Of a stretch of 35,210 nucleotides of DNA, positions 1 through 35,210 are shown one piece after another. Source of the DNA: an uncultured Kiloniellales bacterium (lineage in GTDB: Bacteria > Pseudomonadota > Alphaproteobacteria > Kiloniellales > JAKSDN01); the NCBI GenBank assembly GCA_947258885.1, contig CAMYKD010000065.1, positions 1 to 35,210 on the forward strand, in the 5' to 3' direction. The position numbers and the translations under genes are program-made. How positions within the stretch are numbered: position 1 is the stretch's first letter; each line of letters begins with the position of its first letter. The notes under the pieces are model-generated. The model did no database searches, was not told the origin of the DNA, and saw nothing but the letters and a program-made list of their open reading frames with translations.

Positions 1-1
1 C

Positions 2-1539
2 ACATCCTCGCCGAGCGCGCAGCTCTGGTTCGATCGGGGGCTTGTCTGGACCTACGCCTACAATCACGAAGAGGCGATCGTCTGTTTCCAGAAGGCGCTC
101 GAGGCGGACCCGGACTGCGCCATGGCGCATTGGGGCGTCGCCTATGGTATCGGCCCGAACTACAACAAACCCTGGGAAGCCTTCGAGGACGACGAGAAGC
201 CCGATGCGCTCGCACAGGCCCGGGACCCCATCGCGCAAGCGACCCGGCTCAATGACAAGGTGACGCCGGCGGAAAGAGCGCTGATCGAAGCCATTCCCCA
301 CCGTTATCCCGAGGACGCGACCATCGAGGATTTCGGTCCCTGGAACGACGCCTACGCCGATGCCATGCGCAGGGTGCACAAGGCCCATTCCGGTGATCTC
401 GACATCTCCTGCCTGTTCGCGGAAGCGATCATGAACCGCACGCCCTGGCAGTTGTGGGACCTGCCGTCCGGGCAACCCGCCGAGGGCGCCGACACGCTCG
501 AGGCGATCACCGTCCTCGAAACGGCCTTCGATCGGCTCGACGGCGCCTGGGAGCATCCCGGCCTGCTTCACATGTATATTCACCTGATGGAGATGTCGCC
601 GCATCCAGAGCGCGCGCTTCGCCATGGCGACCGTTTGAGCACCCTGGTCCCCGACGCGGGTCATCTGCTGCACATGGCCACCCATATCGACGTGCTGTGC
701 GGCGACTATATGAACGTGGTCTCCAGAAACCACACGGCGACCGCGGCGGATCGCAAATTCCTGGAACGGTCGGGCGCCGAGAACTTCTATACAAGGCGGC
801 GCTCAAGACCGCCGACGATCTGATCGAGACCCTGCCCGAGGCGGTCGTGCGGCCAATGGCGGATTGGCTCGAAGGTTTCATTCCGATGAAACAGCATGCC
901 TTGATCCGCTTTGGCCGGTGGCACGACATCCTCGCCCAGAGCCTGCCCGAGGACGAGGAGCTCTATTGCGTCACCACCGCCATGATGCGCTACGCGCGCA
1001 CGGTCGCGCTCGCCAATTCCCGCGATATCGCCGGGGCGGAGGCCGAGCGGGAGCTGTTCTTCGCCGCGCGGGACCGCGTGCCGGAGAGCCGGATGATCTT
1101 CAACAATACCTGCCGGGACATTCTGCAAGTCGCCGAGCAGATGCTGATGGGCGAGCTGGAATACCACAAGGGTAATCACGAGGCCGCCTTCGAGCATCTT
1201 CGCCGCTCGGTGGAGGCGGACGACAATCTGCCCTATGACGAACCTTGGGGCTGGATGCAGCCGACCCGCCACGCTCTGGGCGCGCTCTTGTTGGAGAAAG
1301 GGCAATACGAGGAGGCGGAAGCTGTCTATAGGGCCGATCTCGGTTTGGACGCGACGCTCAGCCGGGCCTGCCAGCATCCGGGGAATGTCTGGAGCCTTCA
1401 CGGCCTGCATGAGTGCCTGACCCGCCGGGGCGAGACGGTGGAGGCGGCACACGTCAAGCTGCAGCTCGACAAGGCGGTTGCCCGCGCCGAGGTGCCCATC
1501 AAGGCCTCGTGTTTCTGCCGCCGGAAAGCTGCCGCATAG
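2..1539 (+). pseudogene. TPR-repeat protein gene, 5'-truncated by the window and frameshifted
   Basis: The gene is already open at base 2 in frame 2, with a TPR-like stretch (FDRGLVWTYAYNHEEAI, then KALEADPDCAMAHWG), so the start lies outside the window. Frame 2 continues coherently to about base 790 and then degenerates. The same protein resumes in frame 1 at YKAALKTADDLIETLPEA (790 onward) and runs to the stop at 1539. From memory of related large TPR proteins, about 20 residues lie between the NFYT and YKAAL motifs. Here they are directly joined, so the lesion looks like a deletion of a few tens of bases not divisible by three, rather than a single indel. Helical pairs later in the protein (HKGNHEAAFEHLRRSVEADD; EKGQYEEAEAVYRADLGLD) fit TPR units. 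Function unknown, probably protein-protein interaction. A sequencing or assembly deletion is the main alternative to a true pseudogene. Confidence 0.75.
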
Positions 1540-1668
1540 CCGCCGCGGCCAAGCGCCACCGCACTTGACCGGGCCGTCCAGGATGGTCGAGGCTGTCCCG
1601 GAGGCCCGACTCGGCGTCGGGCGCCACATGTCGCGTGACTTCGTTCGAACGACCACGGCCTGACCGCC

Positions 1669-2289
1669 ATGCCCGATCCGATTTCCTGGGAGTTCGCCGG
1701 ACCCTATCTCGCCCTGGCCCTGGCCGGCGGCTATCTCGTGGGCTCCGTGCCCTTCGGGCTGGTGCTGACGCGCCTGGCGGGCCTCGGCGACCTGCGCGAG
1801 ATCGGCTCGGGCAACATCGGCACGACGAACGTGCTGCGGACCGGGCGCAAGGGGCTGGCGGCGGCGACCCTGCTGCTCGACGGCGGCAAGGGGGCGGCGG
1901 CGGTGCTGATCGCCAAGCTCTGGGGGCCGGACATGGCGCTCGTGGCGGCGCTGGGCGCGATCCTCGGGCACCTCTTTCCGGTCTGGCTCCGCTTCAAGGG
2001 CGGCAAGGGCGTGGCGACGACCTTGGGCATCCTGCTGGCGCTCGCCTGGCAGGTCGGGGTCGGGGCCTGCCTGACCTGGCTGGCGGTCGCGCTCGTGTTC
2101 CGGATGTCGTCGCTCTCGGCGCTGATCGCCACGGCCGCGGCGCCGCTTTACGCCTGGTGGTTCCTCGGCGACCTGCAGATGGTCGAGCTTTCGGCCGTGC
2201 TGGCCGTCCTGGTCTGGATCCGCCACCACGAGAACATCCGCCGCCTGCTCAAGGGCGAGGAGCCCCGGATCGGGCGGAAGAAGGGCTGA
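1669..2289 (+). CDS. plsY: Glycerol-3-phosphate acyltransferase PlsY
   Basis: A 206-residue polytopic inner-membrane protein. PlsY transfers the acyl group from acyl-phosphate (made by PlsX) to glycerol-3-phosphate, the first committed step of phospholipid synthesis. Family motifs are visible in order: GSVPFG (about residue 25), the glycerol-phosphate loop [14 protein letters not shown] (about 45), [10 protein letters not shown] (about 65), [18 protein letters not shown] (about 100), and a closing [14 protein letters not shown] near residue 190. Length is normal for the family (about 200). The ATG at 1669 puts the first membrane helix immediately after a short polar N-terminus. It precedes a conserved DNA-processing block (dprA-topA-rnr), an arrangement common in alphaproteobacteria, although the usual pyrC neighbour is not seen here. 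Confidence 0.95.
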
Positions 2290-2408
2290 GGAAGCCGCGG
2301 CATACCGAGGCGAAGCCGAGCGGGTGAGGGCCCTTTGGTTCGGGCGGTTGCCGCAACGCGCCGCCACTCTGGGGAGGGATTTCGGACCCACTTGCCCTCA
2401 CCCTCCCA

Positions 2409-2454
2409 CGCGGCAAAGGCCGCGCGGGCCCCTCCCTCTCCCGACGGGAGAGGG
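2409..2454. terminator. Twin hairpins between convergent plsY and the GST-like gene
   Basis: Two adjacent stems lie between the convergent stops at 2289 and 2483. The first pairs cgcggc (2409-2414) with gccgcg (2419-2424) around an aaag loop. The second pairs ccctctccc (2434-2442) with gggagaggg (2446-2454) around a 3-base loop. There is no clear T-run, so a bidirectional terminator or a dispersed palindromic repeat are both possible. The rest of 2290-2482 shows no gene. Confidence 0.45.
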
Positions 2455-2482
2455 GCGTATGGGCCTGACCGACAACGGACGC

Positions 2483-3409
2483 TCAGACCCGCAGCACCCG
2501 GTAGCCGACGCGGGGGAAGTGAACCGCGACCTCGCCGACGCGCGGGTCTTCGCGCAGGACCGCGATTTCCTGGGCGCCGACGCTGAGGATGCGGCCGGCG
2601 ACCGGCGGGGCGCCCTCGACCTGCTCGGCGGCGATCTCGACGGGCTCTCCGGGCTTCAGGCCCTGGGGATCGTCCGGATCGGCCCGTTCGGGGGTCGCGG
2701 GCCGGGTGTCGCGGGCGATGTCGAGCGCCTCGGCCGCGGTCATGTCCGCCGGCCGGCCATGGCCGATCGCCTGGACCCGCTCTTCCCAGGCGCAGAGGTG
2801 TTCGAACTGGGCCAGGAACTCCGGCCCCTTGGAGTAGCGCCCGCGGATGAACCAGATCAGGTAGTAGCAGAGCGCATCCGGCAGCCCCGGCTGGGCGCCC
2901 AGCATGAAGGCGCGGCCGGTCGCCAGCCGCGACTCCATCCAGCCGAGCTGGGCGCGCAGCTTGGCCAGGGTCTCGGGCAGCGCCGCCTTCAGGGCCGCCA
3001 TGTCGTAGCCGGGTCCGAAATAGAGCGGCCCGCGGTCGGCGGCGAAGGCCGCCGGCATGTCCCGGCCGGCGTCGCCGAAGACCAGCGCGATGGTCTCCTC
3101 GAACAGCGCGCCGTCGGTCCAGCGGCTGACGCCCCAGGCCATGCCGGCGCTACCGCCGGGAAACAGCGTGGGCTCCGGGAAGCGGCGCTCCAGCTCGCGG
3201 ATGATGCACTGGCTGTCGCAGTAGACGTCGGCGCCGGCCTGCATCACCGGCGTCAGGCGGTAGCCGCCGGTCAAGGGCATCAGGTCGGGCTTGGGCGGCA
3301 GGCGGGGGATCTCGACGGAGCGCCAGTCGAGGTCCTTCATGCCGAGCACGACGCGGACCTTCTCGGACACCGGGGACTGCGGATAGTGGTGGAGGATGAT
3401 CTCGGGCAT
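2483..3409 (-). CDS. Glutathione S-transferase family protein
   Basis: A protein of 308 residues from the ATG at 3409. The N-terminal 80 residues form a thioredoxin-fold GST domain: HHYPQSPVSEKVRVVLGMKDLDW at residues 5-27, then a TPVMQ cis-proline segment and the glutathione-loop-like DSQCIIRELERRFPEPTLFPGG. Residues about 90-230 fit the all-helical GST C-domain (ALCYYLIWFIRGRYSKGPEFLAQF). A further 60 residues (EPVEIAAEQVEGAPPVAGRI onward) form a beta-rich tail that ordinary GSTs lack. The open frame continues upstream to 3676, but that stretch is low-complexity and would overlap the divergent membrane-protein gene, so the ATG before PEIILHHYP was chosen. Substrate unknown. It lies convergent with plsY. 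Confidence 0.85.
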   Translation of the reverse strand: MPEIILHHYPQSPVSEKVRVVLGMKDLDWRSVEIPRLPPKPDLMPLTGGYRLTPVMQAGADVYCDSQCIIRELERRFPEPTLFPGGSAGMAWGVSRWTDGALFEETIALVFGDAGRDMPAAFAADRGPLYFGPGYDMAALKAALPETLAKLRAQLGWMESRLATGRAFMLGAQPGLPDALCYYLIWFIRGRYSKGPEFLAQFEHLCAWEERVQAIGHGRPADMTAAEALDIARDTRPATPERADPDDPQGLKPGEPVEIAAEQVEGAPPVAGRILSVGAQEIAVLREDPRVGEVAVHFPRVGYRVLRV

Positions 3410-3665
3410 GGGGCGGCCTGCTTTCTCGGAGACTCCGTTGGAACGGCCGACAGGCTGCCAGGAAGGCCCCGGGTTCGGCAAGACCGCGGTCGTTCGTTTC
3501 TGGGCGATCCGGCCGGACGCGGCGCGCCGTTTCGACGGCACGCGCATGGAAATAGCGACTTTCTTAACGGGTTTGAGGTGTAACGGTAGAGGCGCGGCCG
3601 GGGTGACGCCCGCGGCCGCGGTCGAGCAGGAACGCGCAACGGGCAGGGCAGGACCGCGAAAGCCA

Positions 3666-4256
3666 ATGATGCACAAGCTAAAATTGGAGCCGCATTACTT
3701 CTCCATGTGGATGGTCAGCATCATCGTGCCGCTGCTCAAGCTCAAGAGGGAAAAGCGGCTGTTCTATATCCTGGCTTCCGTGACGGTCCTCGGCGACCTG
3801 CTGATGCTCTACGGGCTGGTCCAGGGACACGACCTCTTCTATCCGCTCGGGCCCGAGGTCGACTGGGCCTTCATCCTCGTGCTGCCGGCCTACCTGGCGA
3901 CGGTCTGCCTGATATTCCTCTGTCTGTCGTGGCCGCTTCTGACCCTGCTGCCGAGCCTGGTCATCCTGGGCGGCATCGGATTGCTCGGCTATGAAGTCTT
4001 TTCCTACCTGCGCACGGAGGTCTGGGACGCTCATTTCCTGATCGATGTCCTGAGCCTGCACGACTGGATCGACCAGGAGGGCGATCTGCCGGAGCTGCGC
4101 AAGATCGTCTTCTACGCGACCAATTGGACGCCCCTCTTCGCCTGCCTGGTCATCGGCGGGATCTGGCTCTACAGCAACATGACCTCCGACCTGCACCAGA
4201 AGGCCGTCGGCCTTTTGGCGGACTACAAGGAGCTCCGGGGCCGCACGGCCGGGTAA
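3666..4256 (+). CDS. Hypothetical multi-pass membrane protein
   Basis: A protein of 196 residues, starting at tandem ATG codons at 3666 and 3669. After a basic N-terminus (KLKREKR) it shows about four hydrophobic segments: FYILASVTVLGDLLMLYGLV (about 36-55), WAFILVLPAYLATVCLIFLC (about 70-90), LLTLLPSLVILGGIGLLGY (about 95-115), and LFACLVIGGIWLYSNM (about 160-175). A charged loop (LHDWIDQEGDLPELRKIV) separates the last two, and the tail is short and soluble. I do not recognise the family. It sits alone between the divergent GST-like gene and dprA and could be co-transcribed with dprA (64-base gap). The longer open frame back to 3396 is antisense to the GST gene and is not used. Confidence 0.65.
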   Translation: MMHKLKLEPHYFSMWMVSIIVPLLKLKREKRLFYILASVTVLGDLLMLYGLVQGHDLFYPLGPEVDWAFILVLPAYLATVCLIFLCLSWPLLTLLPSLVILGGIGLLGYEVFSYLRTEVWDAHFLIDVLSLHDWIDQEGDLPELRKIVFYATNWTPLFACLVIGGIWLYSNMTSDLHQKAVGLLADYKELRGRTAG

Positions 4257-4320
4257 TCCCCGAAGGCCGGCTTCGAGCCGGGGCTTGACGGCAGGGGGGC
4301 CGCCTACCCAAGGTGGCCGG

Positions 4321-5469
4321 ATGAGTGGAGCCAAGACCGACACCCTCGGCCCCGCCGAACGCCTCGCCTGGCTGCGTCTGATCCGCAGCGAGAACGTGGG
4401 CCCGGTCACCTTCCGCGGCCTTCTGGCCCGCTTCGGCGACGCCGGGACCACGCTCGAGGCCCTGCCGGACCTGGCGCGGCGCGGCGGCCGGAGACGGCCG
4501 ATCCGGATCTGCCCCGCCGAGGAAGCCGAGCGCGAGCTGGCCGCCCTGGAGGCATTGGGCGCGCGGCTGCTGGCCGCGGTCGAGCCGGACTATCCACCCG
4601 CCCTGGCCGCCCTCGAGCACGCCCCGCCGGTCGTCTCCGTGCTCGGCCGGGCCGAACTGCTGCGGCAAAGGGCGGTCGCCGTGGTCGGCGCGCGCAACGC
4701 CTCGGCCAACGGCCGCCGCCTGGCGCGCGACATCGCCCAGGGCCTGGGCCAAGCCGGCTTCCTGGTCGCCTCGGGGTTGGCGCGGGGCATCGACACGGCG
4801 GCCCACCGGGGCGCGCTCGAGAGCGGCACCGCCGCGGTCGTCGCCGGCGGCCTGGACGTGATCTACCCGCCCGAGAACGAGGCCCTGCACGGCGAGATCG
4901 CCGGGCGCGGCGTGCTGCTCTCCGAAATGCCGCCCGGCACCGTCCCGCAGGCCCGCCACTTCCCGCGGCGCAACCGGCTCATCTCGGGCATGTCGCTGGG
5001 CGTCCTGGTGGTCGAGGCGGCGCCGCGCTCGGGCTCGCTGATCACCGCGCGGCTCGCCCTCGACCAGGGCCGCGAGGTCTTCGCCGTGCCCGGCTCGCCG
5101 CTCGACCCGCGGGCGCGCGGCTGCAACGACCTGCTGCGCCAGGGCGCCGGGCTGGTCGAGAGCGCCGACGACGTGGTCCAGGCGCTGGACGGCATGATCA
5201 AGCCGCTCGAGGGGCCGCCGAAGCCCTCGGAGTTCCTGGCCGAAACGGCGCCGGCGGCGCCGGAAATCGAGGTCTCGTCCGGCCGGCGGGCGGTCGAGGA
5301 ATTGCTCGGGCCCGCGCCGGTGGCGGTTGACGAACTGGTCCGGCAGTGCCATCTGTCCCCGGCAGCCGTGAATACGGTCCTGCTCGAGCTGGAGCTGGCC
5401 GGACGGGCAGAACGTCACCCGGGCAATCGTTTCTCTTCCATCGCCGCGGGCGAGACCGGGCCGTCCTGA
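4321..5469 (+). CDS. dprA: DNA-processing protein DprA (DNA protecting protein)
   Basis: A protein of 382 residues. DprA binds incoming single-stranded DNA and loads RecA during natural transformation. The N-terminal 70 residues fit the SAM/HhH-like region. The Rossmann DprA core follows: VAVVGARNASANGRRLARDI (about 120), SGLARGIDTAAHRGALESGT (about 152), VVAGGLDVIYPPEN, LLSEMPPGTVPQARHFPRRN, RLISGMSLGVLVVEA and SGSLITARLALDQGREVFAVPG. The last 60 residues fit the winged-helix domain (VDELVRQCHLSPAAVNTVLLELELAGRAERHPG). The ATG at 4321 has an AGGTGG sequence just upstream; the longer frame from 4285 adds a low-quality tail. topA follows 44 bases after the stop, the usual alphaproteobacterial order. 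Confidence 0.95.
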   Translation: MSGAKTDTLGPAERLAWLRLIRSENVGPVTFRGLLARFGDAGTTLEALPDLARRGGRRRPIRICPAEEAERELAALEALGARLLAAVEPDYPPALAALEHAPPVVSVLGRAELLRQRAVAVVGARNASANGRRLARDIAQGLGQAGFLVASGLARGIDTAAHRGALESGTAAVVAGGLDVIYPPENEALHGEIAGRGVLLSEMPPGTVPQARHFPRRNRLISGMSLGVLVVEAAPRSGSLITARLALDQGREVFAVPGSPLDPRARGCNDLLRQGAGLVESADDVVQALDGMIKPLEGPPKPSEFLAETAPAAPEIEVSSGRRAVEELLGPAPVAVDELVRQCHLSPAAVNTVLLELELAGRAERHPGNRFSSIAAGETGPS

Positions 5470-5513
5470 CCTTTCGCGGCTCTGCCGCTCTGAAGGAATC
5501 GGAACTGGCCCAC

Positions 5514-8159
5514 ATGAACGCTGTCGTCGTCGTCGAATCCCCCGCCAAGGCCAAGACGATCAACAAATACCTGGGCCGGGACTACCAGGTGCTGGCCAGC
5601 TTCGGGCACGTGCGCGACCTGCCGGCCAAGGACGGCTCGGTCCGGCCCGACGAGGAATTCGCCATGAGCTGGGCCGTCGACGCCAAGGCGGACAAGCGCC
5701 TGAAGGAGATCGCCAGGGCGGTCAAGGGCGCCGACCGGCTGTTCCTCGCCACCGACCCGGACCGCGAGGGCGAGGCGATCTCCTGGCACATCGTCGAGGA
5801 GCTGAAGCGGCGCCGGGCGCTCGCCGGCGTCGAGGTCAAGCGGGTGGTCTTCAACGAGGTCACCGCGAGCGCCGTGCGCGAGGCCTTCCGGAACCCGCGC
5901 GAGCTCAACACGGAGCTGATCGACGCCTATCTGGCGCGCCGGGCGCTCGACTACCTGGTCGGGTTCACGCTCTCGCCGGTGCTCTGGCGCAAGCTGCCGG
6001 GCAGCAAGTCCGCGGGCCGGGTGCAGTCCGTGGCGCTGCGCCTGGTCTGCGAGCGAGAGGCCGAGATCGAGGCTTTCAAGGCGCAGGAGTACTGGACCAT
6101 CGAGGTCGCGCTCAGGACTCCCTCGGACGCGTCCTTCGGCGCCAGGCTGACCCATCTCGACGGGCGCAAGCTGGAGAAGTTCGATCTCGGGGACGAGGCG
6201 GCCGCCGAGGCCGCCGCCCGGCAACTGCGCGAGGCGGTGCGCTTCGCCGTCGATACCGTCGAGCGCAAGCAGACCCGGCGCAACCCTTACCCGCCCTTCA
6301 CCACCTCGACCCTGCAGCAGGACGCCTCGCGCAAGCTGGGCTTCGGCGCGACCCGAACCATGCGCCTCGCCCAACAGCTCTACGAGGGGGTCGACCTGGA
6401 CGGCGAGACGGTCGGCCTGATCACCTACATGCGGACCGACGGCGTGCACATCTCGCGCGAGGCGCTCGGCACCGTCCGCGAGGTGATCTTCGAGCGCTTC
6501 GGCGATGCCTACCTGCCCTCCGCGCCGCGGCTCTACAAGTCCAAAGCCAAGAACGCCCAGGAGGCGCACGAGGCGATTCGGCCGACCGACCTGACCCGCC
6601 GGCCCGAGGATCTGGCCCGCCGCCTGGAACCCGACGCCCGCCGGCTCTACGAGCTGATCTGGAAGCGCACCGTGGCGAGCCAGATGGAAAGCGCGCGGAT
6701 CGAACAGGTGGCGGCCGATATCGCCGTCGACGGCAAGACCGCGCGGCTGCGCGCCACCGGCTCGACCGTTCTCTTCGACGGCTTTCTGGCGCTCTATCAG
6801 GAAAGCCGGGACGAGCCGAAGGAGGGCGCGCAGGGCGAGGACGCGCGCCTGCCCAAGCTCGCCGAGGGCGACCCTTTGAAACGCGAGGGCGTGACCCCGG
6901 AGCAGCATTTCACCCAAGCGCCGCCGCGCTTCACCGAAGCCAGCCTGGTCAAGCGGCTGGAGGAGCTGGGCATCGGCCGGCCGTCGACCTATGCCTCGAC
7001 CCTGCAGGTGCTGCAGGACCGCGACTACGTCCGCCTGGAAAAACGCCGCTTCCTGCCCGAGGACCGCGGCCGCCTGGTGACCGCGTTCCTGACCAGCTTC
7101 TTCGAGCGCTACGTGCAGTACGGCTTCACGGCGGACCTCGAGGAGCAGCTCGACGACATATCGGGCGGACGGGTCGACTGGAAGGCAGTGCTGCACCGGT
7201 TCTGGGACGCCTTTCACAAGGCGGTCGACGAGACCCGGGAGCTTCGTATCGCCGCGGTGATCGATGCCCTCGACGAGGACCTCGGCCCGCACTTCTTTCC
7301 GGCCAACGCCGACGCACCGGAGGTCGACCCGCGCGCCTGTCCCAGTTGCAAGACCGGCCGTCTCGGGCTGCGTCTGGCCAAGAACGGCGGATTCATCGGT
7401 TGTTCCAGCTACCCGGATTGCCGCTACACCCGTCCGCTCGCCGTCCCCGGCAACGGCGCCGACGGCGAAGCGGTCCTGCCCAACGAGCCGAAGGTCCTGG
7501 GCCGCGATCCCGAAAGCGGCCAGGAGGTCACCCTGCGCAAGGGCCCCTTCGGGTTCTATGCCCAGCTCGGCATGGGCGAAGAGGGCGCGAAGCCCAAGCG
7601 CGTCTCGCTGCCCCGCGCCCAGGCGCCGGACGAGCTCACGCTGCGCCGGGCGCTCGACCTGCTGGCCCTGCCGCGCGAGGTCGGCAAGCATCCCGAGACC
7701 AGCGAGATCATCTCCGCGGGAATCGGCCGCTACGGTCCTTATATAAAACACGGAAGCACCTACTGCTCGCTCAAGGGCGACGACGACGTGCTGACCATCG
7801 GCCTCAACCGCGCGGTAGCCCTGCTGGCCGAGGCGCCGGCGCGCGGCGGCGGCACCGGCAAGGCGCTCGGCAACCACCCCACCGACGGCAAGCCGGTCAC
7901 CCTGCACAGCGGCCGCTGGGGCCCCTACGTCAAGCACGGGCGGCTGTTCGCCTCGCTGCCGAAGGGCGCCGACACGGACGCCGCGACCCTGGACATGGCG
8001 GTGGAGCTGCTCGCTGCACGGGCCGCGAAAGGAAAAGCGGCGGCAAAACCGAAAGCGAAACCAAAACCGAAAGCCAAAGCAAATCCAAACACGAAGAAGA
8101 AATCCAAGGCAAAGGCGGGCACCAAGAAGCGATCCACGCGCAAGCCCGCCGCCGAATGA
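5514..8159 (+). CDS. topA: DNA topoisomerase I (type IA)
   Basis: A protein of 881 residues that relaxes negative supercoils through a 5'-phosphotyrosine link. The TOPRIM domain opens at the start (VVVVESPAKAKTINKYLG) and contains the acidic DPDREGEAISWHIVEEL motif at about residue 82. The active-site motif ITYMRTDGVHIS places the catalytic Tyr at residue 305 (base 6426). The IGRPSTYASTLQVLQDRDYV motif follows. A C4 zinc ribbon (CPSCKTGRLG, then CSSYPDC) lies near residue 610. Two or more topoisomerase C-terminal repeat-like segments follow (LRKGPFGFYAQLG, GIGRYGPYIKHGSTY, LHSGRWGPYVKHG). The last 45 residues are a Lys/Ala/Pro tail encoded by an A-rich stretch, probably for nonspecific DNA binding. 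The ATG at 5514 matches the family's normal N-terminus. rnr begins 13 bases after the stop. Confidence 0.97.
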   Translation: MNAVVVVESPAKAKTINKYLGRDYQVLASFGHVRDLPAKDGSVRPDEEFAMSWAVDAKADKRLKEIARAVKGADRLFLATDPDREGEAISWHIVEELKRRRALAGVEVKRVVFNEVTASAVREAFRNPRELNTELIDAYLARRALDYLVGFTLSPVLWRKLPGSKSAGRVQSVALRLVCEREAEIEAFKAQEYWTIEVALRTPSDASFGARLTHLDGRKLEKFDLGDEAAAEAAARQLREAVRFAVDTVERKQTRRNPYPPFTTSTLQQDASRKLGFGATRTMRLAQQLYEGVDLDGETVGLITYMRTDGVHISREALGTVREVIFERFGDAYLPSAPRLYKSKAKNAQEAHEAIRPTDLTRRPEDLARRLEPDARRLYELIWKRTVASQMESARIEQVAADIAVDGKTARLRATGSTVLFDGFLALYQESRDEPKEGAQGEDARLPKLAEGDPLKREGVTPEQHFTQAPPRFTEASLVKRLEELGIGRPSTYASTLQVLQDRDYVRLEKRRFLPEDRGRLVTAFLTSFFERYVQYGFTADLEEQLDDISGGRVDWKAVLHRFWDAFHKAVDETRELRIAAVIDALDEDLGPHFFPANADAPEVDPRACPSCKTGRLGLRLAKNGGFIGCSSYPDCRYTRPLAVPGNGADGEAVLPNEPKVLGRDPESGQEVTLRKGPFGFYAQLGMGEEGAKPKRVSLPRAQAPDELTLRRALDLLALPREVGKHPETSEIISAGIGRYGPYIKHGSTYCSLKGDDDVLTIGLNRAVALLAEAPARGGGTGKALGNHPTDGKPVTLHSGRWGPYVKHGRLFASLPKGADTDAATLDMAVELLAARAAKGKAAAKPKAKPKPKAKANPNTKKKSKAKAGTKKRSTRKPAAE

Positions 8160-8172
8160 CGGGACAGCCGTC

Positions 8173-10509
8173 TTGGCGAAACCCAGATCCAAAGCCGCGC
8201 CGTTTCCGAGCAAGCAGGAGCTGCTCGACTTCATCCGCGAGAGCCCGGTGCCGGTCGGCAAGAAGGAGATCGCGCGGGCCTTCCAGATCCGCGGTCCGGA
8301 CCGCGTCGCGCTCAAGGCCGTCCTCAAGGAGCTGCAAGAGGAAGGGCACCTGGACCGCCAGGAAAAGCGCCGCCTGACCCGGGCCGGCGGGCTGCCGGAG
8401 GTGCTGGTGGTCGAGATCGCCGGCCCCGACCCGGACGGCGAGCTGCTGGCCCGGCCCGCGGTCTGGCGGCGCGAAGGGGCGCCGCCCAAGATCTATATGG
8501 CGCCCGAGCGCCGCGGCCGACCGGCCCTCAAGGCCGGGGACCGGGCGCTCGTACGGCTTCGTCGCGTCGAGGAGGAGGCCTACGAGGGGCGGACCATCCG
8601 CGTCCTGGGCGGCGTGCCCCGGCGCGTGCTCGGCATCTACGAGCGGGGCGAGCGGGGCGGCCGCCTGCGACCGACGGACCGCCGCGCCAAGAACGACTTC
8701 GTGGTCCGCGGCGAGGACGCGTCGGGCGCGGTCCCCGGCGAATTGGTGCTCGCCGAGCTGAAGCCCCATCACCCGCGCCTGGGCCTGCGCGAGGTCGTCG
8801 TTTTGGAACGCCTGGGCCACCTGGGCGAGTCCCGGGCGCTCAGCCTGATCTCGATTCACGAGCACGACATCCCGACCGTGTTCAGTCCCGAGACCCTGGC
8901 GGAGGCCGAGGGGGCGGGGCCGGTCCGCCTCGGCCGGCGCGAGGACCTGCGCGGGCTGCCGCTGGTCACGATCGACGGCGCCGACGCCCGCGACTTCGAC
9001 GACGCGGTCTGGGCGGCGCCCGACGACGACCCGAAGGCCGCCGGCGGCTGGCACCTGGTGGTGGCGATCGCGGACGTCGCCCACTACGTCCATCCGGACA
9101 GCGCGCTGGACCGCGGCGCTTACGAGCGGGGCAATTCCGTCTATTTCCCCGACCGGGTGGTGCCGATGCTGCCCGAGGCCCTGTCGAACGGCTGGTGCTC
9201 GCTCAGACCGGGCGAGGAGCGGCCCTGTCTGGCCGCCCACCTCTGGCTCGACGCCGAGGGCCGGATTCGGCGTCACCGCTTCGTCCGGGGCCTGATGCGC
9301 TCGGCGGCGCGCCTGACCTACGAGCAGGTCCAGGCGGCGCGCGACGGCCACCCGGACGACGTGACCGGCCCGCTGCGGGAGCCGGTGATCGCGCCGCTCT
9401 ACGGGGCCTTCGAGGCGCTCGCGGCCGCGCGCGACCGGCGCGGCACGCTGGACCTCGAGCTGCCCGAAACGCAGGTGCTCATCGGCCGGGACGGCAAGGT
9501 CACGGGAATCGCGCCGCGGCAAAGGCTCGACAGCCACCGGCTGGTCGAGGAGTTCATGATTGCCGCCAACGTGGCCGCCGCCGAGACCCTCGAAGCCCGG
9601 CGACAGCCCTGCATGTACCGCGTGCACGACGCGCCCGACCCGCAGAAGCTGGAGGCGCTCAGGGAGGTCTTGGCGTCGTTCGGGTTCAAGCTGGCGCGCG
9701 GCCAGGTGATCAAGCCGCGCGCCTTCACCCAGATCCTGAAAAAGGTGGCCGCCACCCCTCATGCACCCATGGTCAACGAGCTCGTCCTGCGGGCGCAGAG
9801 CCAGGCGGCCTATGCGCCCGACAACCTCGGCCATTTCGGACTCGCGCTGTCGCGCTATGCCCACTTCACCTCGCCGATCCGACGCTACTCCGACCTTCTG
9901 GTGCACCGCGCGCTGATCGCCGGCCTGGGCCTCGGCAAGGACGGCCTGCCGGCCGAGGCCGGCGCCGGATTTGCGGAGGCGGGACGGCACATCTCGACGA
10001 CCGAGCGCCGCGCCCAGGCCGCCGAACGAGAGGCCGTCGACCGCTTCACCGCGGCTTTTCTCCAGGGCCAGCTGGGCCAGGTGGTCACGGGCCGCATCAC
10101 GGGCGTCACGCGCTTCGGGCTTTTCGTCCAGTTGAACGGCAGCGGAGCGGACGGGTTGGTGCCGATCAGCACCCTGCCGGACGACTTCTACCACCACGAC
10201 GAGGCCGGGCACCGACTGGTGGGGCGCCGCTGGGGCCGCGTCTATCGCCTCGGCGAGACCGTGGCGGCACGCCTGAGCGAGGCGGACCCGATCACCGGAG
10301 GCATCGTGCTGCGCCTCTTGGAAGACGACGAGGCGGGCGAGGCGGAGGCCGGCGGTGGTCCGGTCGACGAGGCCGGGGAAACCGGCGCCTGGCATCCCCT
10401 GAAAGCCGGCCGGCGGAAAAGCAGTGGCGGAGAGACCGCCGCCCCCCGCAAGAAGACGGCCCGCCGTTCCGGCGGCAAGCCGGGCCGCCGGAAAGGCCGG
10501 AGCCGATGA
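8173..10509 (+). CDS. rnr: Ribonuclease R
   Basis: A protein of 778 residues, a 3'-5' exoribonuclease able to digest structured RNA. The start is a TTG codon at 8173, giving AKPRSKAAPFPSKQELLDFI. Domain order is standard: a winged-helix region (KKEIARAFQIRGPDRVALKAVLKEL, residues about 35-60), cold-shock OB folds (about 75-240), and the RNB catalytic domain with its Asp-rich centre TIDGADARDFDDAVWA at about residue 268. SRYAHFTSPIRRYSDLLVHR follows at about 560. The S1 domain spans about 635-715 (GRITGVTRFGLFVQLNGSGADGLVPI). A Lys/Arg-rich tail ends the protein (ARRSGGKPGRRKGRSR), as in other RNase R proteins that bind structured RNA. It is almost certainly co-transcribed with topA. Confidence 0.95.
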   Translation: MAKPRSKAAPFPSKQELLDFIRESPVPVGKKEIARAFQIRGPDRVALKAVLKELQEEGHLDRQEKRRLTRAGGLPEVLVVEIAGPDPDGELLARPAVWRREGAPPKIYMAPERRGRPALKAGDRALVRLRRVEEEAYEGRTIRVLGGVPRRVLGIYERGERGGRLRPTDRRAKNDFVVRGEDASGAVPGELVLAELKPHHPRLGLREVVVLERLGHLGESRALSLISIHEHDIPTVFSPETLAEAEGAGPVRLGRREDLRGLPLVTIDGADARDFDDAVWAAPDDDPKAAGGWHLVVAIADVAHYVHPDSALDRGAYERGNSVYFPDRVVPMLPEALSNGWCSLRPGEERPCLAAHLWLDAEGRIRRHRFVRGLMRSAARLTYEQVQAARDGHPDDVTGPLREPVIAPLYGAFEALAAARDRRGTLDLELPETQVLIGRDGKVTGIAPRQRLDSHRLVEEFMIAANVAAAETLEARRQPCMYRVHDAPDPQKLEALREVLASFGFKLARGQVIKPRAFTQILKKVAATPHAPMVNELVLRAQSQAAYAPDNLGHFGLALSRYAHFTSPIRRYSDLLVHRALIAGLGLGKDGLPAEAGAGFAEAGRHISTTERRAQAAEREAVDRFTAAFLQGQLGQVVTGRITGVTRFGLFVQLNGSGADGLVPISTLPDDFYHHDEAGHRLVGRRWGRVYRLGETVAARLSEADPITGGIVLRLLEDDEAGEAEAGGGPVDEAGETGAWHPLKAGRRKSSGGETAAPRKKTARRSGGKPGRRKGRSR

Positions 10510-10692
10510 GACCAGGGCCCTCGCGTGCGGCCGCCAGCGGCTCTTTAACCGGTTTTTCACATATGCAGGGGTCTACTGGCAGTTGGGGGACGGCCGGCTC
10601 CGGACTTTGGCCCTCGTGGCGAATCCTGCTGGCATATATTGATTTCAATCGCTTATATTCTTGGGTCAGGGAATGACTAGGGAACTCCGGGC

Positions 10693-12297
10693 GTGAACCA
10701 AATCTCACCGGGATCAGGCCTGTCTATATCGCCGTCGCGCCGGGTCATGGCCCGGCTGCCGCGCCGTGTGCTCGGACTGCCGCTGGCTTTCCTGCTGTTC
10801 GGCTGCGCCTTGCAGGACGGCTATGCTTCACTAGACTACGATGTGGAGCGCGCGTCCCGGATCTTCCGCACCGGGTATCAGGACGTGGTCGACGTCTATA
10901 TCGAGGACTTCACCGCCCCCCAACTCGCCCTGGCGGGACTTGACGGCCTGTCGAATCTCGATCCGGCTGTCAGCGTCTTCTACGGCGACCACTTGGTGTC
11001 ATTGAAGATCGAAGGCCAGGCGACCGGTCGGTTCGACGCCCCGCACCCCGACGATACGGACGGTTGGGGTCGGTTGACGGCCAATGTCATCGAGGAAATC
11101 CGGCACGGCTCGGAGCCACTGGGTGTGGCCGAACCCGAGGCGGTCTACGAAGCCGTGTTCAGCGGCATGATCACGGAACTCGACAGCTTCTCCCGCTACG
11201 CCGGACGCGAACGAGCGCGCGAGAACAGGGCCAGTCGGGACGGATTCGGCGGCATCGGCGTGCGCATTCGCGTGGTCGACGAGGGCGTGAAGGTTCTCTC
11301 GGTCATGGAGGACACGCCGGCCGAGGCCGCCGGGCTCGAGGATCAGGACCTGATCACCGAGATCAATGGCCAGAGTGCGGTGGGCCTGTCCCAGGACTTG
11401 GTGGTGCAGCGCTTGCGCGGCCCGGTCCGGACCACCGTATTGCTGACGGTGGCCCGGCCCTCCATGCCGGGGCGCCTGACGTTCAGCCTCACCCGCGCCC
11501 ATATCGTGCCTCAAACCGTGAGCTACCGGGCCGAAGGCAACATCGGCTACCTGCGCGTCTCGGGGTTCAACCAGAGTACGGCCCAGACCCTGCGCGAGAA
11601 GATCCTTCAGGCCAAGCGCGAACAAGGCAAAGACCTGGAGGGCTTCATACTCGACCTTCGCGGCAATCCCGGCGGATTGCTCGAACAGGCGGTTTCGGTC
11701 TCCGATCTCTTCATTGCTCATGGCCGCATTGTCTCGACCCATGGCCGTCATCCGGACAGCCACCAATTCTTCGACGCCAGGAAAGACGACCTTGCGGCCG
11801 GCCTGCCGCTCGCGATCCTGGTCAACGGCAACTCGGCCTCGGCTTCGGAGATCGTCGCCGCGGCTTTGCAGGACGCCGGGCGCGGTGTGCTGATCGGCAG
11901 CAATTCGTTCGGCAAGGGCACGGTGCAGACGGTTCTGCGCCTGCCCAACGAGGGTGAGTTGACCCTGACCTGGGCCCGTTTCCATGCGCCGTCCGGCTAC
12001 GCCCTGCAGAATCGCGGCGTTCTTCCCGATGTTTGCACCAGTGGCGAGGTCTCGGATGCGACCGGCCTGCTCGAACGGGTGCGGCGCGGAGATGTGCGCG
12101 TCGACCGGACAGCCCGCAGCCGATCCATCGCCCTGGACGACGAAGCGGGGCTCTCGGCACTGCGGGCTCAGTGTCCGGTGAGCGAGAACGATCCGGAAAT
12201 CGACCTGCAGGTGGCGCTCGGACTGCTCGGCGACGCCACGCTGTACGCCCAGGCCCTGCGCGGCGGCCCGACGACCGCCGAGCGCACCATAAATTGA
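10693..12297 (+). CDS. S41 family C-terminal processing peptidase, lipoprotein
   Basis: A protein of 534 residues from the GTG at 10693; an ATG at 10747 (ARLPRRVLGL) is an alternative start. A signal sequence (LPLAFLLFGC) has a lipobox ending at Cys38, so the mature protein is probably anchored to a membrane on the periplasmic side. A PDZ domain lies at about residues 175-255 (GGIGVRIRVVDEGVKVLSVM, then EAAGLEDQDLITEING). The tail-specific protease domain follows with DLRGNPGGLLEQAVSVSDLF at about 325, the Ser region NGNSASASEIVAAALQDAGR at 378-397 and the catalytic Lys in SFGKGTVQT (Lys408). It belongs to the CtpA group; its substrate here is unknown. The gene leads a short run with the NUDIX gene, 22 bases downstream. 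Confidence 0.9.
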   Translation: MNQISPGSGLSISPSRRVMARLPRRVLGLPLAFLLFGCALQDGYASLDYDVERASRIFRTGYQDVVDVYIEDFTAPQLALAGLDGLSNLDPAVSVFYGDHLVSLKIEGQATGRFDAPHPDDTDGWGRLTANVIEEIRHGSEPLGVAEPEAVYEAVFSGMITELDSFSRYAGRERARENRASRDGFGGIGVRIRVVDEGVKVLSVMEDTPAEAAGLEDQDLITEINGQSAVGLSQDLVVQRLRGPVRTTVLLTVARPSMPGRLTFSLTRAHIVPQTVSYRAEGNIGYLRVSGFNQSTAQTLREKILQAKREQGKDLEGFILDLRGNPGGLLEQAVSVSDLFIAHGRIVSTHGRHPDSHQFFDARKDDLAAGLPLAILVNGNSASASEIVAAALQDAGRGVLIGSNSFGKGTVQTVLRLPNEGELTLTWARFHAPSGYALQNRGVLPDVCTSGEVSDATGLLERVRRGDVRVDRTARSRSIALDDEAGLSALRAQCPVSENDPEIDLQVALGLLGDATLYAQALRGGPTTAERTIN

Positions 12298-12319
12298 TCC
12301 TCGTACGCGGTTCGCGCCG

Positions 12320-13030
12320 GTGACCCGGAGACCTGTCAGGCCGGTGGACGCCGCCGGTTTGCTGTTGATTCGTGGGATGGGCCGCAAGGCCGAGGTCTTG
12401 ATGGGCCGGCGCCACCGTGCCTCGCGTTTCATGCCCGGGGTCTACGTCTTTCCCGGTGGCCGCGTCGAGCGTGCGGATGCGCGCCCCTCCGGCTTCACCG
12501 AGACCATGGCCTCGCCACCTGAGGGAACGGACGCTGCGACCAGGCGCCACCTGACGCTTTTCGCCCGTGCGGCCCTGCGCGAAACCTTCGAGGAAACCGG
12601 CTTGCTGGTCGCCGACCGGCCGGCCCCGCAGCCCACGGAGATCGATACCGCCGCCGCGGGGCCGGCGGAGGTATGGCGGGCCTTCCGCCGCGCCGGCCGT
12701 GCACCGGCCTTTTCGGCGCTTGCGCTGGTCGCCCGGGCTGTCACGCCGACGCGCTCGCCGATCCGCTTCCATACGAGGTTCTTTTGCGCCGACGGCCATG
12801 CCGCCTATGGCGACCTGGTGGGCGACGGGGAATTGCAGGACCTGCGCTGGGTGCCGGTCGAGGAGGCCGGCTTCCTGCCGATCGCCGAGGTGACCGCCCT
12901 GGTACTACGCGAAGCCCTGGCCCATGACTTTAACAGAAGTAGTCTAACCCGCCCGGCCGCCCTGTTCCGATGGGTCGGCGGCAGCGAGCGACCACACCAC
13001 ACCGTCGGCCCCGGCGACCGGCGGGCTTGA
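12320..13030 (+). CDS. NUDIX hydrolase family protein
   Basis: A protein of 236 residues from a GTG at 12320. NUDIX enzymes hydrolyse nucleoside-diphosphate derivatives. The Nudix box is visible but split: PGVYVFPGGRVERADARP at about residues 39-56 supplies the GG portion, and after an insertion of about 25 residues RAALRETFEETGLLV (about 85) supplies the REx2EExG helix carrying the metal ligands. This split layout is typical of the RNR67-like/CoA-diphosphatase-type group and makes the substrate hard to predict. A downstream FHTRFFCA strand also fits the fold. It lies between the S41 protease and rpmG; its last codons overlap the -35 element assigned to rpmG. Confidence 0.85.
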   Translation: MTRRPVRPVDAAGLLLIRGMGRKAEVLMGRRHRASRFMPGVYVFPGGRVERADARPSGFTETMASPPEGTDAATRRHLTLFARAALRETFEETGLLVADRPAPQPTEIDTAAAGPAEVWRAFRRAGRAPAFSALALVARAVTPTRSPIRFHTRFFCADGHAAYGDLVGDGELQDLRWVPVEEAGFLPIAEVTALVLREALAHDFNRSSLTRPAALFRWVGGSERPHHTVGPGDRRA

Positions 13031-13054
13031 CTTGACCGGCGGTCCGGCTATCCT
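13027..13054 (+). promoter_or_regulatory. Sigma-70-type promoter for rpmG
   Basis: TTGACT at 13027-13032 and TATCCT at 13049-13054 are separated by 16 bases and lie 43 bases before the rpmG ATG. The -35 element overlaps the last codon and stop of the NUDIX gene, which would let rpmG be expressed separately from the upstream genes. Confidence 0.5.
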
Positions 13055-13096
13055 CCCGGCCCGACTGAAGAATTCCTGCGCAACGAGGTGAGCGCC

Positions 13097-13264
13097 ATGG
13101 CCAAACCGACCACCCTGCAAATCAAGCTGGTCAGTACCGCAGACACCGGCTACTTCTATGTTGCCAAGAAGAACCCGCGGAACATGACCGAGAAGCTGAC
13201 CCTGCGCAAGTACGACCCGGTCGCGCGCAAGCACGTGCTCTTCAAGGAATCGAAGATGAAGTAA
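13097..13264 (+). CDS. rpmG: 50S ribosomal protein L33
   Basis: A 55-residue protein beginning [20 protein letters not shown] and ending [10 protein letters not shown] after the initiator Met, which matches alphaproteobacterial L33 in sequence and length. It is a component of the large ribosomal subunit near the E site. The zinc-binding cysteines found in some L33 forms are absent, so this is the Cys-free (C-) form. The ATG at 13097 is preceded by a purine-rich GAGGTGAG. A promoter-like sequence lies at 13027-13054 and a terminator at 13296-13321, so it can be a monocistronic unit. Confidence 0.97.
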
Positions 13265-13295
13265 TCCCTCTGGGGGTCTTCGCCGAGGACAGCTG

Positions 13296-13327
13296 CGGTC
13301 GCCGTTCCGGGCGGCCGTTTTGCTTTT
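13296..13327 (+). terminator. Rho-independent terminator of rpmG
   Basis: cggtcgcc (13296-13303) pairs with ggcggccg (13310-13317), including one G-U pair, around a 6-base loop. It is followed by ttttgctttt. The location, 31 bases after the rpmG stop and just before the convergent pleD stop, fits a terminator. Confidence 0.7.
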
Positions 13328-13339
13328 CGGGCCTTGGTT

Positions 13340-14758
13340 CTAACTGCCCGCGGCGGCCACCTGATCGCCCGCGGGGGGGGTCGGGAGTTCGGCCGAGCAG
13401 GACCGGTTGCGCCCGGCGCGCTTGGCCTCGTACAGCGAGGCGTCGGCCCGGGCCACCAGACTGGCCGCCTCTTCGGAAGGGTCGATGGTCGTGGCCACGC
13501 CGATCGAGACCGTGACCTCCAGCGGCTCCTCCCGGCCGGGAATCGGAAAGGGCGTATCGGCGATGCGATTGCGCACGCGTTCGGCCACCATGAAAGCCGC
13601 TTCGGGGGGCGTTGTGGGCATGATGACGACGAACTCTTCGCCGCCATAGCGGGCCACCATGTCGAAATCGCGCACGTTGTCGGCAACTCGTGCAGCCAAC
13701 TGCTTCAGAACCTCGTCGCCGGCGGCATGGCCATAGGTATCGTTGACCGGCTTGAAGTGATCGATGTCGAACATCATCACCGATACCGGTTTGCCCGCCT
13801 CCGCGATCTCCAGGATCTTGCGATCCAGATGCGAGTTCATATAGCGCCGGTTGTACACTCCGGTGAGCGCATCGGTGTAGGCCATGGACACGCTGCTCTG
13901 AAGCATGGCGCGCAACTTGTCGTGATAGCGGCGGCGACGGATCTGCGTGCGGGTGCGAGCCAGCAATTCGTTCCGGTCGATCGGCTTGACCAGGTAGTCG
14001 TTGACACCCAGCTCGAGGCCCTTGGCCAGCTTCGGAAGATCGACATCGTCCAGAACCAGGAGAATCGGGACGTGCCGGGTCTGTTCCTGAGAGCGAAACT
14101 GAGAACAAAGCCTCAATCCGTCCTCGCCGTCGATCCGAAGGCTGACGATGATCAGATCGTAGTCATTCTCGTGGCCGAGGCCGAGCCCTTCTGCCGCCAG
14201 GCTTGCCCTATCCAGCGTGTGGCCGGCCTCGGTCAGGAACTCCACCAGCTTGTCGGCGGTGAACTGATTGTCCTCGACCAGGAGGATGCGCGCATTCTCG
14301 GCTTCGCTTTCGCTGCCCAAGGGCCCGTTCTCCAGCACGTCCGTGCTGCCCGAGGTCGCTTGGCGCAGGCGCAACTCGTCGATCATCATCTTGAGGCGCA
14401 CGAGCGAGCGCACCCGCGCGAACAGCGCGACATCGTTGACCGGCTTGGACAGGAAATCGTCGGCCCCCGCCTCCAGGCCGCGAACCCGGTCGCTCACATC
14501 GCTGAGCGCGGTCACCATGACCACCGGTATGTGACGGGTCTTGGGATCGGACCTGAGACGCTTGCAAACCTCGAAGCCGTCCATGCCCGGCATCATGACG
14601 TCGAGCAGGATCAGATCCGGCATCTCGTTGAGTGCGATTTCGACGGCCGAGGGCCCGTCGCCCGCCGTCAAAACGTCGAAATATTCCGCTGAAAGCTTGG
14701 CCTCGAGCAGCTTTACGTTCGGCAGAATATCATCGACCACGAGGATCCGTGCTGTCAT
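13340..14758 (-). CDS. pleD: PleD-type response regulator with diguanylate cyclase domain
   Basis: A protein of 472 residues with REC-REC-GGDEF architecture, as in Caulobacter PleD, which makes cyclic di-GMP upon phosphorylation during cell-cycle polar development. REC1 (1-120) carries the acidic pair in ILVVDD, phosphoacceptor Asp53 (LILLDVMMPGMDG) and Lys in FLSKPVND. REC2 (about 150-270, starting RILLVEDNQF) has no Asp at the acceptor position (LIIVSLRIDGEDG), so it is probably a dimerisation adaptor. The GGDEF domain (about 305-460) carries the active-site variant GGEEF and an upstream RDFD sequence matching the RxxD inhibitory I-site, so product inhibition is expected. It lies 24 bases downstream of divK on the same strand. 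The start codon at 14758 matches the normal N-terminus. Confidence 0.93.
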   Translation of the reverse strand: MTARILVVDDILPNVKLLEAKLSAEYFDVLTAGDGPSAVEIALNEMPDLILLDVMMPGMDGFEVCKRLRSDPKTRHIPVVMVTALSDVSDRVRGLEAGADDFLSKPVNDVALFARVRSLVRLKMMIDELRLRQATSGSTDVLENGPLGSESEAENARILLVEDNQFTADKLVEFLTEAGHTLDRASLAAEGLGLGHENDYDLIIVSLRIDGEDGLRLCSQFRSQEQTRHVPILLVLDDVDLPKLAKGLELGVNDYLVKPIDRNELLARTRTQIRRRRYHDKLRAMLQSSVSMAYTDALTGVYNRRYMNSHLDRKILEIAEAGKPVSVMMFDIDHFKPVNDTYGHAAGDEVLKQLAARVADNVRDFDMVARYGGEEFVVIMPTTPPEAAFMVAERVRNRIADTPFPIPGREEPLEVTVSIGVATTIDPSEEAASLVARADASLYEAKRAGRNRSCSAELPTPPAGDQVAAAGS

Positions 14759-14782
14759 GACCCCGATTCCAGCACCAGTTCC

Positions 14783-15202
14783 TCAGCTCAGGAAATGCGC
14801 CACGGTTTGCAGGAAATTGGTAACCGAAATCGGTTTGGCGATATAGGCCTCGCACCCACCCTCGCGAATCTTTTCCTCGTCGCCCTTCATCGCAAACGCG
14901 GTGACGGCCACGACCGGGATCGACTTGAGGCTGTCGTCCTCCTTGATCCACTTGGTCACCTCGAGGCCCGAGACCTCGGGCAGCTGAATGTCCATGAGAA
15001 TGAGGTCGGGCCGATGTTCCCGCGCCAACCTGAGGGCCTCCATCCCATCCTTCGTTTGAAGGATGTTGTAGCCGTGCGCCTCGAGCAGGTCGTGGAACAG
15101 CTTCATGTTGAGGTCGTTGTCTTCAACGACCATCACGGTCTTGGCCGATCCGTTCGTCTTTTTCGGCGCTTCCACCGTTTCGACGTTGGGCGCATCAGTC
15201 AT
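14783..15202 (-). CDS. divK: Single-domain response regulator DivK
   Basis: A protein of 139 residues from the ATG at 15202. It has a 20-residue polar leader ([20 protein letters not shown]), then one receiver domain: VMVVEDND, phosphoacceptor Asp71 in [32 protein letters not shown], and Lys123 in AYIAKPISV. No output domain follows. In Caulobacter and relatives DivK controls the PleC/DivJ/DivL/CckA pathway and so CtrA activity. The sequence and the divK-pleD order support that assignment over a generic CheY. The leader is longer than in Caulobacter; an internal start would remove it. A CtrA-like box sits about 140 bases upstream. Confidence 0.88.
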
Positions 15203-15340
15203 TTCCAGCCCCCTTCGACAATTGTATGTCCTGCCTGGACCTCCGAGACAAGGACGATCCGGCAGGCCTTGGCGCAGACCGGCAAGCAAGCCATCTTCTC
15301 GTATCCAAATTCTACCCTATAAACGGTATACTTAACCAAA

Positions 15341-15356
15341 GTTAATAATTCGTTAG
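15341..15356 (-). promoter_or_regulatory. CtrA-like box upstream of divK
   Basis: On the - strand the sequence is CTAA-CGAATTA-TTAAC, one mismatch from the CtrA consensus TTAA-N7-TTAAC. It lies about 139 bases before the divK start, in an AT-rich patch. A second TTAA-N6-TTAA pair (15332-15345) partly overlaps it. The remainder of the divK/ROK intergenic region shows no gene. Confidence 0.5.
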
Positions 15357-15421
15357 CATTTTACAAAAGGTCCAATCAAGTGGGCATGGGCCGGACGGGC
15401 GCTTGGGAATCCGGGGTGCGT

Positions 15422-16357
15422 ATGCGAATCGGCGTGGATCTCGGCGGCACCAAGATCGCGGCGATCGCCTTGGGCGAGGCGGGCGAGGTCCTGGCTCGCC
15501 GGCGCCGGGCCAGCCCGCGCGGCGACTATGGGGGCACGGTCGCGGCGGTGGCCGAACTGGTCGCCGGCCTGGAGCGCGACTTGGGGCGTCCGGGCAGCGT
15601 CGGCATCGGCATACCGGGGGCCGTCTCTCCCGCCAGCGGATTGGTCAAGAACGCCAACTCGACCTGGCTCATCGGCCGACCCTTCGACCGGGACCTCTCC
15701 GCCGCGCTGAACCGGCCCGTGCGGGTCGATAACGATGCCAACTGCTTTGCCCTTTCGGAGGCCATCGACGGCGCCGCTGCGGGCGCCGGGGTCGTCTTCG
15801 GGATCATCCTGGGCACCGGTGTGGGGGGCGGGATCGTGGTCGGCGGCCGCACGATTCTCGGCCGCAACGCGATCGCCGGCGAATGGGGGCACAACCCCCT
15901 GCCCTGGCCGAGCGACGAGGAACGGCCGGGAGCGCCCTGCTACTGCGGACGGTTCGGCTGTATCGAGACCTTTCTCTCCGGTCCCGGCCTGGCGCGGGAC
16001 CATGCCGCGGCCGGCGGGAAGAGCGTGGCCGCGGAGGAGATCGCAGTCCGCGCGGCGGAGGGCGATGCGGCGGCCGAGGCGGCCTTGCGGCGGTACGAAG
16101 ACCGCCTCGCCCGGGCGCTTGCCTCGGTAATCAACCTACTGGACCCGGACGCCGTGGTGCTGGGCGGCGGCCTCTCCAACCTGGCAAGGCTTTACGAAGC
16201 GGTGCCCGAAAAGCTATCGGCCTTCGTATTCTCCGACCGGGTCGATACCCCGATACTGGCCCCCAAGCACGGCGATTCGAGCGGCGTACGCGGCGCCGCG
16301 TGGCTCTGGCCGCCGGAGGAAGCCGCCGCATCGGCAGACGGCGCGGACCAGCCGTGA
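15422..16357 (+). CDS. ROK family sugar kinase (fructokinase/N-acetylhexosamine kinase type)
   Basis: A protein of 311 residues. ROK kinases phosphorylate hexoses with ATP. The N-terminal phosphate loop is RIGVDLGGTKIAAIAL. The sugar-binding and catalytic motif is VRVDNDANCFALSEA at about 100-114. GIILGTGVGGGIVV is at about 130, and the EWGH motif is at about 158. The family zinc site follows as CYCGRFGCIETFLSG. LGGGLSN near 245 completes the adenosine region. The ATG at 15422 is used because the canonical N-terminus begins there; in-frame GTG codons at 15380 and 15416 are possible. Its stop overlaps the dinB GTG by four bases (GTGA), so translation is probably coupled. The exact sugar cannot be read from the sequence. 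Confidence 0.9.
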   Translation: MRIGVDLGGTKIAAIALGEAGEVLARRRRASPRGDYGGTVAAVAELVAGLERDLGRPGSVGIGIPGAVSPASGLVKNANSTWLIGRPFDRDLSAALNRPVRVDNDANCFALSEAIDGAAAGAGVVFGIILGTGVGGGIVVGGRTILGRNAIAGEWGHNPLPWPSDEERPGAPCYCGRFGCIETFLSGPGLARDHAAAGGKSVAAEEIAVRAAEGDAAAEAALRRYEDRLARALASVINLLDPDAVVLGGGLSNLARLYEAVPEKLSAFVFSDRVDTPILAPKHGDSSGVRGAAWLWPPEEAAASADGADQP

Positions 16358-17658
16358 CCACCCTATGCCGCGACTGTCTGGCGCTGTTCCCGGCCTCGCC
16401 CGAAGACGGGCGCTGCCCGGCGTGCGGCGGGCCGCGCTTGAGGAGCCACCCGGAACTCGAGCAGCTCGCCATCGCCCACATCGACTGCGACGCATTCTAC
16501 GCCAGCGTGGAGAAACGGGACCGGCCCGAACTGCGCGACCGGCCGGTTTTGATCGGTGGCCGGCGGCGCGGCGTGGTCGCCGCGGCCTGCTACGTCGCAC
16601 GGCTCTATGGCGTACATTCCGCCATGCCCATGTTCAAGGCGCTCAAGGCCTGCCCCGGGGCCGTGGTCTTGCCGCCCGACATGGCCAAATACCGGCGTGT
16701 CGGCCATGAGGTCCGGCACATGATGCGCGCGCTGACGCCGCTGGTGGAACCCCTCTCGATCGACGAGGCCTTCCTGGACCTCTCGGGCACCGAGGCCCTG
16801 CACGGCGGTCCGCCCGCCCGCAGCCTGGCCGGGCTCGCGAGGCGTATCGAGCGGGACTGCGGGCTGACCGTCTCGATCGGCCTCAGCTACAACAAGTTCC
16901 TGGCCAAGGTCGCCTCGGACCTGGACAAGCCGCGCGGCTATGCCGTGATCGGCCGCGCCGAGGCCCGCGGCTTCCTGGACGACAAGCCGGTCGGCATCAT
17001 CTGGGGCGCCGGCGCGGCCCTGCAGAAGGCCCTGGCACGCGACGGGATCACCAAGGTGGGCGACCTCTGGGCCCATGAGGAATTGGATCTGATAGCCCGC
17101 TATGGCGCCATGGGCCGGCGCCTGTACCGCTTCGCGCGCGGCGAGGACGGCCGGCGGGTCGAGCCCGACGCCCCGACAAAGAGCATTTCGGCGGAAACCA
17201 CGTTCGACGAGGATATCGCGGATCTGGACGCGCTGTCCGCACGGCTTTGGCCGCTCTGCGAAACGGTGTCCCGCCGCCTGAAACGCGCCGATTTCGCCGG
17301 CCGGACCGTGACCTTGAAGCTCAAGACCGCGGAGTTTCGTCAACTCACCCGCAGCCGGCGCCTGTCCGACCCGACGCGCCTGGCCGAGGAGCTGTACCGC
17401 ACCGCCCGGCAGGTCCTGGCGCGCGAGGCCGACGGCCGTCGCTTTCGCCTGATCGGCGTCGGCGCGAGCGACCTGGTCGACGCGCTCCAGGCCGACCCGC
17501 CCGATCTGGCGGATCCGGGCCGTGCCCGGCGGGCCAAGGTGGAAGGGGCGATCGACGCGGTCCGCGCCAAGCTGGGCGATAAGGCGATCGACAAGGGCCG
17601 CGCCCTCGCGAGGCGACCGCGCCGCGGGGACAGCTCGTCCAATACCAAAGGTCACTGA
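16354..17658 (+). CDS. dinB: DNA polymerase IV (DinB, Y-family) with N-terminal zinc-ribbon-like motif
   Basis: A protein of 434 residues from the GTG at 16354. DinB is a low-fidelity translesion polymerase. Residues 1-30 hold two Cys pairs (C5/C8 and C21/C24: CRDC and CPAC), as in many alphaproteobacterial DinB proteins. The palm domain follows with the first metal-binding motif in AHIDCDAFYASVEKRDRPEL (about 44-63), the second in LSIDEAFLDLSGTEAL (about 133), then SIGLSYNKFLAKVASDLDKP. The little-finger region lies at about 270-375 (SISAETTFDEDI, LKLKTAEFRQLTRSRRL). The C-terminus is unusual: the last five residues (NTKGH) and the stop are encoded by the left inverted repeat of the element at 17641-17906, so the original C-terminus may have been replaced or shortened. 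Confidence 0.92.
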   Translation: MTTLCRDCLALFPASPEDGRCPACGGPRLRSHPELEQLAIAHIDCDAFYASVEKRDRPELRDRPVLIGGRRRGVVAAACYVARLYGVHSAMPMFKALKACPGAVVLPPDMAKYRRVGHEVRHMMRALTPLVEPLSIDEAFLDLSGTEALHGGPPARSLAGLARRIERDCGLTVSIGLSYNKFLAKVASDLDKPRGYAVIGRAEARGFLDDKPVGIIWGAGAALQKALARDGITKVGDLWAHEELDLIARYGAMGRRLYRFARGEDGRRVEPDAPTKSISAETTFDEDIADLDALSARLWPLCETVSRRLKRADFAGRTVTLKLKTAEFRQLTRSRRLSDPTRLAEELYRTARQVLAREADGRRFRLIGVGASDLVDALQADPPDLADPGRARRAKVEGAIDAVRAKLGDKAIDKGRALARRPRRGDSSSNTKGH

Positions 17659-17906
17659 TAATGACTCATTTCATGGGAGCGGATCGGGTCGCCCGGGTAG
17701 GCGCGGTGCGCAGCGCGATGCGCGCATCGGGCAAGCGCCGCAACGCACACGGCGCCCCGATGCGCCCCACCCGGAGGGCCGGGCGATTTTAGCCGCCAGC
17801 CGCGTTGCGCGCCGCTTGTTGTACCAGCACAACGGCGCAGCGCGCGCCTTGCTGGCGGCCAAAATCGCCTCGGTGAAATGCGTCATTATCAGTGACCTTT
17901 GGTATT
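17641..17906. mobile_element. 266-bp MITE-like element with 33-bp terminal inverted repeats
   Basis: The left terminus 17641-17673 begins aataccaaaggtcactgata and is the reverse complement of 17874-17906 with a single mismatch (t at 17666). Inside the right half is a second inverted repeat: gcgattttagccgccagc (17783-17800) against 17851-17868, again with one mismatch, around a GC-rich centre with partial pairing. A TA dinucleotide sits just inside each end (17643-17644, 17903-17904), compatible with TA-targeting IS630/mariner-type elements, though a palindrome ending in TA shows this trivially. There is no transposase. It provides the dinB stop and two bases of the eipB stop, and its hairpins could terminate both transcripts. 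A 71-codon open frame inside it (- strand, 17671-17886) is probably fortuitous. Copy number outside the window is unknown. Confidence 0.75.
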
Positions 17907-18741
17907 AAGGGCAGTCCGGCGGGGGCAGGGCTTCCAGCTGCTCGAGCGAGGCCTTGAGCGCGAAATCGGTGTAGTCGAACTCCAGCTGGTCGACCACGCC
18001 GTTGGCATAGATTCGTAGCGCCTGCTCGTGGTCCGGCTCGGGCGACTGTTCCTCGGTATCGAAATAGGCCATCTGCATGCGCCAGGACGCGACACCCGTG
18101 ATCAGCGGCGAGTCGAAAGACGGCGCCGTCCCGGCCGGGATCGTCCTCGCGACCGCGGCGTTCACGCCGAACAGCCCCTCCCGGCCGGTGCCGTCGAAAA
18201 CGGTCCGCCACAACAGAAGCTCCTTGCGCACCGCCGCCGCCAGGACGTCCTGGCTGTGCTGCGTCGGAAAGACCGTTCCCACCGGCAGGATCAGCACCCG
18301 CTCTTCGGGGGCGCTGTAGTCGACCCGGCCTCCCAGGCCCGGGCCCTCGAGCCGGGCCTTGCCACGGGTCTCCTCGGGAGCTTCGCCGTCGTCCGCCCGG
18401 CGTACGGCGAAGCGGTAGGATAGGCCGTCCTTGGATTCCCAGGCGTCCAGGGTCCAGCTGCTCTCGAAGTCATGCCCCTGGGAACTGGTCAGAACCATGC
18501 GCGTGCGCTGGTTGATCGTCCAGCCGTCGCAGCCCTCGATCCATTTGAACTCGATCCGGCCGCTGGCGTGGGTCACGCCGGGGCTGCCGTGCGATTTGCC
18601 GAGGCTCAGCTTGTAGACCGCGAAGTGCGGGGCGATGGCCGCCGCCGAAACCGGGGCGCCGCCGGCAGCCACCGACAAGGCCAGAACGGCGGCCAGACCG
18701 GGGAACGATTTGAAACCGAAAAACCCGCGGTGGCTGAACAT
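17905..18741 (-). CDS. eipB: EipB-like cell envelope integrity protein (DUF1849)
   Basis: A protein of 278 residues with a signal peptide (basic FGFKSFPG, then the hydrophobic LAAVLALSVAAGGAPVSAAA), so it is periplasmic. The body begins AIAPHFAVYKLSLGKSHGSP, then ASGRIEFKWIEGCDGWTINQ, the pattern of DUF1849/EipB, a beta-spiral protein required for envelope integrity in Brucella. EipB has a conserved disulfide between an early and a near-terminal cysteine. Here Cys71 (EGCDGW) and Cys277 (PPPDCP, the penultimate residue) fit that pair. Two bases of its TAA stop come from the right end of the repeat element at 17641-17906. Identification rests on remembered family patterns. Confidence 0.75.
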   Translation of the reverse strand: MFSHRGFFGFKSFPGLAAVLALSVAAGGAPVSAAAIAPHFAVYKLSLGKSHGSPGVTHASGRIEFKWIEGCDGWTINQRTRMVLTSSQGHDFESSWTLDAWESKDGLSYRFAVRRADDGEAPEETRGKARLEGPGLGGRVDYSAPEERVLILPVGTVFPTQHSQDVLAAAVRKELLLWRTVFDGTGREGLFGVNAAVARTIPAGTAPSFDSPLITGVASWRMQMAYFDTEEQSPEPDHEQALRIYANGVVDQLEFDYTDFALKASLEQLEALPPPDCP

Positions 18742-18967
18742 TTGCGCAATCCTCTCACCAAAACGAAGCCGAGTCCGACCGGCCAGGCAAGCCTCTCGGC
18801 CGTCCGTGTGATCTGGCCAGCACAGCAGCCGATTTCAAGCGCGCACCGGAATCGCGCCTGCGCCTTTCGCTCCACGAAGGCCGGATCCAGGCCCGGCAAA
18901 GCCTGCCGCGGGGCAGGTCTTGCCGCCGCCGAAGAGGCGAAAAGCCTGTCAAATACGGTCCCCGGTC

Positions 18968-18982
18968 TGGCACGCCCCTTGC
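18968..18982 (+). promoter_or_regulatory. Sigma-54 (-24/-12) promoter for the GGDEF gene
   Basis: TGGCACG at 18968-18974 followed after four bases by TTGC at 18979-18982 matches the RpoN consensus TGGCACG-N4-TTGC exactly, with the GG and GC elements ten bases apart as required. Transcription would begin near 18994, about 45 bases before the ATG at 19038. A short palindrome (cctgcc/ggcagg, 18902-18917) lies upstream. The rest of the 18742-19037 gap shows no gene. Confidence 0.65.
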
Positions 18983-19037
18983 GTGGAGTCCCGCATTCGA
19001 AACTTCGGCCCGAACGACATGGGGATGACGAGCCGCG

Positions 19038-19706
19038 ATGCAGAGCACACCGGTCCGATACGACGAAGTCCGCCGCCCCGCGCGCCTCAGGCGCAGGATC
19101 GCCGGCAACGCCTGGCGCCTCGACAAGGCGGGCCGCAAGCTGGTGGAGGACCTGCTGGAGGCCACAGCCGAGGCGGAGCGGCGACTCGCCGAGCAACGCG
19201 CGCGGATCCGCTACCTTGAAGACCTGTCGATCACCGACGAGCTGACCGGGCTCTTGAACCGGCGCGGCTTTCACGTGGAACTGGACCGGGCGCTGGCACG
19301 GGCCCAAAGGCGGGGCGAAACCGGGGTCCTGCTGCTCTGCGACTTGAACAATTTCAAGCCGATCAACGACACCTTCGGCCACCCGGCCGGCGATGCCGTG
19401 CTGTGCGCCGTGGCCGGGCTCCTGTGCCGCCGGACCCGGCGCAGCGACTATGTGGCCCGGCTGGGTGGCGACGAGTTCGCGGTCCTGATGACCGATACCG
19501 CGCCGACGCGGGCCGGGTCGCGTGCGGCCAGGCTGCAGGCGCAGCTGAACCAGCTCCGGATTGAGTGGGAGGACGCCAGGATCCCGGTATCCGCCGGCTT
19601 CGGCCTCGAAGCCTATGATGGCCGGAGCCGGCCGGACAGCCTGATGATCGCAGCCGACCGGGCGCTCTACCGCGGCAAGCAGCCGAGACTGGTCGAGGCC
19701 GGTTGA
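19038..19706 (+). CDS. GGDEF-domain diguanylate cyclase, soluble
   Basis: A protein of 222 residues. Residues 1-60 are highly charged, and residues about 35-60 (LVEDLLEATAEAERRLAEQR) look like a coiled coil that could mediate dimerisation. The GGDEF domain starts at SITDELTGLLNRRGF (about 65) and continues with LLLCDLNNFKPINDTFGHPA (about 94) and the signature VARLGGDEFAVLM (about 137). An RRSD sequence sits five residues before GGDEF, matching the RxxD inhibitory site. The active-site residues look intact, so it should make cyclic di-GMP from GTP. There is no recognisable sensor domain or membrane segment, so control is probably transcriptional; a sigma-54 promoter lies just upstream. A purine-rich SD is not evident before the ATG. 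Confidence 0.85.
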   Translation: MQSTPVRYDEVRRPARLRRRIAGNAWRLDKAGRKLVEDLLEATAEAERRLAEQRARIRYLEDLSITDELTGLLNRRGFHVELDRALARAQRRGETGVLLLCDLNNFKPINDTFGHPAGDAVLCAVAGLLCRRTRRSDYVARLGGDEFAVLMTDTAPTRAGSRAARLQAQLNQLRIEWEDARIPVSAGFGLEAYDGRSRPDSLMIAADRALYRGKQPRLVEAG

Positions 19707-19773
19707 TCCCGGAGCGGGCGTAGCCACCCGGACGTCTGGAGGTGCGGGCGGCCGGCCGTTAGACTGCGCGGCC

Positions 19774-20271
19774 ATGAAGTTCCCGCGCACCCTACGCCTG
19801 GACACCTCGGACCTCTATGTCTTCCGCTTGGCGGCGGAACCCGGGGAATGGGCGGTGCCGGGCAGCTTCGCCTTCCTCGGGCGCGATCCGGGCGATTTCG
19901 ACACCAAGGAGAAGCTGGCCTTTCGAAGCGGCTGGCTCGGCACCGAGAGTTTCGGCCGCGCCACCTTGAGCGAGGTCGCGGAGATCGGCGAGGCCGAGTT
20001 CTTCCAGGTGGTCGAGCGCCTCGCCCGGCACTTCGTCGAGCGCTACGGCGCGCCCGGCCTGGCCGCCGCCCTGCCGGCCGCGCGCGAGGAAGCCGACCAC
20101 GCCGCCTCGCTCTGCGAGCACGAGACCCGCACCCTGCTGGCCCTGGAACGCGAGCACGACACGGCGGGCCTGGTCGAGCGGTTCAGGGTGATCCGGCCGG
20201 AACGGGCGCGAGACCACACCCGAATTTGGGAGATCCTGCCCGACGAGGAGGAAAGCGGAGGCTCCGGCTGA
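19774..20271 (+). CDS. Conserved hypothetical protein, possibly DUF6505
   Basis: A protein of 165 residues, acidic and without membrane segments. The opening KFPRTLRLDTSDLYVFRLAA, then EPGEWAVPGSFAFLGRDPGD, and the later FRSGWLGTESFGRATL and EEADHAASLCEHETRTLLAL resemble, from memory, an alphaproteobacterial family of unknown function (DUF6505); this was not checked. No catalytic motif is evident. The ATG at 19774 has a TTAGACT sequence 8-15 bases upstream that could be a -10 element, which would give a very short leader. It lies alone between the diguanylate cyclase and the broken FAD/GcvT gene. Confidence 0.6.
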   Translation: MKFPRTLRLDTSDLYVFRLAAEPGEWAVPGSFAFLGRDPGDFDTKEKLAFRSGWLGTESFGRATLSEVAEIGEAEFFQVVERLARHFVERYGAPGLAAALPAAREEADHAASLCEHETRTLLALEREHDTAGLVERFRVIRPERARDHTRIWEILPDEEESGGSG

Positions 20272-20318
20272 ACGTTGGATCTGCCGGCCCGGTGTCGGGC
20301 TGGTGGGTTGATGCCGCT

Positions 20319-22783
20319 TTATGTCCGCGGTTTCAGATTTTCCGGGTCGTAGAGTGGTTCGTAACCAACGCCGGCCACCTCGACCGGGTAGGTATCGCCG
20401 AAGTACTCCACCTGGAACCTCTTGCCTTTGACGGCGTGCTCGTGAGGCAGATAGCCGAGAGCGATGTTCTTGCCGATTGTCGGGCCGTAGGCGATAGATG
20501 TGGTGAAGGAACGGCGCCCCTCCGAATCGGCCAAGGTCTCGCCTGTTTCAGGATCCATTATGGGCAGAACACCGACGGGATAACGCGCCACACCCTTGGA
20601 ATCCCGATCATCGGTGATCACCAAGGTGCAGAGCATGGCCGGCTGGTGATCCCGGGCGCGGTGCTCTAGATAGGCAGCCTTGCCAATGAAGTCGGCGTCC
20701 TTGACTTTGGGGCGCGCCAGGTCGGCCTCCAGAAGATTGTACTCGGTCAAGAGGTCCGCGTTCTGCAAGCGCAAGCTCTTTTCCAACCGGCGGGAATTGG
20801 CATAGGTCTCCACACCGAAGGGCATGACGTCCCGGGCGCGGATGGCATCCCAAACGGCAAGGCCGTCTTCAAGGGGAAGTTCTCATGGCCGAGGGCCTCG
20901 GGGTCCTCCACCACCTTTTGCAGGGTCGTCCTGGCATTGGGACCCCAAAGCCCGATGGTGGTGAAGTCGGTCGACACATCGGTGATCTCGACGTCGTAAT
21001 CCAGATCCTCCGCCATGCGTTTCATATAGACGAAATCTCGATTACCCGCATCCGCGCCGTCGACGAAGCGAATGCGGTCCGCCATGCGAAAGACCGTGAA
21101 GTCGGCCTTGACCATGCCCTTGTCATCGAGGAAGTGGGTGTAAATGCCCTTGCCGACCCGATCGTCGCCGCCGACCTTGGCAACGCAGAGGTACTCCATG
21201 AATTTCACGTGATCCGGGCCGGTCACATCATAGATGGCGAAGTGAGACAGATTGACCATACCGACGTCGGCGCTCATTTCGAGGTGCTCGGCGTTTGAAA
21301 CGCGCCAAAAATGGCGATTGTCCCATTCGTTTTCGCGGACCGGCACCCGATCGGCATACCTTTCCAACAAATGTTCGTTGCTGGCATAGCCGTGGGCGCG
21401 CTCCCACCCGCCGAGCTCCATGAAATAGCCGCCGAGTTCCTTCTCGCGCTCGTAGAACGGACTGCGGCGCACACCCCTGCCGCCCGCAAAGGGCTCTCGC
21501 GGATGGACGGCCGGATTGTAGATCTTCATCGCGGCTTCGGTGCAGCGGGCATGGATGAAGTCTTCGTCGGTTTGGAAGGGATAGAAGCGCGCATAGTCGA
21601 TCGCGTGATGATCGATCTCCGTTCGTCCGTCCGTCATCCAGTCGACCAGCAGCTTGGCCAGGCCGGGGCCGTCCTTGATCCAGATCGCCACGGCATACCA
21701 CAGACCGCGGACCTTCTGGCTTTCGCCCATCGACGGACCGCCGTCCGTCGTCACCTGGAGCAGGCCGTTGAAGGAGCGTTTTTCGTCGTACCCCAGTTCC
21801 GCGAGGATCGGGGTCAATTCCATCGCGCGCTCCATCGGCGCCATCACCTGGTCGATTTCCAGGTCGCGCTGCGAGGGAGAGAGGCGCGCTTCGGTCTTCT
21901 CCAGCAGGTCCCGCGGGTGGCAGAGACGCGGCTCCGTTTCCTCGTAGTAACCCCATTCGATCATGCCGCCCTCGGTGGTCTTGGGGTCGCCCGTGTCACG
22001 CATGTAGGCGGAGTTGCCCTGGTCGCGGAGAAGCGGCCAGCCGATCTCCTTGCCGGTTCCGGCGAATTCCTCGTAGGGACCGAACCACGAAAGCGGATGG
22101 TCGACCGGCATGACCGGCAGGTCCTCGCCGGCCATGCCGGCGACGACACGTCCCCAAAGCCCGGCACAGACGATGACGTAATCGGCCATGATCTTGCCGC
22201 GCGGGGTTTCGACGCCCTTGATGCGCCCCTTCTCGATGATCAGTCCGGTGGCGGGCGTGTTGGCGAAGGCCTTCAGCTTGCCGCTCTTCTCCGCATTCTC
22301 GACCAATAGGCCGCAGACAACCTGGGAGCGGGGCACGACAAGCCCGGCATCGGGATCCCACATGCCCCCCTGCACCAAGTCTTCCTCGATCAGCGGAAAC
22401 TTTTCCTTGATCTCCGCGGGGGTCACAAGCCGCACGCCGGTCCCAAAGGCCTTTCCGGAAGCAACCTTGCGCTTGATCTCGTCCATGCGGCCATCATCGC
22501 CGACCCGGGCGATTTCAAGCCCGCCCACCTTGGCGTAGTGTCCCATCCTTTCGAAGAAGTCGATGGAGTAGCGTGTCGTCCAACAGGAGAGGAAATCATG
22601 GCTGGTCGCGTAACAGAAATCGGATGCATGCGATGTCGAACCAATGTCCGTCGGGACCGCCGATTTGTCGATGCCGACGATATCGTCCCAGCCCCGCTCT
22701 ACCAGGTGGTGGGCCACCGAGGCCCCCACGATTCCACCCAAGCCGATGATGACGACTTTCGCTTTTTCCGGAAGCTCTGCCAT
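20319..22783 (-). pseudogene. FAD-dependent oxidoreductase fused to GcvT-like aminomethyltransferase, frameshifted
   Basis: The N-terminal part, from the ATG at 22783 (AELPEKAKVVIIGLGGIVGA), is a DAO-type FAD domain of the dimethylglycine/sarcosine dehydrogenase family. Visible are the dinucleotide loop GLGGIVGASVA and GSTSHASDF, where the His resembles the flavin-linkage position of that family. A GcvT-like folate-binding part starts near residue 420 (RRSPFYEREKELGGYFMELG, then VNLSHFAIYDVTGPDHVKFM). The frame breaks at about 20862-20880: after GHENFPLK the protein resumes in another frame as EDGLAVWDAIRARDVMPFGV and runs to 20319. The usual ISYVGExGWEL segment between them is missing, so about 25-30 codons appear deleted with a shift. 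An intact version would be about 850 residues and would demethylate an N-methylated substrate, passing the C1 unit to tetrahydrofolate. Confidence 0.8.
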
Positions 22784-22901
22784 TTGTTTTCTCCCGAAAC
22801 CGGGCCGACAAACTGGACCCCTTGAATCCATACCCCCCTATTAGAAATCCCCTGGTGCCTAAATGCAATTACAGTGGACGGTGCAGGCGCGACATCGAGA
22901 T

Positions 22902-22928
22902 AAGAAACGAGACCGTCATTCGTTTCTT
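22902..22928. promoter_or_regulatory. Perfect 9-bp dyad, candidate operator in a divergent promoter region
   Basis: aagaaacga (22902-22910) and tcgtttctt (22920-22928) are perfect inverted repeats separated by 9 bases. The dyad lies about 120 bases before the FAD/GcvT start and about 215 bases before the SRPBCC start, within the 361-base gap 22784-23144 that has no gene of its own. There is no T-run, so an operator seems likelier than a terminator. The cognate regulator is not in the window. Confidence 0.45.
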
Positions 22929-23144
22929 GCACCTTAAGTCTGCTTTTGGCTGAGGCTGTTGAACGATCCGCAAGGTCACGGTCATCCCCGAGAGCTCCTA
23001 CGACCCGGAGAACGCCCGTCCCAGGGCGTGAGCGCGGCGGACCGGGCAGACGGCCTTGTGGCGGTGCGTCCGGCACGGTTAGGATGAGTCTGTTCAATCG
23101 AGAACGAGACCCCTCAGGGTCCGCGAAACGGGAGGAAGACACCG

Positions 23145-23570
23145 ATGGCCAAAGTGCAGATGTCGATAAACCTGGGCGTACCCGCCGAGCAGGTGTGGGA
23201 GCTGATCGGCAGCTTCAACGCCCTGCCCGACTGGCACCCGGCAGTCGAGAAGAGCGAGATCGAGGGCGAGGGCACCGGCTCCATCCGGACCCTCCATCTG
23301 GCCGGCGGCGGCGGCACGATCCGCGAGCGCCTGGAGCAGATCGACGACGCAGGCAAGGTCTACAGCTATTCGATCCTGTCGAGCCCGCTTCCGGTGCTGA
23401 ACTACAGCTCCACGCTGCGCCTGCGCGAGGCCGAGGACGGCTCGGGCTGCACCGTGGAGTGGGAAAGCGACTTCCAGCCGTCCGGCGCGCCCGAGAACGA
23501 CGCGGTCGAGGTCATCCAGGGCGTCTACCAGGCCGGCTTCGACAACCTCAAGAAGATCTTCGGCGGCTGA
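23145..23570 (+). CDS. SRPBCC (START-like) family protein
   Basis: A protein of 141 residues, soluble. The helix-grip fold pattern of the SRPBCC/Polyketide_cyc2 family is visible: AKVQMSINLGVPAEQVWELIGSFNALPDWHPAV at the N-terminus, the central GTIRERLEQIDDAGKVYSYS, then EWESDFQPSGAPE, and a long C-terminal helix (AVEVIQGVYQAGFDNLKKIF). These proteins bind small hydrophobic ligands; no ligand can be read from the sequence. A strong GGGAGGAAG ribosome site precedes the ATG. The DHPS-like gene begins 35 bases after the stop, so the two are probably co-transcribed. A weak TTGTGG/TAGGAT promoter-like pair lies at 23056-23085. Confidence 0.85.
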   Translation: MAKVQMSINLGVPAEQVWELIGSFNALPDWHPAVEKSEIEGEGTGSIRTLHLAGGGGTIRERLEQIDDAGKVYSYSILSSPLPVLNYSSTLRLREAEDGSGCTVEWESDFQPSGAPENDAVEVIQGVYQAGFDNLKKIFGG

Positions 23571-23605
23571 CACCGGGGCCCTGGCCCAGCACGGAAGACC
23601 GGAGC

Positions 23606-24688
23606 ATGCCGGCGGCCGCCGGAACCGGCCTGCCGGCGACCCTGGCCGAGACCGCGCGCATCTATCTGCGGCCGGTCGGACTGACCTGCGGCAATGCGGC
23701 CGAGAAGTTCCTCGCCGCCGGGCAGGCCAAGCGGCTTGCCGGAGGCCCCTGGGTCTTCGCCGCCTGCGAGGTCGCGCTCCGCGCCCCCGAAGGTATCCGG
23801 CGGGCGGTCGCAAGCCTCGCGGAGATCGAGGCCTGGGCCGAGCGCCTGGCACCGCGGCTGCGCGACGGTCTTTCGGCGCAGCTCGGCCGGCTGACCGTCC
23901 CAAGGCGCGCGCCCGGCGGCGGGCCGCTCGAGCGGCCCTGGATCATGGGTGTGGTCGACGCGTCTTCCGATCCGGAGACCGCCGTGGCCCAGGGCCGGCA
24001 TCTGGCCGCGGCCGGCGCCGACATCCTGGAAATCGGCGGCGCGTTCGGCGCGGCATCCCTCGACGCGGCACGGTTTCGCCCGATCCTGCTAGGGCTTGCC
24101 GCGGACCCGTCCCTCGGGCGCGCGCTCCTGTCGGTCGAGGCCAGCCACCCAGAGGTGATGGCCGAGGCGCTGGCCGCCGGAGCGGCCGTCATAAACGGCC
24201 TGCCCGCCCCGACCGGCGACCCGGACAGCTTGGCGGCCGCCGCCCGAAGCGGCGCGCAGGTCGTGCTCACGCACGGGCGGGGCGACTCCGACGCGACGAG
24301 CCACGATCCGGACTACGCCGACGCGCCGCTCGATGTCTTCGACGTCCTCGAGGCCCGGACCGACGCCTGCGTCTCCGCCGGCATCCCCCGCGCGCGCCTG
24401 ATCGTCGATCCGGGCCTGGGTTTCGGCAAGCGCCCGGAGGACAATCTGGCGATCCTGCGCGCGCTCGCGCTCTACCACGGGCTCGGCTGTCCGGTCCTGC
24501 TCGACGTGGCGCGCGAGGATTTGACCGGCGAGCTGGACCGCGGCTTTCCACCGAGGGGGCGCCTGTCCGGCTCGCTCGCCGCCGCGGTCCACGCCCTGGA
24601 CCAGGGCGTGCAGATCCTGAAGGTGCGCGACGTGGCCGAGTTCCACCAGGCGCTCGACCTCTGGCGGCGCCTCACCGGCCTCGCATAG
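23606..24688 (+). CDS. Degenerate dihydropteroate synthase-like protein
   Basis: A protein of 360 residues. The first 110 residues (IYLRPVGLTCGNAAEKFLAA and on) resemble the N-terminal extension of alphaproteobacterial FolP. The TIM barrel follows and aligns with DHPS: IMGVVDASSDPE where FolP has the NVTPDSFSDGG loop; ADILEIGGAFGAAS where FolP has DVGGESTRPG; SVEASHPEVM for SVDTSKPEV; an intact VDPGLGFGKRPEDNLAILRA; VAREDLTG for the SRKS loop; and LKVRDV for RVHDV. Many residues that bind pyrophosphate and p-aminobenzoate are therefore changed while the pterin-side DPGxGFGK motif is kept. It is unlikely to be the normal folate enzyme; a paralogue for another pterin (for example a methanopterin-type cofactor) is a guess. 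Its 3' end lies opposite pqqE. Confidence 0.75.
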   Translation: MPAAAGTGLPATLAETARIYLRPVGLTCGNAAEKFLAAGQAKRLAGGPWVFAACEVALRAPEGIRRAVASLAEIEAWAERLAPRLRDGLSAQLGRLTVPRRAPGGGPLERPWIMGVVDASSDPETAVAQGRHLAAAGADILEIGGAFGAASLDAARFRPILLGLAADPSLGRALLSVEASHPEVMAEALAAGAAVINGLPAPTGDPDSLAAAARSGAQVVLTHGRGDSDATSHDPDYADAPLDVFDVLEARTDACVSAGIPRARLIVDPGLGFGKRPEDNLAILRALALYHGLGCPVLLDVAREDLTGELDRGFPPRGRLSGSLAAAVHALDQGVQILKVRDVAEFHQALDLWRRLTGLA

Positions 24689-25831
24689 CTCGTCCCGGTC
24701 GGCGGCCAAGATCGCAGGTGTCGCGGTCTTGGCCCTGTCCGGTTTGTTGCCGTAGTTCCGGTAGACGAAGTCCGGCGGCGCCTCGCCGGTTTCCGACTTG
24801 GCCAGGTCGAGCATGACCTGGTGGTGCGGCGAGAGCTCGCAGGCCGGGTCCGTGTCGGCAGCGTTCCCGGTGATCGCGAAGGCCTGGCAGCGGCAGCCGC
24901 CCCAGTCGAGCTCGCGCCGCTCGCAGGACCGGCAGGGCTCGGGCATCCAGTCGGTACCGCGGAAGCGCAGGAAGGCCTCGGAGTTCTCCCAGATGTCCTC
25001 CAGGCTGCGCTCGAGGACAGTGTCGAAGGTAAAGCCGGTGATCGTTTCCGCCGCGTGGCAGGGCAGCACCTTGCCCGACGGCGAGACGTTCAGGAAGCGC
25101 CGCCCCCAGCCGCCCATGCAGGCCTTGGGCCGGCGCGCGTAGTAGTCCGGCACGACGTAGTCGATCGCGAAGCGGCTCTTGAAGCGCTCGCGCGCCGCGT
25201 CGACGACTTCGATCGAACGGTCGAGCTGGGCGCGAGTCGGCAGCAGCGCGGCCCGGTTCTCGTAGGCCCAGCCGTAGTACTGGACATGGGCGATCTCGAT
25301 GCGGTGGGCGTCCAGCTCGACCGCCATCTCGAACATGGCCTCCAGGTGGTGCAGGTTCTGGCGGTGCACGACCATGTTGAGGGTGACCGGCAGGCCCGCG
25401 GCGCGCACCCTCCGCGCCGCGTCGATCTTCTTCTCGTGCGCGCCCCGGTAGCCGCCGATCCGGTCGCCGCCGGCCGCCTCGCTGTCCTGAAAGGAAACCT
25501 GCACGTGGTCGATGCCGGCCGCCACCAGGGCCTGCAAACGGTCCTCGGTCAACAGCACGGCCGAGGTGATGAGGTTGGCGTAGAGCCCGGCGTCGCGCGC
25601 CTCCTCGACGAGGCGCTCCAGGTCCTTGCGCACCAGGGGCTCGCCGCCGGAGAAATGGATTTGCAGCGCGCCCAGATCGGCGATCTCGCGGATCACCCGG
25701 CACCAGGTCTCCGTGTCTAGCTCGCCGGCGGCCCGCTCCAGCTCCAGGGGGTTCGAGCAATAGGGGCACTGCAGCGGGCAGCGATGGGTCAGCTCGGCCA
25801 GCGCGGCCAACGGTGGCTCAGGCGCGTTCAT
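24089..25831 (-). CDS. pqqE: PQQ biosynthesis radical SAM protein PqqE, open frame extended by read-through
   Basis: PqqE uses S-adenosylmethionine to crosslink Glu and Tyr in PqqA, the first PQQ-forming step. The radical SAM motif CPLQCPYC gives Cys18, Cys22 and Cys25. SGGEP is at about residue 61. SPASM-domain cysteines follow: Cys238 (ACMGGWGRRFLN), PCH near 258, CRSC at 300-303 and GGCRCQAF near 313. Family members end at about 365-385 residues; here the conserved part ends near FVYRNYGNK (residue 363, base about 24743). No stop follows for another 217 codons, nearly all antisense to the DHPS-like gene (from residue 381). The extension is low-complexity and not credible as a domain, so a lost stop or a small indel is suspected. 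The start overlaps pqqD by ATGA. Confidence 0.85.
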   Translation of the reverse strand: MNAPEPPLAALAELTHRCPLQCPYCSNPLELERAAGELDTETWCRVIREIADLGALQIHFSGGEPLVRKDLERLVEEARDAGLYANLITSAVLLTEDRLQALVAAGIDHVQVSFQDSEAAGGDRIGGYRGAHEKKIDAARRVRAAGLPVTLNMVVHRQNLHHLEAMFEMAVELDAHRIEIAHVQYYGWAYENRAALLPTRAQLDRSIEVVDAARERFKSRFAIDYVVPDYYARRPKACMGGWGRRFLNVSPSGKVLPCHAAETITGFTFDTVLERSLEDIWENSEAFLRFRGTDWMPEPCRSCERRELDWGGCRCQAFAITGNAADTDPACELSPHHQVMLDLAKSETGEAPPDFVYRNYGNKPDRAKTATPAILAADRDELCEAGEAPPEVERLVELGHVAHLQDLHALVQGVDRGGERAGQAPPRWKAAVQLAGQILARHVEQDRTAEPVVERERAQDRQIVLRALAETQARIDDQARAGDAGGDAGVGPGLEDVEDIERRVGVVRIVARRVGVAPPVREHDLRAASGGGRQAVRVAGRGGQAVYDGRSGGQRLGHHLWVAGLDRQERAPEGRVRGKP

Positions 25832-26115
25832 GCGGTCATCACTCCCTTGTCCGCAAGGTCCTGCAGCAGAGCGTTCACGTCCTTTTCGATGACCGCGCGG
25901 TCAGCGTCGAAGGTCTTCGCCAGGTCGTCGACGATCGCCGACACGCTGGCCGCGCCGTCGCAGCGCTTGATCACCTCCAGCGCGATCGGATCGGGCACGA
26001 AGAGCCGCTCGGGCGCGAGCACCATCCAGGTGTCGCGCCGCTTGTCGAAACGGAGCTTGACGCCCGGCGGCAGGCGCGGAACCGAGTCCGCCGAGATGGT
26101 GACCGGTCCGCTCAT
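25828..26115 (-). CDS. pqqD: PQQ biosynthesis peptide chaperone PqqD
   Basis: A protein of 95 residues. PqqD binds the PqqA precursor peptide and presents it to PqqE (RiPP recognition element). The family pattern is clear: PRLPPGVKLRFDKRRDTWMV (residues 13-32), LAPERLFVPDPIALEVIKRC, then SVSAIVDDLAKTFDADRAVI and VNALLQDLADKGVM. The start ATG overlaps the pqqC stop, and its own stop overlaps the pqqE start (ATGA each time), so the three are translationally coupled. Confidence 0.95.
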   Translation of the reverse strand: MSGPVTISADSVPRLPPGVKLRFDKRRDTWMVLAPERLFVPDPIALEVIKRCDGAASVSAIVDDLAKTFDADRAVIEKDVNALLQDLADKGVMTA

Positions 26116-26882
26116 CGCCGGTCCTCCGGAACGAAGGCGCCCGGCGGGATGTGCCCCGGCGCGACGTAGGCGTGGTAGAGCGCGTCGAGCTGGGCCCAGA
26201 GCACGTCGGTCTTGAAGCGCACCGCGCCCAAGATCGCCTCCTGCTCGGCGCGCGTCCCGGCCCTCTCGATCACGTGGGCGAGGGTGAACCTGACGTCCTT
26301 TGGGGCCTCGTTGAGCCGGCGCTTGAAATAGGCGATGGAGCGTTCGTTGGCGAAATCGTAGTGCTCGAGCAGCCCGGCAATCCGCTCCTCGTGGATCTTC
26401 GGCGCGAAGAGCTCGGTCAGCGAGGAGGCCAGGGCCTCGAGCAGCGAGCGGTCGCGCACGAAGCGGACGTAGGCATCGACCGCGAAACGCGTCGCCGGCA
26501 GGATGCCGCGGGTCGACATGACATAGTCGCGCTCCAGGCCGACGGCCTCGGCCAGCCGCAGCCAGCGCTCGATGCCGCCCTCGTTGTCGCCGGCGCCGTC
26601 GTGGTCCTCCATGCGGCTGCGCCACACGCGGCGCAGCGCGGGGTCGTCGGTGCGCGACATGAGCGCCGCGTCCTTCATGGGGATGCTGGCTTGGTAGTAG
26701 AAGCGGTTCAGCACCCAGGCCTGCACCTGCCCGTGATCGCACTGGCCGCCGTGCAGCAGCTTGTGGAAGGGGTGCAGGTTGTGATAGCGCGTCGCGCCGA
26801 TCTCGCGCAGCGCCGTCTCCAGCTGTTCCGGGCTCATGAGGGCGTCCGGCGCCAGGTCCTGCACGTCGGGCCGTAGGCTCAC
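26112..26882 (-). CDS. pqqC: Pyrroloquinoline-quinone synthase PqqC
   Basis: PqqC is the cofactor-free oxidase that performs the final ring closure and eight-electron oxidation to PQQ. Visible motifs include RYHNLHPFHKLLHGGQCDHG, WVLNRFYYQASIPMKDAALM, MEDHDGAGDNEGGIERWLRL, SLTELFAPKIHEERIAGLLE and HYDFANERSIAYFKRRLNEA, all in family order, including the active-site His residues. A GTG at 26882 overlaps the pqqB stop by four bases (GTGA), mirroring the overlaps between pqqC, pqqD and pqqE, and gives 256 residues. The ATG at 26837 (SPEQLETALREIGA) would give 241 residues and is an acceptable alternative start. Confidence 0.93.
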   Translation of the reverse strand: MSLRPDVQDLAPDALMSPEQLETALREIGATRYHNLHPFHKLLHGGQCDHGQVQAWVLNRFYYQASIPMKDAALMSRTDDPALRRVWRSRMEDHDGAGDNEGGIERWLRLAEAVGLERDYVMSTRGILPATRFAVDAYVRFVRDRSLLEALASSLTELFAPKIHEERIAGLLEHYDFANERSIAYFKRRLNEAPKDVRFTLAHVIERAGTRAEQEAILGAVRFKTDVLWAQLDALYHAYVAPGHIPPGAFVPEDRR

Positions 26883-27814
26883 AGAACGATCTCCATGCCG
26901 TCGTAGCCGATCTCCCAGCCGGCGGCCTCGGCCTCGGCGCGCTCGGGGGAGTCGGCCAGGAGGACCGGATTGGTGTTGTTGATGTGGAGGAAGACCTTGC
27001 GCCCGATCCCCAGCGCGGCGAAGGCGGCGATGGTCCCGTCGGGCCCGGCCATGCTCAAATGGCCCATGCGCCGGCCGGTCTTGACGCCGGCCTGCTGCAC
27101 GACCATCTCGTCGTCCCGCCAAAGCGTCCCGTCGAACATCACCAGCGGCGCTCCCTCCAGTCTCTCTCCGAGCCCCGGCGGTATCGCCGCGCAGCCGGGG
27201 ATGTAGTAACAATAGGCCTTGCCGCCGCGTTCGGCCAGCCGCAGACCAATCGTGTCCTCCGCGACCGTGCCGAAGTTGGCCCCGGCGCCGGCATCTTCCA
27301 GATACAGGGCCACCTTGCCGGGGACGGTGAAGGGCTCGATCACGACGCCGCTCGGCCGGCCGTCCTTGGCCGCCGGCTCGAAGGTCCGGTCCAGGTCGAT
27401 CCGGCGGCGATCCACGAACGCCGGGTTCAGCACGTTGAAGATGCTGTTCCCGTCGAGCACGGAAAGCACCCGGCCGGTGCCGTAGACCGCCAGCGGATGG
27501 CTCTCGCGCAGGGTCAGGAGGCCCGACACGTGGTCCACGTCGCCGTTGGTCAGCACCACCGAGACGATCGGGCTGTGGCGCACGCCTTCCTTGGGATGGA
27601 GCTGCGGGTTGTCGTTTATCTGCTGGCGCAGGTCGGGCGAGGCATTCAGCAGGACCCAGTTCCGCCCGTCGGCGCTGACCGCCAGGGAGGATTGGGTGCA
27701 GGGACGCGCCGCCGGATCGCCCGCGCGTGCGCGCCGCGATGCTTCGTTGTTGCTGTTCCACTGGGGAAAGCCGCCGCCTGCCGCAGCCCCCAGGACAAGG
27801 ACGCGCAGCGCCAT
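26879..27814 (-). CDS. pqqB: PQQ biosynthesis protein PqqB
   Basis: A protein of 311 residues with a metallo-beta-lactamase-like fold. PqqB is thought to be an iron-dependent hydroxylase acting on the Glu-Tyr intermediate. The N-terminus RVLVLGAAAGGGFPQWNSNN is diagnostic, followed by QSSLAVSADGRNWVLLNASPDLRQQI and VVLTNGDVDHVSGLLTLRES, where the usual HxHxDH motif of hydrolases is replaced by NGDVDH, as is normal for PqqB. GHLSMAGPDG and FLHINNTNPVL near the C-terminus complete the metal site. A 111-base spacer with a strong hairpin separates it from pqqA upstream. Confidence 0.95.
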   Translation of the reverse strand: MALRVLVLGAAAGGGFPQWNSNNEASRRARAGDPAARPCTQSSLAVSADGRNWVLLNASPDLRQQINDNPQLHPKEGVRHSPIVSVVLTNGDVDHVSGLLTLRESHPLAVYGTGRVLSVLDGNSIFNVLNPAFVDRRRIDLDRTFEPAAKDGRPSGVVIEPFTVPGKVALYLEDAGAGANFGTVAEDTIGLRLAERGGKAYCYYIPGCAAIPPGLGERLEGAPLVMFDGTLWRDDEMVVQQAGVKTGRRMGHLSMAGPDGTIAAFAALGIGRKVFLHINNTNPVLLADSPERAEAEAAGWEIGYDGMEIVL

Positions 27815-27846
27815 CCGGTCGTCATCCGTCGAGAAACAGGGCGCGC

Positions 27847-27902
27847 AAAAGACCGACCCCGGTTCGGCCCCTTAGAGCTGGGACCGAGCACCGGGGCCGG
27901 CA
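27847..27902 (-). terminator. Attenuator/terminator hairpin between pqqA and pqqB
   Basis: On the - strand, 24 bases after the pqqA stop, an arm at about 27881-27901 (gccggccccggt, then ctcggtccc) pairs with about 27852-27872 (ggggccga, then accggggtcggt). There is one small bulge, a few G-U or mismatched pairs and an 8-base loop. It is followed by tctttt (27847-27852), as in an intrinsic terminator. Placed inside the operon, it would let pqqA be made in excess over pqqBCDE. Confidence 0.65.
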
Positions 27903-27925
27903 CTTAAACGCGTTTCACCCGGTTC

Positions 27926-28003
27926 TTAGAGCTCGGCGCAAACGTAGGAATTGATCTCGAGGCCAACGGCAATCTCGACGATCTTCGGCGTAGTCCAAGC
28001 CAT
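27926..28003 (-). CDS. pqqA: PQQ precursor peptide PqqA
   Basis: A 25-residue peptide, AWTTPKIVEIAVGLEINSYV then CAEL after Met. It carries the invariant E-x3-Y pair (EINSY) whose Glu and Tyr side chains become the PQQ skeleton. Too short for most gene finders, but unmistakable. A strong ribosome site, GGGAGGAA, lies seven bases before the ATG at 28003. The gene is first in pqqABCDE and is followed by a terminator-like hairpin. The 179 bases upstream to the next gene presumably hold the operon promoter; I see no convincing -35/-10 pair there. Confidence 0.97.
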   Translation of the reverse strand: MAWTTPKIVEIAVGLEINSYVCAEL

Positions 28004-28182
28004 GTTGTTTCCTCCCAACGGCGTTAAATGCGACTTAGAGCTGTTCCAATATATGTACGCCGCTGCCATAAGGAAAGCCCTTTTTTTCAACCGGGTCTTG
28101 TTTCAAGCGGACGGGGTCGTGCCGAACCGCGTTTGACGCCAGCGCAAAGGCTGTCGGACCCCTTCCGCCTGACCGGCCCGAG

Positions 28183-28563
28183 TCACTTTTCGTACTTGAT
28201 GTAGGCGAAACGCGGATCCGGCGGCGGCCCTTCCAAGGCGCCGCCAAGGGCGCCCGGCTGCCAGAGCACCACGTCTTCGATCTTCCTGGCCAGCTCGAAA
28301 TCCTTGTCGGTGATGCCCTTGGCGCTATGGGTCGTCAGCCGAACCTCGACCCAGGCGTAGGAGGCCGCGATGTCCGGGTGATGGAACGCGGCCTCGGCCA
28401 GATGCCCTACGGTGTTGATCACCATGAGCGTGCCCTTCCAGCCATGGGTCTCGTAGCGGCGCCGGATGAAGCCCGCCTCGAGGCGCCACCGGGGCAGCTC
28501 GTCTTTCAGACGCGCCACGACCTCCTGGTCAGAATAGGTCCGCTCCTTGGCTCTCTCGCTCAT
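28183..28563 (-). CDS. Pterin-4a-carbinolamine dehydratase family protein
   Basis: A protein of 126 residues. PCD/DCoH enzymes dehydrate 4a-hydroxytetrahydrobiopterin. The signature is present: GHLAEAAFHHPDIAASYAWV (residues about 53-72), then VRLTTHSAKGITDKDFELAR, matching the family's HHP...W...H...D spacing. The N-terminus (YSDQEVVARLKDELPRW) also fits. An extra C-terminal tail of about 25 residues (PGALGGALEGPPPDPRFAYI) is longer than usual. With the degenerate dihydropteroate synthase nearby this makes two pterin-related genes flanking the pqq operon, which may hint at a role in a modified pterin pathway rather than phenylalanine hydroxylation; no phenylalanine hydroxylase is in the window. 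Confidence 0.85.
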   Translation of the reverse strand: MSERAKERTYSDQEVVARLKDELPRWRLEAGFIRRRYETHGWKGTLMVINTVGHLAEAAFHHPDIAASYAWVEVRLTTHSAKGITDKDFELARKIEDVVLWQPGALGGALEGPPPDPRFAYIKYEK

Positions 28564-28618
28564 CGATTTTCCTCTCCAGATCCTCTCTCGGACGCGGGCC
28601 GCCGCGAAACGGCGGCGG

Positions 28619-30112
28619 TTACGTCACAATCGGCGGCGGCCGCTTGTCGAACCAGGGCCGCGCCTGTTCGAGCTGGCCGGCGAGGCGGAACAAGGCCGCC
28701 TCGTCGCCGAAGCGCGCGGCGAACTGGATGCCGATCGGCAGGCCGGCCTCGTTCCAGCATAGCGGCAGCGAGGCCGCCGGCTGGCCGGTCATGTTGAACA
28801 GCATCGTGTTTGCGGTTGTCTCGAAGACCTCCTTGGACAAGACATCCAGGACCCTGTCGAGCAACCTCTTGATCGGAAACCTCCGCAGGATCGCGAGCTG
28901 CGCCGCCTCCGAGGCCTTCAAGTCGAAATGACCGATCGGCACCGGCGGGTAGGCCATGGTCGGGGTCATGAACAGGTCGTGGTTTTCGAAGAAGGCCGCG
29001 ACGCGACGCCCCGCCAGATAGGCCGCTTCGAGCGCTTCGGCATAGTCCACGCCGGTCATCTTGCAGCCGATCAGGCCGAGGATCCAGGTCTGCGGCTCGA
29101 AGCCCCGAGGCGTGGGCCTTCGTCCCATGGACCGGCCGGCGGATGCGATGGCATGCCCGACTTCGCCCGCCAACAGCAGCAGGTAGGCCCGGACAAGCTC
29201 GCCGCTCTCGAAATCCGGCATGGCCTCTTCGACGTGGTGCCCCAGGGACTCGCAGAGCTTTGCGGCATCGACGAGCGCCGCCACGCAGTCAGGATGGGTC
29301 GCCTGGCCGAATAGCGATCTGCTCGTGAAGGCGATGCGCAGGCGGCCCGGGTCGCGCCCGACCTCGTCCAGAAACGGGCGCGGGACCGGCGGGGCGCTGT
29401 AGGGCGCGCCGAGGTCCGGACCCTGGGTCGCATCCAGCATCGCCGCGCTGTCCCGCACGCTCCGGCTGACCACGTGGTCCTGGATGAAACCGCCCCAGCC
29501 GTCGCCGACATCGGGCCCCAGGGGATTGCGCCCGCGAGTCGGCTTCAATCCGAACAGGGCGCAGCAGGACGCCGGGATGCGGATCGAGCCGCCGCCGTCG
29601 TTGCCGTGTGCGACGGGAACGAAGCCGGCCGCCACCGCCGCCGCCGCCCCGCCGCTGGAGCCGCCCGGCGTATGATCCGGGTTCCACGGGTTGCGCGTCG
29701 CCCCCCTGAAGCGCGGCTCGGTCACCGGCATGATGCCGAATTCCGGCGCGTTGGTCTGCCCGACGACGACCAGGCCGGCGCGACGGTAGCGGGCGGCCAT
29801 CTCGCTGTCGCGCTCGGCGACGTAATCCGCGAGAAAGCGGCAGGACGCGGTCAGCGGCTGTCCGGCGTAGGCCGCCAGGAGGTCCTTGAGCAGGAACGGC
29901 ACCCCCGCGAAGGGACCGTCGGGCAGCGGCCCGCCGGCCGCGGCGCGGCCCTGTTCGTACATCGCGTGCACCACGGCGTTGAGCCGCGGATTGCGCGCCT
30001 CGATCCGCTCGATGGCGCAGGCCGCCAGCTCCGCCGGCGCGACCTCCTTTTTTCGCACCAGGTCGGCCAGCCCCAGGGCGTCATGGCTCTCGTAGTCTTC
30101 GGCAATGGACAT
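28619..30112 (-). CDS. Amidase signature family protein
   Basis: A protein of 497 residues. Amidase-signature enzymes hydrolyse amides with a Ser-cisSer-Lys triad. All three positions are visible: Lys76 ([10 protein letters not shown]), the GGSSGG loop at 150-155 with the cis-Ser, and nucleophile Ser176 in [13 protein letters not shown]. The C-terminal half has the usual [20 protein letters not shown] ending. The start at 30112 ([20 protein letters not shown]) matches family N-termini; an in-frame ATG at 30157 would overlap the preceding gene by 11 bases. The substrate cannot be deduced. It sits between the App1-like gene and the pterin dehydratase gene in the same orientation. Confidence 0.9.
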
Positions 30113-30146
30113 CGGCGTTCGGCCCCCCGCGTCCCTGGGCATATCT

Positions 30147-31250
30147 TCAGTCTTCAACTTTCAGCTCGATGCGCGGCAACTCGTCCGCTGCACGGAAGAC
30201 CGTCCAGTTTCTCTCCGAAATTCCTTGGAATGCGGCGGCGAATCGTTCCTCTTGATCGTCCTGCGGCGACACGTTGCGTATGAAGACGTGGACCACCTGT
30301 CCGCGGTGCCGCTTGGCGACGGTGCCGTAGATCTCCGGGTCCTTCTCGCCCGAATCGCCGACCAGGACGAACTTCCGACGGGGATAGGCGCGAAGAATCG
30401 ATTCTATGGTCGGGATCTTGGAGTCTTCCGGCGCGGCGAAGAGGTCGAAGAAGGTTCCGTCCTTCAGGCGAAACGACCTCAGGTGAAAGGCGCCCGGGGG
30501 AAACCCCTCGCGTGCCATGAAGGCCGAAAGCACCGGGAAGAGCTGCCAGGGCGAGGAGGACACGTAGTGGAAAGCGGCGCCGGCCTCGGCCCATTGGCCG
30601 TAGGCCCGTGCCATGCCGGGTACGTCGCGGAACTCGCGCAGGAAGGTGTTGGCCAGGAGCTCGCGCTTGTCGGTCACGACGCTGACCTTGACGGTGTCGT
30701 CGATGTCGGAGATGACAGACAGTCCCTCTGGGTCGAGAAGCTGGACCCGTCCGGAGAACCGCCGCCGGTCGCTCTCGCGCATGACGGCCTCGAACGGCAG
30801 CCACGCGTTTCCGGAAAGGTCCGCGAGCCCTTCCCGGTCCAGGCGGAGACGCCCCGTGAAGTGGCCGTTGGCCTCCGACCGGCCCAGGGCGAACGTCCGG
30901 CCGTCGAGCCGGACCTCCAGCTTCTTGCCACGCTCGTTGTCGACCAGGAACATCCGGGCGCGCTCGCGAAACCGCTCGTCGTCCCGCGCCGCCGGGTCGA
31001 GCTCGAGTTGCTCGAGCAGCGCTTCGATCACCGCCGTGCGCCAGACGGAGTCATCCTCCGGCTCGAATATCCAGCCGTGGACCGGGATGATCCACGCCAT
31101 TGACTCTTTGTCGAGCTGCGCTGCGGTCGGGAAGAATATGACCTCTTCGTCGGCCTTGATCGAAGACGCGCAGGCCCCTCCCGACAGGGAAACGCCGGCC
31201 GCCAGGAGCGCCCCTGCCATCCAACTACGCAATTTGCAGCTATCGACCAT
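30147..31250 (-). CDS. App1/DUF2183-like phosphatase, exported
   Basis: A protein of 367 residues. The N-terminus has a signal peptide (CKLRSW, then MAGALLAAGVSLSGGAC); Cys27 could be a lipidation site but the lipobox is weak. After a beta-rich N-domain, the catalytic DUF2183 (App1 phosphatidate phosphatase-like, HAD superfamily) domain starts with VISDIDDTVKVSVV, giving the DxDxT nucleophile motif at 182-186. YVSSSPWQLFPVLSAFMARE and HLRSFRLKDGTFFD follow, then the C-terminal acidic motif FVLVGDSGEKDPEIY. Yeast App1 dephosphorylates phosphatidic acid. A bacterial periplasmic version in a PQQ/ABC cluster is notable, and its real substrate is unknown. Confidence 0.85.
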   Translation of the reverse strand: MVDSCKLRSWMAGALLAAGVSLSGGACASSIKADEEVIFFPTAAQLDKESMAWIIPVHGWIFEPEDDSVWRTAVIEALLEQLELDPAARDDERFRERARMFLVDNERGKKLEVRLDGRTFALGRSEANGHFTGRLRLDREGLADLSGNAWLPFEAVMRESDRRRFSGRVQLLDPEGLSVISDIDDTVKVSVVTDKRELLANTFLREFRDVPGMARAYGQWAEAGAAFHYVSSSPWQLFPVLSAFMAREGFPPGAFHLRSFRLKDGTFFDLFAAPEDSKIPTIESILRAYPRRKFVLVGDSGEKDPEIYGTVAKRHRGQVVHVFIRNVSPQDDQEERFAAAFQGISERNWTVFRAADELPRIELKVED

Positions 31251-31280
31251 GGCTTCAATGCCCTGCTGTTGTGCCCGCCG

Positions 31281-32090
31281 TCAGCCCGCAGGGCCGCCGC
31301 GCCGGGCGATCAGGCCGCGACCCGGATCGTAGCCATAGATCGCCAGCGCCATGAAGACCAGCGTACAGATCACCACGACCGCGAGCGCCTCCAGGTTCAC
31401 CTGACCATAGAGCGCGAAGCGGATCAGTTCGACGGCGTAGGTAAAGGGGTTGGCGGCGCAGATCCAATGCAGGACCAGACTCGATTCCTGAATGCGCCAG
31501 AGCGGATAGAGCGCCGAGGAGGCGAAGAACATCGGGAAGATGACGAAGTTCATCACGCCGGCGAAGTTCTCCAGCTGCTTGATGACGGAGGACAGCAGCA
31601 GACCCAGCGCCCCCAGCATGAGTCCCGAGAGCACCAGCGCCAGCAAGACGGTCAGGTAGCCGGCGAGAGGCGGCTGCACCTCCCAGAACCAGGCGATCGT
31701 CAGAAAGACATAGACCTGCAGGATCGAAACGATGACGCCGGCCAGGAGCTTGCAGCTCAGCAGGTACCAGCGCGGCATGGGACTGACCAGCAGGGTGCGC
31801 ATGTTGCCCATCTCGCGGTCGTAGACCATGGACAGCGACGACTGCATGCCGTTGAACAGCTGGATCATGCCGATCAGGCCGGGCGTGATGTAGATCTCGT
31901 AGAGGACGTAGGTCTCGTAGGGCGGGATGATCGACACGCCCAGGACCGAGCGGAAGCCGGCGGCGAAGATGAACAGCCAGACCAGCGGGCGGACCAGCGC
32001 GGCGACGAAGCGCTCCCGCTGATGCAGGAAGCGCAGCGCCTCGCGGCCGACCACGCCGTTCAGACAGCGCAGGTATTGGACCGGCATCAT
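31281..32090 (-). CDS. ABC-2 type transporter permease, PQQ alcohol-oxidation-associated
   Basis: A protein of 269 residues. Six hydrophobic segments are visible, among them LVRPLVWLFIFAAGFRSVLG (about 33-52), SCKLLAGVIVSILQVYVFLT (about 111), YLTVLLALVLSGLMLGALGL (about 144) and FVIFPMFFASSALYPLW (about 182-198), with a last helix near 240. MVYDREMGNMRTLLVSPMPRW (about 87) is the conserved ABC-2 coupling stretch found in NodJ/DrrB-type exporters. The start ATG overlaps the ATPase stop by four bases, so the two form one unit. In proteobacteria such a permease-ATPase pair accompanies PQQ-dependent alcohol dehydrogenase loci; the transported molecule is not established. Confidence 0.88.
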   Translation of the reverse strand: MMPVQYLRCLNGVVGREALRFLHQRERFVAALVRPLVWLFIFAAGFRSVLGVSIIPPYETYVLYEIYITPGLIGMIQLFNGMQSSLSMVYDREMGNMRTLLVSPMPRWYLLSCKLLAGVIVSILQVYVFLTIAWFWEVQPPLAGYLTVLLALVLSGLMLGALGLLLSSVIKQLENFAGVMNFVIFPMFFASSALYPLWRIQESSLVLHWICAANPFTYAVELIRFALYGQVNLEALAVVVICTLVFMALAIYGYDPGRGLIARRGGPAG

Positions 32091-32878
32091 CGCGGCTTGG
32101 TCCCGGTCAACGTGCCGAAGGCCTCGCGGATGTCCGCCGCCCCGGCCTGCCGCACGACCTCGTCCACCCCGCCGGCGGCCAGCACCCTGCCCTCGTGCAG
32201 GACGACGACCCGGTTGTCCGGCGCCACCTCGTCGATCAGGTGCGTCGCCCAGAGCAACCCGAGGCGCTCCTCGCGCACGAGCCGCCGCATGTGGTCCAGG
32301 ATGCCCTGCCGGCTGCCGATGTCGAGGCCGACCGTGGGCTCGTCGAGCAGCAGGAGCCGCGGGCGGTGCAGCAGGGCGCGGGCGATCTCGACCCGGCGCA
32401 CTTGCCCGCCGGACAGCTGGCGCACCTTGTCGCCTGCCCGCTCGCCGAGCTCCAGGCGCTCCAGCTCCTCCGCGATGCGCGCCCTGGCGAGGCTTCGGGC
32501 CATGCCGTGGAGCGCCGCGTGATACCGCAGGTTCTGGACCACCGAGAGGTCCAGGTCGAGGGTGCGTTGCTGGAAGACGACACCGATACGGGACAAGGCT
32601 TGGGACGGGTGTTCGCGCAGCTCCTTGCCGAAGACGCGGATCGATCCGCTGCGATTGTCGTAGAGCCGCGTGACCAGCGAGAACAGCGTGGTCTTGCCGG
32701 CACCGTTCTGCCCGAGCAATACGGTGAACTCCCCGGGCCGGATCGCGAGCGAGACGTCGTCCAGCGCCCGCCGCTTGCCGAAGTCGTGGGTCAGCCCCGC
32801 GATCTCGAGGGCCGGCACGTCCCGCGCCTCGTCGTCCGCCGTGTCGGTTTCGACAACCTTCACTACACTGGCCACCAA
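32087..32878 (-). CDS. ABC transporter ATP-binding protein, PQQ alcohol-oxidation-associated
   Basis: A protein of 263 residues. All ABC motifs are intact: Walker A GQNGAGKTT (56-64), Q-loop VVFQQRTLDLDLS (about 98), signature LSGGQVRRVEIARALL (about 154), Walker B LLLLDEPTVGLD (about 175) and the switch His in WATHLIDE (about 208). The start is TTG at 32878 or the adjacent GTG at 32875; both lie inside the end of the remnant frame upstream. It resembles the subfamily found beside PQQ-dependent alcohol dehydrogenase genes, and the neighbouring binding protein and propeller support this. Confidence 0.9.
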   Translation of the reverse strand: MVASVVKVVETDTADDEARDVPALEIAGLTHDFGKRRALDDVSLAIRPGEFTVLLGQNGAGKTTLFSLVTRLYDNRSGSIRVFGKELREHPSQALSRIGVVFQQRTLDLDLSVVQNLRYHAALHGMARSLARARIAEELERLELGERAGDKVRQLSGGQVRRVEIARALLHRPRLLLLDEPTVGLDIGSRQGILDHMRRLVREERLGLLWATHLIDEVAPDNRVVVLHEGRVLAAGGVDEVVRQAGAADIREAFGTLTGTKPR

Positions 32879-33236
32879 ACGCCCTTTCGACAGCTGCTCA
32901 GCCGAATGAAATCGAAGAACTCGGGCGCAACCCTATCGTATTCGTGCCGGCCCGTGCTGACGATCTTCAGTCGGTAGGCCTTGCTGTTCTCAAGCTTGTA
33001 CTCCTTCTGCAAGGCCGCGAAGCCCAGATCGACGGTGGCGATGGCGAAGCCCGACAGCTTCACGGCCCGAAGTGCCAGCCCCGTATTGCCAGCAGATAGG
33101 CTTGGACGGCGATGCATAGGTTGAACCCGATGACGATGCCGAGTACCACCCACAAAATTCTCTTCAGGATTTTCTTTGATTCCTTGTTGATCGTCCCTGC
33201 CCCCCTAGATGAACGACCCGCCCTTTTCTGTTCCGG
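32863..33236 (-). pseudogene. Decayed coding remnants: small membrane segment and cupredoxin-like fragment
   Basis: Two short frames lie here. The first (33236 to 33060) has no ATG, GTG or TTG start but encodes a basic stretch plus one clear membrane helix (ILWVVLGIVIGFNLCIAVQA), ending GWHFGP. The second begins at a GTG overlapping that stop (33063) and runs to 32863. Its middle (EYKLENSKAYRLKIVSTGRH, then EYDRVAPEFFDFIRL) resembles the centre of small periplasmic copper-protein (cupredoxin-like) families from memory, but the sequence after it is nonsense and it stops inside the ATPase start. Base composition is lower in G+C than in the neighbours. Together this looks like one or two genes that lost their ends. 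The rest of the 363-base gap 32879-33241 holds nothing else. Confidence 0.4.
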
Positions 33237-33241
33237 TCAAT

Positions 33242-33556
33242 CTAACGTGACGATGCCCCCAAGGGGAAGCGTCCGACGGAAATAGACTTGATGGCCCTCG
33301 GTTTGGCAACGTCCATCACGTACACGTCTTTGGAGACGCCGTTGGTGGTGAATAGCCGTTTCTCGGCCGGGCTTATGCCCAGGCCCTTGTGCTCCACTCC
33401 GACCGGCACCGTGGCGGTCACCGCCATCGTGTCGGCGTCGATCACGCTGATGGAGTTGTCCTTTGCGTTGGAGACATAGACCGTGGGCGCCGCGGCCGGG
33501 CGCCCAAGACCCGCGCCCAGGCCAAGCGCGATCAGCCAAACCAGCCACCTGTTCAC
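33242..33556 (-). CDS. Truncated YVTN beta-propeller protein, PQQ catabolism-associated
   Basis: A protein of 104 residues from a GTG at 33556, with GGGGGAGGG just upstream. A signal peptide (RWLVWLIALGLGAGLGRPAA) is followed by TVYVSNAKDNSISVIDADTM and AVTATVPVG, the first YVTN blade. It then passes directly into RLFTTNGVSKDVYVMDVAKP and SISVGRFPLG, which resembles the final blade of the PQQ-associated propeller family. Members are normally about 320 residues with about seven blades. The middle is absent without a frame break, as expected from recombination between blade repeats. At the end, the neighbouring frame reads GGIVTLD, more like a natural terminus, so a small shift may also exist. 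A propeller cannot close with so few blades, so it is probably nonfunctional. Confidence 0.65.
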   Translation of the reverse strand: MNRWLVWLIALGLGAGLGRPAAAPTVYVSNAKDNSISVIDADTMAVTATVPVGVEHKGLGISPAEKRLFTTNGVSKDVYVMDVAKPRAIKSISVGRFPLGASSR

Positions 33557-33599
33557 CGACGCCCTCCCCCTTCTCGTACCTAGTCGTTGGCCCGCCCGG

Positions 33600-34787
33600 C
33601 TAGCGAAACCGGCAAGCGGTCTCCGGCTCGTCGTAACCCAGCGTGTCCAGGAGAGAGCGCTGGTGCAGATAGCCCTGCTGAGGCGAAACCGAGACCAGCG
33701 CCTTGGGCGCGGCCAGCAGAACTGGCTGCCGCAGCTGGCCGTTCCAGGCACGGAAGGTCAATTTTTGCCCCTTGAACCCGGCCAGTTCGAAATCGGGCCC
33801 CGTTATGTAGGTCGCTATCTTGTCGAAGTCCGCCGATTTGGTGCGGGTCGCCGCCTCGCCGATAACCCGGATCGGCGCCCAGACTCCATAGTCGAGCGCT
33901 GTCATGAACCGCCCGGTCATCTTGCGGAAGCGGCTCTGCAGCTGGGCGGCGCCCCAGCGCTCGTGCGTCTGGTGCCAGGACGTCGGCGTCAGACCCTGAG
34001 TGCCGGCCACGGGTCTGGGCTTCCAAGTGCGATAGGCCAGATACTCGCCGAACTCGCCGATCTCGTCGGCCACAATAAGGACATCGTAATCGACGCCCTG
34101 GGTGAAGACCGGGACCTCGGACTGCGCCGTGCGCCGGGCGTCTGGTCCGAATTCCCACGTCTTCTCGGCGACGATCTTGGCCCCGAACCGCTTGGCGGCC
34201 CGTTTGACAGCCGCCGCGTAGAGCCTGTCCCTTTCGCGCCGACCGGTCACCAGGAACCACTCCCGCCACCGCTTCGACATCAGATACTGCGCCAGTGCGT
34301 CGGCCAGCATGGCCCGGCTCGGCCGCACGTGCAGGACGTTGGCCCGGCACGATTCGTTCCGCAACGCGTCGTCCGGCGCCGCGGCGTTGAAGATCAACGC
34401 CTTCGCCGCCTCCGGCAGGTCCGCCATTTCGACGAGTTGCTCGGCAGACACGTTCAGGATGATGAAGCGGTACCCCTGGGCGAGCAGGTTCTTGAATGCC
34501 GCCATCGCATCGCCGCCCGGTGGCACGCTGACATCATGGAACTCGAAGGCCTGCTTCATGAAGCGGCCGGTGGTGTTGTTGTCCTTTATGGCCAAATGGC
34601 CGCCCCGGACTCCTTCGTCTTCCGGCGGGAGGTCGAGGTTGGACAGCTTGGGCGGCCGCTCGAGGACCTGGCCCAGGTGGGCAATACGGACCGTCTCGAC
34701 CTCCTGCGCTCGACCGGGCCCCGGCGGCCAGAGCACCAGCGGCAGCAGAAATAAAAGGCCGGCCGATATTTGCCTGTCCAGACGCAT
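33600..34787 (-). CDS. ABC-type periplasmic substrate-binding protein, PQQ alcohol-oxidation-associated
   Basis: A protein of 395 residues. A signal peptide (ISAGLLFLLPLVLWPPGPGR, cleaved before AQEVE) directs it to the periplasm. The mature protein begins TVRIAHLGQVLERPPKLSNL and shows a two-lobed type I binding-protein pattern: NLLAQGYRFIILNVSAEQLV, LIFNAAAPDDALRNESCRAN, REWFLVTGRRERDRLYAAAV, RFGAKIVAEKTWEFGPDARR and YDVLIVADEIGEFGEYLAYR. It resembles the binding protein that accompanies PQQ-dependent alcohol dehydrogenase systems. The ATG at 34787 has a GGGAGGAA site. It is the first gene of the leftward block. The pairing with an ABC-2 exporter-type permease is odd, since such proteins normally serve importers. 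Confidence 0.85.
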   Translation of the reverse strand: MRLDRQISAGLLFLLPLVLWPPGPGRAQEVETVRIAHLGQVLERPPKLSNLDLPPEDEGVRGGHLAIKDNNTTGRFMKQAFEFHDVSVPPGGDAMAAFKNLLAQGYRFIILNVSAEQLVEMADLPEAAKALIFNAAAPDDALRNESCRANVLHVRPSRAMLADALAQYLMSKRWREWFLVTGRRERDRLYAAAVKRAAKRFGAKIVAEKTWEFGPDARRTAQSEVPVFTQGVDYDVLIVADEIGEFGEYLAYRTWKPRPVAGTQGLTPTSWHQTHERWGAAQLQSRFRKMTGRFMTALDYGVWAPIRVIGEAATRTKSADFDKIATYITGPDFELAGFKGQKLTFRAWNGQLRQPVLLAAPKALVSVSPQQGYLHQRSLLDTLGYDEPETACRFR

Positions 34788-35067
34788 TCGATTCCTCCCA
34801 GCGATCCCGGTGTTTGGCGGCCATTGTCGGAGTTGTGTCTCGCATGTCAATCGAGGCGGGACGGAGAAACGCTTTCGAATTTCGGACTTTCGCATCCTTG
34901 CGGCAGGTCTCCGGTCATGCGTCGACCGACGCCTTCACTGGCGCCGCGCGCCGCGATCGCGAGGATGGCCGGTCGATCGAAGCCATCCGAACTCCCCGAA
35001 GAGCGACCCGGGGACCGTCAAATCGAACCGAAGAAATTTTTCGTTTAGTTGATTCATTTCCGTGTTG

Positions 35068-35083
35068 TTAACCATTCGTTAAC
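35068..35083 (+). promoter_or_regulatory. Perfect CtrA box
   Basis: TTAA-CCATTCG-TTAAC (35068-35083) matches the CtrA consensus TTAA-N7-TTAAC exactly, in an AT-rich patch. It lies just before the candidate small RNA and about 280 bases upstream of the divergent binding-protein gene. The remainder of 34788-35067 shows no convincing gene. Confidence 0.6.
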
Positions 35084-35089
35084 CATGCC

Positions 35090-35180
35090 ATCATAGGGTG
35101 AGGTCATGCCCTTCTAGGGCCTCCTCCCTGTTCAACTTGTCCCCGTTGGGTTTCAAAACCTCAACGGGGATTTTCTTTTT
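35090..35180 (+). ncRNA. Candidate CtrA-linked small RNA with anti-Shine-Dalgarno motif
   Basis: Downstream of the CtrA box a short non-coding stretch holds a hairpin (gccc 35108-35111, gggc 35117-35120, loop ttcta). It is followed directly by CCTCCTCCC at 35120-35128, complementary to ribosome-binding sites, then a single-stranded linker and an intrinsic terminator ending at 35180. No sensible open frame exists. CCUCCUCCC motifs next to short stems occur in alphaproteobacterial trans-acting sRNAs such as the alpha-r14 group. The 5' end is a guess, giving a length of about 85-95 nt. Confidence 0.45.
35140..35180 (+). terminator. Strong Rho-independent terminator
   Basis: tccccgttg (35140-35148) pairs perfectly with caacgggga (35162-35170), with a 13-base loop (35149-35161), followed by ttttcttttt (35171-35180). 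It is the clearest intrinsic terminator in the window. No protein-coding gene ends before it, which supports a small RNA upstream. Confidence 0.85.
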
Positions 35181-35210
35181 GCGGATCGGAACCGGCCTCC
35201 GGCGCCGCCG

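Follow-up and report, generated by a model that had tools for sequence, protein, structure and literature searches.

Features of the locus

The analyzed DNA, called here the window, is the whole stretch of 35,210 nucleotides formed by bases 1-35210 of contig C65 (36,954 bases) of assembly G000. Close to its right end, it carries a compact plus-strand unit, preceded by a divergent gene encoding a periplasmic binding protein. The features are the following:

33600..34787, minus strand: divergent periplasmic binding protein gene, Peripla_BP_6 (Pfam match on the 431-aa frame 33600-34895), a possible target
35068..35082, plus strand: CtrA box TTAA-N7-TTAA, letters TTAACCATTCGTTAA, which would overlap the -35 region; half-sites kept in the four compared assemblies
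35090..35096, plus strand: possible -10 element ATCATAG, proposed from its spacing only
35101..35180, plus strand: predicted small RNA (sRNA) of about 80 nt with a putative start, delimited by the RF00519 match (35101-35185, 38.2 bits) and by a conservation block
35108..35120, plus strand: alpha-r8-like 5' hairpin of 5 bp, GCCCT-TCT-AGGGC, found by folding, invariant in the four assemblies and aligned with the RF00519 hairpin
35120..35129, plus strand: anti-Shine-Dalgarno core CCTCCTCCCT, whose last eight of ten letters are those of the alpha-r8 10-mer UUUCCUCCCU; invariant in the four assemblies
35123..35139, plus strand: CCTCCCTGTTCAACTTG, found with identical letters in a second, SorX-like RNA of the order
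35139..35180, plus strand: Rho-independent terminator, a bulged stem-loop (35139-35171) followed by a T-rich tail, found by folding

An initial sequence-only reading of this DNA had described a perfect CtrA box, a short stem and a strong intrinsic terminator, and all three were recovered. The box is the sole TTAA-N7-TTAA of the window, where 0.02 copies are expected (200 first-order Markov sequences). The terminator was not listed by a mechanical terminator scan of the window, probably because its stem is bulged. The RNA unit begins about 18 bases past the box, and a start near 35101 would place the first half-site at about -33. A sigma-70 promoter scan of the window listed no plus-strand site, the candidate -10 element included, and G004, one of the compared assemblies, keeps of this element only the TA at 35094-35095. 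The RNA starting at 35101 has a predicted fold of -30.4 kcal/mol (z = -4.2). The anti-Shine-Dalgarno motif CCTCCTCCC (35120-35128), which is unremarkable by itself (0.88 copies expected per window on both strands), had been presented as exposed. It is indeed present, but four of its nine letters are paired in the best fold of 35101-35180 (one in the hairpin and three with a 5' AGG). The pairing with the 5' AGG is absent from the G004 fold, and a start near 35085 would leave more of the motif paired.

Conservation and distribution of the unit

Four assemblies were compared: the window's own (G000), the same-genus G001, G004 and a further orthologue (L064). The conservation described here rests on these four sequences, two of which are 97% identical. 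In a DNA search of 58 genomes (own genome included), parts of 35040-35210 were matched in nine, and promoter and RNA were covered together only in G000, G001 (97%) and G004 (82%). The four-way alignment delimits the unit: the varying columns amount to 29 of 38 upstream (35030-35067), 9 of 31 in the promoter stretch (35068-35098), 3 of 48 in the RNA (35101-35148), 12 of 13 in the terminator loop (35149-35161), none of 8 in the 3' side of the terminator (35162-35169) and 18 of 20 downstream (35181-35200). Motif conservation in sister genomes, which had been proposed as a check, was thereby observed, since both CtrA half-sites and CCTCCTCCC are kept in all four assemblies. G004 retains the half-sites at their 7-base spacing despite changed letters between them. 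Three of the 19 base pairs change on both sides, all of them in the inner part of the terminator stem, which has 14 pairs in total; this covariation is weak, because 36 of 500 shuffles match the observed double-sided changes and because 5 of 76 cells are unpaired (5 of 56 in the terminator stem). The 5' hairpin never varies in the four assemblies and is therefore uninformative on covariation.

When the four assemblies were used to build a covariance model of the unit, this model gave 111.2 bits for G000, 108.9 for G001 and 100.9 for G004, and at most 45.3 bits for the other 58 of the 61 genomes of the order. Among 385 genomes of the class, the best score outside G000 was also 45.3 bits (G001 and G004 are not among the hits of this draw). 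The lower hits are mostly the second conserved, SorX-like RNA of this order. The boxed RNA was therefore found in three of the seven genomes of the family, plus L064. The model had no hit in G002 (same genus, 91% complete) or in G005 (96%), and the boxed RNA was not found either in two other genomes of the family, which are 69-72% complete (G003 and G006).

Family assignment

A cmscan search of 34800-35210 gave as best match RF00519 (suhB, "Makes More Granules Regulator RNA"), with 38.2 bits and an E-value of 1.7e-6. The match extends over all 77 positions of the model, and the hairpin, the core and the terminator follow one another as they do there. It lies 2.8 bits under the gathering score of the family (41 bits); no Rfam family reaches its gathering score in the window. 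The next matches are anti-hemB (19.3 bits) and SorX (RF02784, 18.1 bits for a gathering score of 46.6). The sequence-only reading had suggested a relative of alpha-r14. This was rejected, none of the six Rfam matches up to E = 10 being so named and the one strong match being that to alpha-r8/MmgR. The letters CCUCCUCCC also occur in the SmelA075/SmelA099 "CCUCCUCCC" RNAs and in alpha-r14/NfeR1. SmelA075 and SmelA099 have three or four hairpin loops that each carry this motif (PMC3927594), whereas the boxed RNA has it once and outside a loop.

The likeness to MmgR/alpha-r8 of Sinorhizobium meliloti (RF00519) includes the 77-nt class, a 5' GCCCUUCU-GGGC hairpin, the UCCUCCCU core and the terminator. 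However, the boxed RNA differs from it by a core that starts with CC instead of UU, by a longer spacer and by its score below the Rfam cut-off. Its core CCUCCUCCCU shares eight of the ten letters of the alpha-r8 10-mer, which is found exactly in 133 of 140 RF00519 loci. SisA-D of Caulobacter crescentus (alpha-R8) resemble it by their anti-Shine-Dalgarno core and by the presence of several siblings in one genome. As described in PMC12559287, these RNAs (R0014, R0133, R0143 and R0157) act via the anti-Shine-Dalgarno 10-mer with Hfq. In G000 itself, a second place resembling RF00519 lies at C142:1194-1271 (35.9 bits), and three others resemble it more weakly. An RF00519 match was found in 54 of 61 genomes of the order (E 0.001) and in 204 of 386 drawn genomes of the class (1e-4). 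Two genomes of the class (G301 C1:743793-744391 and G211 C4:3801090-3801687) carry alpha-r8 copies in tandem, with at least three per array.

The second conserved RNA of the order has GAAGCCTCCCTGTTCAACTTG and a terminator, the last 17 of these letters being those of the boxed RNA; like SorX (RF02784), it shares with the boxed RNA a CCUCCCUGUU core followed by a terminator. The boxed RNA combines the alpha-r8 hairpin with the core-to-terminator spacer of this second RNA, by descent, exchange or convergence. It could instead belong to a separate SorX-like anti-Shine-Dalgarno family, its likeness to alpha-r8 then being a convergence of hairpins. The identity of CCTCCCTGTTCAACTTG in the second RNA is in line with this alternative, as is the match of one copy of that RNA (L014, G000 C42:32-107) to RF02784, at 37.5 bits and so under the cut-off. 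Nevertheless, we consider it rather unlikely, since the boxed RNA itself scores 18.1 bits against SorX versus 38.2 against RF00519 and since the hairpin at its 5' end is that of alpha-r8.

Copies of the second RNA were seen in the order and beyond (most of L233-L250, L252 and L254, and also L010 and L014), typically as CTACGTCTCCCAGACGTGAAGCCTCCCTGTTCAACTTG followed by a terminator. No Rfam gathering match was found in the copies scanned, and 6S RNA was rejected as its identity, no 6S match being present in the scanned loci. In L060, it neighbours a LysR gene and a Sel1-repeat gene. In L005, a match to sul1 RNA (RF03058, positions 1395-1447, 35.3 bits for a cut-off of 36.2) lies beside it on the opposite strand.

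Relation to CtrA

G000 encodes a CtrA homologue (C1:34032-34712) with 70% identity over residues 1-227, as well as a second homologue at C5 (55%). Among the TTAA-N(4-10)-TTAA sites of this genome, the N7 spacing accounts for 27 of the 50 sites listed, out of 103 counted (binomial p = 5e-11 versus 1/7), as expected if CtrA selects that spacing. Low-affinity CtrA binding at other spacings is noted in PMC3616915. As in members of a CtrA regulon, TTAA-N7-TTAA is located at promoter distance in the four assemblies and the CtrA protein is encoded in the genome. Within C1:33000-36000, which includes the ctrA gene of G000 and about 1.3 kb upstream, the perfect box is absent, and duplexfold gave no clear pairing of the RNA with the ctrA leader.

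The promoter of the boxed RNA was compared with those of 140 RF00519 loci (30 from the order set and 110 from the class set, including L165 which is devoid of CTCCC); 139 of them have enough upstream DNA, L109 being dropped as too short. None of the 139 carries a perfect TTAA-N7-TTAA in the 75-base stretch and two carry it with one mismatch. The control stretches located further upstream contain more near-boxes than the promoters (eight with one mismatch) and one perfect box. Since one of 139 control stretches has a perfect box, the conservation of the box carries more weight as evidence than the presence of a single copy. The alpha-r8 promoters have another signature, TGCANYGC, found in 93 of 139 promoters versus 22 of 139 control stretches, which we take to be an AniA/PhaR-like motif; the boxed RNA has the CtrA box in its place. 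According to PMC8401924, mmgR is reported to be under NtrC and AniA control. No shared promoter motif is reported for SisA-D, and the word "CtrA" is absent from the main text of the corresponding article (PMC12559287).

The unit may alternatively be a real anti-Shine-Dalgarno sRNA whose box is no working CtrA site, a housekeeping sigma factor driving its transcription and the conserved letters corresponding to a -35 element and a spacer. TTAACC could act as a -35-like element, the bases outside the half-sites (35083-35101) are conserved too, and a perfect box does occur in one control stretch. However, the maintenance in G004 of both half-sites at a 7-base spacing with changed letters between them, the preference of the genome for N7 and the absence of any perfect box from the other alpha-r8 promoters make this explanation unlikely.

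A scan of a very large contig collection retrieved 13 stretches in which a perfect box precedes the core: the G001 copy (L073), the orthologue L064, three alpha-r8-like stretches and eight that look like chance. The three alpha-r8-like ones (L067 from Skermanella, L069 and L070) have a perfect box, alpha-r8-like cores and terminator-like hairpins. They score 38.4 bits (L067) and 33.4 bits (L069) against RF00519, with no match at E 0.01 for L070. They are possible parallel cases of a perfect box placed before alpha-r8-like RNAs, but all three could be due to chance, given the frequency of the box in the control stretches and the size of the collection scanned.

Genomic neighbourhood and coding potential

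The upstream neighbour of the unit is the divergent Peripla_BP_6 gene in G000, whose likely ATG (34787, a start picked by eye) is preceded by GGGAGGAA, and an ABC ATPase gene in the same direction as the RNA in G001. In L064, a transposase-like frame (495-1739, ISL3-like by eye) separates the orthologous sRNA from the ABC transporter genes. Since the upstream neighbour differs among G000, G001 and L064, the RNA unit is not a leader tied to one particular gene. Downstream of the sRNA, small frames read towards it (L047 2313-3545, beyond the window, and L049 553-831). They look holin-like or lipoprotein-like by eye. G001 conserves one of them, the stretch is partly masked, and Pfam gave for them matches below cut-off or none. 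An N-formylglutamate amidohydrolase gene is not alongside among the scanned neighbours (the Peripla_BP_6 gene and the small frames without Pfam match over cut-off); according to PMC12559287, this gene usually, but not obligatorily, adjoins single alpha-r8 copies.

The sequence-only reading also held that the region has no plausible open frame. A GTG frame starting at 35098 is in fact open through the RNA in the four assemblies, but it seems not to be coding: of the three changes among its first 51 bases, two affect codon position 1, one affects position 2 and none affects position 3, and the peptides diverge past the terminator. A short protein was therefore rejected. This reading had named as contrary evidence a leader of a longer gene with an unconserved motif, which is not what was found, CCTCCTCCC being invariant. 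Although the open GTG frame is what one would expect of a short coding gene, the avoidance of codon position 3 and the constancy of the unit while its upstream neighbours change make it very improbable that the locus is such a gene, or the terminator or attenuated leader of a neighbour gene, with motifs assembled by chance.

Candidate targets

The pattern AGGGAGGA-N(3-13)-ATG, where AGGGAGGA is the full complement of UCCUCCCU, occurs at 40 sites in G000 versus two for the reversed pattern, a bias like that of a ribosome site. After removal of two frames of less than 60 aa, 38 of the 40 genes were retained. Thirteen encode a protein in which Pfam finds a substrate-binding domain above its cut-off; L268 was left uncounted, its TctC match falling just short. 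The control site AAGGAGGA, one letter off and a better ribosome site, has 28 occurrences and yielded 23 genes (five frames of less than 60 aa dropped). Substrate-binding proteins are encoded by 13 of the 38 genes versus two of the 23 control genes (Fisher p = 0.033; p = 0.061 if the control is limited to the 20 proteins scanned at first), and a crude signal-peptide rule retained 18 of 38 versus three of 23 (p = 0.011). This signal is post hoc, since the binding proteins were seen before the control site was chosen, and it is not creditable to the boxed RNA alone, since C142:1194-1271 and C42:32-107 have similar cores. Genes for binding proteins may also just have a preference for this ribosome site. 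The targets of the boxed RNA would perhaps be mainly substrate-binding-protein genes, as this modest, post hoc signal suggests.

Phasins reportedly rise in an mmgR mutant; no phasin domain was matched among the 38 genes, six of which have no Pfam match at all. The energies given by duplexfold ignore the own folding of each RNA and are far too large, and they were used only for ordering. Matching is most extensive at AGGGAGGAGGCCC, which precedes a GST-like gene (C76:5426), and at AGGGAGGAGGCC, which precedes a gene encoding a TAXI-type (NMT1_3) binding protein (C131:7291). In G001, the same 16-letter site precedes the same TAXI-type gene, as judged by its first residues.

A probable CtrA-controlled sRNA of the alpha-r8 kind

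Taken together, these sequence data suggest that the unit is probably a free-standing gene for a trans-acting sRNA of the alpha-r8 (MmgR/SisA) kind, controlled by CtrA and found in one family-level lineage of Rhodospirillales. The sequence-only reading is partly supported: it was right on the anatomy and, in outline, on the kind of element (an sRNA-like unit that stands by itself and has a conserved box, in a genome carrying a CtrA gene), but the family is alpha-r8-like and not alpha-r14. CtrA would bind 35068-35082 and switch transcription from about 35101, by activation rather than repression. The resulting RNA of about 80 nt would end at the terminator and would be bound by Hfq, which is encoded in G000 (111 bits). 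Its core CCUCCUCCCU would pair with G/A-rich ribosome sites of the AGGGAGGA type and repress a set of genes. Genes for periplasmic substrate-binding proteins may be frequent in this set, in which case uptake would change along with the CtrA programme. A more speculative possibility is that, in this lineage, an extra copy with an alpha-r8 hairpin and a SorX-like spacer gained a CtrA promoter. A nutrient-uptake sRNA of the alpha-r8 kind would thus have come under cell-cycle control, and the repression of many ABC/TRAP binding-protein genes would follow the CtrA programme.

CcnA of C. crescentus, which we take to be CCNA_R0094, is described as a CtrA-linked non-coding RNA. Table 3 of PMC5988900, which gives the CtrA sites of chosen ncRNAs, shows two full CtrA boxes for CCNA_R0094 and does not include SisA-D. 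Among the titles and abstract starts retrieved by searches of open-licence PubMed Central text, no paper joining alpha-r8 with CtrA control was found. SisA acts on TonB-dependent receptors, according to PMC12559287.

In print, alpha-r8 RNAs are tied to carbon and nitrogen state, and SisA to carbon starvation through the CrfA sponge. If the proposed control by CtrA is true, it would link a cell-cycle regulator directly to the post-transcriptional control of nutrient uptake, and it would illustrate how duplicated sRNAs diverge by promoter exchange while their pairing core stays nearly fixed. AbcR RNAs act on transporter genes, and the candidate target set recalls, by type, both AbcR and SisA RNAs.
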